NCBI RefSeq assembly: GCF_004283755.1
Contig: NZ_SHMH01000003.1
Coordinates: forward strand, 124,001-188,000
DNA length: 64,000 nucleotides
Direction: 5' to 3'
DNA from: Pseudoxanthomonas winnipegensis
GTDB lineage: Bacteria > Pseudomonadota > Gammaproteobacteria > Xanthomonadales > Xanthomonadaceae
Numbering within the stretch: the stretch's first letter is position 1; every line of letters begins with the position of its first letter. Made by a program: the position numbers and the translations under genes. Below are positions 1 to 64,000 of this stretch, in pieces. Below the pieces are notes generated by a model. That model was not told the origin of the DNA and did not search any database. It saw only the letters and a list, made by a program, of their open reading frames with translations.

Positions 1-456
1 GGCGAGCGCTTCACCCTGGGCGCGGAGAAGGCGCTGGAGCTGGGCTGCCCGTTCGTGTGCTTCTCGGCCTCGGGCGGCGCGCGCATGCAGGAGAGCCTGT
101 TCTCGCTGCTGCAGATGGCCAAGACTTCGGCCGCGCTGGGGCGCCTGCGCGCGGCCGGCCTGCCGTACATCTCGGTGCTGACCCATCCCACCACCGGCGG
201 CGTGTCGGCCAGCTTCGCCATGCTGGGCGACATCAACATCGCCGAGCCCAAGGCGCTGATCGGCTTCGCCGGCCCGCGCGTGATCGAGCAGACCGTGCGT
301 GAGACGCTGCCGGAGGGCTTCCAGCGCTCCGAGTTCCTGCTCGACCACGGCGCCATCGACCAGATCTGCGACCGCCGCGAACTGCGCGACCGCCTGGCCG
401 ATCTGTGCGCGCTGATGATGAAGCAGACCCGGCCGGTCGAACCCGAGGTCGCCTGA
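1..456 (+). CDS. accD: Acetyl-CoA carboxylase carboxyltransferase beta subunit, 3' part
   Basis: This is the C-terminal 151 residues of AccD, the carboxyltransferase subunit that works with AccA to move CO2 from biotin-BCCP to acetyl-CoA in the first step of fatty acid synthesis. The frame is open from base 1, so the gene enters from outside the window. Visible family signatures are [10 protein letters not shown], the [14 protein letters not shown] stretch and [11 protein letters not shown], all from the carboxyltransferase crotonase-like fold. The N-terminal zinc ribbon is not in the window. The stop codon shares one base with the start of glmM, so the two are probably cotranscribed. Confidence 0.95.
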
Positions 457-1823
457 TGGTCGCCAGCCGGAAGTACTTCGGCACCGACGGGATCCGCGGG
501 CGCGTCGGCCAGGGACCGATCTCGGCCGACTTCATGCTGCGCCTGGGCAATGCCTATGGCCACGCCCTGGCCGCGCGCGTGCGCCGCCGCGCCGGCGCGG
601 GCAAGCCGGTGGTGATCATCGGCAAGGACACGCGCATCTCCAACTACATGTTCGAGGCCGCGCTCGAGGCCGGGCTGGTCGCCGCCGGCGTGGACGTGCA
701 GCTGATGGGGCCGATGCCCACGCCGGCCGTCTCGCACCTGACCCGTGCGCTGCGCGCCTCCGGCGGCATCGTCATCTCCGCCTCGCACAACCCGCATTAC
801 GACAACGGCATCAAGTTCTTCTCTGCCGAGGGCGAGAAGCTCGACGACGCCACCGAGCTTGCGATCGAGGCCGCGCTGGACCAGCCGTTCCGCACCGTGG
901 CCTCCGAGGCCCTGGGCAAGGCCGTGCGCACCCGCGACGCGGTCGGCCGCTACGTGGAAAGCTGCAAGAACTCGGTCCCGCGCGAGTTCGACCTGACCGG
1001 CATGAAGATCGTGGTCGACTGCGCCAACGGTGCCACCTACCAGGTCGCGCCGATCGTGCTGCGCGAACTCGGCGCGCGCGTGGAGGTCATCGGCGATGCG
1101 CCCAACGGCCTGAACATCAACGACGGCGTCGGCTCGACCCATCCCGAGGGCCTGGCCCGGCGCGTGGTGCTGTCTGGCGCCGACTTGGGCATCGCCTTCG
1201 ACGGCGACGGCGATCGCGTGCTGTTCGTCGATGGCCATGGCCGCGTGATCGACGGCGACGGCCTGCTGTACGTGCTGGCCACCGACTGGAAGCGGTCCGG
1301 GCGCCTGCATGGCGCGGTGGTCGGCACGCTGATGACCAACTACGGGCTGGAGCAGGCGCTGGGCGAGCAGGGCATCGCCTTCACCCGCGCCAAGGTCGGC
1401 GACCGCTACGTGCACCAGGCCCTGGTCGATGGCGGCGGCGTGCTCGGCGGCGAGGCCTCCGGCCACATCCTGTGCCTGGACCGGGCCAACACCGGCGACG
1501 GCATCGTCAGCGCGCTGCAGGTGCTGGAAGTCCTGCACCGCACCGGCCGCCGCCTGGACCAGGCCCTGGCCGGCCTGACCATGCTGCCGCAGCGCACCAC
1601 CAACGTGCGCCTGGACGGCGTGGCCGCCAGGGCCGTGGTCGAGGCGCAGACCGTCCAGACCGCGCTCCAGCAGGCCCAGGCCGCCGTGGCCGGGCGCGGG
1701 CGCGCGTTCCTGCGGCCGTCCGGCACCGAGCCGGTGGTGCGCGTGACGGTGGAAGCCGACGACGATGTGCTGATGCAGGCCACGCTGGACACCCTGGCCG
1801 GGGCGGTGCGTGCCGCGGCATGA
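456..1823 (+). CDS. glmM: Phosphoglucosamine mutase
   Basis: GlmM converts glucosamine-6-phosphate to glucosamine-1-phosphate for UDP-GlcNAc, the precursor of peptidoglycan and LPS. The ATG at 456 overlaps the accD stop and gives 455 residues, close to the usual 445. An upstream in-frame extension exists but lies inside accD. The phosphohexomutase domains appear in order: the catalytic serine loop ISASHNP with Ser110, the metal loop DGDGDR starting at Asp249, the sugar loop GGEASGH, and the C-terminal phosphate loop RPSGTEP. The GTDGIRG N-terminus is typical of GlmM rather than PgcA or ManB. Confidence 0.96.
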
Positions 1824-1827
1824 GAAA

Positions 1828-1899
1828 GTGCTGATCGCCCTGGGCGTGGCCGTCGTCAAGGCGCTCACGCTCTGGGCCCTGTACCTGCTGCTGCGTTAG
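1828..1899 (+). CDS. Possible 23-residue membrane peptide after glmM
   Basis: A GTG five bases past the glmM stop opens a 23-codon frame that encodes almost only hydrophobic residues and ends LYLLLR, enough for one membrane segment. Its closeness to glmM would suit translational coupling. No ribosome binding site stands out, because GAGAAAG is too close. It could equally be chance in GC-rich DNA. I know of no family that matches. Confidence 0.2.
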   Translation: MLIALGVAVVKALTLWALYLLLR

Positions 1900-1947
1900 G
1901 CCCCGAGGCGATAAACTGGAAGGCCACGTTCCCCTTCCGGTTTGCCC

Positions 1948-2901
1948 ATGAGCAGCGCCATTCCCACCCTCGACATCGCCCGCTTCATCTCGCCCGTCAG
2001 CGCCGCCGACCGCGAGGCGTTCGTGGCCGAACTGGGCGCCGCGTATTGCGAGTGGGGCTTCGCCGGCATCCGCAACCACGGCATCCCACAGGCCGATATC
2101 GACGCGGCCTACGAGGTGTTCAAGAACTTCTTCGCGCTGCCGGACGAGGCCAAGCTGAAGTACCGCGTGCCCGGCATCGGTGGCGCGCGCGGCTACACCG
2201 CCTTCGGCGTGGAGACGGCGAAGGATTCCAAGCACTTCGACCTGAAGGAGTTCTGGCACGTCGGCCGCGAACTCCCCGCCGACTCCAAGTACGCCGGCGT
2301 CATGCCCGCCAACCTGTGGCCGGACGAGGTGCCCAACTTCCGCGAGCACGCCTACGGCCTGTACCGGCAGCTCGATGCGCTGGGCAGCCACGTGCTGGCC
2401 GCGCTGGCGCTGCACATCGGCCTGCCGGAGGACTACTTCGCCGACAAGACCGATGCGGGCAACTCGATCCTGCGCCCGATCCACTATCCGCCGATCACCA
2501 GCGACGACATCCCGAACGTGCGCGCCGGCGCGCACGAGGACATCAACCTGATCACGCTGCTGGTCGGCGCCAGCGCCGCCGGCCTGGAAGTGAAGTCGCG
2601 CGAGGGCCAGTGGGTGCCCTTCACCAGCGACGCGGACACCATCGTGGTCAACATCGGCGACATGCTGCAGCGCCTGACCAACCATGTGTATCCCTCGACC
2701 ACGCACCGGGTCACCAACCCGCCGGGCGAGGAGGCGCGCAAGCCGCGCTATTCGGTGCCGTTCTTCCTGCACCCCAATCCGGACTTCCTGATCGACGTGC
2801 TGCCTTCGACGATCACCCAGGACAACCCCAAGCGCTATCCCCAGGCCATCACCGCCCAGGACTACCTGGACGAGCGCCTGCGCGAGATCAAGCTGAAGTA
2901 A
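1948..2901 (+). CDS. 2-oxoglutarate/Fe(II)-dependent oxygenase, isopenicillin N synthase family
   Basis: A 317-residue soluble enzyme of the double-stranded beta-helix oxygenase superfamily. These enzymes use Fe(II), O2 and usually 2-oxoglutarate to oxidise small molecules. The iron triad is visible: HED in GAHEDINLITLL near residue 199 gives His and Asp, and the distal His lies in STTHRV. The RYSVPFF stretch supplies the Arg-x-Ser that binds the 2-oxoglutarate carboxylate. The N-terminal DIOX_N region (IPTLDIARFI, FAGIRNHGIP) is intact. I chose the ATG at 1948 over an in-frame TTG six bases upstream. The substrate cannot be told from sequence, and the gene stands alone between glmM and an inverted-repeat region. 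Confidence 0.85.
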   Translation: MSSAIPTLDIARFISPVSAADREAFVAELGAAYCEWGFAGIRNHGIPQADIDAAYEVFKNFFALPDEAKLKYRVPGIGGARGYTAFGVETAKDSKHFDLKEFWHVGRELPADSKYAGVMPANLWPDEVPNFREHAYGLYRQLDALGSHVLAALALHIGLPEDYFADKTDAGNSILRPIHYPPITSDDIPNVRAGAHEDINLITLLVGASAAGLEVKSREGQWVPFTSDADTIVVNIGDMLQRLTNHVYPSTTHRVTNPPGEEARKPRYSVPFFLHPNPDFLIDVLPSTITQDNPKRYPQAITAQDYLDERLREIKLK

Positions 2902-3022
2902 GCCGCGTCGCCGACGCGCGCGGCTTCTGGGCGCGTCAGCCCTAACCGGTTGACGCTCAGTTGGGACAGCGCGTCACGCTTCTGTGGGAGCGACTCTCTC
3001 CCCGCCACGTCGCGGCCTTTTT

Positions 3023-3116
3023 GTAGAGCGGAGCTTGTGGCAGTCCCCTTTTGGGGACTCCGCTGCGTTTGGGCCGGATCATGGGGAAAGCCCCAGCGGA
3101 GCAAGCTCCGCTCTAC
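3023..3116. repeat. Long-range 15-bp inverted repeat, REP-like
   Basis: GTAGAGCGGAGCTTG at 3023-3037 is perfectly complementary to CAAGCTCCGCTCTAC at 3102-3116, with 64 bases between the arms that include a second small hairpin. Such GTAGAGC-type palindromes are common REP elements in xanthomonads and relatives. The position between convergent genes fits that class. Confidence 0.7.
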
Positions 3117-3145
3117 AGGTGGAGGCCTTCGGACGCTAAGCGCGA

Positions 3146-3258
3146 GGCAGCGGGCCGGCGGGCGGTGGTCGCGACGAGCGAGGCAGGAAGCCGAGCGCCT
3201 CAAGGCAGGGCAGGATGCCGTGACCGAGGGAAAAGCGGATACCGCCCGCCGGACCGCC
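3146..3258 (-). repeat. Structured repeat A, copy 1 (reverse orientation)
   Basis: Read on the minus strand this matches the copies at 5795-5905 and 31150-31259: a GC-rich outer stem, an inner segment CGCTTTTCCCTC then GGCATCCTGCCCTG, and GCGCTCGGC-TTCCTGCC. The shared 5' flank GGCTTCGGAGGGGC is also present. The inner part of its outer stem has three mismatches, so it is the most decayed copy. It lacks the REP doublet and repeat C that follow the other two. Confidence 0.75.
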
Positions 3259-3350
3259 GCCCCTCCGAAGCCGGAGCGCTCCCGCTCGAGCGCCGGAACG
3301 CATGAGCCGCTGTGAGAAGCGCTTGGAGTGAGGCCGGGTGTGCGAAGGTC

Positions 3351-4169
3351 TCAAACCTGCGCACGCACCTTGCGCGAGCTGCGCGCCATCAGCGCCAGCA
3401 GCCAGGATTGCGGCAGGTGGCGCACCACGTGGTACAGCAGCCGCCAGCGCCAGCCCGGGATCACCAGCACCTGGCCGCGCTCCACCCCCGCGATGCCCTC
3501 GCGCACGACCTCCTCGGCGCTCAGCCAGATCCACTTGGGCAGGCGCGACATCTGCTCGCGCGTGCCCGTGACATCGTGGAACTCCGACCAGGTAAAGCCC
3601 GGGCATAGCGCACAGACCCGCACGCCGCGGTCGGCATATTCCAGCGACAGCGACTGACTCATCGCCACCAGCCAGGCCTTGGCCGGCGCATACAAGGTCT
3701 GCCCGTCGGCCCCGGGCACCAGCGCGGCGAACGAGGCCACATTGATGATCCGCCCCGAGCCACTGGCGGCGATCTGCGGTAACAAACGCCAGGTCAGCTC
3801 GCACAGCGCGGTCACCATCAACTGGATGAAACGCGCATGCACGCTCCAGTCGCGCGTGAGGTAGCGGCCCGGCACCCCGTAGCCCGCGTTGTTGACCAGC
3901 ACCCGGACCCGCAGCCCGCGCCGCGCGATCTCCTCGGCGATCCGGGCCGGCGCGGCCGGATCCTCCAGGTCGGCGGCGATCACCTGCACGTCCACCTGCG
4001 TCCCCAATTCGGCGGCCAACGCCTGCAGCCGTTCCGCGCGGCGCGCGGTCAGGATCAGCGGCACGCCGCGCGCGGCGTACTGACGGGCGAATTCGGCCCC
4101 GATGCCGGCCGAAGCGCCCGTGATCAGTGCATAGCCGGGGTGTTGCGCAGGGGCGGCGGTCGAGGACAT
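3351..4169 (-). CDS. Short-chain dehydrogenase/reductase
   Basis: A 272-residue classical SDR, an NAD(P)-dependent oxidoreductase with a Rossmann fold. The cofactor motif TGASAGIG is at residues 18-25, followed by NNAG, the catalytic Ser in NVASFAA and the YAPAK form of Tyr-x-x-x-Lys. The C-terminus (LLALMARSSRKVR) resembles the DltE/YqjQ-like group of SDRs, whose substrates are mostly undefined. I chose the ATG at 4169 (MSSTAAP) because the 23 residues upstream are Arg/Cys-rich and unlike the family. It is divergent from tpiA and convergent with the oxygenase, so it is probably a single-gene unit. Confidence 0.88.
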   Translation of the reverse strand: MSSTAAPAQHPGYALITGASAGIGAEFARQYAARGVPLILTARRAERLQALAAELGTQVDVQVIAADLEDPAAPARIAEEIARRGLRVRVLVNNAGYGVPGRYLTRDWSVHARFIQLMVTALCELTWRLLPQIAASGSGRIINVASFAALVPGADGQTLYAPAKAWLVAMSQSLSLEYADRGVRVCALCPGFTWSEFHDVTGTREQMSRLPKWIWLSAEEVVREGIAGVERGQVLVIPGWRWRLLYHVVRHLPQSWLLALMARSSRKVRAQV

Positions 4170-4337
4170 GGCGGGCGCGAGACGGGATGAGGGCGCCAGT
4201 GTGCATCCCCGGGCAGCGCCCGCGCACAGGCGCCGCAAGGGCAGGGCGGCCGCCCGCGGGTGTGTGGGGCGGCTTCGTCAGCGAGCCACCACGGACGAGG
4301 CGGTATGCTGCCCCGCCTGATGTTCATAGGAGTTGTC

Positions 4338-5090
4338 ATGCGCCGCAGGATCGTCGCCGGAAACTGGAAGCTGCACGGCAGCCGCGATTTCGCCACGGCT
4401 CTGGTCGGAGACCTGGCAGAAGCCCTGCCCGTGCCGGGTGTCGAAGTGGTGGTGCTGCCGCCGCTGCCTTACCTGGGCGATCTGATCGAGGACTTCGAGG
4501 GCCGGCCCATCGCCTTCGGCGCGCAGGACGTCAGCGCCAACGAGAAGGGCGCCTACACCGGCGAAGTCTCCGCCGCGATGCTGGTCGACGTCGGCGCCAC
4601 CTACGGCCTGGTCGGGCATTCCGAGCGCCGCCAGTACCACCACGAGAGCAGCCAGCTGGTCGCGCGCAAGTTCATGGCCGCGCGCAATGCCGGCCTGGTG
4701 CCGGTGCTGTGCGTGGGCGAGACCCTGGAGCAGCGCGAGGCCGGCCAGACCGAGCAGGTCATCGCCGCCCAGCTCGAGCCCGTGCTGGCGCTGGCCGGCA
4801 GCGCCGGCTTCGACGGTGCGGTGGTGGCCTACGAGCCGGTCTGGGCGATCGGCACCGGCCGCACCGCGACCCCGCAGCAGGCCCAGGACGTCCACGCCTT
4901 CATCCGTGGCGTGGTGGCGCGCGTGGATGCTAGAATCGCCGATTCGTTGCCCCTGCTGTACGGCGGCAGCGTCAAGCCCGACAACGCCGCCGAGCTGTTC
5001 GCCCAGCCCGATGTCGACGGCGGGCTGGTCGGAGGCGCCTCGCTGGTGGCCGCCGACTTCCTGGCCATCGCCCGCGCGGCGGCCGGGTAG
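4338..5090 (+). CDS. tpiA: Triosephosphate isomerase
   Basis: TpiA interconverts dihydroxyacetone phosphate and glyceraldehyde-3-phosphate in glycolysis and gluconeogenesis. The 250-residue product has the standard length. Catalytic residues are visible: Lys11 in GNWKLHG, His94 in GHSERR, and Glu166 in AYEPVWAIGTG. The phosphate loop YGGSVKPDN and GGLVGGASL close the TIM barrel. The ATG at 4338 is preceded at good spacing by AGGAG. The frame is open further upstream, but that part lacks family similarity. It is followed closely by secG. Confidence 0.97.
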   Translation: MRRRIVAGNWKLHGSRDFATALVGDLAEALPVPGVEVVVLPPLPYLGDLIEDFEGRPIAFGAQDVSANEKGAYTGEVSAAMLVDVGATYGLVGHSERRQYHHESSQLVARKFMAARNAGLVPVLCVGETLEQREAGQTEQVIAAQLEPVLALAGSAGFDGAVVAYEPVWAIGTGRTATPQQAQDVHAFIRGVVARVDARIADSLPLLYGGSVKPDNAAELFAQPDVDGGLVGGASLVAADFLAIARAAAG

Positions 5091-5152
5091 ACACAGACTT
5101 CATGGCGCCGTCGCTGCCAAGCGGCGGGGTCTTTCAACGAGAAACACGATCC

Positions 5153-5563
5153 ATGTCGATGTTGATGCTGATCCTCAATGTGGTCTACGTGCTGGTGGCG
5201 GTGGCCATCATCGGCCTGGTGCTGATGCAGCGCGGGACCGGCGCCCAGGCCGGGTCCGGCTTCGGTGCGGGCGCTTCGGGCACCGTGTTCGGTGCGCGCG
5301 GCGCGTCCAACTTCCTGTCCAAGAGCACCAAGTGGCTGGCCGTGGCGTTCTTCGCCATCAGCCTGTTCATGGCCTGGAGCGCCTCGCGCACCGCGCACAC
5401 CGGCAGCGCGCAGCAGGATCTGGGCATCATGTCGCAGCAGCCGGTCGCCCCGGCGCCGGCCGACACGGTCGCGCCCGCCGCTTCCGCGCCGGCTGCCCAG
5501 CCCGCGCCTTCGGCCCCGGCGCAGCCCGAGGCCACCAAGCCGGCTCCCACTCCGGCCCAGTGA
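5153..5563 (+). CDS. secG: Preprotein translocase subunit SecG
   Basis: SecG is the small accessory subunit of the SecYEG channel in the inner membrane and helps SecA-driven export. The 136-residue product has two membrane segments (about residues 3-23 and 55-75) joined by a loop with the family signature LMQRGTGAQAGSGFGAG and a conserved FL-KSTKWLA start to helix 2. The tail from about residue 95 is Ala/Pro-rich and typical of xanthomonad SecG. The start is ATG 5153, since MLMLILNVVYVL is the first membrane helix and the upstream frame is unrelated. It lies directly before tRNA-Leu, a widely conserved arrangement. Confidence 0.93.
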   Translation: MSMLMLILNVVYVLVAVAIIGLVLMQRGTGAQAGSGFGAGASGTVFGARGASNFLSKSTKWLAVAFFAISLFMAWSASRTAHTGSAQQDLGIMSQQPVAPAPADTVAPAASAPAAQPAPSAPAQPEATKPAPTPAQ

Positions 5564-5609
5564 CACGTACAATGCCGGCCCGCGTGATGCGAGCCGGCAG
5601 GCAAGCTTT

Positions 5610-5694
5610 GCCCAGGTGGCGGAATTGGTAGACGCACTACCTTGAGGTGGTAGCGGCGAAAGTCGTAGGGGTTCGAGTCCCCTCTTGGGCACCA
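5610..5694 (+). tRNA. tRNA-Leu (GAG)
   Basis: An 85-base class II tRNA with a CCA end encoded. The acceptor stem is GCCCAGG with CTTGGGC, the anticodon stem CTACC/GGTAG encloses loop TTGAGGT with anticodon GAG, a long variable arm follows, and the T-loop is GGTTCGAGTCC. It reads CUC and CUU codons. A TACAAT at 5568-5573 could be the -10 of its own promoter, but no good -35 is visible, so cotranscription with secG is possible. Confidence 0.97.
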
Positions 5695-5711
5695 CACAAC
5701 GCGGTAAACGA

Positions 5712-5735
5712 AAAGGGCCTTGTCGGGCCCTTTTT
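5712..5735 (+). terminator. Intrinsic terminator after tRNA-Leu
   Basis: The 8-bp stem AAAGGGCC/GGCCCTTT with a 6-base loop is followed by a run of T. It lies 18 bases after the tRNA 3' end and should end the secG/tRNA transcript. Confidence 0.85.
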
Positions 5736-5794
5736 CGTTGGTTGCCTTGCGATCAAGAACGGCGTTGCTTTCGCGCTCTGGCTTCGACAGGGGC

Positions 5795-5905
5795 AGCAGT
5801 CCGGCGGGCAGTGGCCGCTTTTCCCTCGGTCGGGGCATCCTGCCCTGGTTCGGGCGCTCGGCATCCTGCCTTGCTAGGCGCGGCCACCGCCCGCCGGCCG
5901 CTGCT
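5795..5905 (+). repeat. Structured repeat A, copy 2
   Basis: The left arm 5795-5818 pairs with the right arm 5880-5905, with a small 1x3 internal loop and one A-C mismatch. An inner hairpin around GGCATCCTGCC is kept by wobble pairs. Compared with copy 3 (31150-31259), several arm positions have changed together with their partners. The flank CGTCAGGTCACAGG just downstream is shared with copy 3. Confidence 0.8.
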
Positions 5906-6000
5906 TCGCGCGTCAGGTCACAGGGCTTCGGTTTGCGAGGGTGCTCGAACCCCTGCCTCGCGCGCATCGCGATCAGTGGCAGGAAACTATCGACTTGAGG

Positions 6001-6135
6001 CCCCCTCCCTTTCGCCATAGGCGAAGGGGAGGGCTGGGGAGGGGTCGAGGCTTTACCGGGCAAGCCATCGAAGCACAGCAACAGTAGAAGCACCCCACCC
6101 CAGCCCTCCCCTGCGCTGCGCGCAAGGGAGGGGGC
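6001..6135. repeat. REP doublet (REPIN-like), copy 1
   Basis: Two CCCTCCC-hairpin-GGGGAGGG units face each other: the left at 6001-6045 (loop TTTCGCC-ATA-GGCGAA, then GGCTGGGGAGGGG), the right, inverted, at 6091-6132. About 45 bases lie between and include CAACAG. The inverted pair is the layout of REPINs, non-autonomous elements moved by RAYT transposases. No RAYT gene is in the window. Confidence 0.75.
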
Positions 6136-6137
6136 AG

Positions 6138-6316
6138 GGCGCTTGCTCGATGCCTTCGAGTTGGAAGACGTCCTGAGCTATTCGCCGCGGAGCCTCGACC
6201 CGGCAGGGGGCGCGGAGAGCGGGCCAGGGGTGGCCTGCGGTGGCGAGTTCGCCGTAGATGGCGGACCGAGCCGAGGAGTCGCGCCCGGCGGGGTCGAGGC
6301 TGGGCGGCGAAGTGCG
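6138..6316 (+). repeat. Repeat C, copy 1
   Basis: About 180 bases that reappear at 31421-31602 with only scattered changes. The shared core carries two conserved hairpins: GCGGGCCA-GGGG-TGGCCTGC (6219-6238) and GTTCGCC-GTAGAT-GGCGGAC (6247-6266). No start codon, ribosome site or third-position bias supports coding. It directly follows the REP doublet. Confidence 0.75.
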
Positions 6317-6736
6317 CTTTTCGCCGTCGAAGCGCGCCATGAGCCGCTTCGCGTCCCCGTGCTCTGATGAAGAGCCCTTCCGTCGCCGTCGCCGCGGGAG
6401 CCCCGGCCAGGCGCTGCGGGCCTGTCGCGGCGCCGGCAAGGATGGCGAATTCGCGGCACGATCCAAAACCGCGAAATCGTTTACTCGGCAGTTCAGTGAC
6501 CGCTACAATTGTCAGGTTCGCAGCAGTGTCCGGTACGAGAAGCGGAAGGACACGCGGCGAAGCGCCCGGCCATGCCGGGCCGGATCGGGATGGCAGGGCA
6601 CTGCCGAGGTCCCGCGCCCGGCCCGTCAACACGGTGGATCCGCAAGGCTGGACCCGTCAGCGACCTCTGCACGCTTCTGCCGCACTGCGGCAGTAGACTG
6701 TGCCCCGGTCGCGGGAATTAAAAGAGAGAACTGCGA
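6317..6736. other. nuo upstream region
   Basis: Unique sequence between repeat C and nuoA. The first half shows nothing recognisable. The second half holds the likely nuo promoter and a leader of about 220 bases that contains a GC-rich hairpin (GCCCGGC-CAT-GCCGGGC near 6566-6582). No known riboswitch is recognisable. Confidence 0.5.
6480..6509 (+). promoter_or_regulatory. Putative sigma70 promoter of the nuo operon
   Basis: TTTACT (6480-6485) and TACAAT (6504-6509) are separated by 18 bases, with a local drop in GC content. It is the best sigma70-type site between repeat C and nuoA. Transcription would start near 6516. Confidence 0.55.
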
Positions 6737-7093
6737 GTGCTGGCCAATTACCTGCCGAACCTGCTTTTCCTGATCGTCGCCACCGGCATCGGCATCGCGC
6801 TGATGATCATCGGTCGCCTCATCGGCCCGCGTCGCCCCGACGCCGAGAAACTCTCCCCCTACGAATGCGGCTTCGAGGCATTCGAGGACGCGCGCATGAA
6901 GTTCGATGTGCGCTACTACCTGATCGCCATCCAGTTCATCGTCTTCGACCTGGAAATCATCTTCATCGTGCCGTGGACCCAGGTGTTCATGGACATCGGT
7001 GCGCGCTCCCTGGTCACCATGGGCCTGTTCGTGGGCATGCTGTTCCTGGGCTTCATTTACGTCTGGAAGAAGGGAGCGCTCGAATGGGAGTGA
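6737..7093 (+). CDS. nuoA: NADH-quinone oxidoreductase subunit A
   Basis: NuoA is a small membrane subunit of complex I at the junction of the peripheral and membrane arms. The 118-residue product has three membrane segments and the conserved loop [12 protein letters not shown] with [14 protein letters not shown], the region linked to quinone binding and conformational change. The start is a GTG at 6737 preceded by AAAGAGAGAA. It is the first of fourteen nuo genes and its end overlaps nuoB by ten bases. Confidence 0.95.
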
Positions 7094-7638
7094 TCCAAAC
7101 CATCGACAAGCTGATGACCAACCCGATCCCGGAAGGGCGGGTGGACGACATCCTGCGGCCGGAAGGCGACAACCCGCTGCTGGAAAAAGGCTATGTCACC
7201 ACCAGCGTCGATGCGCTGATGAACTGGGCCCGCACCGGCTCGATGTGGCCGATGACCTTCGGCCTGGCCTGCTGCGCGGTGGAGATGATGCACGCCGGCG
7301 CCGCGCGCCTGGACCTGGACCGCTACGGGGTCGTGTTCCGCCCCAGCCCGCGCCAGTCCGACGTGATGATCGTGGCCGGCACCCTGGTCAACAAGATGGC
7401 CCCGGCGCTGCGCAAGGTCTACGACCAGATGCCGGACCCGAAGTGGGTCATCTCGATGGGCAGCTGCGCCAACGGCGGCGGCTACTACCACTATTCCTAC
7501 TCGGTGGTGCGCGGCTGCGATCGCATCGTGCCGGTCGACGTCTATGTGCCGGGCTGCCCGCCCACGGCCGAGGCGCTGGTCTACGGCATCCTGCAGCTGC
7601 AGAAGAAGATCTGGCGCACCCAGACCATCGCCCGCTGA
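7084..7638 (+). CDS. nuoB: NADH-quinone oxidoreductase subunit B
   Basis: NuoB holds the terminal [4Fe-4S] cluster N2, which passes electrons to quinone. The 184-residue protein shows all four cluster ligands: Cys63-Cys64 in [10 protein letters not shown], Cys128 in GSCANGG and Cys158 in GCPPTAEAL, matching the E. coli spacing. The ATG at 7084 lies inside the end of nuoA, so translation is probably coupled. Confidence 0.96.
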
Positions 7639-7668
7639 TCCACTCCTTTCAGAGCACGCAAAGCCCCC

Positions 7669-8421
7669 ATGGCAGAGCAAGCCCTTTATACCGACACGCT
7701 ACGCGCCCGTTTCCCGGACGCGGCCGTGACCGTTTCGCCCTCGGGCGAGACCACCATCGAGGTTCCGCACGCGCTGTGGCACGAGCTGTGCCTGGCGCTG
7801 CGCGACGACTTCGGCTTCGAGCAGCTCACCGACCTGTGCGGCGTGGACTACCTCGGCTACGGCAGCGATGAGTGGGATACCTCGGACGTCTCCTCGCAGG
7901 GCTTCTCGCGCGGCGTGGAAGGCAAGGCCGTCGGCCGCTTCGCCTGGGGCGAGTTCCCCACCCGCGAGAACGGCAACGCCGGCGGCATCGGTGAGGTGCC
8001 GGTGCCGACCAACCGCTTCGCCGCGGTGGCGCACCTGATCTCCTACCAGCACAACCGCCGCGTGCGCCTGCGCTGCTTCGCGCCCAACGACGACGTGCCG
8101 GTGGTGGCCTCGGTCACCGACATCTGGCCGGGCGCCAACTGGTTCGAGCGCGAGGCCTTCGACCTGTTCGGCATCGTTTTCTCCGGCCATCCGGACCTGC
8201 GCCGCATCCTCACCGACTACGGCTTCGTGGGCCATCCGTTCCGCAAGGATTTCCCGCTGATCGGCAATGTCGAGGTGCGCTACGACGAAGAGCGCAAGCG
8301 CGTGGTCTACGAGCCGGTGACCTCGGTCGAGCCGCGCGTGGGCGTGCCGCGCGTGATCCGTGAGGACGCGCGCTACCAGACCGCCGCCGGCGAAGCCGCG
8401 GCGCGGGAGTCGAAGTCATGA
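7669..8421 (+). CDS. nuoC: NADH-quinone oxidoreductase subunit C
   Basis: A 250-residue peripheral-arm subunit (30-kDa family) that supports the quinone-site region. The family signature [24 protein letters not shown] is present, here as [11 protein letters not shown], followed by [13 protein letters not shown]. An insert around residues 65-110 ([19 protein letters not shown]) is longer than in many NuoC. NuoC and NuoD are separate genes, unlike the fused nuoCD of E. coli. The stop overlaps the nuoD start by four bases. Confidence 0.95.
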
Positions 8422-9743
8422 GCGCACAGATCCAGCCATCGCACGTCAACCAGGCCCATGCGCCTTTCGCGAGCAATCCCGCCGAGGCCCGGCAGGAGAT
8501 CCGCAACTACACGATGAACTTCGGCCCGCAGCACCCTGCGGCCCACGGCGTGCTGCGCCTGATCCTGGAAATGGACGGCGAGACGGTGGTGCGTGCCGAT
8601 CCGCATATCGGCCTGCTGCACCGGGGCACCGAGAAGCTGGCCGAGTCCAAGCCGTTCAACCAGTCGATCGGCTACATGGATCGCCTGGACTACGTGTCGA
8701 TGATGTGCAACGAGCACGCCTACGTGCGCGCCATCGAGACCCTGATGGGCATCGAGGCGCCGGTGCGTGCGCAGTACATCCGCACGATGTTCGACGAGAT
8801 CACGCGCGTCCTGAACCACCTGATGTGGGTGGGTTCCAACGCGCTGGACCTCGGCGCGATGGCGGTGATGCTGTACGCCTTCCGCGAGCGCGAGGAGCTG
8901 ATGGACTGCTACGAGGCGGTCTCCGGCGCGCGCATGCACGCGACCTACTACCGTCCGGGCGGCGTCTACCGCGACCTGCCGGGGCAGATGCCCAAGTACA
9001 AGGAGTCGCCCTGGCACAAGGGCCAGGCGCTCAAGCACCTCAACGCCGCGCGCGAGGGTTCGCTGCTGGACTTCCTGGAGGAGTTCACCAAGACCTTCCC
9101 CTCGCGCGTGGACGAATACGAGACCCTGCTGACCGACAACCGCATCTGGAAGCAGCGCACCGTCGGCATCGGCGTGATCTCGCCCGAGCAGGCGCGCGCC
9201 TGGGGCATGACCGGCGTGATGCTGCGCGGCTCGGGCATCGAGTGGGACCTGCGCAAGAAGCAGCCCTACGCCAAGTACGACGCGGTGGATTTCGATATCC
9301 CGATCGGCCTCAACGGCGACTGCTACGACCGTTACCTGGTGCGCATCGCCGAGATGCGCGAGTCCAACCGCATCATCGCCCAGTGCGTGAAGTGGCTGAA
9401 GGCCAACCCGGGCCCGGTGATGATCGAGAACTTCAAGGTCGCGCCGCCCAGCCGCGAGTCCATGAAGGACGACATGGAAGCGCTGATCCACCACTTCAAG
9501 CTGTTCTCCGAAGGCTATTGCGTGCCCGCCGGCGAGACCTACAGCGCGGTGGAAGCGCCCAAGGGCGAATTCGGCTGCTACCTGGTCTCCGACGGCGCCA
9601 ACAAGCCCTTCCGCGTGCACCTGCGCGCGCCGGGCTTCGTGCACCTTTCTTCGATGGACGCGATCGTGGTCGGGCACATGCTGCCCGACGTGGTGGCGAT
9701 GATCGGTACCTATGATCTTGTCTTTGGTGAGGTGGACCGATGA
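8418..9743 (+). CDS. nuoD: NADH-quinone oxidoreductase subunit D
   Basis: The 441-residue 49-kDa subunit related to the large subunit of NiFe hydrogenases; with NuoB it forms the quinone pocket. Signatures include [26 protein letters not shown] and the C-terminal DPCFSCTDR-equivalent region replaced, as in complex I, by [14 protein letters not shown]. The start overlaps the nuoC stop (ATGA) and the end overlaps nuoE in the same way. Confidence 0.96.
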
Positions 9744-10267
9744 GGGCCACGGGTAATTTCGAGAACGCGCGCCACGTCGACCCGATGGTCGTGCTGAGCG
9801 ACGCCACGCGCGCCCATATCGACCACTGGTTGACCAAGTTCCCGCCGGATCGCAAGCGCTCGGCCGTGCTGCAGGGCCTGCACGCCGCGCAGGAGCAGAA
9901 CGGCGGCTGGCTGACCGACGAGCTGATCGCCGGCGTGGCCAAGTACCTGGAGCTGCCGCCGGTGTGGGCCTACGAGGTCGCCAGCTTCTATTCGATGTTC
10001 GAGCTGGAGAAGGTCGGCCGCCACAACGTCGCCTTCTGCACCAACATCAGCTGCTGGCTCAACGGGGGCGAGGAACTGGCGCAGTACGCCGAGAAGAAGC
10101 TCGGCTGCAAGCGTGGCCAGTCCACCGCCGACGGCCGCATCTTCCTCAAGCGCGAGGAGGAGTGCCTGGCCGCATGTTCGGCCGCGCCGATGATGGTGAT
10201 CAACGGCCACTACCACGAGCACCTCACGCCCGAAAAGGTCGATGAGCTGCTGGACGGCCTGGAGTAA
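9740..10267 (+). CDS. nuoE: NADH-quinone oxidoreductase subunit E
   Basis: NuoE is the 24-kDa thioredoxin-like [2Fe-2S] subunit (cluster N1a) of the NADH dehydrogenase module. The 175-residue product has the four ligands as Cys-x4-Cys in FCTNISCWL and Cys-x3-Cys in [11 protein letters not shown]. The ATG overlaps the nuoD stop. Confidence 0.95.
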
Positions 10268-10271
10268 GCGC

Positions 10272-11609
10272 ATGGCACATTCCCACCCAGCTTCCACTGG
10301 CCCGGTCGGTCCCGCCCCGCAGCCGCATCAGGTGTGCCTGACCACGCTGCACTACGACACCCCGTGGTCGTACGAGAACTACCTCAAGACCGGCGGCTAC
10401 GCCGCGCTGCGCAAGATCCTCGAAGAGAAGATCAGCCCGGCCGACGTGGTCGAGATGGTCAAGGCCTCCAACCTGCGCGGCCGCGGCGGCGCCGGCTTCC
10501 CGACCGGCCTGAAGTGGTCCTTCATGCCCAAGGGCGACATGCAGAAGTACATCCTCTGCAACTCGGACGAGTCCGAGCCGGGCACCTGCAAGGATCGCGA
10601 CATCCTGCGTTACAACCCGCACTCGGTGGTGGAGGGCATGGCCATCGCCTGCTACGCCACCGGTTCGACCGTGGGCTACAACTATCTGCGCGGCGAGTTC
10701 CACCACGAGCCCTTCGAGCATTTCGAGCAGGCCCTGGCCGATGCCTACAAGCACGGCTGGCTGGGCAAGAACGTGCTCGGCTCGGGCGTGGACATCGACA
10801 TCTACGCCGCGCTGGGCGCCGGCGCCTACATCTGCGGTGAGGAAACCGCGCTGATGGAGTCGCTGGAAGGCAAGAAGGGCCAGCCGCGCTACAAGCCGCC
10901 GTTCCCGGCCAACTTCGGCCTGTACGGCAAGCCCTCGACGATCAACAACACCGAGACCTACGCCTCGGTGCCGGCGATCATCCGCAACGGTCCGGAATGG
11001 TTCCTGGGCCTGTCCAAGACCAAGAACGGCGGTCCGAAGATCTTCTCGGTGTCCGGCTGCGTGGCCAAGGGCGGCAACTTCGAGGTGCCGCTGGGCACCA
11101 CGTTCGATGAGCTGCTGGAAATGGCCGGCGGTCTCAAGCCGGGCCGCAAGCTCAAGGCCGCCGTCCCCGGCGGCGTGTCGATGCCGGTGCTCAAGGCCGA
11201 CCAGCTCAAGGGCCTGCAGATGGACTACGACACGCTGCGCGCGCTGGGCACCGGCCTGGGCTCGGGCGCCATCGTGGTGCTGGACGACAGCGTCTGCTGC
11301 GTGCGCTTCGCCTGCCGCATCAGCCAGTTCTTCCACAAGGAATCCTGCGGCCAGTGCACGCCGTGCCGCGAAGGCACCGGCTGGATGCACCGGGTGCTGG
11401 AGCGCATCGTCGCCGGCAAGGGCACGATGGAAGACCTGCACCAGCTCAAGGCCGTGGCCGGCCAGATCGAAGGCCACACCATCTGCGCGTTCGGCGAGGC
11501 GGCTGCGTGGCCCATCCAGGGCTTCCTGCGCCAGTTCTGGGACGAGTTCGAGTACTACATCGTCAACGGTCGCTCGATCGTCGACGTCCAGCTGGAGGCC
11601 GCCGCATGA
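10272..11609 (+). CDS. nuoF: NADH-quinone oxidoreductase subunit F
   Basis: NuoF is the 51-kDa flavoprotein that oxidises NADH and holds FMN and [4Fe-4S] cluster N3. In 445 residues it shows the FMN/NADH glycine-rich stretch [14 protein letters not shown], the [17 protein letters not shown] segment and the cluster ligands [12 protein letters not shown] plus a fourth Cys in GHTICAFG. I chose the ATG at 10272, four bases after the nuoE stop. The upstream frame runs into nuoE. Confidence 0.96.
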
Positions 11610-13852
11610 GCGCCCAACCGGTCGATCCCAACGTCCCGCCCGATCACGTCACCATCGAGATCGATGGCCGCGTCCTGTACGCGCCCAAGGGCTCGATGAT
11701 CATCCAGGCCGCCGACAAGGCCGGCATCCCGATCCCGCGCTTCTGCTATCACGACAAGCTGTCCATCGCGGCCAACTGCCGCATGTGCCTGGTCGATACC
11801 GAAGTCGGCGGCCGCCCCGCGCCCAAGCCTTCGCCGGCCTGCGCCACGCCGGTCGGCGACGGGCTCAAGGTGTTCACGCGCAACGAGAAGGCGCTCAAGT
11901 ACCAGCGCAGCGTGATGGAGTTCCTGCTGATCAACCATCCGCTGGACTGCCCGATCTGCGATCAGGGCGGCGAGTGCGAACTGCAGGACGTCTCGCTGGG
12001 CTATGGCCGCTCGGTCAGCCGCTTCAACGAGCGCAAGCGCGTGGTGCCCGACGAGGACATCGGTCCGCTGGTCGCCACCGAGATGACCCGCTGCATCCAG
12101 TGCACGCGCTGCGTGCGCTTCACCGCGGAAGTGGCCGGCACCTACGAGCTGGGCGGCATGTACCGCGGCGAGAACCTGCAGATCGGCACCTATGACGGCA
12201 AGCCGCTGACCACCGAGCTGTCGGGCAACGTGGTCGACGTGTGCCCGGTCGGCGCGCTGACCAACAAGGTGTTCCAGTTCCGCGCCCGTCCATGGGAGCT
12301 GCAGGCGCGCGAGTCGCTGGGCTTCCACGACGCGATGGGCTCCAACCTGTACGTGCACGTGCGTCGCGGCGAAGTGCTGCGCACCGTGCCGCGCGACAAC
12401 GAGGCGGTCAACGAGTGCTGGCTGTCCGACCGCGACCGCTACTCACACCAGGGCCTGTACGCCGCCGACCGCGCGGTCAAGCCGCTGCAGAAGGTCGATG
12501 GTGAGTGGAAGGAAGTGAGCTGGGCCGAGGGCCTGGCCGCCGCCGCCGAGATCCTCAAGGCCCACGCCGGCGATGAGCTCGGCGTGCTGGTCCACCCGGC
12601 CACCTCGAACGAGGAGGGCGGCCTGGTGGCGCGCCTGGCCGCGGGCCTGGGCAGTGGCAACCTCGACCATCGCATCTTGGCCAACGACCTGTCCGACGCC
12701 GCCGTTGCGCAGCCGTTCGGGCTGCCGCTGGCGCAGATCGAGAAGGCCGGGGCGATCGTGGTGTTCGGCAGCAACGTGCGCCACGAACTGCCGCTGCTGC
12801 ACCAGCGCATCCGCAAGGCGGTGCGCAACGGCGCCAAGGTGCACCTGGTCAATCCGGTGGACTTCGACTTCACCTTCAGCGCGGCCAGCAAGACCATCGT
12901 GCCGCCGTCGCAGCTGGCCGATGCGCTGGGCGCTTCGGCGCTGCGCGAGGCGGTGCAGGGCGCCAGCTCGGCGGTGGTGATCGTCGGTGCGCTGGCCGAG
13001 AACCATCCGCAGGCCGCCGCGCTGCGCAAGGCCGCCGCCGACTTCGCCGCGGCGACCGGCGCGGCGCTGTGCCGCATCCCGCAGGGCGCCAACGCCGTGG
13101 GCCTGGCCCGCGCCGGCGTGCTGCCGAGCACGCGCGACGCGGCCGACATGGTCGCCCAGCCGCGCGCCGCCTATGTGATCTACGGCATCGAGCCGGGCCT
13201 GGACTTCGCCCATGGCTTCGCCACGCAGAAGGCGCTGACCGCGGCCAAGGTCGTGGCGTTCAGCCACTTCGCCTGCGCCTCCACCCGGCGCATGGCCGAT
13301 GTGATCCTCCCCATCGGCGCGCTGCCGGAAATCGAGGCGACGCTGACCAATCTCGATGGCGTCGAGCAGCGCACCCAGGCCGGCGGCAAGCTGCCGGGCG
13401 AGGCGCGCGAGGGCTGGAAGGTGCTGCGCGCCCTGGGCGGCGTGCTGGGTCTGCCGGGCTTCGACTTCACCGATCTGGCCGGCGCGCGCGCCAGCCTGGC
13501 CAACCCGGCCGCGGTGACGCCCAAGGCCTCGGCCGCGCCGTCGCTGGCCGGCGAGGGGCTGGAAGTGGTCGCCACCTGCGGCATCTACCGCGCCGATGGC
13601 TTCGTGCGCCGCGCGCAAGCGCTGCAGGCCCATCCGCTCAACACCGCGCCCGGCATCAGCCTGCATCCGCAGGACGCGCAGGCGCTGGGTCTGGGCGAAG
13701 GGCAGGTGGCCAAGGTGCAGGCCGCCGATGGAACGGCCACCTTGCCGGTGGCGATCAATGACCGTGTCGCGCCGGGGTCGGCGTGGATCGAGTCGGGCCA
13801 CGGCGCCACCGCGCCGATCGGCGCCGGCCGGGTGAAGGTGGTGGCTGCATGA
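11606..13852 (+). CDS. nuoG: NADH-quinone oxidoreductase subunit G
   Basis: The 748-residue 75-kDa subunit carries most clusters of the electron wire. The N-terminal ferredoxin domain has the [2Fe-2S] ligands ([16 protein letters not shown]), then His/Cys ligands for N5 ([14 protein letters not shown]) and [10 protein letters not shown] for N4, followed by a molybdopterin-oxidoreductase-like domain that has no cofactor role here. The ATG at 11606 overlaps the nuoF stop. The second half is more divergent, as usual for NuoG of this lineage. Confidence 0.95.
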
Positions 13853-14940
13853 ACGAGCTGTTGATCAATGGCGTCAGCCCCCTGCGCGACTGGCTGCTCA
13901 GCCTGGGCGCGGGCGGCCTGATCGTGTGGATCGTGCTGAAGATCCTGGTGATCACCATGCCGGTGATCATCACGGTGGCCTTCTACGTGGTCTGGGAGCG
14001 CAAGCTGATCGGCTGGATGCACGTGCGCCACGGGCCGATGTACGTGGGCATGGGCATCCTCCAGGCCTTCGCCGACGTGTTCAAGCTGCTGTTCAAGGAG
14101 ATCATCCAGCCGGCCAGCGCGCAGAAGACGATCTACGTCCTGGCGCCGCTGATCACGCTGGCGCCGGCCTTCGCGGCCTGGGCGGTGATCCCCTTCGACG
14201 CGCAGCTGGTGCTGTCCAACGCCAACGCCGGCCTGCTGTACCTGCTGGCGATGACCTCGCTAGGTGTGTACGGCATCATCCTGGCCGGCTGGGCGTCCAA
14301 CTCCAAGTACGCCTTCCTGGGCGCGCTGCGTTCGGCCGCGCAGGTGGTCAGCTACGAGATCGCGATGGGCTTCGCCCTGGTCGGCGTGATGATCGCCGCC
14401 GGCAGTCTCAACCTGTCCAGCATCGTCGAGGCCCAGCGCGGTAACGCCGGCTTGTTCGAGTGGTACTGGCTGCCGCTGTTCCCGCTGTTCATCGTGTACT
14501 GGGTGTCCGGCGTGGCCGAGACCAACCGCGCGCCGTTCGACGTGGTGGAAGGCGAATCGGAAATCGTCGCCGGCCACATGGTGGAGTACTCCGGCTCGGC
14601 GTTCGCGCTGTTCTTCCTGGCCGAATACGCCAACATGATCCTGGTCAGCTTCCTGGTCTCGATCTTCTTCATGGGCGGCTGGCTGAGCCCGATCCAGGGC
14701 TGGGTCACCGCTGATGTCTCGCCGTGGATCGACTGGGTCTGGAAGGGCGGCTGGCCGTGGCTGTTCGCCAAGGTCGTGTTCTTCATGAGCGCCTACATCT
14801 GGTTCCGCGCCAGCTTCCCGCGCTACCGCTATGACCAGATCATGCGGCTGGGCTGGAAGATCTTCATTCCCCTGACCATCGTGTGGATCGCCGTGACCGC
14901 GCTGATGGTGTTCTACGGCGTCATCCAGCGAGGCGCCTGA
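13849..14940 (+). CDS. nuoH: NADH-quinone oxidoreductase subunit H
   Basis: NuoH is the membrane subunit that forms the quinone-access channel between the two arms of complex I. The 363-residue product has about eight membrane segments and the conserved [14 protein letters not shown] and [29 protein letters not shown] loops, whose acidic residues lie near the quinone cavity. It overlaps nuoG by four bases. Confidence 0.96.
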
Positions 14941-14945
14941 CCGAC

Positions 14946-15434
14946 ATGAACAAGATCACCCATTACTTCAAGAGCCTGCTGCTGCTCGAACTGCTGCAGG
15001 GCCTGTGGCTGACGTTCAAGTACACGTTCAAGCCCAAGTACACGATGATGTACCCGATGGAGAAGTTCCCGCAGTCGCCGCGGTTCCGCGGGCTGCACGC
15101 GCTGCGCCGCTATCCCAACGGGGAAGAGCGCTGCATCGCCTGCAAGTTGTGCGAGGCGGTCTGCCCGGCGCTGGCCATCACCATCGACTCGACCAAGCGC
15201 GAGGACGGCACTCGCCGCACCACGCGCTACGACATCGACCTGTTCAAGTGCATCTACTGCGGCTTCTGCGAGGAAAGCTGCCCGGTGGACTCCATCGTGG
15301 AAACCCACGTGCTGGAGTACCACTTCGAGAACCGTGGCGAGAACGTCGTCACCAAGCCGCAGCTGCTGGCCATCGGCGACCGACTCGAGTCGGAAATCGC
15401 CGAACGCCGCGCCGCCGACGCCGCTTTCCGCTGA
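14946..15434 (+). CDS. nuoI: NADH-quinone oxidoreductase subunit I
   Basis: A 162-residue ferredoxin-like subunit with two [4Fe-4S] clusters (N6a and N6b) that feed N2. The ligands are [12 protein letters not shown] and [12 protein letters not shown]. The amphipathic N-terminal helix ([18 protein letters not shown]) anchors it at the membrane. The ATG at 14946 is five bases after the nuoH stop. Confidence 0.96.
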
Positions 15435-15441
15435 GGACGAG

Positions 15442-16101
15442 ATGGACTGGATCAACATCAGCTTCTGGATCTTTGCCGCCGTCGCCGCTGTCTCGGGTGC
15501 CGCGGTGATCAGCGTGCGCAACCCCGTGCACGCGGTCCTGTTCCTCATCCTGACCTTCTTCAGCGTCGCCTGCGTCTGGCTGCTGGTCGGCGCCGAGTTC
15601 CTCGGCGTGGCCCTGATCCTGGTGTACGTCGGTGCGGTGATGGTGCTGTTCCTGTTCGTGGTGATGATGCTGGACATCGACGTGGCCCAGCTGCGCCAGG
15701 GCTGGGTCAGGTTCCTGCCGGTCGGCCTGCTGGTGGCCGTGGTCATGCTGGTGCAGATGCTGGTGCTGATCGGGGTCAAGGCCAAGGCCGGCGCCGCGCT
15801 GCCGGACAACGCCGCCGCCGCGGCCGCCGAGACCTCCAACATCACCTGGCTGGCGCGTTCGCTGTTCACCGAATTCCTGCTGCCGTTCGAGTTCGCCGCG
15901 GTGATCCTGACCGTGGCGGTGATCGCCGCGGTGATGCTGACCCTGCGCAAGCGCGAGGGCGTCAAGACCCAGGACCCGTCCGAACAGACCCGGGTCAAGG
16001 CGCGCGACCGCTTCCGCATGGTGCGCATGGAACCCGTGCGCCCGGCGGCGCCGGTCGTCGAAACCCCGGCCCAAGACGGTGCCCAGGAGGCCAAGTCGTG
16101 A
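15442..16101 (+). CDS. nuoJ: NADH-quinone oxidoreductase subunit J
   Basis: NuoJ is a membrane subunit of 219 residues with five predicted helices. The third holds the [20 protein letters not shown] signature with the pi-bulge region that changes conformation during turnover. The C-terminal 50 residues are charged and Pro-rich, a longer tail than in E. coli. The ATG is at 15442 after GAGGACGAG. Confidence 0.94.
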
Positions 16102-16403
16102 TCACCCTCGGACACTTGCTTGCGCTCGGCGCGGTGCTGTTCTGCATCTCGCTGGCCGGCATCTTCCTCAACCGCAAGAACGTGATCGTGCTGCTGATGT
16201 CGATCGAGCTGATGCTGCTGTCGGTCAACATCAACTTCGTGGCCTTCTCGCGCCAGCTGGGCGACACGGCCGGCCAGCTGTTCGTGTTCTTCATCCTCAC
16301 CGTGGCCGCGGCCGAGGCCGCGATCGGCCTGGCGATCCTGGTCGCGCTGTTCCGCAGCCGGCGCACGATCAACGTGGCCGAAGTCGACTCCCTCAAGGGC
16401 TGA
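16098..16403 (+). CDS. nuoK: NADH-quinone oxidoreductase subunit K
   Basis: A 101-residue, three-helix membrane subunit related to MrpC. The family stretch [26 protein letters not shown] is present with the two buried Glu residues needed for proton pumping (SIELML and AAAEAAIGL). The GTG start overlaps the nuoJ stop (GTGA). Confidence 0.95.
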
Positions 16404-16410
16404 TGTACTG

Positions 16411-18606
16411 ATGACGGGCCAACTTCTCCTTTCCAAGTCCGTGCTGCTGGCCGTGGTGCTCGCGCCATTGCTGGGCAGCATCATCGCCGGCCTGTTCGGG
16501 CGGCAGGTCGGCCGTGCCGGCGCGCATACCGTCACCATCCTGGGCGTGGCCGTCAGCTGCGCGCTGTCGTGCTGGACGCTGTACCAGCTGGTGTGGGGCG
16601 GGGCGTCGCCGTTCAACGAGAACCTGTACACCTTCTTCGACGTCGGCAGCTTCCAGGGCCATGTCGGCTTCATGGTCGACCGCCTGACCGCGATGATGAT
16701 GGTGGTGGTGACCTTCGTCTCGCTGCTGGTGCACGTCTACACCATCGGCTACATGGCCGACGATCCGGGCTACCAGCGCTTCTTCAGCTACATCTCGCTG
16801 TTCACCTTCTCGATGTTGATGCTCGTGATGAGCAACAACTTCCTGCAGCTGTTCTTCGGCTGGGAAGCGGTGGGCCTGGTGTCCTACCTGCTGATCGGCT
16901 TCTGGTTCAAGCGCCCGACGGCCGTGTTCGCCAACCTCAAGGCCTTCCTGGTCAACCGCGTGGGCGACTTCGGCTTCCTGCTCGGCATCGCCGCGGTGCT
17001 GATGGCCTTCCGCACGCTGGACTACGCGACCGTGTTCTCCTACGCGCCGCTGGCCGCCAACGCCAAGCTGGCCCAGGTCTGGCCGCAGGTCGAAGGCCTG
17101 CAGCAGGCGTTCGAGTGGATCGGCGGCTGGTCGCTGATGACGGTGATCTGCATCGGGCTGTTCATCGGCGCGATGGGCAAGTCGGCCCAGGTGCCGCTGC
17201 ACGTGTGGCTGCCCGACTCGATGGAAGGCCCGACCCCGATCTCGGCGCTGATCCACGCCGCCACGATGGTCACCGCGGGCATCTTCATGGTGGCGCGCAT
17301 GTCGCCGCTGTTCGAGCTGTCGCAGACCGCGCTGAACTTCATCCTGTTCATCGGTGCGACCACGGCCTTCTTCACCGGTCTGATCGGCATCGTGCAGAAC
17401 GACATCAAGCGCGTGGTCGCGTATTCCACGCTGTCCCAGCTGGGTTACATGACGGTGGCCCTGGGCGTGTCGGCCTACAGCGCCGGCGTGTTCCACCTGA
17501 TGACCCACGCCTTCTTCAAGGCGCTGCTGTTCCTGGGCGCCGGCTCGGTCATCATCGGCATGCACCACGAGCAGGACATGCGCAAGATGGGCGGCCTGCG
17601 CAAGTACATGCCGATCACCTACGTGACCATGATCATCGGCACGCTGGCCCTGGTCGGGACGCCGTTCTTCTCCGGCTTCTATTCCAAGGACACCATCATC
17701 GAGGCCGCCGCGCACCACGCGCACGTCTCGCACAACTGGATCGCCACCTACGGCTACTGGGCGGTGCTGGGCGGCGTGCTGATCACCAGCTTCTACAGCT
17801 TCCGTCTGCTGTTCCTGACCTTCCACGGCGCCGAGCGCTTCCGCGATGTGGCGCACGGCGATCACGGCCATGGCCATGACCACGCGCATCACGACGCGCA
17901 CGGCGATGCCGAGCACACCGATGCCGAGGCCCAGGTCCATGGTCATGACGATCACGGCCACCACGGTCCGCACATCCCGCACGAGTCGCCCTGGGTGGTG
18001 ACCCTGCCGCTGATCCTGCTGGCCATCCCCTCGGTGCTGATCGGCTTCTTCACCATCGGTCCGATGCTGTTCGGCACCGACTGGGCCGGCCACCACGCCG
18101 AAGGCGGCGTGCCGGGCCAGGCCGTGAAGTTCTTCACCGGCATCATCGATTTCTACGATCCCGCGCGCGACACCGTCGGCGCGCTGGCCGAGGAGTTCCA
18201 TGGTCCGGTGGCCTTCGCGCTGCACGGCTTCCTGGGCGTGCCGTTCTGGCTGACCCTGGCCGGCTTCGCCCTGGCCGCGGTGCTGTACCTGGTGCTCTCG
18301 CCGGAATGGCCGGCCAAGCTGCGCCAGCGCTTCTCCGGTCTGGTCAAGATCCTGGAGGCCAAGTACGGCTTTGACATCCTGTGGATCGACGGCTTCGCCG
18401 GCGGCGGTCTGCAGCTGGGCAGGATCTCGCGCTGGATCGACACCCGCATCATCGATGGCGTCTTCGTCAACGGCAGCGCTCGCGTGGTCGAGCTGGCCTC
18501 GCAGCTGCTGCGCCGCACCCAATCCGGTTTCCTCTACCACTATGCGTTCGCCATGATCATCGGCCTGGTTGCACTGCTGGCCGTCGTGTCTTGGGCCTGG
18601 CGCTGA
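16411..18606 (+). CDS. nuoL: NADH-quinone oxidoreductase subunit L
   Basis: NuoL is the distal antiporter-like proton-pumping subunit of complex I and carries the long lateral helix. At 731 residues it is longer than E. coli NuoL (613), mainly because of a His/Asp-rich loop at about residues 485-527 with runs of HGHDHAHHDAHGD type. The antiporter core is conserved: WEAVGLVSYLLIGFW, PLHVWLPDSMEGPTPISALIHAATMVTAG and the conserved Lys/Glu of the proton path. The ATG at 16411 is seven bases past nuoK. Confidence 0.96.
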   Translation: MTGQLLLSKSVLLAVVLAPLLGSIIAGLFGRQVGRAGAHTVTILGVAVSCALSCWTLYQLVWGGASPFNENLYTFFDVGSFQGHVGFMVDRLTAMMMVVVTFVSLLVHVYTIGYMADDPGYQRFFSYISLFTFSMLMLVMSNNFLQLFFGWEAVGLVSYLLIGFWFKRPTAVFANLKAFLVNRVGDFGFLLGIAAVLMAFRTLDYATVFSYAPLAANAKLAQVWPQVEGLQQAFEWIGGWSLMTVICIGLFIGAMGKSAQVPLHVWLPDSMEGPTPISALIHAATMVTAGIFMVARMSPLFELSQTALNFILFIGATTAFFTGLIGIVQNDIKRVVAYSTLSQLGYMTVALGVSAYSAGVFHLMTHAFFKALLFLGAGSVIIGMHHEQDMRKMGGLRKYMPITYVTMIIGTLALVGTPFFSGFYSKDTIIEAAAHHAHVSHNWIATYGYWAVLGGVLITSFYSFRLLFLTFHGAERFRDVAHGDHGHGHDHAHHDAHGDAEHTDAEAQVHGHDDHGHHGPHIPHESPWVVTLPLILLAIPSVLIGFFTIGPMLFGTDWAGHHAEGGVPGQAVKFFTGIIDFYDPARDTVGALAEEFHGPVAFALHGFLGVPFWLTLAGFALAAVLYLVLSPEWPAKLRQRFSGLVKILEAKYGFDILWIDGFAGGGLQLGRISRWIDTRIIDGVFVNGSARVVELASQLLRRTQSGFLYHYAFAMIIGLVALLAVVSWAWR

Positions 18607-18625
18607 TCTGTACGGATACGAACAC

Positions 18626-20146
18626 GTGTCGAACTTGCTGAGCATTCTGATCTGGCTGCCGATCCTCGGCGGTGCCCTGGCACTGGCGATGGGCACCGGC
18701 CGCGCCCAGGCCGCCCGCTGGCTGGCGCTGGTCGTGGCCCTGCTGACCTTCCTGGCGAGCCTGCCGCTGCTGATCCACTTCCAGTGGGGCAGTGCGGACA
18801 TGCAGTTCGTCGAGAAGCACGCCTGGGTGCCGGCCTTCGACATCTGGTACGCCCTGGGCGCCGACGGCATCTCGGTCTCGCTGATCGTGCTGACCACGCT
18901 GACCACGGTGCTGGCGCTGATCGGCGCCTGGACGGCGGTGGACAAGCGCGTCAACCAGTACGTGGCCGCCTTCCTGATGCTCGAGGGCATGATGGTCGGC
19001 GTGTTCTGCGCCACCGACGCGATGCTGTTCTACGTGTTCTTCGAGGCGATGCTGATCCCGATGTTCCTGATCATCGGTGTCTGGGGCGGCCCGCGCCGCA
19101 TCTACGCCTCGGTCAAGTTCTTCCTGTACACCTTCCTCGGCTCGGTGCTGATGCTGGTCGGCCTGGTCTACCTGTACATCAAGGGTGGCCAGCTGGGTCA
19201 TGCCAGCTTCCAGTTCGCCGACCTGTACGTGCTGCCGCTGACCGCCAAGGAGCAGACCTGGCTGTTCTTCGCCTTCCTGATCGCCTTCGCGGTCAAGGTG
19301 CCGATGTTCCCGGTCCACACCTGGCTGCCGGACGCGCACGTGGAGGCGCCGACCGCCGGTTCGGTGATCCTGGCGGCGATCATGCTGAAGATCGGTGGCT
19401 ACGGCTTCCTGCGCTTCTCGCTGCCCATCACGCCCGATGCGGCGCACGAGTGGGGCACGCTGGTCATCGTGCTGTCGCTGATCGGCGTGGTCTACGTCGG
19501 CCTGGTGGCGCTGGTCCAGGAGGACATGAAGAAGCTGATCGCCTATTCGTCGGTCTCGCACATGGGCTTCGTGACCCTGGGCACCTTCATCGCCTCGGGC
19601 CTGCTGCGCGACTACGACAACGTCGATGCGGCGCGCCTGGGCCTGCAGGGCGCGATGGTGCAGATGATCTCGCACGGCTTCGTCTCCGGCGCGATGTTCT
19701 CCTGCGTAGGCGTGGTCTACGACCGCATGCACACGCGCATGATCAAGGACTACGGCGGCGTGGCCAATGTGATGCCGTGGTTCGCGGTGTTCTTCGTGTT
19801 CTTCGGCATGGCCAACTCCGGCCTGCCGGGCACCAGCGGCTTCGTCGGCGAGTTCATGGTCATCCTGGCCAGCTTCCAGAAGCATCCCTACATCGCCTTC
19901 ATCGCCGCGCTGACCCTGATCATCGGCGCCGGCTACACGCTGTGGCTGGTCAAGCGCGTGCTGTACGGCGAGGTCGCCAACAGCCACGTGGCCGAGCTGA
20001 CCGACATCAACTGGCGCGAGGCGCTGGTGCTGGGGGTGTTCGCGGCCGGCACGCTGGCGCTGGGTGTCTATCCCAAGCCGCTGACCGACCTGCTGGAACC
20101 TTCGATCGCGCAACTGGCGATGCAGCTCGCCACCAGCAAGCTGTAA
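18626..20146 (+). CDS. nuoM: NADH-quinone oxidoreductase subunit M
   Basis: The second antiporter-like pump, 506 residues with about fourteen helices. Signatures are FYVFFEAMLIPMFLIIGVWGG (the conserved Glu), FPVHTWLPDAHVEAPTAGSVILAA and AYSSVSHMGFV. The start is taken as the GTG at 18626 (SNLLSILIWLPILGG), which matches the family N-terminus. The ribosome site before it is weak (GGATACG). Confidence 0.95.
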   Translation: MSNLLSILIWLPILGGALALAMGTGRAQAARWLALVVALLTFLASLPLLIHFQWGSADMQFVEKHAWVPAFDIWYALGADGISVSLIVLTTLTTVLALIGAWTAVDKRVNQYVAAFLMLEGMMVGVFCATDAMLFYVFFEAMLIPMFLIIGVWGGPRRIYASVKFFLYTFLGSVLMLVGLVYLYIKGGQLGHASFQFADLYVLPLTAKEQTWLFFAFLIAFAVKVPMFPVHTWLPDAHVEAPTAGSVILAAIMLKIGGYGFLRFSLPITPDAAHEWGTLVIVLSLIGVVYVGLVALVQEDMKKLIAYSSVSHMGFVTLGTFIASGLLRDYDNVDAARLGLQGAMVQMISHGFVSGAMFSCVGVVYDRMHTRMIKDYGGVANVMPWFAVFFVFFGMANSGLPGTSGFVGEFMVILASFQKHPYIAFIAALTLIIGAGYTLWLVKRVLYGEVANSHVAELTDINWREALVLGVFAAGTLALGVYPKPLTDLLEPSIAQLAMQLATSKL

Positions 20147-20158
20147 GGACTTCACGCC

Positions 20159-21628
20159 ATGGCCGCTCCAATGCTTCCTTCCGCCCCCGTCACCGACCTG
20201 TTGCCGATCATCCCGGAACTGGTCGTCGTCGCCGGCGCCTTCGCGCTGCTGATCCTGGACGTGTTCCTGGACGCGCGCCGCCGCGCCATCACCCATGGCC
20301 TGACCCTGCTGGTGCTGGCGGTGACCTTCGTCCTGCTGGTCAGCCACAGCGGTGTGGACCTCTCGCAGGGCCCGGCCCACGTCTTCCACGGCATGTTCGT
20401 GCGCGATGCCCTGGCCGATGTGACCAAGGCCGCGATCGTGCTGGTCTCGGGCCTGTCGCTGATCTACGGCTGGCCTTACCTGCGCGAGCGCAATCTCTAT
20501 CCGGGCGAGCTGCCGGTGCTGGTGCTGTTCGCCACCGCCGGCATGATGATGCTGGTCTCGGCCGGCAGCCTGGTCATGGTCTACCTGGGCCTGGAGCTGC
20601 TGTCGCTGTGCTCGTACGCGATGGTCGGCATGAACCGCGACAACGGCCTGTCCACCGAAGCGGCGATGAAGTACATCGTGCTCGGCTCGATCGCCTCGGG
20701 TCTGCTGCTGTACGGCATGTCGTTGGTGTACGGCGCCACCGGTTCGCTGGACCTGGCCCAGATCAACGGCGCGATCGCCGGCATCACCGATCGCCCGATG
20801 CTGCTGACCGGCATGGTGTTCATGGTCTGCGGCATCGCCTTCAAGCTGGGCGCCGCGCCGTTCCACATGTGGCTGCCTGACGTCTACCAGGGCGCGCCGA
20901 CTCCGATCACGCTATTCATCAGCTCCGGCCCCAAGCTGGCGGCCTTCGCCATGGCCTATCGCGTGCTGGAGCAGGGCGTGGGCCCGACCCAGCCGCAGTG
21001 GCATCTGCTGATGGCCGCCCTGGCGACGCTGTCGCTGGTGATCGGCAACGTGGTGGCCATCGCCCAGACCAACCTCAAGCGCATGCTGGCGTATTCGACC
21101 GTGTCGCACGTGGGCTTCCTGATCCTAGGCCTGGCCGGCGGCGGCGCGGAAGGCTATGCGGCGGCACTGTTCTACGGCATCGCTTATGCGCTGATGTCGG
21201 CGGCCTCGTTCGGCGCGATCCTGGTGCTCTCGCGCGCCGGCTTCGAGGCCGACACGATCGATGACTTCAAGGGCCTGAGCGCGCGCAGTCCGTGGATGGC
21301 CGGCATGGTGCTGTGCGTGATGGCCTCGCTGGCCGGCGTGCCGCCGTTCCTGGGCTTCTGGGCCAAGCTAGTGGTGCTGCGCGCCGCGGTCAACGGCGAC
21401 CTGATGTGGCTGGCGCTGGTAGGCGTGGTGTGCGCGGTGATCGGCGCGTTCTACTACCTGCGCGTGATCAAGGTGATGTATTTCGATGAGCCGGTGGGTT
21501 CCCTTCCGATGCCGCGTTCAGGTAAACTGGTCCCCGTGGTGTTTGGTGTCAATGCACTGGGTCTGCTGGTGCTGGGAATCGCCTGGAATCCGGTGATGAC
21601 CTGGTGCAAAGCCGCTTTCGGCATTTGA
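20159..21628 (+). CDS. nuoN: NADH-quinone oxidoreductase subunit N
   Basis: The third antiporter-like pump, 489 residues and last gene of the operon. Conserved parts include LVYLGLELLSLCSYAMVG, PFHMWLPDVYQGAPTPITLFISSGPK and AYSTVSHVGFL. The ATG at 20159 lies twelve bases after the nuoM stop. No hairpin terminator is seen before the promoter of the following tRNA gene, so some read-through is possible. Confidence 0.95.
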   Translation: MAAPMLPSAPVTDLLPIIPELVVVAGAFALLILDVFLDARRRAITHGLTLLVLAVTFVLLVSHSGVDLSQGPAHVFHGMFVRDALADVTKAAIVLVSGLSLIYGWPYLRERNLYPGELPVLVLFATAGMMMLVSAGSLVMVYLGLELLSLCSYAMVGMNRDNGLSTEAAMKYIVLGSIASGLLLYGMSLVYGATGSLDLAQINGAIAGITDRPMLLTGMVFMVCGIAFKLGAAPFHMWLPDVYQGAPTPITLFISSGPKLAAFAMAYRVLEQGVGPTQPQWHLLMAALATLSLVIGNVVAIAQTNLKRMLAYSTVSHVGFLILGLAGGGAEGYAAALFYGIAYALMSAASFGAILVLSRAGFEADTIDDFKGLSARSPWMAGMVLCVMASLAGVPPFLGFWAKLVVLRAAVNGDLMWLALVGVVCAVIGAFYYLRVIKVMYFDEPVGSLPMPRSGKLVPVVFGVNALGLLVLGIAWNPVMTWCKAAFGI

Positions 21629-21648
21629 TACAAAAGAAGTTTCAGGGC

Positions 21649-21677
21649 TTGCATAAATCCCGCTGATTCTTCATAAT
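21649..21677 (+). promoter_or_regulatory. Putative promoter of tRNA-fMet
   Basis: TTGCAT (21649-21654) and CATAAT (21672-21677) with a 17-base spacer stand in an AT-richer patch, and would start transcription near 21684, a few bases before the tRNA. Confidence 0.65.
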
Positions 21678-21688
21678 TCCGCTTCTGC

Positions 21689-21765
21689 TGCGGGGTGGAG
21701 CAGTCTGGCAGCTCGTCGGGCTCATAACCCGAAGGTCGCAGGTTCAAATCCTGCCCCCGCTACCA
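21689..21765 (+). tRNA. Initiator tRNA-fMet (CAT)
   Basis: A 77-base tRNA with anticodon CAT. Three G-C pairs close the anticodon stem (GGG-CTCATAA-CCC) and the first acceptor position is unpaired (T1 opposite T72), both marks of the initiator. CCA is encoded. Its place before rimP-nusA-infB equals that of metY in E. coli. Confidence 0.96.
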
Positions 21766-21850
21766 AGTTTCCGGCATCGAAGTCCGCTTCGATCGCCAGG
21801 AGCCTGGGCTCGTAGAAACGCTTGTTCCCGTTTCTACATCCAGCGTCATC

Positions 21851-21877
21851 GGAAAAGGGCCCATTGGGCCCTTTTCC
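21851..21877. terminator. Hairpin after tRNA-fMet
   Basis: A perfect 12-bp stem, GGAAAAGGGCCC and its complement, with loop ATT. The T stretch inside the right arm can serve as the U tract. It should end the tRNA transcript or attenuate read-through into rimP. Confidence 0.8.
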
Positions 21878-21914
21878 GTTTCTGAAAAACGCATTACGAC
21901 GAGACTTCCGCCAC

Positions 21915-22478
21915 GTGAGCGACAAGGCCACCGAGATCGCACAGCTGCTGCAGCCCACCGTTCAGGCCTTGGGCCTCGAGCTGCTGGGCGTGGAATACCT
22001 GCCGGCCACCGGCAACGCCACGCTGCGCCTGTACATCGACGTGCTCGAGGCCGAGCGCGAGACGCGCGTGGTCAACATCGACGACTGCGAGGCGGTCAGC
22101 CGCGAGGTCTCGGCCCAGTTGGACGTGGAGGACCCGATCAGCGGCAACTACACGCTCGAAGTGTCCTCGCCCGGCGTGGACCGTCCGCTGTTCACCGCGG
22201 CGCAGTTCGCGCGCTTCATCGGCGAGGAGGCCAAGGTCGTGCTGAAGCTGCCGCAGGACGGACGCCGCCGGCTGCAGGGCCGCATCGTGGCGGTCGAGGG
22301 CGAGGCGATCACGCTGGCCTTCGACAACCAGCAGATGACCATCGCCGGCGACAACCTGGACAAGGCCCGGCTGATGCCCGACTGGGTCGCGCTGGGCCTG
22401 GCGCCGCAGCCGAAGAAGAAAGACGTGGGTGCCGGCAAGGGCAAGAAGAAGCCTGCCGCGCCCAAGCAAGTGCATTGA
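21915..22478 (+). CDS. rimP: Ribosome maturation factor RimP
   Basis: RimP helps assemble the 30S subunit. The 187-residue product has the N-terminal alpha/beta domain ([19 protein letters not shown]), the signature [37 protein letters not shown], and an SH3-like C-terminal domain. The start is a GTG at 21915 ([15 protein letters not shown]); an upstream ATG in frame would place the terminator hairpin inside the gene. The Lys-rich end ([14 protein letters not shown]) is an extension over E. coli RimP. Confidence 0.94.
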
Positions 22479-22527
22479 TACCAACCCAACCCAACGACGG
22501 CCCGCGTGGTCGCGCTCGGAGTGATAG

Positions 22528-24039
22528 ATGAGTAAGGAATTGTTGCTGGTGGTGGATGCGGTCGCCAACGAAAAAGGCGTGCCGCGTGAGGTGATCTTCG
22601 AGGCCATTGAGGCCGCGTTGGCGTCCGCCGCCAAGAAGCGCTATCCCGACCAGGACGTGCTGGTACGCGTGTCCATCGACCAGAAGGACGGCACCTACGA
22701 GACCTTCCGCCGCTGGGAAGTGGTGGCCGACGATGTGGTCATGGAGTCGCCCGATCGCCAGATCCGCCTGATGGACGCGGTCGACGAGGCCGAAGGCGTC
22801 GAGGTGGGCGACTACATCGAGGAGCAGATCGAGAACCCCGATTTCGGCCGCATCGCCGCCCAGGCCGCCAAGCAGGTCATCGTGCAGCGCGTGCGCGAGG
22901 CCGAGCGCGCGCAGGTGGTCGATGCGTGGAAGGATCGCGTCGGCGAGCTGGTCACCGGCATCGTCAAGCGCGCCGAGCGCGGCAACATCTACGTGGACCT
23001 GGGCGGCAACGCCGAGGCCTTCATCGCCAAGGACAAGGGCATCCCGCGCGACGTGCTGCGCGCCGGCGACCGTGTGCGCGGCTACCTGTTCGACGTGCGT
23101 TCCGAGCCGCGTGGCCCGCAGCTGTTCATCAGCCGCGCCGCGCCGGAATTCATGATGGAGCTGTTCAAGCTGGAAGTGCCGGAAGTGGGCCAGGGCCTGG
23201 TCGAGATCAAGGCCTGCGCGCGCGATCCGGGCGACCGCGCCAAGATCGCCGTGCTGGCCCACGACACCCGCACCGATCCGATCGGCGCGTGCATCGGCAT
23301 GCGCGGTTCGCGCGTGCAGGCGGTGAGCAACGAGCTCAACGGCGAGCGCGTGGACATCGTGCTGTGGAACGACAACCCGGCCAACTTCGTCATCAACGCG
23401 ATGGCGCCGGCCGAGGTCCAGTCGATCATCGTCGACGAGGACCGCCATTCGATGGATCTGGCCGTGGCCGAGGACCGCCTGGCCCAGGCCATCGGCAAGG
23501 GCGGCCAGAACGTGCGCCTGGCCAGCCGCCTGACCGGCTGGCAGCTCAACGTGATGACCCAGGACCAGGTCGCGGCCAAGTCCGAGGCCGAGCAGGGCGT
23601 GGCCCGCCAGCTGTTCATGGACAAGCTGGAAGTGGACGAGGAGATCGCGCAGATCCTGGTCGCCGAAGGGTTCAGCACGGTCGAGGAAATCGCCTACGTG
23701 CCGGTCGGCGAGCTGCTGGCGGTGGAGGGCTTCGACGAGGACATCGTCGAGGAACTGCGCGCCCGCGCCCGCGACGCGCTGCTCAACGAGGCGCTGGCCG
23801 CCGAGGAGAGCGCCGAGGGCGACGGCCCGTCGGCCGACCTGCTGGCCCTGGACGGCATGGACGAGGCCACCGCCTACGCCCTGGCCTCGCACGGAGTGCG
23901 GACCAGCGAGGACCTGTCGGACCTGGCGGCCGATGAGGTGATGGAGTTCGGCATCGAGGGCATGGACGAGGCCCACGCCGCCGCGCTGATCCTGGCCGCC
24001 CGCGCCGAGGAGATCGCCCGCCTGGAGCGTGGCGAATGA
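22528..24039 (+). CDS. nusA: Transcription termination/antitermination factor NusA
   Basis: NusA binds RNA polymerase and controls pausing, termination and antitermination. The 503-residue protein shows the N-terminal polymerase-binding domain (ELLLVVDAVANEKGV), an S1 domain near residues 135-200, two KH domains (GACIGMRGSRVQAVSNEL and AIGKGGQNVRLAS), and two C-terminal acidic helix-hairpin-helix repeats. The ATG at 22528 follows GGAGTGATAG. Together with rimP and infB it forms the conserved operon. Confidence 0.96.
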   Translation: MSKELLLVVDAVANEKGVPREVIFEAIEAALASAAKKRYPDQDVLVRVSIDQKDGTYETFRRWEVVADDVVMESPDRQIRLMDAVDEAEGVEVGDYIEEQIENPDFGRIAAQAAKQVIVQRVREAERAQVVDAWKDRVGELVTGIVKRAERGNIYVDLGGNAEAFIAKDKGIPRDVLRAGDRVRGYLFDVRSEPRGPQLFISRAAPEFMMELFKLEVPEVGQGLVEIKACARDPGDRAKIAVLAHDTRTDPIGACIGMRGSRVQAVSNELNGERVDIVLWNDNPANFVINAMAPAEVQSIIVDEDRHSMDLAVAEDRLAQAIGKGGQNVRLASRLTGWQLNVMTQDQVAAKSEAEQGVARQLFMDKLEVDEEIAQILVAEGFSTVEEIAYVPVGELLAVEGFDEDIVEELRARARDALLNEALAAEESAEGDGPSADLLALDGMDEATAYALASHGVRTSEDLSDLAADEVMEFGIEGMDEAHAAALILAARAEEIARLERGE

Positions 24040-24134
24040 GCCGGCCATGAACATCGCCCTGAATCCTTCAGGGTTTAGAATTCGCGTTTCCCTTGCTCTG
24101 GGCGAGGGGGCGCCAACCAGATCATAGGATCCGA

Positions 24135-26843
24135 ATGTCGCAGCAAACCACCATCCGCAAGCTCGCCGAACTGGTCAACACGCCGGTCGAAAAACTGATC
24201 GAACAGCTGGCCGAGGCCGGCATGAAGTTCAGTGGCCCCGACCAGGAAGTGTCCAGCACCGAAAAGATGAAGCTGCTCGGCTTCCTGCGTCGCACCCACG
24301 GCAAGGCCGACGGTGAGACCGAGGAGGCCGCGGCCTCGCGGAAGATCACCCTGGCACGCCGCAAGGTGCAGGAAGTGACGGTCAAGTCCGGCCGCAGCAA
24401 CTCCACCGTGGCCGTGGAGGTGCGCCAGAAGCGCACCTACGTCAAGCCGACCGAGGCCCAGGCCAGCGAGGCGCGCCGCGCCGGCAGCGCCGCGGCCGCC
24501 AACGGCGGCGACGAGCGCGCCGAGATCCTGCGCAAGCTGGAAGAATCGCGCCAGCGCAACCTGGCCGAACAGCAGCGTCTGGCCGAGGTCGACCGCGCGC
24601 GCGCCGAGGAAATCGAGCGCAAGCGCCAGGAAGAGCTCGCCGCGCGCGCCGCCGCAGAGGCCGAGGCCCGCGCCGAGGCGCAGTCCGAGGACGAGGAGGC
24701 GGTCGCCGAGGAACCGGCGGCGCCGTCGGCCCCGCCGGCGCGCACGCCTATCGACGAGCGTAACGGCCCGATCGCCGGCATGTCCTCGATCCGCGTCCCG
24801 GCCAAGCCTGCCGCCCCGCGCAGCACGCCGGCCCCGGCGCGCAAGGAGCCCGAGCGTGGCGCCGGCGCGGCCGCGGCCAAGCACAAGACCCGCGGCTCGC
24901 ACGCGATGGTCGCCGGCGTTGAGGACGACGACAGCACCCAGCGCTTCGCCGGGCAGCTGCACCTGTCGGCCGCCGACCGCGCCCGTCGTGGCGCCGCGCG
25001 CGGCAAGCCCAAGGCGCGTCGCCAGCTCGAGCAGAGCCGCGGCGGTTCGGGCAGCCACCAGTTCGAGCGTCCGACCGCGCCGGTCGTGCGCGAAGTGGCC
25101 ATCGGCGATGCGATCAGCGTCGGCGACCTGGCTTCGAGGCTCGCGCTCAAGGGCGGCGATGTGGTCAAGGCGCTGTTCAAGATGGGCGTGATGGCCACCA
25201 TCACCCAGACCATCGACCACGACACCGCCGCGCTGGTCACCGAGGAACTGGGCCACAAGGTGGTCAAGGCCAATACCGATTCGGCCGAGGACGCGCTGCT
25301 GGCCCACACCGAGGAAGTGCAGGGCGATCAGGCCCCGCGTCCGCCGGTGGTCACCATCATGGGCCACGTCGACCACGGCAAGACCTCGCTGCTGGACTAC
25401 ATCCGCCGCACCAAGGTCGCCACCGGCGAGGCCGGCGGCATCACCCAGCATATCGGCGCCTACCACGTCGAGACCGCCAACGGCGTCATCAGCTTCCTGG
25501 ATACCCCGGGCCATGCGGCGTTCACCGCCATGCGTGCGCGCGGCGCCAAGCTGACCGACATCGTGGTCCTGGTCGTGGCCGCCGACGATGGCGTGATGCC
25601 GCAGACGATCGAGTCGGTGCAGCAGGCCAAGGCGGCCGGCGTGCCGCTGATCGTGGCGATCAACAAGATGGACAAGTCCGACGCCGACCCGCTGCGCGTG
25701 AAGAACGAGCTGCTGGCCCACGACGTGGTCGCCGAGGAATTCGGCGGCGACACCCAGTTCATCGAGCTGTCGGCCAAGACCGGCCAGGGCGTGGATGCGC
25801 TGCTGGATGCGATCAGCCTGCAGGCCGAGGTGCTGGAACTGCGCGCCGTGCCCGAGGGCCGCGCCACCGGTACGGTCATCGAGTCCTCGCTGGACAAGGG
25901 CCGTGGCCCGGTCGCCACCGTGCTGGTCCAGCAGGGCCTGCTCAAGAAGGGCGACTACCTGGTCTGCGGCATCCAGTACGGCCGCGTGCGCGCGCTGTTC
26001 GACGAGACCGGCGGCCAGCCGGCCTCGGCCGGCCCGTCGATCCCGGTGCAGGTCCTGGGCCTGTCCGGCGTGCCCGATGCGGGCGACGACTTCGTGGTCG
26101 TCGACGACGAGCGCCTGGCCAAGGACGTGGCCCAGCAGCGCGATGCCAAGCGCCGCGAGTCGCGCCTGGTGGCCTCGGCCGGCAGCCGCATGGAAGACAT
26201 CATGGCCCAGCTGGGCAAGGGCGAGGGCCAGCTGAGCCTCAACCTGATCGTCAAGGCCGACGTGCAGGGTTCGGTGGAAGCGCTGCGCCATTCGCTGGTG
26301 GCGCTGTCCAACGAAGACATCCGCATCAACATCATCAGCTCCGGCGTGGGCGGCATCACCGAGTCGGACGCCAACTCGGCGGTCGCCTCCAAGGCCACGA
26401 TCATCGGCTTCAACGTGCGTGCCGACGCCTCGGCCCGCCGCATCGTCGAAGCCAATGGCGTGGACATGCGCTACTTCTCGATCATCTATGACGTGATCGA
26501 CCAGGTGAAGCAGGTGGCGTCCGGTCTGCTGGGCGTGGAGATCCGCGAGGAGATCATCGGTATCGCCCAAGTGCGCGACGTGTTCCGCAGCTCCAAGTTC
26601 GGCGCGGTGGCCGGCTGTATGGTCATCGAGGGCGTGGTCAAGCGCTCCAAGCCGATCCGCGTGCTGCGCGACAACACGGTCATCTTCGAGGGCGAGCTGG
26701 AATCGCTGCGCCGCTTCAAGGAGAACGTGGACGAAGTGCGCAACGGCACCGAGTGCGGCATCGGCGTGAAGGCCTACAACGACGTCAAGGCCGGCGACCA
26801 GATCGAGTGCTTCGAGCGCATCGAGGTGCAGCGCACGCTGTGA
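24135..26843 (+). CDS. infB: Translation initiation factor IF-2
   Basis: IF-2 is the GTPase that delivers initiator tRNA to the 30S subunit. The 902-residue product has an N-terminal IF2_N module, a long charged Arg/Ala/Glu region (residues 50-320), a second IF2_N module, and the G domain with GHVDHGKT near residue 410, DTPGHAAF and NKMD, followed by domains II-IV ending in [17 protein letters not shown] chose ATG 24135 ([14 protein letters not shown]). A hairpin (CCCTGAA/TTCAGGG) lies in the nusA-infB gap. Confidence 0.97.
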
Positions 26844-26925
26844 TCGCGCCCGTCTGCGCCGCGGCGGTTCCTTCCAGGAATCGCCGCCGGCGCAGGCGCC
26901 GTGATCGCCGCATCGCTCGATTGCC

Positions 26926-27300
26926 ATGCCGACCAAATCCTTCCATCGCACCGACCGCGTCTCCGCCCAGCTCCGCCGCGAGCTGGGCACGCTGGTGCAC
27001 GAAGCCGTGCGCGAGCACGGCCTGCCGTCGGTCAGCGTGTCCGACGTCGAAGTCACCCGCGACCTGGCTCACGCCAAGGTGTTCGTCACCGCCCTGATGC
27101 CCGAGCGCTCCACCGAGGCGGTCAAGGGCCTGAAGGAACTGGCGCCGCAGATCCGCTACGCCCTGGCGCGTGCGGTGAAGATGCGCCACGTGCCTGAACT
27201 GCATTTCCACTACGACGATTCGGTCGACCGCGGCGAGCGCATCGAGACGCTGCTGCGCGAGAATCCGCTGCCGCCCGAATCCGGATCCGACCAGGACTGA
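26926..27300 (+). CDS. rbfA: Ribosome-binding factor A
   Basis: RbfA is a cold-response factor that binds immature 30S subunits near the 5' end of 16S rRNA. The 124-residue KH-like protein starts [20 protein letters not shown] and keeps the family elements [18 protein letters not shown], the kinked-helix region and [18 protein letters not shown]. The last base of its TGA is the first of the truB start. Confidence 0.95.
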
Positions 27301-28346
27301 TGACCGCCACCGACGCCGCCGCGATGCCGGACGCCGACGGTGCCGGACGCGGCGGTTCGGCGCGCGCCGACCAGCCGCGCGGCAAGCGCCCGCAGCGCCC
27401 GCGCACCAAGTTCCGCCGCGTCGACGGCATCCTGCTGCTGGACAAGCCCGGCGGCATGAGCTCCAACCAGGCCCTGCAGCGGGCCCGGCACCTGTTCGGC
27501 GCGGAGAAGGGCGGCCATACCGGCGCGCTCGATCCGCTGGCCACCGGCCTGATGCCGCTGTGCTTCGGCGAGGCGACCAAGATCGCCGGCAGCCTGCTGG
27601 GTTCCGCCAAGGCCTACGACACCGTGGCCCGGCTGGGCCAGGTCACCGACACCGACGATGCCGAAGGCCAGGTGCTGCGCGAGCGGCCGGTCCAGGCCTA
27701 TCCGATCGACCGCCTCGATGCGGCCCTGCGCGCGCTGACCGGGCACCTGCAGCAGCGCCCGCCGATCTATTCGGCGCTCAAGCGCGGCGGTGAGCCGCTG
27801 TACGCCAAGGCCCGGCGCGGCGAGGTGGTGGAGGTCGAGACTCGCCCGGTCTACGTGCGCGCCTTCGAACTGCAGTCGGCCGCCGACCTGCTCGACGCCG
27901 GCCAGCCGCTGCTGCGGCTGCATGTCGAATGCGGCTCGGGCACCTATGTGCGCAGCCTGGTGCGCGACCTCGGCGAGGCGCTGGGCTGCGGCGCGCACGT
28001 GGCCCAGCTGCGCCGGCTGTGGGTCGACCCGTTCCGCGAGCCGCGCATGTGGACCCTGGAGCAGCTCGAGGCCCTGGCCGAGCGCGATCCGCGCAGCCTG
28101 CAGGCCTGCCTGCTGCCCGTCGAGGCCGGCATGGTCGGCCTGCCGCGCATCGACCTGACCGACGAGGCCGCCGCGCGCCTGCGGCAGGGCCAGCGCCTGA
28201 CCGGCGTGCCCGGCCCGGCCGGGACCGTGGCCGTGTTCGCCGAGTCCGGCCAGGTGCTGGGAATGGGACAGCTGTCCAAGGATGGGCTGCTTTCGCCCCA
28301 GCGACTGTTCAACTGGCCGACCGACGGCGCGGTGTCACCGGCCTGA
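27300..28346 (+). CDS. truB: tRNA pseudouridine(55) synthase
   Basis: TruB makes pseudouridine 55 in the T-loop of tRNAs. The 348-residue protein has the catalytic loop [17 protein letters not shown] with the nucleophilic Asp, the [20 protein letters not shown] motif, and a C-terminal PUA-like domain. The N-terminal 35 residues are a disordered Arg/Gly/Pro extension before [18 protein letters not shown]. The start overlaps rbfA by one base. Confidence 0.95.
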
Positions 28347-28350
28347 AACC

Positions 28351-28379
28351 TTGTGCCACCGGGTGCTGGCCCCTACAAT
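28351..28379 (+). promoter_or_regulatory. Putative promoter of rpsO-pnp
   Basis: TTGTGC (28351-28356) and TACAAT (28374-28379) have a 17-base spacer and lie just past the truB stop. This leaves an rpsO leader of about 120 bases, in which S15 autoregulation is known to occur in other bacteria. Confidence 0.6.
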
Positions 28380-28506
28380 ACCGCGGCCTTTTCAGGCCCT
28401 TGGCCGATCCCGGCCTTCACTCACCATTGCAAGCGGCGGACCAGGCGGTGCGCGCGGAGGACAGCCCGCGTTCCTGCAGGTCGCGCATCAACCAAGAGAA
28501 ATCGAC

Positions 28507-28767
28507 ATGTCCATCGACACCCAGAAAGTCATTGAAGACAACAAGCGCGGCGCCAACGACACCGGCTCGCCGGAAGTCCAGGTCGCCCTGCTGACCGCCC
28601 GCATCGAGATGCTGACCGAGCACTTCAAGACCCACAAGAAGGATCACCACAGCCGTCGCGGCCTGCTGCAACTGGTCAACCGCCGCCGCAGCCTGCTCGA
28701 CTACCTGCACCGCAAGGATGCCCCGCGTTACAAGGCCCTGATCGAGAAGCTGGGCCTGCGTCGCTAA
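28507..28767 (+). CDS. rpsO: 30S ribosomal protein S15
   Basis: S15 is a primary 16S rRNA-binding protein of the central domain. The 86-residue product has the four-helix fold with the signature [19 protein letters not shown] then [12 protein letters not shown]. The ATG at 28507 follows AAGAGAAA. Its place between truB and pnp is the conserved bacterial order. Confidence 0.97.
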
Positions 28768-28781
28768 AACCAGATGACCGA

Positions 28782-28815
28782 CCGCGGCGCAGTGATGCGC
28801 CGCGGTTCGTTTTTT
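28782..28815 (+). terminator. rpsO terminator
   Basis: A perfect 10-bp stem (CCGCGGCGCA/TGCGCCGCGG) with loop GTGA is followed by TTCGTTTTTT. It lies 15 bases past rpsO and should limit read-through into pnp. Confidence 0.9.
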
Positions 28816-28924
28816 CCGGCGTCGGAAAAAGATGCACTGCAACATGGCCGCATACGGTGGCCGCCCGGGCACGGCAGGGGCCGTCGACCGGGACAACCAG
28901 ATTCGAGACTCTTAGGAAACCCAC

Positions 28925-31030
<2,106 letters not shown>

Positions 31031-31056
31031 TCGGTTGGCTAATCGCTTGACTAGAG

Positions 31057-31082
31057 AAAGGCGGGCTTTGGCCCGCCTTTTT
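31057..31082 (+). terminator. pnp terminator
   Basis: A 10-bp stem AAAGGCGGGC/GCCCGCCTTT with loop TTTG and a T5 tail, 26 bases after the pnp stop. Confidence 0.92.
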
Positions 31083-31149
31083 CTTTGGAGGTGTTTCCCG
31101 CTTGATCGAGGGATTGTGGCGCGTGGGCCGTCGTGGGCTTCGGAGGGGC

Positions 31150-31259
31150 AGCGTTCCGGCGGGCTGGGGCCGCTTTTCCCTCAATCAGGGCATCCTGCCC
31201 TGATTTAAGGCGCTCGGCTTCCTGCCTCGCGAGGCGCGGCCCCCGCCCGCCGGAACGCT
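31150..31259 (+). repeat. Structured repeat A, copy 3
   Basis: The best-preserved copy: arms 31150-31173 and 31236-31259 form a 24-bp stem with one mismatch. Inside are a perfect 10-bp hairpin (AATCAGGGCA-TCC-TGCCCTGATT) and the palindrome GCCTCGCGAGGC. The GGCTTCGGAGGGGC flank before it and CGCGTCAGGTCACAGG after it are shared with other copies. Confidence 0.85.
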
Positions 31260-31293
31260 GCCTCACGCGTCAGGTCACAGGACTTCGGTTTGA

Positions 31294-31418
31294 GCCCCCT
31301 CCCTTGCGCGCAGCGCAGGGGAGGGATGGGGAGGGGTGCTCTTGCTTCGGTGACTTGACCGGGAAAGCCCCGACCCCACCCCGGCCCTCCCCTTCGCCTG
31401 CGGCGAAAGGGAGGGGGA
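31294..31418. repeat. REP doublet (REPIN-like), copy 2
   Basis: The left unit at 31294-31336 (CCCTCCC-TTGCGCGCAGCGCA-GGGGAGGG then ATGGGGAGGGG) is matched by an inverted unit at 31371-31418. The 34-base centre contains TTGACCGGGAAAGCC, similar to TTTACCGGGCAAGCC in copy 1. The layout is as at 6001-6135. Confidence 0.78.
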
Positions 31419-31420
31419 AG

Positions 31421-31602
31421 GGCGCTTGCTCGCCGCTTTCGAGTTGGAAGAAGTCCTGATCTATTCGCCGCAGCGCCTAGATCTGGGCGGGCGTGCGGAG
31501 AGCGGGCCAGGGATGGCCCGCGGCGGCGAGTCCGCCGTAGATGGCGGACCGAGCCGAGGAGCCACGCCTGGCCGGGTCGAGGCTGGTTGGCGAAGTCAGC
31601 GC
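31421..31602 (+). repeat. Repeat C, copy 2
   Basis: Second copy of the 180-base module. Its hairpins are GCGGGCCA-GGGA-TGGCCCGC (31502-31521) and GTCCGCC-GTAGAT-GGCGGAC (31530-31549). Both differ from copy 1 only in ways that keep pairing (C-G against T-G). Confidence 0.78.
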
Positions 31603-31669
31603 ACCGCCGCCGCACGCATGTCTCAACTGGTTCACGCCCCCCACACCCACACCCAAGCGAAGCGCTTTT

Positions 31670-31697
31670 TTGTGTGCGCAGGACGCCCTGCTAGAGT
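31670..31697 (+). promoter_or_regulatory. Putative promoter of the DUF5671-like gene
   Basis: TTGTGT (31670-31675) and TAGAGT (31692-31697) with a 16-base spacer, about 35 bases before the start codon. It follows a T6 run. Confidence 0.45.
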
Positions 31698-31731
31698 GCG
31701 GCGACATTCGCGCAGGGAAGGAAGGAGCGTC

Positions 31732-32835
31732 GTGGGCACATCGACCGATCTGGATCGCTTCGTGCGCGATGCGCTACTGGCGGGGCAATCGCGGCAGGCC
31801 ATCCGCGCGGTGCTGCTGCAGGCGGGCTGGTCGCCCGAGCAACTGGCCAATGTGCTGGACGACTATGCCGAGGTCGATTTCCCCGTGCCGGTGCCGCGCC
31901 CGCGGGCGTCGCTGTCGGCGCGCGACGCCTTCATGTATCTGGTGCTGTTCTCGCTGCTGTATTTCCTCTGCTATCACCTGGGCAGCCTGCTGTTCGACAT
32001 GATCAATGCCGCGTTGCCGGATCCGGCCGACAACGGGGCGCGCCTGGATTTCTTCGCGTGCACGCGCTTTTCGACCGCTGCGCTGCTGATCGCCTTCCCG
32101 GCCTTCGCCTGGCTGGCCGGGCGGCTGCACCGCGAGATCCGCCAGGCGCCGATCAAGCGGCTCTCGCCGGTGCGGCGCTGGCTGACCTATCTGACCTTGT
32201 TCGTCAGCACGCTGACCCTGATCGGCGACATGACGGCCCTGGTCTACAACCTGCTGTCGGGCGAGATCACCTGGCGCTTCCTGCTGAAGGTGCTGGTGGT
32301 GGCGGCGATCGCGGGAAGCGTGTTCGGCTACTACCTGCGCGATCTGCGCAGCGACGAGGCCAGCGCCGCATCGGCGCTGCCGCTGGGGCGTCGCCTGCTG
32401 CTGATCGGCGGCCTGCTGGCGATCGGCGCGGTGGTCGGGGGCTTCGTCCTGACCGGCGGTCCGGTGCATCAGCGCGCTCTACGCATGGATCAGCGCCGGG
32501 TGAGCGATCTGCAGGACATCGTCACCGCCGTCCAGGCCTATGCGACGGAACACCGCCGCCTGCCGGCCAGCCTGGCTGAGATGGCGGCGCAGCCTGGCGT
32601 TGGGCTCGCCACGCAGGATCCAGTGAGTGCCGCGCCCTACAGCTATACCGCGCTGGGGCCGAAGCGCGTGCGCCTCTGCGCGGCGTTCGAGACCGATACC
32701 ACCGACAAGCGCCCGCGTCGGCCCTGGATGATCGAGGCGCAGTGGGCGCACGGCGTGGGCCGCACCTGCTTCGAGCGCGACATCGAACTGCCCAAGCCCG
32801 AGGACGCGCAAGGCCAGACCACGGCGCAGCCGTAG
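31732..32835 (+). CDS. Polytopic membrane protein with DUF5671-like region
   Basis: A 367-residue protein of unknown function. The first 45 residues form a small helical module (LDRFVRDALLAGQSRQAIRAVLLQAGW) typical of proteins with the DUF5671 membrane domain. About five membrane segments follow at roughly residues 63-85, 110-130, 150-175, 185-205 and 225-245. The C-terminal 110 residues resemble a pilin-like periplasmic tail (RVSDLQDIVTAVQAYATEHRRLPASLAEM). The GTG at 31732 follows GGAAGGAGCG; in-frame codons further upstream fall in repeat C. It is monocistronic. Confidence 0.7.
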   Translation: MGTSTDLDRFVRDALLAGQSRQAIRAVLLQAGWSPEQLANVLDDYAEVDFPVPVPRPRASLSARDAFMYLVLFSLLYFLCYHLGSLLFDMINAALPDPADNGARLDFFACTRFSTAALLIAFPAFAWLAGRLHREIRQAPIKRLSPVRRWLTYLTLFVSTLTLIGDMTALVYNLLSGEITWRFLLKVLVVAAIAGSVFGYYLRDLRSDEASAASALPLGRRLLLIGGLLAIGAVVGGFVLTGGPVHQRALRMDQRRVSDLQDIVTAVQAYATEHRRLPASLAEMAAQPGVGLATQDPVSAAPYSYTALGPKRVRLCAAFETDTTDKRPRRPWMIEAQWAHGVGRTCFERDIELPKPEDAQGQTTAQP

Positions 32836-32875
32836 CGCCCGATGGTGGCGACGGACGCGACGTCGTGTCCGGGCC

Positions 32876-34228
32876 TCAGCGCAGCGGCAGGCTGAGCGTG
32901 GCGCGCAATCCGTGCGGCGTGCGGTTGGCCAGGAGCAACCGGCCGCCGTGGGCTTCGGCGATGCGCTCGGCGATCGCCAGGCCCAGGCCGGCGCCGCCGG
33001 TCGCGCGGCTGCGCGAGCTTTCCAGGCGCTTGAACGGGGTGGTGATGCCGGCCAGCTGGTCTTCCGGGATGCCGGGGCCTGCGTCGTCGATGTGCAGGTC
33101 GATCCGATCCGCGTGGGCTTCGATGCCCAGGCGCGCGCTGCCGGCGAAGCGCAGCGCATTGTCGAGCAGGTTGTCGATGGCGCGGTGCAGTGTGGTGGGG
33201 TCGGCCTGGAGGCGCGTATCCCGGTTCGCCGGGACGAGGGCGACGTCCTGACCCAGCGAGACCCGGTCCGCCGCGATGCCCGCGACCAGGGCGTCGAGAT
33301 CGACCGGCTGCAGCCGCGCCGGCTGTGCCTGGGCATGCGCGTAGGCGAGCATCTGCTCGATCATGGCGGCCATGCGGTCCAGGTCGCCGATCATGCGCTG
33401 GCGGTCGGCGCCGGGGACGAGCTCGGCGCGGATGCGCAGGCCGGTCAGCGGCGTGCGCAGGTCGTGGGCGATGGCGGCGAAGGCCTGCAGGCGTTCGCCG
33501 GCATGCCGGGCCAGGCGGGCGTGCATGGCGTTCATGGCCTCGCCGACCGCGCGCAGCTCCGGGGGGCCGTCGAGTGGGAAGCCCGCTCCACTCTCCAGGT
33601 CGCTGATCGCCGCCGCCCGCGCCAGGCGCTGGATCGGCCGGGAGAGCCGCCTCGCGGCAAACCACACCGGCAGCGCCAGCAGCGCCATCGCCACGCCGAA
33701 CGCCGCCGTCATCCGCAGCCGCCAGCCCGCCAGCCGCTGGTCGATCGGCGTCAGCGTGCGCCAGCGTCCGTCGTTGCCCTGGATCGCCGCGGTGAAGGCG
33801 GGCAGCGAGGTGTCCATGCCGACCCGCGCGTCGGCGTCGTAGCGCATCTGGAAGCCGCGCGCGTCGCTGTCCACCAGCAGGGTGCGGTCGCCGACCAGGA
33901 CCACGCTCTGCCCGTTGCCGCTGGCCTTGCCCGCGCCCGCCGCGTCCAGCCAGCACGCCCGTACGCGCCCCGGCTGGGTGCCCGTGGCCTGCGCCAGCGT
34001 CGCCTCCACCGGCGCGACGCGGGGACAGCCGGGCGGCGCAGCACGCGGCTCGATTCTGAAGCGGCCGCCGTGCTGCCCGTCGAGGGCGGCCGCGGCCTCG
34101 CGCACGCTCATGCGGATGGGTGCGGGCGTGGGCGTGGCCAGGACGATGCCGAAGCACAGGGCGAAGGCCAGCAGCAGGGTGACCAGCGCCAGCGCCGCCA
34201 CCTGCACCAGGATGGGCGGCGGCCTCAT
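32876..34228 (-). CDS. Sensor histidine kinase
   Basis: A 450-residue inner-membrane kinase that pairs with the upstream OmpR-type regulator. Two membrane segments (about residues 6-28 and 170-190) flank a periplasmic domain of about 140 residues, followed by HAMP, HisKA with AIAHDLRTPLTGLR near residue 250, and HATPase with N box DNLLDNALRF, G1 DDAGPGIP and G2 GGAGLGLAIAERI. The start at 34228 overlaps the regulator stop by four bases. The signal is unknown. The layout resembles EnvZ/OmpR-type systems such as RstB or QseC. Confidence 0.9.
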   Translation of the reverse strand: MRPPPILVQVAALALVTLLLAFALCFGIVLATPTPAPIRMSVREAAAALDGQHGGRFRIEPRAAPPGCPRVAPVEATLAQATGTQPGRVRACWLDAAGAGKASGNGQSVVLVGDRTLLVDSDARGFQMRYDADARVGMDTSLPAFTAAIQGNDGRWRTLTPIDQRLAGWRLRMTAAFGVAMALLALPVWFAARRLSRPIQRLARAAAISDLESGAGFPLDGPPELRAVGEAMNAMHARLARHAGERLQAFAAIAHDLRTPLTGLRIRAELVPGADRQRMIGDLDRMAAMIEQMLAYAHAQAQPARLQPVDLDALVAGIAADRVSLGQDVALVPANRDTRLQADPTTLHRAIDNLLDNALRFAGSARLGIEAHADRIDLHIDDAGPGIPEDQLAGITTPFKRLESSRSRATGGAGLGLAIAERIAEAHGGRLLLANRTPHGLRATLSLPLR

Positions 34229-34929
34229 CCCCGCGTCACCGGCGCGCGGAAGCGATAGCCGAGGCTGCGCACGGTCTCGATCAGCGCAGCGCCCCCGGCC
34301 GCGGCCAGGCGCCGGCGCAGGCGGCTGACGGCTAGGTCGATCGCGCGTTCGAACGGCCCTTCCGCCGCCTCGTGGGTCAGGTCCAGCAGCCGGTCGCGGC
34401 TGAGCACGCGGCTGGGATGACGGACGAAGGCCAGCAGCATCCGGGATTCCCCGGCGGTCAGTGCGAGCGTCGCGCCGTCGGGCGTGGTCAGGCGATGGGC
34501 ATCGGCCTCGAACACCCATCCGGAGAACAGATAGGGACTGGTCGGCGGAGCGGCGCGCGGCGCCTGCCGGCGCAGGATGGCGCGCACCCGGGCCAGCAGT
34601 TCGCGCGGGTCGAAGGGCTTGCCGAGGTAGTCGAACGCGCCGACCTCCAGGCCGACGACGCGGTCGGTCACCTCGACCAGCGCGCTGAGCAGCAGGACCG
34701 GCGGGCCGTCCTGGCTCAGGCGCCGGCAGATCGACAGCCCGTCCTCGCCCGGCAGCATGATGTCCAGGATCACCAGGTCGGCCGGCTGGCGCTGGAGCAG
34801 CGCGTCCAGGCCGGCGGCATCGTCGGTGCCGCGCACCTCGAAGCCGTGCCGGCCCAGGTAGGCGACGATGGCCTCGCGCACGCTGTCGTCGTCCTCGACC
34901 ACAACGATCCGGTTGTCCTTGCCTGCCAT
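34225..34929 (-). CDS. OmpR-family response regulator
   Basis: A 234-residue DNA-binding regulator: receiver domain with acidic pair in VVVEDDDS, phospho-acceptor Asp56 in LVILDIMLPG, Lys in YLGKPFDP, and a winged-helix domain from about residue 130 with the signature ERAIDLAVSRLRRRL and IETVRSLGYRF. I chose the ATG at 34929 (MAGKDNRIVVVE); further upstream the frame is not regulator-like. It is divergent from the peptidase-like gene, which is a candidate target. Confidence 0.92.
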   Translation of the reverse strand: MAGKDNRIVVVEDDDSVREAIVAYLGRHGFEVRGTDDAAGLDALLQRQPADLVILDIMLPGEDGLSICRRLSQDGPPVLLLSALVEVTDRVVGLEVGAFDYLGKPFDPRELLARVRAILRRQAPRAAPPTSPYLFSGWVFEADAHRLTTPDGATLALTAGESRMLLAFVRHPSRVLSRDRLLDLTHEAAEGPFERAIDLAVSRLRRRLAAAGGAALIETVRSLGYRFRAPVTRG

Positions 34930-35066
34930 GCGCCTTTCATAAAGCGGAGACGTATCGGGATTGTGTCGCCATCGGCGCTGGCGATACAGGCCGGGCATCG
35001 AGGCGATACGGCGCGGCGCTGGGATGGCGGCCTCGTCCACTTCCCTGGAGTCACCGATGCATCTGC

Positions 35067-36392
35067 GTGCGATGTTCCGTTCCCTTTGCTGGCTGGGCGT
35101 TGGCGGCGTTGGCGCCATCTATCTTCCCCGTACAGGCGTTGCCGATCGCCGCTGACGGTCATGACGACCCGGCAGCGACCGCCGCGGCGGCCATCGCCGA
35201 ATACCGGGTGCTGTGCCAGCGCGACCATGCGCGTCTGTGGGGCCAGAGCCTGTGCGGCCCGATCATGCTGGTCGAGCGCGACACGCGCACGCTATTCGTG
35301 GACCGCGACGTGCCCGGGCAGGGCCTGCAGCGACGGCGCGGCGTGTTCGTGGGCCAGTTGCCGGCGGACATCGGCATCGCCAACACCGCGACCGAATGGG
35401 CCGGGCAGCGCTGGACGATGCTGCAGCTGCCGCTCCCGCAGGGCCGGCAGGCCCGCGCCGAACTGCTGATGCACGAGGCGTTCCATCGCATCCAGCCCGC
35501 GCGCCTGCCACCGCCCGTCGCGCCGCTGCCCGAGCATTTGGACCAGTTCGACGGGCGCGTCGGCCTGCGGCTGGAATGGCGCGCGCTGGCGCAAGCGCTG
35601 CGCAGCAGCGGCGCGCAGCGGCAGGCGGCCATCGCCGATGCGCTGGCGTTCCGCGCCGGGCGGCGGCAGCGTTTCGAGGACGCGGCCGTGCGCGAGAACG
35701 CGCTGGAGATCAACGAGGGGCTGGCCGAATACACCGGCCGCCGCCTCGGCGACGCGGGCGATCCCGCCGTGTCGGCCATCGCCACGCTGGAGGACTACGA
35801 CCACAGGCGCGGCTATGTGCGCAGCTTCGCCTATGCGTCCGGGCCGGCCTATGGCCTGCTGCTGGACGCGCTGGCGCCGGGCTGGCGCCAGGGCCTGCGG
35901 CCCGACAGCGACCTGGGAACCCTGCTGCAGCACGCCGCCGGCGACCCGCCGCTGCCCGATCCCGCCGTGGCCGGCCAGCGCTACGGCGAGGAGGCGATCC
36001 GCCGCGAGGAAACCACGATCCGCGAGGCGCACGACCAGCAGGCCGCGCAGTGGCGCGCGCAGCTGGTGGACGGCCCGCTGCTGCGGCTGCCGCTGGTGCA
36101 CATGAGCATCGAGTTCGACCCGCGCACCGTGTTCCCCCTGCCGCCGCAGGGCACGGTCTATCCGCACGCGATCATCCGCGACGACTGGGGCACGCTGACG
36201 GTCGAGCGCGGCGTGCTGCTCGCCGGCGACTGGAAGTCCGCGACGGTGGCCGGACCGGCCAGCGCGGTGGACGGCCGCAACCAGGGGCCGGGCTGGACGC
36301 TGGAGCTGGCGGCGGACTGGGTGCTGACCGACGGCGCGGTGCGTCGTCGATCCGAGGCGCAGCCGCCGGCGCCGGCTACACCCAGCCGGTGA
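35067..36392 (+). CDS. Secreted HExxH metallopeptidase-like protein
   Basis: About 441 residues. The start region gives a plausible signal peptide (WALAALAPSIFPVQALPIAA). A zinc-binding HEAFH lies at residues 136-140 and EINEGLAEY about 80 residues later (Glu217), the spacing and form of gluzincin-type peptidases. I do not recognise the family by name. The start is uncertain: in this frame the first usable codon is GTG 35067, whereas a better ATG (35057, after CTGGAG) begins a different frame whose first 14 residues look like the missing signal-peptide N-region, so a frameshift near 35090 is likely. The 3' end overlaps the convergent permease gene by 17 bases. Confidence 0.65.
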   Translation: MRCSVPFAGWALAALAPSIFPVQALPIAADGHDDPAATAAAAIAEYRVLCQRDHARLWGQSLCGPIMLVERDTRTLFVDRDVPGQGLQRRRGVFVGQLPADIGIANTATEWAGQRWTMLQLPLPQGRQARAELLMHEAFHRIQPARLPPPVAPLPEHLDQFDGRVGLRLEWRALAQALRSSGAQRQAAIADALAFRAGRRQRFEDAAVRENALEINEGLAEYTGRRLGDAGDPAVSAIATLEDYDHRRGYVRSFAYASGPAYGLLLDALAPGWRQGLRPDSDLGTLLQHAAGDPPLPDPAVAGQRYGEEAIRREETTIREAHDQQAAQWRAQLVDGPLLRLPLVHMSIEFDPRTVFPLPPQGTVYPHAIIRDDWGTLTVERGVLLAGDWKSATVAGPASAVDGRNQGPGWTLELAADWVLTDGAVRRRSEAQPPAPATPSR

Positions 36393-37773
36393 GGTAATAC
36401 GCGGCGATCACCACGAACACCGCCAGCGTCTTGACCAGGGTGATGGCGAACACGTCCTTGTAGGACTGGCGGTGGCTCAGGCCGGTGACCGCCAGCAGGG
36501 TGATCACCGCGCCGTTGTGCGGCAGGGTGTCCATGCCGCCGGAGGCCATCGCGGCCACGCGGTGCAGCACCTCCATCGGGATGCCGGCCGCCTGCGCGTT
36601 GGCGATGAAGCTGTCGGCCATTGCCGCCAGGGCGATGCTCATGCCGCCGCTGGCCGAGCCGGTGATGCCGGCCAGCGCGGTGACCGAGACGGCCTCGTTG
36701 ACCAGCGGGTTGGGGATCGCGCCCAGCCCGTGGGCCACCACCAGGAAGCCCGGCAGCGCCGCGATCACCGCGCCGAAGCCGTATTCGGATGCGGTGTTCA
36801 TCGAGGCCAGCAGCGCGCCGCCGATCGCCGAGCGGGTGCCCTCGGCGAAGCTGGCCAGCACCGGCCTCCAGGCGAAGGCGATCACGCAGGCGATGCCGCA
36901 CAGCAGCGCGGCCTGCACGGCCCAGATCGCGGCGACCTTGGAGACCTCCTGCACCACCGGCGCCGGGTTGCCGATCACCGCCGGCACGAACGAGGCGCTG
37001 CTGCCGTACCACTGCGGGATCCAGCGGGTGAAGGCGAAGTTGGCCACGCCCACCACCAGCAGCGGCAGGATCGCCAGCAGGGGGTGGGCTAGGCGATCGC
37101 CCCTGAAGGGTTCTGGTTCGTTGCGCAGCTCGCCGCCGTAACCCTCGCCGGCGCGTGCGGCGGCGCGGCGGCGCCATTCCAGATAGCTCATGCCCAGCAC
37201 CAGGATGAACACCGCGCCGAGGGTGCCCAGCACCGGCGCGGCCCAGGCCGTGGTGCCGAAGAACGCGGTGGGGATGATGTTCTGGATCTGCGGCGTGCCG
37301 GGCAGCGCGTCCATGGTGAAGGTGAAGGCGCCCAGCGCGATGGTGCCGGGGATCAGCCGCTTGGGGATGTCGCTCTGGCGGAACAGCTCGGCGGCGAAGG
37401 GATACACGGCGAACACCACCACGAACAGCGACACCCCGCCGTAGGTCAGCAGCGCGCACACCAGCACGATCGACAGCATCGCCCGCTGCGCGCCGACCAC
37501 GCGGATGGTGGCCGCCACGATCGACTTGGAGAAGCCCGAGATCTCGATCAGCTTGCCGAACACCGCGCCCAGCAGGAACACCGGAAAGTACAGCTTGAGG
37601 AAACCGACCATCTTCTCCATGAACAGGCCGGTGAACATCGGCGCCACCAACGAGGCGTCGGTGAGCAGCACCGCGCCGAGCGCGGCCACCGGTGCGAACA
37701 GGATGACGCTGTAGCCGCGGTAGGCCACGAACATCAGGAAGCACAGCGCGGCCAGCACGATCAGGAACGACAT
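36376..37773 (-). CDS. GntP-family permease
   Basis: A 465-residue inner-membrane transporter with about twelve to thirteen helices. The GntP family carries gluconate and related acids, and one branch takes up 3-hydroxybutyrate. Typical stretches are FPVFLLGAVFGKLIE, TFTMDALPGTPQIQNIIPTAFFG, MNTASEYGFGAVIA and GGMDTLPHNGAVITLL. The ATG at 37773 has GGAGAG at good spacing. It is divergent from the TonB-dependent receptor gene with a 170-base shared upstream region. A hydroxybutyrate role is suggested only by the nearby oligomer hydrolase and PHA genes. Confidence 0.85.
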   Translation of the reverse strand: MSFLIVLAALCFLMFVAYRGYSVILFAPVAALGAVLLTDASLVAPMFTGLFMEKMVGFLKLYFPVFLLGAVFGKLIEISGFSKSIVAATIRVVGAQRAMLSIVLVCALLTYGGVSLFVVVFAVYPFAAELFRQSDIPKRLIPGTIALGAFTFTMDALPGTPQIQNIIPTAFFGTTAWAAPVLGTLGAVFILVLGMSYLEWRRRAAARAGEGYGGELRNEPEPFRGDRLAHPLLAILPLLVVGVANFAFTRWIPQWYGSSASFVPAVIGNPAPVVQEVSKVAAIWAVQAALLCGIACVIAFAWRPVLASFAEGTRSAIGGALLASMNTASEYGFGAVIAALPGFLVVAHGLGAIPNPLVNEAVSVTALAGITGSASGGMSIALAAMADSFIANAQAAGIPMEVLHRVAAMASGGMDTLPHNGAVITLLAVTGLSHRQSYKDVFAITLVKTLAVFVVIAAYYLTGWV

Positions 37774-37943
37774 GGCACCACTCTCCAGCCGCCAGGACAC
37801 GGCTTGCGCGGGGCGAGTATCGGCAGCGGCCGCATGGACGCGCTCCTGTACCAAGGTACAAGTGATGGCCCTGCGGCCGGTGCCTAGAGTTGCGCCCAAC
37901 TTGCGGCGATCCCGCCGCGAGGTCGTACCCGGGGAGGGGGGGA

Positions 37944-40166
<2,223 letters not shown>

Positions 40167-40351
40167 CCGCTGCGTGGTCAGGGTCGAACGACCGGCCCGG
40201 CGCAAGCCGGGCCTCGTCCATCCGGGGCAGGGCGCTGGCGGTATGCTCGGCCAATGCGGAGGCAGGACACATCGCGGGCGCGCGCCGCAAGGCGCTGGTG
40301 CGGGCAGGGCACGTCGGCTGAGCGGTGCCCATGCGCCTGGGTGAGGCGCCC

Positions 40352-43300
40352 ATGCTGAGCATGTGGATGGTCGCGCTGGCCGGGCTGGCGTGGCTGGCGC
40401 TGATGTTCGGCACCGCCCTCTATGGAGAGCGCCATCCGGCGGTGCTGGCGCGGCGCTGGCGCCACGTCTACGCGCTGTCGCTGGCGGTGCATTGCACCTC
40501 GTGGACGTTCTACGGCACGGTGACCCAGGCCGCACGATACGGTTGGCCGCTGCCGCCGACCTTCCTCGGGGCGATCCTGCTGTACGCGCTGGCGGTGGCC
40601 TTCATGGTGCGCCTGGTGCGGCTGGCGCGCGAGACCAATGCCACCTCGCTGGCCGATCTGATCGCCACCCGCCTGGGCAAGGATGCGTGGCTGGCGGCGA
40701 TCGTGACCGGCGTGGCCGTGCTCGGGCTGGTGCCCTACGTGGCCCTGCAGCTGCGCGCGGTGACGATGAGCGTGTCCACGCTCACCGGCAATGTGGCCCA
40801 TGCCGACCAGGTGCCCGCGCCGCTGCGCGACGGCGCCCTGTACGTGGCGCTGGCGATGGCGGTGTTCGCGATGCTGTTCGGCACGCGCCGGGCGAATGCG
40901 GCCGAGCACAACCGCGGGCTGGTGCTGGCGATGGCGTTCGAGTCGCTGTTCAAACTGGCGGCGATGCTGGCCCTGGGCGCGTTCGTCTGGCTGGGGCTGG
41001 ACGTGGACTGGACGCGCGCGGCCAGCGCCGCACCTGTGCCGGCTGCCGATGGCTTCGTGCCGCTGGTGCTGCTGGGCGCGCTGGCCATGTTCATCCTGCC
41101 GCACCAGTTCCATGTGGCGGTGGTCGAATGCCGCGACGAGCGTGACGTGGCCACCGCGCGCTGGCTGTTCCCGCTGTACCTGCTGCTGATCGCGCTGCCG
41201 GCGCTGCCGCTGGCGCGCGCCGGCAGCTTGCTGCTGGGCGGGCATGTGCCCTCTGACATGTACGCGCTGGCGCTGCCGTTCGCGGCCGGGCACGCGGGCC
41301 TGGGGCTGTTCGCCTTCCTGGGCGGGCTGAGCGCGGCGACCGGCATGGTGGTGATCAGCACGCTGACCTTGAGTCTGATGATCGGCAACCACTGGTTCGC
41401 GCCCGGCCTGCTGCGCGGAGCCTGGCTGCGCGGGCAGGGCGAGGATCGCCGCGGCGAACTGCTGACCCTGCGCCGGGTGGGCATCGTGGCGATCATGCTG
41501 CTGGCCTGGGCCTACAACCGGCTGATCGGCGGCAACGACGCGCTGGCCGACGTGGGCGCGGTGTCCTTCTCCGCGCTGGCCACCCTGGTGCCGGCGCTGT
41601 GCTTCGCGGTGTGGCGCCCGCAGACGCCGCCGCGCGCGGCGCTGCTGGGCCTGCTGGCGGCGTTCGCCACCTGGGCTTGGGTGATGCTGGTGCCGATGCT
41701 GTGGCCGGTGGACGCGTCGCTCTGGCGGCATGTGCCGCGCGTGCTCACTCCGGCCGGGCTGTTCGGCCTGACCGGCTGGAGCGCGCTGGGCCGCGCGGTC
41801 GGCGCCAGCCTGTTCCTGGGCGCGCTGGTCACGCTGGCGGCGACCGGCTGGCGCCAGGCGCCGCGCGGCAGCGCGCGCCGGCTGGACCGCGCCGCGCTGC
41901 GCGAGGCCGGGCGGCGCTTCCTGGGGCACGAGCGCATCGAACACCTGCTCGCCGGCGCGCCCGACGCCGGGCCGGTGCCGCTGGCCACCGAGCAGCGCAT
42001 CGAACGCGAGCTCTCCGCGGTGCTGGGCTCGGCCTCCACGCGCCTGCTGCTCAATGCCGCGCGCAGCCAGGCCGGCGAGCTGGACACCGTGGCGGCCATC
42101 GTCGGCGAGGCCTCGGCCGACCTGCGCTTCAACCAGCAGGTGCTGGAGGCGGCGCTGCGCAACATGAGCCAGGGCATCAGCGTGGTCGATCGCGAACAGC
42201 GGCTGGTGGCCTGGAACCCGCGCTATGCGCAGCTGTTCGGCTTCCCGCCGGAGCTGCTCCAGGTCGGCCGGCCGATCGCCGATCTCACCGCCTGGGCCTT
42301 GCAGCGCATGCCCCACCGCAACAGCGCCGAGCATGCGCTGGACCGGCGTCTGGCGTTCATGCGCGCCGGCACCGCGCACCTGACCGAGCGCGTGTTCCCC
42401 GACGGCACCATCGTCGAGATCCGCGGCAACCCGATGCCGGGCGGCGGCTTCGTGGCCACCTACACCGATGTGACCGACTCGCGCCGCGCCGAGGCCGGGC
42501 TCAAGCGCGCCAACGAGACCCTGGAGCAGCGCGTGGCCGAGCGCACCGCGCTGCTGGAGCGCGCCAAGGCCGAGGCCGAGCATGCCAACGATGCCAAGAG
42601 CCGCTTCCTGGCCGCCATCGGCCACGACCTGATGCAGCCGCTGCACGCCGCGCAGCTGTTCACCGACGCACTGGCCCAGCGCACGCCCGCGCAGGACCAC
42701 GACACGCTGCGCCAGTTGGCCGGCTCGCTGGAGTCCACCCACGACCTGCTCAGTGGCCTGCTGGACATGTCGCGGCTGGAGGCCGGCGGCCTGGTGCCGG
42801 CGCCGCGCGACTTCCCACTGTCCGAACTGCTCGATCCCCTGGCCGCGCAGGTGCGCGCGATGGCGGCCGAGAAGGGCCTGCGCTTCGGCTATGTGCCCAG
42901 CCGCGCCTGGGTGCGCAGCGACCCGCAGCTGCTGCGTCGGATCGTGCAGAACTTCCTGGTCAACGCGGTGCGCTACACCGCGCGCGGCGGGGTGCTGCTG
43001 GGAACGCGGCGCGTCGGCGCGCGGCTGCGCATCGTGGTGTACGACAGCGGGCCGGGCATCGCGCCGGAGCAGCAGCGGCTGATCTTCGAGGAGTTCCGTC
43101 GTGGCCAGGACGCCGGCGGCCAGGGCCTGGGGCTGGGCCTGGCCATCGCCGAACGCATCGCCGGGCTGCTCGACACGCCGCTCTCGCTGCGCAGCGCGCC
43201 GGGCCGCGGCACCGCCTTCGGCGTCGAACTTGCGCGTCTGCCGGCGCCGCGCGCCGCACGCGCCGCGGTGCGCGGACAGGGCGCCCTGCCGCTGGCCGGC

Positions 43301-43666
43301 CTGCGCGTGCTGGCGGTGGACAACGACGAGGCCGCGCTGGCCGCCCTGGCGGCGTTGCTGCAGGGCTGGGGCTGCGAGGTGGCCACCGCCGCCGACGAGG
43401 CGCAGGCGCGTGCGGCGCTAGCGCATGCGTCGGCCGCGCTGTGGCTGTTCGACTATCACCTGGATCGCGGCGACACCGGTGTAGCCCTGCATGCGTGCCT
43501 GTCCGATGCATTCGGCGCGCGCCCATGCGTGCTGCTCTCGGCCGACGCCTCCGGCGCGGTGCGCGACGCCGCGCGCGCGGCCGACCTGCCGCTGCTGGCC
43601 AAGCCACTGCGGCCGCTGGCGCTGAAGTCCGTACTCGACCGGCTGCTGGCCGCGCGCGCGGGTTGA
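40352..43666 (+). CDS. CrbS/CbrA-like hybrid histidine kinase with sodium/solute symporter domain
   Basis: A 1104-residue sensor. Residues 1-470 form a sodium:solute symporter-like membrane domain with about twelve or thirteen helices (LHCTSW-type start, NATSLADLIATRLGK, LGGLSAATGMVVISTLTLSLM). A PAS domain (ALRNMSQGISVVDREQRLVAWN) and a coiled coil (LEQRVAERTALLERAKAEAEHA) follow, then HisKA with His758 in AAIGHDLMQPL, HATPase with DSGPGIAPE and GLGLGLAIAERI, and a C-terminal receiver with Asp1034. I chose ATG 40352 after GGTGAGG; ATG 40331 is also possible. In Vibrio and Pseudomonas such kinases pair with a LuxR-type regulator to control acetate or carbon use. Confidence 0.88.
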   Translation: MLSMWMVALAGLAWLALMFGTALYGERHPAVLARRWRHVYALSLAVHCTSWTFYGTVTQAARYGWPLPPTFLGAILLYALAVAFMVRLVRLARETNATSLADLIATRLGKDAWLAAIVTGVAVLGLVPYVALQLRAVTMSVSTLTGNVAHADQVPAPLRDGALYVALAMAVFAMLFGTRRANAAEHNRGLVLAMAFESLFKLAAMLALGAFVWLGLDVDWTRAASAAPVPAADGFVPLVLLGALAMFILPHQFHVAVVECRDERDVATARWLFPLYLLLIALPALPLARAGSLLLGGHVPSDMYALALPFAAGHAGLGLFAFLGGLSAATGMVVISTLTLSLMIGNHWFAPGLLRGAWLRGQGEDRRGELLTLRRVGIVAIMLLAWAYNRLIGGNDALADVGAVSFSALATLVPALCFAVWRPQTPPRAALLGLLAAFATWAWVMLVPMLWPVDASLWRHVPRVLTPAGLFGLTGWSALGRAVGASLFLGALVTLAATGWRQAPRGSARRLDRAALREAGRRFLGHERIEHLLAGAPDAGPVPLATEQRIERELSAVLGSASTRLLLNAARSQAGELDTVAAIVGEASADLRFNQQVLEAALRNMSQGISVVDREQRLVAWNPRYAQLFGFPPELLQVGRPIADLTAWALQRMPHRNSAEHALDRRLAFMRAGTAHLTERVFPDGTIVEIRGNPMPGGGFVATYTDVTDSRRAEAGLKRANETLEQRVAERTALLERAKAEAEHANDAKSRFLAAIGHDLMQPLHAAQLFTDALAQRTPAQDHDTLRQLAGSLESTHDLLSGLLDMSRLEAGGLVPAPRDFPLSELLDPLAAQVRAMAAEKGLRFGYVPSRAWVRSDPQLLRRIVQNFLVNAVRYTARGGVLLGTRRVGARLRIVVYDSGPGIAPEQQRLIFEEFRRGQDAGGQGLGLGLAIAERIAGLLDTPLSLRSAPGRGTAFGVELARLPAPRAARAAVRGQGALPLAGLRVLAVDNDEAALAALAALLQGWGCEVATAADEAQARAALAHASAALWLFDYHLDRGDTGVALHACLSDAFGARPCVLLSADASGAVRDAARAADLPLLAKPLRPLALKSVLDRLLAARAG

Positions 43667-43724
43667 ACACCGCGGCGCCGGTGGGGGGCGACTACAATGG
43701 GCGTTTGACCGCCACGCCCTCGCC

Positions 43725-44213
43725 ATGCCCTATACCCCGATCACCGGCACGCTCGGCTACGTGCTTTCGCCCGACGGCACGCAGGTACTGATGATCCACC
43801 GCAACGCGCGGCCCGAGGACGAACACCTGGGCAAGTACAACGGGCTGGGCGGCAAGCTGGAGAACGACGAGGACATCGCCGCCGGCATGGTGCGCGAGAT
43901 CGCCGAGGAGGCCGGCATCGAATGCACGGCGATGGAGCTGCGCGGCACCATCAGCTGGCCCGGCTTCGGCCGCAATGGCGAGGACTGGCTGTGCTTCATC
44001 TTCCTCATCACCGCCTGGACCGGTACACCGCTGACCTCCAACCCGGAGGGCACGCTGGAGTGGGCGCCGATCGAGCGCCTGGGCGAGCTGCCCATGTGGG
44101 AGGGCGACCGCCACTTCCTGCCGCTGGTGTTCGATGGCGATCCGAGGCCGTTCCACGGTGTGATGCCGTATCGCAACGGGCGCATGGTGTCGTGGAGCTT
44201 TAGCCGCTTCTGA
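43725..44213 (+). CDS. Nudix hydrolase, MutT/8-oxo-dGTP type
   Basis: A 162-residue Nudix hydrolase. The Nudix box is complete: G-KLEND-E-DIAAGMV-REIAEEAGI, giving the metal-binding Glu residues. The N-terminal TLGYVLSPDGTQVLMIHRN and the GKYNGLGGKLE segment match the 8-oxo-dGTPase/MTH1-like group, so a nucleotide-sanitation role is likely but not proven. The ATG is at 43725, with TACAAT at 43693-43698 as a possible -10. It lies between the sensor kinase and the LuxR-type regulator. Confidence 0.85.
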   Translation: MPYTPITGTLGYVLSPDGTQVLMIHRNARPEDEHLGKYNGLGGKLENDEDIAAGMVREIAEEAGIECTAMELRGTISWPGFGRNGEDWLCFIFLITAWTGTPLTSNPEGTLEWAPIERLGELPMWEGDRHFLPLVFDGDPRPFHGVMPYRNGRMVSWSFSRF

Positions 44214-44300
44214 AGCGGGTGGTGCGCCCGGCGGCGAAGGTGGTTGAGCGTCGTGCTAGCGGCTGAGGGGGGCTCTTTGTGGGGAAGTCACAAGCAAAGG

Positions 44301-44346
44301 CACCCCCTCCCAGCCTCACCCTTCGCAGCGCGAAAGGGGAGGGGCC
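44301..44346. repeat. Single REP unit
   Basis: CCCCCTCCC, a short CCCTTCG-CAG-CGCGAAAGGG hairpin and GGAGGGG: the same unit as in the doublets, here alone between two convergent genes. Confidence 0.65.
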
Positions 44347-44410
44347 GTATTCCGCCTTCGTGGAGGCGGCGGTGTGATCAGCTCGGTCGGCGGCGCTTGG
44401 CTGGCGCCGC

Positions 44411-45076
44411 TCAGCCTTCGAGCTGGCGCGCGGGGTCGGTGAGTTCCAGCTCGCGCAGGATCACTCCGGCCTGGGTGCGGTTGCGCACGCCCAGGCGCTC
44501 GAAGATCGAGGACACGTGCGCCTTGACCGTGCGCTCCTGCACGTCCAGGCGGTCGGCGATCTGCTTGTTGAGCAGCCCCTGGGCGACATAGCCCAGCACG
44601 CGGAACTGCTGCGGCGACAGGCTGGCCAGGCGCGCGGCCAGCGCCGTGTCGTGCGCGGAGGATTGCGCCCGCGTCACCGCCGTGCGCAGCGAAGCCGGCA
44701 GCCACTGTTCGCAGGCCAGCACGCAGCGGATGGCCTCGCGCAGTTCCTCCAGCCCGGCGCTCTTGGGCAGGTAGCCGGCCGCGCCGTGGTCCAGCGCGCG
44801 CCGCACGACGCGCGGGTCGTCGTTGGCCGAGACCACGACCACCGCCACCGCCGGGAACTGCGCGCGGATCGCGGCCAGCCCGGCCAGGCCGTGGTTGCCG
44901 GGCATGTGCAGGTCCAGCAGCACCAGATCGATCTCCGGATGCGCCTCCAGCGCCTGCAGCACCGCGTCGAGCGAATCGGCTTCCAGCATCTCCAGGGCGG
45001 CCACCGCATCGGCCGCCGCGCCGCGCAACGCGGCGCGGAACAGGGGATGGTCGTCGGCGATCAGCAGGGTGGGCAT
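44411..45076 (-). CDS. LuxR/NarL-family response regulator, CrbR/AgmR-like
   Basis: A 221-residue regulator with a receiver domain (ADDHPLF, Asp55 in LVLLDLHMPG, Lys in GYLPKSAG) and a C-terminal LuxR helix-turn-helix (LSPQQFRVLGYVAQGLLNKQIADRLDVQERTVKAHVSSIFERLGVRNRTQ). The receiver wording LDLHMPGNHGLAGLAAIR is close to CrbR/AgmR, the partners of symporter-domain kinases, so the kinase at 40352-43666 is the likely partner. I chose the ATG at 45076 (MPTLLIADDHP). It is divergent from the oligomer hydrolase gene. Confidence 0.9.
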   Translation of the reverse strand: MPTLLIADDHPLFRAALRGAAADAVAALEMLEADSLDAVLQALEAHPEIDLVLLDLHMPGNHGLAGLAAIRAQFPAVAVVVVSANDDPRVVRRALDHGAAGYLPKSAGLEELREAIRCVLACEQWLPASLRTAVTRAQSSAHDTALAARLASLSPQQFRVLGYVAQGLLNKQIADRLDVQERTVKAHVSSIFERLGVRNRTQAGVILRELELTDPARQLEG

Positions 45077-45186
45077 GGCGGCGGCGGTCGGTGGGTGGCG
45101 AGGGCTAACGTTAGCAAGCCGCGTCCGCCGGCGGCTGGTACCAAAGTACGATGCGGCCGGCCTGCAGCCGCAGGTAGCGTGGCGCC

Positions 45187-47031
45187 ATGCATGGAACCCG
45201 ATCCGCCAGCCGCCTGTCGGCATTGCTCTTATCCGGCGCGCTTGCCGCGTGCGCTACGCCGCAGGCCCGCCCGCACGCGGAGGCCGGCGTGACCGGCGCC
45301 CCGCAGGTCACGGTGCACCGCGACGGCGATGATCTGCTGACCGCCGGCCTCGGGCTGGCCGGGCTGCAGGCTCCGACGCCGCCGGCCTTCGCCAGGCCCG
45401 ACGCGCCCACGCCGGCCGAACTGCGCAGGCGTGCGATCTGGTCCAACTGGCGCGGCATCGCCGATCTCTCGCCCACCGGCGGCTACGGCACGCTCTACGG
45501 CAGCGTGGCGCGCGTGCCGGGCCGCGAGTACGCCGCGCTGGCCACGGTGCCCGGCGCGCGCCAACCGCATCGCGTGCTGGTCCAGGTACCCGACGCTTTC
45601 GATCAGCGGCGGCGCTGCGTGGTGGTGGCGCCGTCGTCGGGCTCGCGCGGGGTATATGGCGCCATCGCCGTGGGCGGCGCCTGGGCACTGCCGCGCGGCT
45701 GCGCGGTGGCCTATACGGACAAGGGCACCGGTACCGACTATTTCGACCTGGATGCGGGCCGCGGCTTTGCGCTGGACGGCAGCTCGGCCGCGCCGGGCGA
45801 ACAGGCGTTGGCCTTCGCTCCCCAGCCCGCGGCCGGGGCGGGCGGCGTGGCGTTCAAGCACGCGCATTCGCAGGACAACCCGGAAGCCGACTGGGGCCGG
45901 CACGTGCAGCAGGCCGCGCGCTTCGCGCTGCAGGCGCTGGATGCGGCCTTCCCGCAGGCCGCGCCGTTCACTGCGGACAATACGCGTGTGATCGCGGTCG
46001 GCATCTCCAACGGCGGCGGCGCGGTGCTGCGCGCGGCCGAGCTGGACGACGCGCTCATCGATGCCGTCGTCGCCGGCGAACCCAACGTCTACGTCGAAGG
46101 CGCACCCGGCGCGCGTGCGCTGTACGACTTCGCCAGCGAGGCGGCGCTGCTGATGCCTTGCGCCTTGCTCGACCTGCCGCCGGCGGCGCTGCCGCAGCCG
46201 CCGCTGCGCGCCCAGGTCGAACCGCTGTGGACCGCGCGCTGCGCCGCGCTCCAGGCGCAGGGGCTGGTCGAGGGCGCGACGCCTGCGGCGCAGGCCGCCT
46301 CGGCGCACGCGCAGCTGCGGGCCAGTGGCTGGAGCGAAGCGGCGTTGGCCTCCGGCGCGGCCAGCGTGGGTTTCGACCTGTGGCGCGCGATCCTGGCGAC
46401 CTACGCCTCGGCCTACGGCCGCTATGCGCCGGGCGAGCACCCGTGCGGCTATCGCTGGTCGGCGCAGAACGCGGACCTCTCCCCGCGCGCGGCCACGGCC
46501 GTCGAACGCGCGGCGTGGTGGTCCGACGCCAGCGGCATCCCGCCCGGCAACGGCGTGGGCCTGATCGATGCCAGGCTGGCCGCGCCCGACCCGACGCTGC
46601 CGGGGCTGCTCTGCCTGCGCGCGCTGTGGGACGGGCACGGCCGGGACGCCCAACGCGTGCGCGCGGGCATCGCGGGCACCCATGCCGGACTGCCGCGGGC
46701 CGGGCTGCCGGTGCTGGTGGTGCACGGCACCGACGACGGCCTGATCCCGCCGGCGTTCACCAGCGCGCCCTATGTCGCCGCCGCACGCGCGGCCGGCCGG
46801 CCGGTGCGCTACTGGCAGGTGCGCAACGGCGAGCACTTCGACGCCTTCCTCGCCCTGCCGGCGTACGGCGCGCGCTACACGCCGATGCTGCCGCACGTCT
46901 ATGCCGCACTGGATCGCGTGGCCGATGTGCTCGACGGCAAGGCCGCGCCGCCGGCCGATGCGACGATCGAGGCGCGCGGCCGCGGCACCGGTGCGGTGGA
47001 GGCCGCGCAGTTCGGCGTGGCGGTGAAGTAA
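45187..47031 (+). CDS. D-(-)-3-hydroxybutyrate oligomer hydrolase
   Basis: A 614-residue alpha/beta hydrolase of the 3HB-oligomer hydrolase family, which splits short 3-hydroxybutyrate oligomers left by PHB depolymerases. The nucleophile Ser274 lies in GISNGGG. A later HGTDDGLIPP (Asp) and NGEHFDAFL (His) complete a likely triad. The N-terminus is a lipoprotein signal (SGALAAC), so it probably sits on a membrane facing the periplasm, unlike the cytosolic forms. The ATG is at 45187. It lies near the GntP permease and 3.3 kb before phaE-phaC. Confidence 0.85.
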   Translation: MHGTRSASRLSALLLSGALAACATPQARPHAEAGVTGAPQVTVHRDGDDLLTAGLGLAGLQAPTPPAFARPDAPTPAELRRRAIWSNWRGIADLSPTGGYGTLYGSVARVPGREYAALATVPGARQPHRVLVQVPDAFDQRRRCVVVAPSSGSRGVYGAIAVGGAWALPRGCAVAYTDKGTGTDYFDLDAGRGFALDGSSAAPGEQALAFAPQPAAGAGGVAFKHAHSQDNPEADWGRHVQQAARFALQALDAAFPQAAPFTADNTRVIAVGISNGGGAVLRAAELDDALIDAVVAGEPNVYVEGAPGARALYDFASEAALLMPCALLDLPPAALPQPPLRAQVEPLWTARCAALQAQGLVEGATPAAQAASAHAQLRASGWSEAALASGAASVGFDLWRAILATYASAYGRYAPGEHPCGYRWSAQNADLSPRAATAVERAAWWSDASGIPPGNGVGLIDARLAAPDPTLPGLLCLRALWDGHGRDAQRVRAGIAGTHAGLPRAGLPVLVVHGTDDGLIPPAFTSAPYVAAARAAGRPVRYWQVRNGEHFDAFLALPAYGARYTPMLPHVYAALDRVADVLDGKAAPPADATIEARGRGTGAVEAAQFGVAVK

Positions 47032-47227
47032 GGAGGCTGGCACCAGGCGCCATCCACGCGAAAGCGGGGTCAGCGCCTTGGCCATTCAAGAACGAAGGTC
47101 AACGGGCCTGGCCTTCGCGGGGCGACGGCGCTGGTGCGGCAAGAGGGGCTTCAACCAGGTTGCGTGACGCGCATCGCCCGCCCGGATTGCTGGAGGCGAC
47201 ACGCTGTCGCCGTAGAGCCAAGCGGAG

Positions 47228-47530
47228 TGCCGTGGAACCGTGCCGTTGGCGGCCGATGCGACCTGCGCGGTTCTCCACAGCCGGTGTGGATGAGTGCTGG
47301 GGCAAGCATGTGGATAAGCCGCGCGCGCCCAGTCGTGGCAAGGCGGCGCGCGAAGATGGCGAAAAAATGACCAGCGCGCGGCAGTTCATCCACAGGGCCT
47401 GTGGATGGAAGCTGGACAAGGATGTGGATAAGCGCGTGAGCGCGTTGCGGGGCGGGCGTGTCAAGTGGATTGGCACAAAAATGACCAGGCCGCATCGCGC
47501 CGCATGACGCGCTGCGTGGAACCTTGCGAG
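47228..47530 (+). repeat. DnaA-box repeat, copy 1
   Basis: A 300-base direct repeat whose partner is at 49268-49571. The 219-base core 47271-47489 aligns with the partner without gaps. GTGGAACCG-type flanks on both sides are shared too. It carries two exact DnaA boxes TGTGGATAA (47309-47317, 47423-47431) and four near matches (TTCTCCACA 47271, TGTGGATGA 47285, TCATCCACA 47386, TGTGGATGG 47400). It lies between convergent genes. Confidence 0.85.
47271..47431. promoter_or_regulatory. Cluster of six DnaA-box-like 9-mers
   Basis: Two consensus boxes and four with one or two changes from TTATCCACA stand within 161 bases in both orientations. No AT-rich unwinding element and no dnaA/dnaN genes are nearby, so a titration or regulatory site is more likely than an origin. 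Confidence 0.6.
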
Positions 47531-47533
47531 GCT

Positions 47534-48769
47534 TCAATCCGCCGCGCGCAGCGCGATCACCGCATTGAGTCCGCCGAAGGCGAAGGAGTTGCTCAGCACC
47601 GCGCGCACCGGGCGGGCACGCGCCTGGTTGGGCACGTAGTCCAGGTCGCATTCCGGATCGGGATCGAGGAAGTTGGCGGTCGGCGGCACCACCTGCTCGC
47701 GCAGCGCGCCGATCGCGGCCACCAGTTCCAGCGCACCGGCCGCGCCGAGCGCGTGGCCGTGCACGGCCTTGGTCGAGCTCACCGCCAGCGCCTCGGCGTG
47801 CGCGCCGAACACCTGCCGCAGCGCGCGGGTCTCGCAGCGGTCGTTGGCCTGGGTGCCGGTGCCGTGGGCGTTGACGTAGTCGATCCGTTCCGGCGAAAGG
47901 CCGGCGTCCTGCAGCGCCAGGCGCATGGCCGCGGCCGCACCGTCGATGCTGGGCGCGACGATGTCGCCGGCGTCGGCGCTCATGCCGAATCCGGCCAGCT
48001 CGGCCAGCGGTCGCGCGCCGCGGGCGGCGGCGTGTTCGGCGCTTTCCAGCACGAACAGCCCGGCGCCTTCGCCCAGCACCAGGCCGCTGCGCTGCGCGCA
48101 GAACGGCCGGCAGGTGTCGTCGCTGACCACGCGCATCGCCTCCCAGGCGCGGATCAGGGCCAGGCTCAGGCAGGCCTCGCTGCCGCCGGCGATGGCCACC
48201 TCGGCCAGGCCGTGGCGCACCATCAGCGCGGCCTGGGCCAGCGCGTGATTGGCCGAGGCGCAGGCGCTGGAGACGGCGAAGGCCGGCCCGCGCAGGCCGA
48301 AGGCGATGCTGATCTGGCTGGCCGCGGCGTTGTTCATGCTGCGCACGATGGTCAGCGGGTGCAGGCGCTCGGCCTGATCGCGGTAGAGCCGGCGCGACTG
48401 CTCGTCGCGGCTGAGCTCGGCGCCCACGCCGGTGCCGACCACCACCGCGCAGCGCGCGCCGAGCGCGGACTCTGCACTCAGGCCGGCCTGGGTCATCGCC
48501 TCCTGGGCGGCGACCAGCGCCATCTGGGTCATGCGGTCGAGCTGGCCGGGGGCGATGCCGCCGGTCTGCGTCGCGTCCGGGGCGAACCCGGGCAAGGTCG
48601 CCGCCATCCGCATCTTCAGCGTGCTGTGCGGATCGGGCGAGGCCAGGGGCGCGATGCCGCTGCGACCGTCGCGCATCGCGCTCCACAGCGCCGGCGCGCC
48701 CAGGCCGAGCGCGCTGACCGCGCCCATGCCGGTGATCACCACGCGCCGCGCCCGCACGGAGGCGTCCAT
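47534..48769 (-). CDS. Beta-ketoacyl-[acyl-carrier-protein] synthase (FabF/NodE-like)
   Basis: A 411-residue condensing enzyme of the thiolase fold that extends acyl chains on ACP. The active-site Cys is in SSACASANHAL, and the two catalytic His residues are in VNAHGTGTQAND and KAVHGHALGAAGALE; the C-terminal SNSFAFGGLNAVI is typical. The gene is six bases after a dedicated acyl carrier protein gene and not in a fab cluster. This is the NodF/NodE-like layout used for special acyl chains, so the product may be a modified fatty acid. The pair is flanked on both sides by the DnaA-box repeats. Confidence 0.9.
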   Translation of the reverse strand: MDASVRARRVVITGMGAVSALGLGAPALWSAMRDGRSGIAPLASPDPHSTLKMRMAATLPGFAPDATQTGGIAPGQLDRMTQMALVAAQEAMTQAGLSAESALGARCAVVVGTGVGAELSRDEQSRRLYRDQAERLHPLTIVRSMNNAAASQISIAFGLRGPAFAVSSACASANHALAQAALMVRHGLAEVAIAGGSEACLSLALIRAWEAMRVVSDDTCRPFCAQRSGLVLGEGAGLFVLESAEHAAARGARPLAELAGFGMSADAGDIVAPSIDGAAAAMRLALQDAGLSPERIDYVNAHGTGTQANDRCETRALRQVFGAHAEALAVSSTKAVHGHALGAAGALELVAAIGALREQVVPPTANFLDPDPECDLDYVPNQARARPVRAVLSNSFAFGGLNAVIALRAAD

Positions 48770-48775
48770 GGCGCG

Positions 48776-49048
48776 TCAGTGCGCCGGCTGCGCTGCGGTG
48801 GCCGCCTTGGTCGCCAGCGCGTCCTCGACGGCCAGGACCAGCTTGCCGAGCGAGCCGTCGTCCAGCTTCGGATCGCGCTGCGGGAAGGTGATGTCGAAGT
48901 GCTCTTCGATGTCGAACAGGATCTCGATGGCCTCGAGCGAATCCACGCCCAGCTCCTGCAGCTTGGTGTCCGCGGTCAAGGTGGCGGGGTCGATCTCGGC
49001 GTGCTGGGCGACGATGGTCTGGATCTGCGATTCGATGGACGGGGTCAT
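48776..49048 (-). CDS. Acyl carrier protein
   Basis: A 90-residue ACP. The phosphopantetheine attachment site is the Ser of GVDSLEAIEILFDIEEHFDI, and the acidic helix II that docks partner enzymes is conserved. The C-terminus is longer and Ala-rich (DALATKAATAAQPAH), unlike housekeeping AcpP. I chose the ATG at 49048 (MTPSIESQIQTIV). With the downstream ketoacyl synthase it forms a two-gene unit. Confidence 0.9.
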   Translation of the reverse strand: MTPSIESQIQTIVAQHAEIDPATLTADTKLQELGVDSLEAIEILFDIEEHFDITFPQRDPKLDDGSLGKLVLAVEDALATKAATAAQPAH

Positions 49049-49267
49049 GGCAGTGCTCCGCGAATGAGAGGCCACCGCACGGCACCGGCCGCCGGTGGAG
49101 CGCACGCTGCGGCCTCGGCCGCAGCAGCCAGGCGCCACGCTAGACCGCCAATCTTCCAGAGGCCTTTCGTCAAGCCGGTCCAGGCGCGAACCTTCAGCGG
49201 CGGTCCAGCGCCCGCTGAGCGCGGGTGTCCCGTCCCGTCTGTTGGCGCCGAGCCGGGCCCGGTTGGC

Positions 49268-49571
49268 TGCCGTGGAACCGCGCCCGCCGGTGAGTCGTGC
49301 CGCCGCCGCAGTTCTCCACAGCCGGTGTGGATGAGTGCTGGGGCAAGCATGTGGATAAGCCGTGCGCGCCCAGCAACGGCGCGGCCTGCGCCGAAGATGG
49401 CGAAAAAGTGACCGGCGCGCGGCCGTTCATCCACAGGGGCTGTGGATGGCGCGCCGACAAAGGTGTGGATAAGCGCGTGAGCGCGTTGCAGGGCAGGCGT
49501 GTCAAGCGAATTGGCACAAAAATGACCAGGCGGAATCGCGGCGCGTCGGGCCTGCGCGTGGAACATCGCGG
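49268..49571 (+). repeat. DnaA-box repeat, copy 2
   Basis: Second copy, same orientation, between the divergent acp and pssA genes. Boxes: TTCTCCACA 49312, TGTGGATGA 49326, TGTGGATAA 49350, TCATCCACA 49427, TGTGGATGG 49441, TGTGGATAA 49464. By hand alignment the 219-base core differs from copy 1 at 29 positions, none within the six 9-mers. Confidence 0.85.
49312..49472. promoter_or_regulatory. Second cluster of six DnaA-box-like 9-mers
   Basis: Same order, spacing and orientation as in copy 1. Because it is upstream of both acp (minus) and pssA (plus), DnaA bound here could affect either promoter. Confidence 0.6.
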
Positions 49572-49702
49572 CCCGCTACGCGGCTGGCCGCGCAGCGCTG
49601 GCAGGTGACATCTTTTCGAGCGCTCGCGCCCGGCCTTGATTGCCGCGCGACGCCGCCCTTGGCAGGCTGGCGGCCCGTTCTTCCGTCGCGAGCGCGCGCA
49701 CC

Positions 49703-50323
49703 ATGTCACGACCCCGCCATTTCTCGATGCTGCGCGACTTCCAGCTGGCCGACTGGTTCACCCTGGGCAACGCCTTCTGCGGCAGCGGCGCGGTATTCGC
49801 CGCGCTGCACTACATGCAGCAGGGCCGGGTGGGGGTGCTGCTGGCCGGCATGGCGCTGATCCCGCTGGCCTTCATCTTCGACGCGCTGGACGGCCGGGTG
49901 GCGCGCTGGCGCAAGTCGGCCTCCACCCTGGGGCGCGAGCTGGATTCGCTGGCCGACGTGATCTCCTTCGGCGTGGCGCCGGCGGCGCTGGCCTACGCCT
50001 GCGGCCTGCAGGGCGGCTGGGACTGGCTGATCCTGAGCTACTTCGTGTGCTGCGGCGTCAGCCGACTGGCGCGCTACAACGTCACCGCCGAGGCGCTCTC
50101 GGGCGATGAGGGCAAGGTGACCTACTTCGAGGGCACGCCCATCCCGACCAGCCTGGCGCTGGTGGTGCTGCTGGCGGTGGCGGCGGTGCAGGGCCGCCTC
50201 GGCGCGCAGGTGTGGTGGGGCCAGTGGCAGCTGGGGCCGTGGCAGCTGCATCCGCTGGTGCTGCTGTTCGCGCTGTCCGGCTCACTGATGATCAGCAAGA
50301 CACTGCATATTCCCAAGCCGTAG
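49703..50323 (+). CDS. pssA: CDP-diacylglycerol-serine O-phosphatidyltransferase
   Basis: PssA makes phosphatidylserine, precursor of phosphatidylethanolamine, in the inner membrane. The 206-residue polytopic protein has the CDP-alcohol phosphotransferase motif D-G-x2-A-R-x8-G-x3-D-x3-D as DGRVARWRKSASTLGRELDSLAD. VISFGVAPAALAYA follows, as in type II PssA. The ATG at 49703 gives MSRPRHFSMLRDF. The weaker alternative is phosphatidylglycerophosphate synthase, but the VISFGVAP stretch favours PssA. Confidence 0.85.
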   Translation: MSRPRHFSMLRDFQLADWFTLGNAFCGSGAVFAALHYMQQGRVGVLLAGMALIPLAFIFDALDGRVARWRKSASTLGRELDSLADVISFGVAPAALAYACGLQGGWDWLILSYFVCCGVSRLARYNVTAEALSGDEGKVTYFEGTPIPTSLALVVLLAVAAVQGRLGAQVWWGQWQLGPWQLHPLVLLFALSGSLMISKTLHIPKP

Positions 50324-50373
50324 GGCAGCTGCCGGCAGGTTGCTATCATCCAGACGCAAGTCGGGAGCGCGTA

Positions 50374-51555
50374 ATGTCGGGTGCACAAGGCGGGTGGGGC
50401 GAAGGGGCGGACGCGATGGCGCGCCAGGTCTGGGAGACCTGGGGCGAGGCGCTGCGCAAGTTCGCCTCGGTGCCGCTGGAGACCGCCGCGCCGGCCTGGC
50501 AGCAGGTGCCTGGCGGCTGGCCGGGCTGGACGCCGCCCAAGGGCGGGGCGCCGGGCGATGTGATGGAGCGCTTCGACGGGCTGGCCCGGCACTGGTTCGG
50601 GCGCATGCAGCACGTGGCCGCCCAGTTCGCCGACCGCGACAACACCCCGGCCGACATCGTCGCCGCCTGGCGCCAGGCGCTGGGCGCGACCGAGGCCAAT
50701 CCATATCCGGAGCTGTTCGGCAGCCTGTTCGGTCAGGCCACCGGGCTGGACGATCTGGGCGAGCAGTGGCTGCCCTGGCTGGAATCGCTGCGCGGGCCGC
50801 TGGAGGAATGGTCCAGGACGCCGGCCTTCGGCCCGGCGCGCGAGCACCAGCAGCGCTGGAAGGGCCTGTTGCAGGCCCAGCATGCGCTACGCGAGGCCGC
50901 CGAGGCCTACCGCACCCTGCTGGAGGATGCCTCGCGCCAGGCCTATGCGCTGTTCGAGGAGAAGTTGAACCAGCGGGCGGGCGAGGGCAGTGCGCTGGAC
51001 AGCGCGCGGGCCCTGTTCGACGAGTGGATCGACGCGGCCGAGGATGCCTACGCGCGCATGGCGCTGTCCGAGGAGTTCAGCGAGGTCTACGGCGCGCTGG
51101 CCAACGCGCAGATGCGCATGCGCGCCGGCGTGCAGCGCGAGGTCGAGCAGCTCGGCAGCCTGCTGGGTCTGCCCACGCGCACCGAGGTCGACGCCGCGCA
51201 CCGCAAGATCGCCGAACTCGAGCGCATCCTGCGCCGCATGATGCGCGGCCAGGCCGCCGAGCGGCCCGCGCCGCGTCCCGCAGCCGCGCCTGAAACGCCT
51301 CGCCAGGCTCCGTCGCCAGCGCGACAGGCGAAGGCGTGGAAGAAGACCGCCACCTCGAAGCCTTCCGCGGCGTCGAAGTCGTCGACGAAGAAGTCGGCCA
51401 AGACCGCAGCGAAGAAGATCGGCGAGAAGCCGACGGCGAAGAAGGCAGCAGCGAAGAAAGCCACAGCGAAGAAGGCCGGCCGCACCAACGCGCCCAGCAA
51501 GCCCGTCTCGAAGACCTCCGCCAAGCGCACCACGCGTGGCAAGGCGCCGGCATGA
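50374..51555 (+). CDS. phaE: Class III PHA synthase subunit PhaE
   Basis: PhaE is the partner subunit required by class III PHA synthases. The 393-residue product has a helical core rich in Trp and charged residues (WLPWLESLRGPLEEW, RAGVQREVEQLGSLLGLPTRTEVDAAHRKIAELE), the last part being the PhaE/phasin-like C-terminal signature. From about residue 290 it continues as a Lys/Ala/Pro tail of the histone H1/AlgP kind (repeats of KKAAAKKATAKK type). The ATG at 50374 has GGGAG upstream. It overlaps phaC by four bases. Confidence 0.88.
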   Translation: MSGAQGGWGEGADAMARQVWETWGEALRKFASVPLETAAPAWQQVPGGWPGWTPPKGGAPGDVMERFDGLARHWFGRMQHVAAQFADRDNTPADIVAAWRQALGATEANPYPELFGSLFGQATGLDDLGEQWLPWLESLRGPLEEWSRTPAFGPAREHQQRWKGLLQAQHALREAAEAYRTLLEDASRQAYALFEEKLNQRAGEGSALDSARALFDEWIDAAEDAYARMALSEEFSEVYGALANAQMRMRAGVQREVEQLGSLLGLPTRTEVDAAHRKIAELERILRRMMRGQAAERPAPRPAAAPETPRQAPSPARQAKAWKKTATSKPSAASKSSTKKSAKTAAKKIGEKPTAKKAAAKKATAKKAGRTNAPSKPVSKTSAKRTTRGKAPA

Positions 51556-52619
51556 GCAGCAGCCCGTTCCGCGCCACCGCCGATGCGCTGGCCGCCGAAG
51601 CGATCGCCCTGCAGGAGAAGCTGGGCGCCGGCCTGCGCACGCTGCCCGAGGTCGGCGATGTGCATTACGGCGTGACCCCGCGCGAGGAAGTCTGGCGCGA
51701 TGGCAAGGTGGTGCTGTATCGCTTCATCGGCTACACCGCGCCCACCGCCAAGGTGCCGCTGCTCATCACCTATGCGCTGGTCAACCGGCCCTACATGGTC
51801 GACCTGCAGGAGGACCGTTCGCTGGTCCGTGGCCTGCTGGCGCAGGGCCAGGACGTCTACCTGATCGACTGGGGTTATCCGGATCGCTCGGACCGTTTCG
51901 CGCTGCTGGACGATTACGTCAACCGCTACATCGACGGCGCCGTCGACCATCTGCGCCAGACCAGCGGCGAGGACGCGATCAACGTGCTCGGCATCTGCCA
52001 GGGCGGCGCGCTCTCGCTGTGCCATGCCGCGCTGCATCCGGCCAAGCTGCGCAACCTGATCACGATGGTCACCCCGGTGGACTTCCACACGCCGGACAAC
52101 ATGCTGTCCAACTGGATCCGCATGGTCGATGTGGATCTGCTGGTGGACACGCTGGGAAACGTGCCGGCCGACCTGATGAATCTGAGCTACCTGATGCTCA
52201 AGCCGTTCCGCCTGAACGTGCAGAAGTATGTCGGCCTGCTCGACATCCTCGACGACCGGCGCGCGGTGCAGGACTTCCTGCGCATGGAGAAGTGGATCTT
52301 CGACTCGCCCGACCAGGTGGGCGAGGCCTTCCGCCAGTTCGCCAAGCAGTTCTACCAGGCCAACGGCTTCGTCGAAGGCGGCATCGCCCTGGACGGCGAA
52401 GCGGTGGACCTGTCGCACCTGCAGATGCCGATCCTCAACATCTACGCCGAGCAGGATCATCTGGTGCCCCCGGATGCCTCCAAGGCGCTGCGCGGGCTGG
52501 TCGGCAGCCAGGACTATTCCGAACTGAGCTTCCGCGGCGGCCATATCGGCATCTACGTCTCCAGCCGCGCCCAGCGCGAAGTCCCCAGCGCCATCGCAGG
52601 CTGGCTGTCGGCGCGCTGA
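51552..52619 (+). CDS. phaC: Class III PHA synthase subunit PhaC
   Basis: PhaC polymerises 3-hydroxyacyl-CoA into polyhydroxyalkanoate granules. The 355-residue length is that of class III enzymes. The lipase-like box is GICQGG with catalytic Cys149; Asp of EQDHLVPP and His of FRGGHIGIY complete the triad. Class III synthases prefer short-chain substrates, so PHB is the likely polymer. The start overlaps phaE (ATGA). Confidence 0.94.
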
Positions 52620-52701
52620 TCGGTCTGCCAGACCCGCTGTTTGGCGACTCGGTCCAAGCGCCACCAACCGCCCCGCCAAACTGACCGTTTCCCCATGATC
52701 C

Positions 52702-52928
52702 GCCCCCTGCCTTGCGCGCAGCGCAGGGGAGGGCCGGGGAGGGGTGCTCTTCGCGGCGAACTAAAGACAAGCGAATGCCAACGGCAACAGCGAGCCCTAG
52801 CAGCAAGGGCGGCAGCAACAGCTGACAGCGACAGCAAGAGCTAACAGCAACAGCAAAAGCCGACCCCTCCCCCTCAGTCGCTAGCCGCGACTTCGAGCTC
52901 CCCTGCGCTGCGCGCAAGGGAGGGGGCA
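52702..52928. repeat. REP doublet (REPIN-like), copy 3
   Basis: The left unit (52702-52746) and the inverted right unit (about 52862-52928) have the same CTTGCGCGCAGCGCA core as the copy at 31294. The 115-base centre contains imperfect CAACAGC/AACAGCAA-type repeats and no gene. Confidence 0.7.
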
Positions 52929-52960
52929 GATCACTTGGGCTGACGCTTCCTGCGATCCCG

Positions 52961-53057
52961 AATCCCGAATCCCGAATCCCAATCCCCAATCCCCAATCCC
53001 CAATCCCCAATCCCCAATCCCCAATCCCCAATCCCCAATCCCCAATCCCCAATCCCC
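52961..53057. repeat. Heptamer array AATCCCG/AATCCCC
   Basis: Two AATCCCG units, one shortened AATCCC unit and eleven exact AATCCCC units in tandem. The minus strand reads GGGGATT repeated, with G4 runs that could form a quadruplex. Similar G-rich heptamer arrays are known to be enriched in Xanthomonas genomes. It lies 65 bases before a pspC-like gene. Confidence 0.92.
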
Positions 53058-53122
53058 AACCCGCCCTTGACCCACACACCGCTAGACTCCCCACCATCCA
53101 CCGCCGCTCGCAGAGTGCCGCC

Positions 53123-53329
53123 ATGAACACGCCCACCGCTCCCCGTCCGCTGGCCCGTTCGCTGGACGACCGCATGATCGCCGGCGTCATGGGCGGCATC
53201 GCCCGTCGCTTCGGCTGGAACGCCACGCTGGTGCGGGTGGTGTTCGTCATCGTCTCGCTGGCGTCGGCGGCCTTTCCCGGCATCCTGGTCTACCTGCTGC
53301 TGTGGCTGCTGATGCCCAACGAGGCGTGA
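53123..53329 (+). CDS. PspC-domain protein
   Basis: A 68-residue inner-membrane protein made almost only of a PspC domain: [28 protein letters not shown] and one hydrophobic segment ending [10 protein letters not shown]. PspC proteins act in phage-shock or envelope-stress responses, but short stand-alone forms are of unknown role. The stop overlaps the next gene (GTGA). Confidence 0.85.
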
Positions 53330-53805
53330 GCGATCGCGCCCGCGTGCGCGTGCGCGCGCCGCGTCCGTTGCTGCTGGCGCTGGGGGTGCTCTGGACCTCG
53401 CCCAATACCCTGATTGGCCTGCTGCTCGGCGCGGCAGGACTGCTGCGCGGCGCCCGCGTGCACCTGAGCGCGCGCGAGCACGCGCTGGTGTTCGCGCGCT
53501 GGCCCTGGGGGCCGGGCGGGGCGATCACCTTCGGCAACACCATCCTGCACACCGGGCCCGACCTGGACGTCGCCTGCCACACCTATGGCCATCGGGCAGG
53601 GCACTGCATCGACGCGCCGATCCGCCTGGGCGATCACGAACGCGCGCACGTGCTGCAGTACATGGCGCTGGGGCCGCTGTTCCTGCCGCTCTATCTGCTG
53701 TGTGGCGGGATCAGCGTGCGCAACCGCTTCGAGCGCGCCGCCGATCGCTATGCCTTGACCGGCGCGGGCTGGTGGCCGTTCGCCAGCCCGCGTTCGCTGC
53801 GATGA
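53326..53805 (+). CDS. Small membrane protein with HERAH motif
   Basis: A 159-residue protein I cannot name. The N-terminus is basic ([11 protein letters not shown]), followed by a membrane segment ([21 protein letters not shown]), a segment [12 protein letters not shown], the motif [10 protein letters not shown] (an HExxH), a second membrane segment ([13 protein letters not shown]) and [11 protein letters not shown]. The HExxH next to a membrane helix suggests a membrane metallopeptidase or a relic of one. The later FERAADR Glu could be a third ligand. The GTG start overlaps pspC, so they are coupled. Confidence 0.7.
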
Positions 53806-53812
53806 AGCGGCT

Positions 53813-54436
53813 TCAGCGCGGCAGCGCGCCGTGCAGGAACTGCTCGACCGAGGCGTCCACGTAGGCCGCCAGCTCCTCCGGATCGGAGTTGGCCATGTAG
53901 CCGCAGGCGGTGCGGATGGTCAGCTCGCCGAACAGCATCATGAAGAACTGGCCCGCCGCCTGGTAGGGCGTGGTATGCAGCACCAGCCTGCCGGCGGCGA
54001 CCTGCTGTTCGAAGTAATGACCCAGGCAGCCGCGCGTGTCGGCGATGGCGTTGTCGAAGAAGAAGTCGCGCAGCTGCGGGAAGGCGCGGCCTTCGCCGAT
54101 CACGATGCGGTTGACCAGCAGCGCATCGGGCGTGGTCAGGCTGGCGGCGATCTCACGGCCGGCCTTGCGCAGCGCCTCCTGCGGCGACAAGCCGTCCAGT
54201 TCCATCGCGCGCAGCCGGTCGGCCATGTCCTGCAGGCGGCGCTCGATGATGGCGAAGGCCAGGCCTTCCTTGTCGCCGAAGGCCCGGTACAACGTGGCCA
54301 GCGAGCCGCCGGCGCGCGCCACGATCTCGCTCAGGCGGGCCTGCTGGTAGCCCTTCTCGGCGAACACCTCGGCGGCCGCGTCGAGGAACTTCTCCACGCG
54401 CAGCTCGCCGCGGCGGCACAGTTCGACCTGGGGCAT
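53813..54436 (-). CDS. TetR/AcrR-family transcriptional regulator
   Basis: A 207-residue repressor. The N-terminal helix-turn-helix domain reads FLDAAAEVFAEKGYQQARLSEIVARAGGSLATLYRAFGDKEGL. The C-terminal domain (ADTRGCLGHYFEQQVAAGRL, YQAAGQFFMMLFGEL) resembles TetR_C of the AcrR-like group. The start is uncertain: ATG 54436 gives MPQVELCRRGELRVEKFL, and ATG 54475 would add 13 residues. Neither has a clear ribosome site. It is convergent with the membrane-protein gene, and no target gene is evident. Confidence 0.88.
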   Translation of the reverse strand: MPQVELCRRGELRVEKFLDAAAEVFAEKGYQQARLSEIVARAGGSLATLYRAFGDKEGLAFAIIERRLQDMADRLRAMELDGLSPQEALRKAGREIAASLTTPDALLVNRIVIGEGRAFPQLRDFFFDNAIADTRGCLGHYFEQQVAAGRLVLHTTPYQAAGQFFMMLFGELTIRTACGYMANSDPEELAAYVDASVEQFLHGALPR

Positions 54437-54586
54437 CGGCCGCACACCCGGAAGGCGCGGTCTGGAAGCGAGCATGGGCATGGGGGATCGGAGCTGGCCT
54501 GTTTCCGCCAATCTAGCAAGGAATATCGCCAAACGAGTGATGCACCGCGGGAGAGCGCGATGCGCGCAACGCCGCGCGCCGCAGGC

Positions 54587-54615
54587 TTACCGGCACCGCC
54601 CCGGGCCGCTATACT
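54587..54615 (+). promoter_or_regulatory. Putative promoter of tRNA-Leu(CAA)
   Basis: TTACCG (54587-54592) and TATACT (54610-54615), 17-base spacer, eleven bases before the tRNA. Confidence 0.6.
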
Positions 54616-54625
54616 GCGCGACCGC

Positions 54626-54711
54626 GCCGAAGTGGCGGAATGGTAGACGCAGCGGACTCAAAATCCGCCGCCCTTAAAAGCGTGTGGGTTCGAGTCCCAC
54701 CTTCGGCACCA
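54626..54711 (+). tRNA. tRNA-Leu (CAA)
   Basis: An 86-base class II tRNA. Acceptor GCCGAAG/CTTCGGC, anticodon stem GCGGA/TCCGC with loop CTCAAAA (anticodon CAA, codon UUG), a long variable arm and CCA encoded. Its 3' part is the left end of an integrated element. Confidence 0.97.
54653..54708 (+). repeat. attL, 56-bp direct repeat in tRNA-Leu
   Basis: The 3' part of the tRNA from the anticodon stem to the discriminator base is repeated perfectly at 58307-58362. Tyrosine integrases commonly use tRNA 3' ends, and an integrase gene lies just inside. Confidence 0.95.
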
Positions 54712-54782
54712 ACAGTGACAAGGGTTTCGCGGGATCTGGCGCCGACCGGTCATTTCCGCAATCCCAGCCCGTGTTCCGCAAT

Positions 54783-55808
54783 TCAGCGAGTCGGGGTCAC
54801 CTTGGACCCCCTGCGCTTGCGCACGTAGGTCTCGGTCATCACGACCGATGAGTGCCCCAGCTGCTCCTGCGCCTTCCGGATATCGCCGGCCGACTCGGTC
54901 TTGTCCGTGCCCGCCTTGGCGCGCAAATCCCGGAACTGAATTCCCTCGACCTTTGCCAGCGCGCAGGCCTTTGCCCAGCGCCTGGACATCGCGTTGACGC
55001 CCACGGTCCGCCCCTTCTCGTTCACGATGAGGCGGGTGCTGTAGACCGTGAAGGCCTTCTTCCGCGCCCTGATCCTCTCCAGGAGCGCCTCCAGGCTTCC
55101 CGACAGCTCCACCCGCAGCTTATTGCCGGTCTTGCGCTGCATGAAGTGGATCGCCCCGTCTCGGATGTCGGTTTCTGATACCCCGAGCACGTCAGCCGGC
55201 CGCTGACCGGTCAGGTAGGCCAGGTCCATCGCGTCGCGCAGGCAGTCGTCGGCCGCCGCCCAGATGGCTTCGTATTGGCTGTCCTCGATGTAGGCGTCCC
55301 GACCGGTCTCCCGGAACCCCTTGATGCCCGCGCACGGATTGGGCAGCGCGGTGTAGCCGCGGTCGCGCGCGAAATTCCAGATGTGCGACAGCAGGGCCTT
55401 CTCGCGGTTGGCGCGGACGAATGCCTTACCGCCGGCGGTGCGCCAGGTGAGGTAGCCGCGCACGTTCACAGGCTGGATCGCATCCAGTGGGGCGGGCGGG
55501 TCGTTGAAGTACTCCTTGAGCTTCAGCACCTCCTTGCGGTTGTCCTCGAACGTGCGCGCGGCCTTCGTGGGGGCTACCGAGCTCATGTATTGGTCGCAGA
55601 CCCAGGAGAACATGATCTGCGCGGACGCCGGCGATCGTGCGTCCCGCTGGAGCACAGCCCACTTCTGGATGGCTAGGCCGTAATCGGAGCCGAGCGGCTC
55701 TTCTCGCCGCGGCGTGCCGCCGTGGTCGTAGAAGTAGTAGATCTTCTTCCCGCGCAGCCGGGCCCTGAAGTGCGGGATCGCGCCGGGTTTGGAGGGCTTG
55801 CGTCCCAT
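54783..55808 (-). CDS. int: Phage-type tyrosine recombinase (integrase)
   Basis: A 341-residue integrase that would recombine the att sites. Core catalytic residues are visible: Arg in LTGQRPADVL, Lys in RKTGNKLRVEL, Arg in FRDLRAKAGTD (box II), and the nucleophilic Tyr in HSSVVMTETYVRKR. Box II begins with Arg where many family members have His. The N-terminal arm- and core-binding region (WVCDQYMSSVAPTKAARTFEDNRKEV) is intact. I chose the ATG at 55808 (MGRKPSKPGAIPHF), which overlaps the stop of the preceding small gene; the frame stays open upstream by chance. Confidence 0.92.
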   Translation of the reverse strand: MGRKPSKPGAIPHFRARLRGKKIYYFYDHGGTPRREEPLGSDYGLAIQKWAVLQRDARSPASAQIMFSWVCDQYMSSVAPTKAARTFEDNRKEVLKLKEYFNDPPAPLDAIQPVNVRGYLTWRTAGGKAFVRANREKALLSHIWNFARDRGYTALPNPCAGIKGFRETGRDAYIEDSQYEAIWAAADDCLRDAMDLAYLTGQRPADVLGVSETDIRDGAIHFMQRKTGNKLRVELSGSLEALLERIRARKKAFTVYSTRLIVNEKGRTVGVNAMSRRWAKACALAKVEGIQFRDLRAKAGTDKTESAGDIRKAQEQLGHSSVVMTETYVRKRRGSKVTPTR

Positions 55809-56123
55809 CAGGCGGCCTTGTTGGACTTCCAGGTGCCAGGAGCGACCGCCTCGGGCGCCGGCGTTCCCTCGATGGTGGCGCGGGTGACGACGGGCCGGCC
55901 GTGCAGGTCGATGTAGTGGCGGATGCCGTTCTTCAGCAGGCGCGTGGCCGCGCCGGATCGCCCGAGAGCGCTCCTGCACCTGGCCGACGATCTCGTTCCC
56001 CTCGCGGCCCAGGCGCTGCGCAGCGCGGATCTCTCGCAGCGCCTGGGCGTCACTGAAACCTGCGGAGCGCGCCGCCGCACGGGCGCTCTGGAAAGGACGC
56101 AGGGTGAGGATCTGGGCGCTCAT
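55808..56123 (-). pseudogene. DUF4224-like small gene, probably frameshifted
   Basis: The 3' part reads LLKNGIRHYIDLHGRPVVTRATIEG and ends WKSNKAA with TGA overlapping the integrase ATG, the usual arrangement of DUF4224 genes before phage integrases. No good start exists in that frame. A convincing start (ATG 56123, MSAQILTLRPFQSARAAAR) lies in another frame, and the two could join near 55965 by a one-base shift around SRA/RSG. It may instead be two overlapping genes. Confidence 0.4.
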
Positions 56124-56449
56124 GGCGCACCGCCTACACGGGCCAGGGCGGCATAGAGCCGGCGCACCGTTTCCTGCTCGGTCGGACCCGCTTTGGACTG
56201 GAGAATGGCAGCAGCATCCCGAGAGGCGGCAACCAGGACCTGCAGGTCGGCGCAAGCGTCGGCAACAGCCAAAGCGCGCTCATCGTCCCCCCGGCATTCG
56301 CTGCTCCGGTATCCGTCACCCTCGGCCGCAGTGGCCGGGGGTGAGCGACAGAGCGCATTGACCGCAGCTGCGCGTGGCCACGGAATCGTTCGCGATAGGA
56401 ATGGCCGGCGCACGCTGATGGGGCAAGCGGCGGGACTCACGGACGGCAA
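56120..56449 (-). CDS. Small phage-type protein of unknown function
   Basis: Up to 109 residues. The reliable part is the C-terminal 55 residues, helical and Ala-rich (LAVADACADLQVLVAASRDAAAILQSKAG, ETVRRLYAALARV). The start is unclear because the N-terminal half is low-complexity. The stop overlaps the next reading frame (ATGA), which suggests a reverse operon leading to the integrase. Confidence 0.4.
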   Translation of the reverse strand: MPSVSPAACPISVRRPFLSRTIPWPRAAAVNALCRSPPATAAEGDGYRSSECRGDDERALAVADACADLQVLVAASRDAAAILQSKAGPTEQETVRRLYAALARVGGAP

Positions 56450-56735
56450 GGGAAATGTGCTGCCTGTGCCGGTATGGGCCGCCGAGCATGTGCGCGGAGC
56501 CGAGACGCGCTCGTCGGGCGGCGAGATCTACGTTCCGCAGGACGCCCAGCGCGTTGAGCGCGCCGTGCTGGACCTCCAAAAGGTCTTTCCAGCCTTGGGA
56601 ATGGCGGTCCGGCTTCACTACTGTGCCGCTGGCCATCCTGCCGATAAGGCCGAACGCATGATGATCGGGCGGGGCAAGTTCCGCGAGATGGTGGCCGAGG
56701 GAAGGGGGTGGGTGCGCTGCAGGCTCGGTGCTTGA
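56418..56735 (+). CDS. Putative phage late regulator (ArpU/antitermination-like)
   Basis: A 105-residue protein with a helical core (QRVERAVLDLQKVFPALGMAVRLHYCAAGHPADKAERM then GRGKFREMVAEGRGWVRCRL) that resembles small phage sigma-like or antitermination regulators found before lysis genes. The ATG at 56418 is uncertain, as the frame is open further upstream. It is followed by a terminator and then the lysis genes, as expected for such regulators. Assignment is by context and general shape only. Confidence 0.4.
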   Translation: MGQAAGLTDGKGNVLPVPVWAAEHVRGAETRSSGGEIYVPQDAQRVERAVLDLQKVFPALGMAVRLHYCAAGHPADKAERMMIGRGKFREMVAEGRGWVRCRLGA

Positions 56736-56786
56736 CGTGTCCGACACGAAGTCCTAAATTGCGCGCATCGTCCAAGACTCCCCCTG

Positions 56787-56811
56787 AAACCCGGCCAGCA
56801 GCCGGGTTTTT
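56787..56811 (+). terminator. Intrinsic terminator
   Basis: Stem AAACCCGGC/GCCGGGTTT with loop CAGCA and a T5 run. It follows the putative regulator gene by about 50 bases and could be a target of phage antitermination. Confidence 0.85.
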
Positions 56812-57343
56812 CGCGTCTGGGGGACGCAAATGCCGACCGTCGCCGCCGTGCAGGACCCCGCCGAGAAGCGGGGTGTGCGCGCCGGGAACCGCGCACGGGT
56901 CCGCTTAGGCGGGTTACCCGATCCGGCGGCGCCGGCCGGTGCCTTCTCGGCCCACCGTCAGTGAGCCATCCCAGCTGTCCCGCTCTCTCCGGGCGGCTGG
57001 GAACTATCCACGCCCGCATCGCACACCGGACCAAGCAGCCCAGCCTGCCGGATCGCTGATCGGGCACCCATCGGAGCGCCGCCGTGCCGATCAGAGCCCG
57101 CAACCTGCTGAGGCCGGATGCGGCCTGCGCGTCGGCTGATGTGCTGACGCCGGTCGAGCGGCATGTCGCGCGCGCGCAGCGCCGGTCGCCGCGGCAGGTC
57201 GCACCGACGCCCGCCGTCGGCATGCCGCGCGCCTCCCGCCTGCGCTGGGGAGACGTCCCCGCCCTCCGGCAGGTGCTGCTGGCGCTGCTGTAACCCAATT
57301 CGGCCCGCCGTGAGGCGCCCCGTGCATTTTCGAGGAAGCCCTG
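56812..57343. other. Element spacer without a clear gene
   Basis: About 530 bases between the terminator and the endolysin. Two short plus-strand frames exist (56830-56964 and GTG 57084-57293, ending ALRQVLLALL), but neither has a recognisable family, and both may be remnants of deleted phage genes. Confidence 0.4.
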
Positions 57344-57865
57344 GTGAGCATCGAGACAGTCGCGGCCGCCATGGGCGCCGGCAAGTACGCCAAGCCGCTG
57401 GAGGACGCCTGCATCCGGTTCGGGATCACCACGCCGCTGCAGCACGCCCACTTCCTGGCCCAGGTGGCCCACGAGTCGGACGGCTTCGCGACGGCGACCG
57501 AGTACGCGAGCGGCCGCGCCTACGAGGGCAGGGCCGATCTGGGCAACACCAAGCCCGGCGACGGGGTCCGGTTCAAGGGCAGGGGGCTGATCCAGCTCAC
57601 CGGCCGCGCGAACTACCAGGCCTACTCGCTGGACCTCTACGGGGACGACCGCTGCGTCCAGAACCCGGCGATGGTCGCCCAGCTGCCGGACGCCGCGCTC
57701 GCCGCGGGCTGGTTCTGGAAGACCCACCGGCTCAACGAGCTGGCGGACCAGGACAGCGTCGTGAAGGTCACCCGGCGGATCAACGGGGGCACGAACGGTC
57801 TCGACGATCGGACCAAGCGCCTGGCGCAGGCGAAGAAGCTGATTGCGGCCCTGGGGGATCGATGA
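57344..57865 (+). CDS. Phage endolysin, glycoside hydrolase family 19
   Basis: A 173-residue GH19 enzyme that would cut peptidoglycan for lysis. The catalytic Glu lies in [18 protein letters not shown], with a second conserved stretch [32 protein letters not shown] and the family end [15 protein letters not shown]. It appears complete. The start is GTG 57344 after GAGGAAG. It overlaps the next gene by four bases (ATGA), a typical endolysin/holin pair. Confidence 0.9.
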
Positions 57866-58248
57866 GCATTGGAAATGCGGCCTGGAAACTGCTGGCAGCA
57901 GCGACCGTTAGCGCGACGGCGACGGCAGTGGACGGCCCGGAGATCGTCACCGCGCCGCAGGCGCTCGAGTACCTGAGCATCAGCCACATGGCGGAGAACT
58001 TCGGGTTCTCGCTGCCGGTGCTCCTCATGGTCGTCGCCGGCGCGCTGGTCGGCGCCTGGAACAGCTACCACGACAAGCGCAGCAATCTGGCGATCACGTT
58101 CGCCGCTGGCCAGCTCGGCCCGGACGTTGGACACGAACCCAGCCTGCTGGGAGGTCAGCCCGACGATGCCGCCGGAGCGCCGGCCGGTCTCGGCGGTGCG
58201 CCCGACGATGTCCAGCGCGGTCTGGCGCGGGTTTCAGGGCGCCAGTAG
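57862..58248 (+). pseudogene. Truncated holin-like gene
   Basis: The first 83 residues look like a small phage holin: a segment [18 protein letters not shown], then [36 protein letters not shown] with one or two membrane helices. The normal C-terminal helix is lost. From about base 58110 the sequence instead reads well on the opposite strand ([32 protein letters not shown]), which looks like part of a phage structural gene. A deletion or inversion junction is therefore likely, and the 128-residue frame is chimeric. Confidence 0.55.
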
Positions 58249-58306
58249 TGGCCGGATTGCGGAACACCGATCGCGCCGAAACCCTTGCTGCGCAAGGACT
58301 CCGGCT

Positions 58307-58362
58307 CGGACTCAAAATCCGCCGCCCTTAAAAGCGTGTGGGTTCGAGTCCCACCTTCGGCA
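58307..58362 (+). repeat. attR, 56-bp direct repeat
   Basis: Perfect copy of the tRNA-Leu 3' part. Unlike attL it is followed by TGATGG and not by CCA. Confidence 0.95.
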
Positions 58363-58374
58363 TGATGGGAAGGC

Positions 58375-58397
58375 AAAGGCCGGCATTGCCGGCCTTT
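58375..58397. terminator. Hairpin after attR
   Basis: Perfect 10-bp stem AAAGGCCGGC/GCCGGCCTTT with loop ATT, thirteen bases after attR. It is probably the original terminator of tRNA-Leu, now displaced by the element. It may also serve the lacI-side transcript. Confidence 0.75.
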
Positions 58398-58613
58398 GTG
58401 CCGTCTGGGGAATGACAAGCCCGCCAGATTGATGCGGCGCAGAATGCCAAGGCGGGGTCGGGCTTCGTATGGTGACAGCGCTGTCACCGGACGGGGTCGT
58501 GGGTGGTGGCGCTTCCTTGCCTTGCTGCCCGCCTTGTCTCCCTTATGCGCCTGCCTGACCTGCGTTTCGTCCATGTACTGCGGGGCCGCCCTGGCGCGGC
58601 GCGCATGCGTGCG

Positions 58614-59621
58614 TCAGGTCGAGGGGGCCGCGGTCGATTCGCGCAGCTGCAGGGCGTAGGGCATCTGCACCATCGCGCCGCTGTCGGGCGTGTGGATGGT
58701 CTTGATCAGTTCGAGTGTCGCGGTGCGGCCCATGTCGCGCGTGGGCTGCCGCACGGTGGTGAGCGAGGGGAAGATGTGGCGCGAGATCGGCGTGTCGTCG
58801 AAGCCGCAGACCGAGAGCTGCTGCGGAATGCGCAGGCCGCGCTCGCCGGCTACGCGGATCACGCCGGCGGCCATGTCGTCGTTGCCGGCGAAGATGGCGG
58901 TGGGCGGCTCGGGCAGGTCGAGCAGCTGGTTGGCCGCGGCCACGCCCGATTCGAAGGTGAACTCGCCCTTGGCCACCAGCGCCGGGTCGTAGGCGATGCC
59001 GGCCTCGCGCAGGGTCTCGCGGTAGCCGGCGTGTCGCCACTCGGCCGCGCCGTGGGTCGGCGGCCCCTTGATGTGGCCGATGCGGCGATGGCCGAGCGCG
59101 AGCAGGTGGTGCATCAGCTCGCACACCGCGGCGTGTTCGTCCACGGTCACGCCGATGCGGCCACGATGCGTGCGTGGGGCGATGCTGGCGAAGGGCAGGG
59201 CCGCATCGTCCAGGAAGCCGAGCAGCTCCATGTCGTCGGTCAGCGGCGGGGTGAGCACGAAACCGTCGACGCCGTGCTGGTTGGCCAGTTCGCGCAGTTC
59301 GGCGATCGCGCGGCCCTCGCCATAGGTCACCGGCGCCAGCACCAGGGTGTAGTGCCGCTCGCGGCAGGCCTCGAGCACGCCGCCCTGGATCTGCATCAGG
59401 TAGTTGCGCGAGGGGTTGTCGTAGGCCAGCGCGACCACGAAGGTGCGCCGGCTGGCCAGGCTGCGCGCGGAGAGGTTGGGCTTGTAGTGCAGCCGATCGA
59501 CCACTTCCTGCACCCGGCGGCGGGTCTGTTCGCTCACGCGCGGCTCCTGGTTGAGCACGCGCGAGACCGTCTTCATCGATACGCCGGCCGCCTCGGCCAC
59601 GTCCTCCAGTCTCACCCGCAT
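58614..59621 (-). CDS. LacI-family transcriptional repressor
   Basis: A 335-residue sugar-responsive repressor. The N-terminal helix-turn-helix is LEDVAEAAGVSMKTVSRVLNQEPRVSEQTR with the hinge YKPNLSARSLASRR. The C-terminal periplasmic-binding-like domain contains LGHRRIGHIKGP, AIFAGNDDMAAGVIR and VCGFDDTPISRHIFPSLTTV. The ATG at 59621 (MRVRLEDVAEAAG) is the family start. It is divergent from the GH3 gene, which it probably controls. The candidate ligand is a beta-glucoside or its breakdown product. Confidence 0.93.
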   Translation of the reverse strand: MRVRLEDVAEAAGVSMKTVSRVLNQEPRVSEQTRRRVQEVVDRLHYKPNLSARSLASRRTFVVALAYDNPSRNYLMQIQGGVLEACRERHYTLVLAPVTYGEGRAIAELRELANQHGVDGFVLTPPLTDDMELLGFLDDAALPFASIAPRTHRGRIGVTVDEHAAVCELMHHLLALGHRRIGHIKGPPTHGAAEWRHAGYRETLREAGIAYDPALVAKGEFTFESGVAAANQLLDLPEPPTAIFAGNDDMAAGVIRVAGERGLRIPQQLSVCGFDDTPISRHIFPSLTTVRQPTRDMGRTATLELIKTIHTPDSGAMVQMPYALQLRESTAAPST

Positions 59622-59677
59622 CGTCTGCCATCCCCTGTCGCCGTCGCCGCATCTTGCCAAAACGCGCGGCCGACGCC

Positions 59678-59693
59678 TGCTGCGACCGCAGCA
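59678..59693. promoter_or_regulatory. Candidate LacI operator palindrome
   Basis: TGCTGCG-AC-CGCAGCA is a perfect 7-bp inverted repeat with a 2-base centre in the 110-base gap between the divergent repressor and GH3 genes. LacI-type operators usually have a central CG, so the match to the class is only partial. Confidence 0.4.
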
Positions 59694-59731
59694 CGCCCGG
59701 CACGTGCATCCCTTTCCCAGGAGTCCTCTGC

Positions 59732-62293
<2,562 letters not shown>

Positions 62294-62812
62294 GGGCGGG
62301 CGGGCCCTGCCTCGGTCAAGAGGACAGCGCCCCGCCTTGACACCTTGGGCGGACACGAGGCCGGCGGTGGTGACATCGCCGGCCTCGCTTTTGTGCATCT
62401 GACGCGCTCGGCCTGGTTGCTTGGATGGATATGGCGCGTTGGTCGCTTTGAGCGCGGTCGAGGCGTCGGCAGACTGCGGCAGAGAACGTCCTCCGTGCCC
62501 TCAGTGGACTTCAAGAGGAGAGGGTTAATAAGGGGAACGGTCGGTGTCGAATGGGGCAGATGCCGTCATCCAGGACAAATGAAACCATGTCGATTGCATG
62601 ACGCGACTTGGCGGACAAATTCCTGAAAAACACTGTCAAATGTAGCTAAAACAGGCACAAAAAAAAGATGACCGATTTGTAATTTTTTGTGAGTTTCTCG
62701 TTACTCTCGCGTTGCGGCGGTTGCTCCAAGACCCACGCAATCCCGGCTGGGGAGCAGTACGAAAGACAGCCGGATGGCCTTGCTCCTACCTGTCAACCAG
62801 AGAGATCTTTCG
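62294..62812. other. Intergenic region upstream of the TonB-dependent receptor
   Basis: 519 bases without a supported gene. The stretch 62620-62700 is unusually AT-rich (A7 run and TAATTTTTTG) for this genome and probably holds the receptor promoter; no clear -35/-10 pair can be fixed. The 59678 palindrome is not repeated here. Confidence 0.5.
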
Positions 62813-64000
62813 ATGAAATTCGCCAAGACCATGAAGCGCACGGCGTTGAGTGCGGCGCTGGGGATGTGCTTTGCCGGCGTCGTCCACGCGCAGAGCACCA
62901 GCGGCAGCATCCGCGGCACCGTCCAGCCGGGTTCCACCGTGACCATCAGCAACAACAGCGGCTTCAGTCGCACGGTCACGGCCGATGCCGATGGCCGTTA
63001 CAGCCTGAGCTCGCTACCGGTGGGGTCCTACACCGTGACCTCGCAGGAGGGCGGCAGCAAGTCGGTGATCGTCACGGTCGGCAGTGCGGTCGACGCGTCC
63101 TTCGGCGGCAACGCCGCGACGCTGGAAACGGTCCGGGTCACCGGTGCGTCCGCGCCGAAGATCGACGTGACCGCCACCGATACCCATACGGTGATCACCG
63201 CCGAGCAGCTCAAGCGCCTGCCGATCCCGCGTTCGGCCGAGGCCATCGCGCTGCTGGCGCCGGGGACCGCGTCGGGCAACGGCTACTACTTCGGCAACAG
63301 CGTGTCCTTTGGCGGCGCGTCGGTGGCGGAGAACGCCTACTACATCAACGGCTTCTTCACCGGCAACCCGATGACCAATGTCGGTGGCTATACGCTGCCC
63401 TATGGGTCGATCGCGCAGCAGGAGACCTACACCGGTGGCTACAGCGCCAAGTACGGTCGTTCCGACGGCGGCGTGATCAACGGCATCGGCATGAGCGGCA
63501 GCAACGATCTGCATTTCGGCGGCCAGATCACGTTCTCGCCCAAGGGCCTGCGCTCCAACAATCCGGATCGCTACTACCCGAACATGGATTTCAGCGCGGC
63601 CAATGCCAATCCGAACATCCCGGTCAATCCCGACACCGGCAAGCCCTATCAGTACGGTTACGAATCGCCCCAGCTGGCGGGCACGATCTACGACAAGGGC
63701 AATCAGCACGAGCGCTGGGAGAGCACCTACAGCGGCTATGTCAGCGGTCCGCTGATCCGCGACACCTTGTTCGGCTTCATCTCCGCCGAAACCGACAAGG
63801 TCGACACCGCGACCGGGTCGCCCAGCCAGGCCGCGCCGGCGACCTACGAGCGCTACAGCAGCACCAATCCCAAGCTGTACGCCAAGTTGAACTGGAACAT
63901 CAATGACAGCAACCTGCTCGAATACACCTATCTGCACGAGAAGACCAACGAGCGCGGCACCGATTACGGCTACGACTTCGATACCCAGGCCATCGGCAAC
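62813..64000 (+). CDS. TonB-dependent receptor with carboxypeptidase-like N-domain, 5' part
   Basis: The first 396 codons of an OmpA/Oar-type outer-membrane receptor; the frame is open to the window end. A signal peptide (ALSAALGMCFAGVVHA) is followed by a CarboxypepD_reg-like beta-sandwich (GSIRGTVQPGSTVTISN, ADADGRYSLSSLPVGSYTVT), a TonB box region (LETVRVTG) and the plug (ITAEQLKRLPIPRSAEAIALLAPG, YGRSDGGVINGI). Such receptors in xanthomonads often carry oligosaccharides or peptides. The ATG at 62813 follows AGAGAG. Substrate is unknown; GH3 nearby suggests glucans. Confidence 0.9.
   Translation, partial: MKFAKTMKRTALSAALGMCFAGVVHAQSTSGSIRGTVQPGSTVTISNNSGFSRTVTADADGRYSLSSLPVGSYTVTSQEGGSKSVIVTVGSAVDASFGGNAATLETVRVTGASAPKIDVTATDTHTVITAEQLKRLPIPRSAEAIALLAPGTASGNGYYFGNSVSFGGASVAENAYYINGFFTGNPMTNVGGYTLPYGSIAQQETYTGGYSAKYGRSDGGVINGIGMSGSNDLHFGGQITFSPKGLRSNNPDRYYPNMDFSAANANPNIPVNPDTGKPYQYGYESPQLAGTIYDKGNQHERWESTYSGYVSGPLIRDTLFGFISAETDKVDTATGSPSQAAPATYERYSSTNPKLYAKLNWNINDSNLLEYTYLHEKTNERGTDYGYDFDTQAIGN

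Follow-up and report, generated by a model that had tools for sequence, protein, structure and literature searches.

The window, the whole 64-kb stretch of Pseudoxanthomonas winnipegensis DNA analysed here, carries two repeats in direct orientation, 2 kb apart, with a β-ketoacyl synthase gene and an acyl carrier protein (ACP) gene between them and a pssA-like gene to their right (Table 1). The initial annotation had described the repeats, 47271-47489 and 49312-49530, as aligning without gaps and differing at 29 of 219 positions, and our recount gives the same figure. Outside the 219-bp block, identity between the copies collapses. Exact DnaA boxes (TTATCCACA on the - strand) start at 47309, 47423, 49350, and 49464, the last two belonging to copy 2, which is copy 1 displaced by 2041 bp. 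Boxes with one mismatch (47271, 47285, and 47386) and a box with two mismatches by an eye count (47400) have their counterparts in copy 2 at the same displacement, and the rest of the window contains no exact box and a single one-mismatch box (61452). Searching the whole genome (4.49 Mb in 19 contigs, with dnaA on a different contig from the repeats) with a 247-bp query returned only these two copies, the next match being 33 bases long (E = 0.003), and the strict unit pattern has no other match in this genome. A coding explanation was rejected, since the open reading frames that cross the repeats are mechanical read-throughs.

Table 1. Coordinates of the genes, repeat units, and other features of the window
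Feature	Position	Strand	Remarks
NUDIX gene	43725..44213	+	Neighbour of the site in many relatives; here no box in 44214-44410
Polyhydroxyalkanoate-type genes	45187-47031 and 50374-52619		3HB-oligomer hydrolase, PhaE subunit, and alpha/beta-hydrolase in PhaC position; beside the element in several relatives
Copy 1, unit 1 (38-type)	47271..47372	+	Box I 47271-47279 (+), box II 47285-47293 (-), degenerate box 47297-47305 (-), strong box 47309-47317 (-), TGGCGAAAAAATGACC 47357-47372
Copy 1, unit 2 (37-type)	47386..47486	+	Box I 47386-47394 (+), box II 47400-47408 (-), degenerate box 47411-47419 (-), strong box 47423-47431 (-), TGTCAAG 47459-47465, TGGCACAAAAATGACC 47471-47486
β-ketoacyl synthase gene	47534..48769	-	Between the copies; PF00109, PF02801; probably incidental
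Acyl carrier protein gene	48776..49048	-	Between the copies; PF00550; probably incidental
Copy 2, unit 1	49312..49413	+	Boxes at 49312, 49326, 49338 (degenerate), and 49350; TGGCGAAAAAGTGACC 49398-49413; equals copy 1, unit 1 at +2041
Copy 2, unit 2	49427..49527	+	Boxes at 49427, 49441, 49452 (degenerate), and 49464; TGTCAAG 49500-49506; TGGCACAAAAATGACC 49512-49527
CDP-alcohol phosphatidyltransferase (pssA-like) gene	49703..50323	+	Right-hand neighbour in several relatives; start codon chosen by us
Inverted repeat	52696-52731 / 52898-52933		36 bases, 94% complementary, arms 166 bases apart
Array of CCCAATC-like units	52943-53075		7-base unit in 14-base steps, about 130 bases
Phage-type integrase gene	54783-56255	-	PF00589

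Box conservation and neighbouring genes

The claim that all six DnaA-box-like 9-mers are unchanged between the copies is borne out: none of the 54 box positions differs, against 29 of the 165 others, where 7.15 differences would be expected in the boxes by chance (hypergeometric p = 1.4e-4). Whether the boxes change as fast as other positions in relatives was asked of four relatives picked by DNA similarity and not by box pattern, and the boxes stayed conserved. Compared with copy 1, copy 2 and the four relatives differ at 0-3 of 54 box positions and at 29-50 of 165 others; across the six sequences, 51/54 box positions and 90/165 other positions are invariant. Conservation is not confined to the boxes, as ATGGCGAAAAA, GGCGTGTCAAG, and AAAAATGACC, among others, are also invariant in the six sequences.

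The initial annotation had further suggested that the repeats could link lipid synthesis to replication control. The relatives do not support this, for the element adjoins various genes in them, and a ketoacyl synthase gene lies near it in just one of 29 loci found by similarity (genome G017); in the same set, 18 loci have a NUDIX gene nearby, 15 a LuxR-type gene, and 4 a pssA-like gene. In one Xanthomonas-type genome (G177), the five sites have prephenate dehydrogenase/ABC transporter, NUDIX, threonine synthase, LigT-like, and catalase genes nearby, and a site of G299 is near a DnaJ gene. NUDIX and pssA genes stand beside the unit in G177 (locus L335), as does pssA in a Stenotrophomonas-type genome (G241, locus L341). 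Since the neighbours vary between sites, the locus appears to be an old DnaA site at which the ketoacyl synthase and ACP genes are incidental.

In G017 (locus L270), where the element is present once, it stands between NUDIX and ketoacyl synthase, with ACP and PssA following. Between this locus and the window, the PssA-like protein is 100% identical, the NUDIX protein 99%, the ketoacyl synthase 91%, and the ACP 79%, so that the pair between the repeats diverges more than its neighbours. Presumably, the locus acquired the gene pair and the element came to flank it through duplication, both copies having been kept in our genome.

Anatomy of the unit

Each repeat consists of two tandem units, 115 bp apart and about 101 bp each. 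A unit begins with box I on the + strand at 0, followed head-to-head, with a 5-bp gap, by box II on the - strand at +14. A degenerate box at +25/26 and a strong box at +37/38 follow, both on the - strand, and TGGC(G/A)...TGACC stands at +85/86. In copy 1, the degenerate box reads TTGTCCAGC or TTGCCCCAG on the - strand. The first unit of copy 1 is one of 19 distinct 38-type units, and its boxes are identical in copy 2 and in G017; the offsets of the second unit are those of the 37-type consensus (206 distinct units; 96 non-redundant ones in the profile described below).

Altogether, the collected loci gave 238 distinct units, in which the gap between box II and the strong box is 17 (206 units), 18 (19), 16 (6), or 6 (7). 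Since a gap of 16-19 had been a criterion in choosing many of these loci, the fair test of the gap lies in searches that allow 6-24. With that range, the matches listed in 42 genomes, each already known to match, are all at 17 or 18. In the gap-freed family search, the matches listed are likewise at 17 or 18, except for two of gap 6 in genus g55; the other five gap-6 units come from metagenome contigs with strings of boxes. In the 29 loci, which were not selected by box pattern, box pairs within 70 bp occur only at offsets 14, 37/38, and 23/24. The A at +33, which the search left unconstrained, is kept in 95 of the 96 non-redundant units.

Some further features of the units may be recorded here. 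A weakly conserved inverted repeat, CCTTG-N5-CAAGG, occupies +57 to +71 of 37-type units, between the boxes and the +85 motif. In genus g55 (loci L243 and L244, match at 1501), a third box follows the head-to-head boxes at +26, the spacing known from E. coli. A contig of Dyella silvatica (L201, 1351-2105) has five tandem units, 161-184 bp apart. In multi-unit loci, unit-to-unit distances cluster near 115, 126, 137, 148, and 160, that is, in steps of about one helical turn, a pattern noted post hoc. The best period, 11.35 for distances below 180, was matched by 0 of 1000 random sets; over all distances, R at 10.5 is 0.20, which 15 per cent of random sets matched. Helical phasing was set aside as evidence, because the period was chosen after the fact and the ancestry is shared.

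The extent of the unit was taken from a profile of 246 37-type units, of which the 96 below 75 per cent identity were kept. Averaged over ten-base steps, information is 0.05-0.12 bit as far as -20, 0.10 and then 0.24 bit over the twenty bases that precede box I, and 0.30-1.46 bit from 0 to +99, a range partly fixed by the search pattern. Within it, +50 to +99 lies outside the pattern and has 0.33-0.47 bit; the value is 0.17 bit at +100 to +109 and 0.06-0.12 beyond. Conservation thus begins at 0, ends at about +101, and drops close to background on either side, which gives the element a definite length of about 101 bp.

The motif at +85 was looked for in 377 genomes drawn evenly from the class, as TCCACNNNNNNTGTGGAT, 50-80 free bases, and TGGCG. 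There are 40 matches in 33 genomes, with the gap at 63-65 in 24/40; outside family f1, probably the Lysobacteraceae, it is 63 or 64 in 18/31 matches, these being 2 of the 31 allowed lengths. By eye, a box-like 9-mer at +26, as in E. coli, and a TGGCGA...T(T)GA-like stretch from +85 can be made out in several of the matches. A similar free-distance search in 60 f1 genomes without the strict unit matched in 40, the gap being 64-66 in 75/84 rows (3 of 31 lengths), and many of these matches also show, by eye, a box-like 9-mer at +26. Therefore, part of the apparent absence, as in genus g33, reflects a change in box spelling and not loss of the element; in the other 20 of the 60, neither the strict nor the free-distance pattern matched. 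An exact TGGCG at 84-86 is found in only 28 of the 96 non-redundant 37-type units, with a mean of 0.37 per offset elsewhere.

Could the +85 motif be a Fis site? A Fis homologue is encoded in 36/36 genomes tested, our own included (G000:C19:58200-58478). A Fis-like 15-mer with its fourth base left free falls at +86 in 99, at +85 in 14, and at +87 in 1 of the 206 37-type units, the next-ranked offset having 0. Among the 96 non-redundant units, this relaxed pattern fits 31 and the published consensus GnnYAnnnnnTRnnC only 13, for which reason a strict Fis reading was rejected and kept as a mere possibility. E. coli DARS1, by eye, also fits the published consensus poorly. As for IHF, its consensus (at most 1 mismatch) occurs in 9/96 units and at no fixed place, so no recurrent site was found, and near the window copies the search gave one match with 2 mismatches, overlapping a box.

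Distribution and chromosomal position

The strict unit matches in 30 of 61 relatives, and the unit with its gap freed in 118 of 296 family genomes, in 16 of 46 genera. Named records with the unit, among the matches listed, belong to Xanthomonas, Stenotrophomonas, Luteimonas, Dyella, Luteibacter, and Frateuria. Reversed-pattern controls gave 0 matches in the sets of 61, 296, and 42 genomes, 1 in 377, and 1 in 60. Matches outside Lysobacterales (among those listed, Acinetobacter, Bifidobacterium, and metagenome bins of several phyla) were taken as chance or as oriC; those inspected show either a 16-base gap or boxes in strings.

Positions were read in 23 single-contig genomes of 7 genera, chosen as closed, that have units, dnaA, and a dif-like site. 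The latter was present in 23 of 25 candidates (G066 and G310 were dropped for want of one), and of two dif-like matches in G014 we took the one that showed fewer mismatches. Units within 10 kb on one strand were merged into one site, and exact genome lengths were used. Each of the 68 sites is nearer the terminus than the origin along its replichore (the lowest at 0.512, four at 0.51-0.52), and 77 of 83 units point with the fork, although these counts represent far fewer than 68 independent events, since the sites are shared by descent. Six units run against the fork: one at the second site in each of three Pseudoxanthomonas and two g29 genomes, and one in G299, at a single site there. Given that our genome has no strict-unit match besides the repeats, we speculate that its second copy might take the place of the second site found in other species.

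In the five single-contig genomes of the class-wide search, the match is at 0.28-0.47 of the genome from dnaA in three and near the origin in two (G431, 0.04; G428, 0.06). An oriC reading was rejected, as the dnaA regions of our genome (G000) and of G013, G014, and G006 hold 3-4 boxes (at most 1 mismatch) and no unit.

Reading of the repeats and comparison with E. coli sites

DARS were worked out in E. coli. We propose that each repeat is probably a pair of tandem units of a multiplied DARS1 variant and, as far as sequence can tell, a set of putative DnaA-reactivating sites. The geometry of boxes I and II and the flank are those of DARS1, and the position of the third box is changed; hence, we speak of a variant.

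The main rival is a pure titration site, at which the boxes would hold DnaA and lower its free level with the bound nucleotide unaffected. The two exact and four near boxes in each 160-bp copy would suit it, the tandem multiplication seen in Dyella silvatica fits a dose effect, and titration on the E. coli chromosome has been argued for (PMC12371093). On the other hand, titration needs no fixed 101-bp architecture, head-to-head pair, or TGGCG at +85, all of which are rigid here, and the same source has boxes enriched around the origin, whereas in the genomes tested the sites are terminus-proximal. We consider titration unlikely.

The initial annotation had placed the cluster with those outside oriC, naming both datA and DARS. 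Box geometry and flank speak for the DARS kind, while a datA-like role, in which the site would promote hydrolysis of ATP on DnaA, fits poorly and is in our judgement very improbable. It is true that a box cluster lies outside oriC and that several boxes share one orientation. However, datA requires an IHF site (PMC10380432), and none recurs in the 96 units; datA is origin-proximal in E. coli (PMC8682772), far from where the relatives' 68 sites lie.

That DnaA bound at the repeats controls transcription of the flanking genes would be suggested by copy 2, which is flanked by the starts of the ACP gene and of pssA, but copy 1 lies between convergent 3′ ends, and the neighbours differ from site to site. 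Moreover, of the 18 of 29 loci with a recognised neighbour on both sides (some about 1 kb off; the other 11 are without one), 14 are convergent and 4 tandem, and we give this explanation very little credence. Least credible of all, a secondary origin or a mobile or repeat-type element with boxes by chance could be imagined from two direct copies 2 kb apart, but the genome has just these two, the NUDIX/pssA position recurs in other genera, and the internal spacing is conserved.

If the repeats are DARS1 variants, the following course of events may be envisaged. DnaA would bind boxes I and II head-to-head, and further DnaA on the same-strand boxes at +25/26 (degenerate) and +37/38 (strong) would stabilise the complex. 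The flank to +101, with TGGC(G/A)...TGACC at +85, might serve as a regulatory half, perhaps by binding Fis. Together, boxes and flank would strip ADP from ADP-DnaA, which would then reload ATP. With sites in the terminus-proximal half, ATP-DnaA would be raised late in the replication cycle.

It is tempting to go further, in a proposal so tentative that we would sooner doubt it than hold it. DARS1 may be the E. coli copy of an old 101-bp gammaproteobacterial module whose second conserved half, TGGCGA-W5-TGACC at +85, has gone unnoticed and would work from a set position on the helix with respect to the head-to-head DnaA pair. Lysobacterales would have multiplied the module into several late-replicating sites, often tandem and directed with the fork, and passage of the fork through the later chromosome would double the recharging capacity, thus timing the next initiation. 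A literature search on DARS2, DnaA box, and Xanthomonas found no paper, and no title on DARS in xanthomonads was among the matches listed. The conservation of DARS2 has been followed among relatives of E. coli out to Vibrio and Shewanella (PMC4245941, PMC8682772), and one sentence of PMC10380432 states that DARS-like sequences are conserved in many proteobacteria. If the units are DARS, recharging of DnaA would be a wide feature of Gammaproteobacteria, the DARS1 flank would gain a sequence signature to test, and the order of Xanthomonas and Stenotrophomonas would gain a defined replication-timing element.

How do the repeats compare with the sites known from E. coli? With datA, they share a cluster of DnaA boxes away from oriC; apart from the absence of a recurrent IHF site and, in relatives, the terminus-proximal position, the head-to-head pair distinguishes them. 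DARS1 and DARS2, whose sequences we took from the K-12 record, both have box I (+), box II (-) at +14, with the same 5-bp gap as here, and the next box (-) at +26. Their equal box spacing, with box I opposed to II and III, is described in PMC5742627, and the head-to-head pair is said to be prominent at, and functionally essential for, DARS (PMC5742627, PMC10380432). DARS2 has the same three-box core spacing as DARS1 and differs from the units here in its need for IHF and Fis sites over 455 bp (PMC8682772), with no recurrent IHF site in the units, and in having no TGGCG at +85.

The repeats depart from DARS1 as follows. E. coli has a single unit, as against two tandem units in each copy here; its box III is at +26, in contrast to a strong box at +37/38 with a degenerate one at +25/26; and it has TTGGCGTTAAAGACGG in place of the TGACC end. 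By the oriC and dif coordinates of E. coli, DARS1 is at 0.66 of its replichore and runs with the fork; the distal half and the with-fork direction are common to it and the relatives' sites. DARS2, at 0.41 and against the fork by the same coordinates, indicates that position is not a fixed trait of DARS.

DARS1 (bioD-uvrB) is 101 bp long, with a flank of about 50 bp that enhances ADP dissociation in vitro and whose in vivo role is called undetermined in PMC5742627, and its TGGCG occupies +85 to +89. Like the units described here, DARS1 combines box I (+) and, at +14, box II (-) with a further box on the - strand, a flank of about 50 bp after the core, TGGCG at +85, and a total length of about 101 bp.
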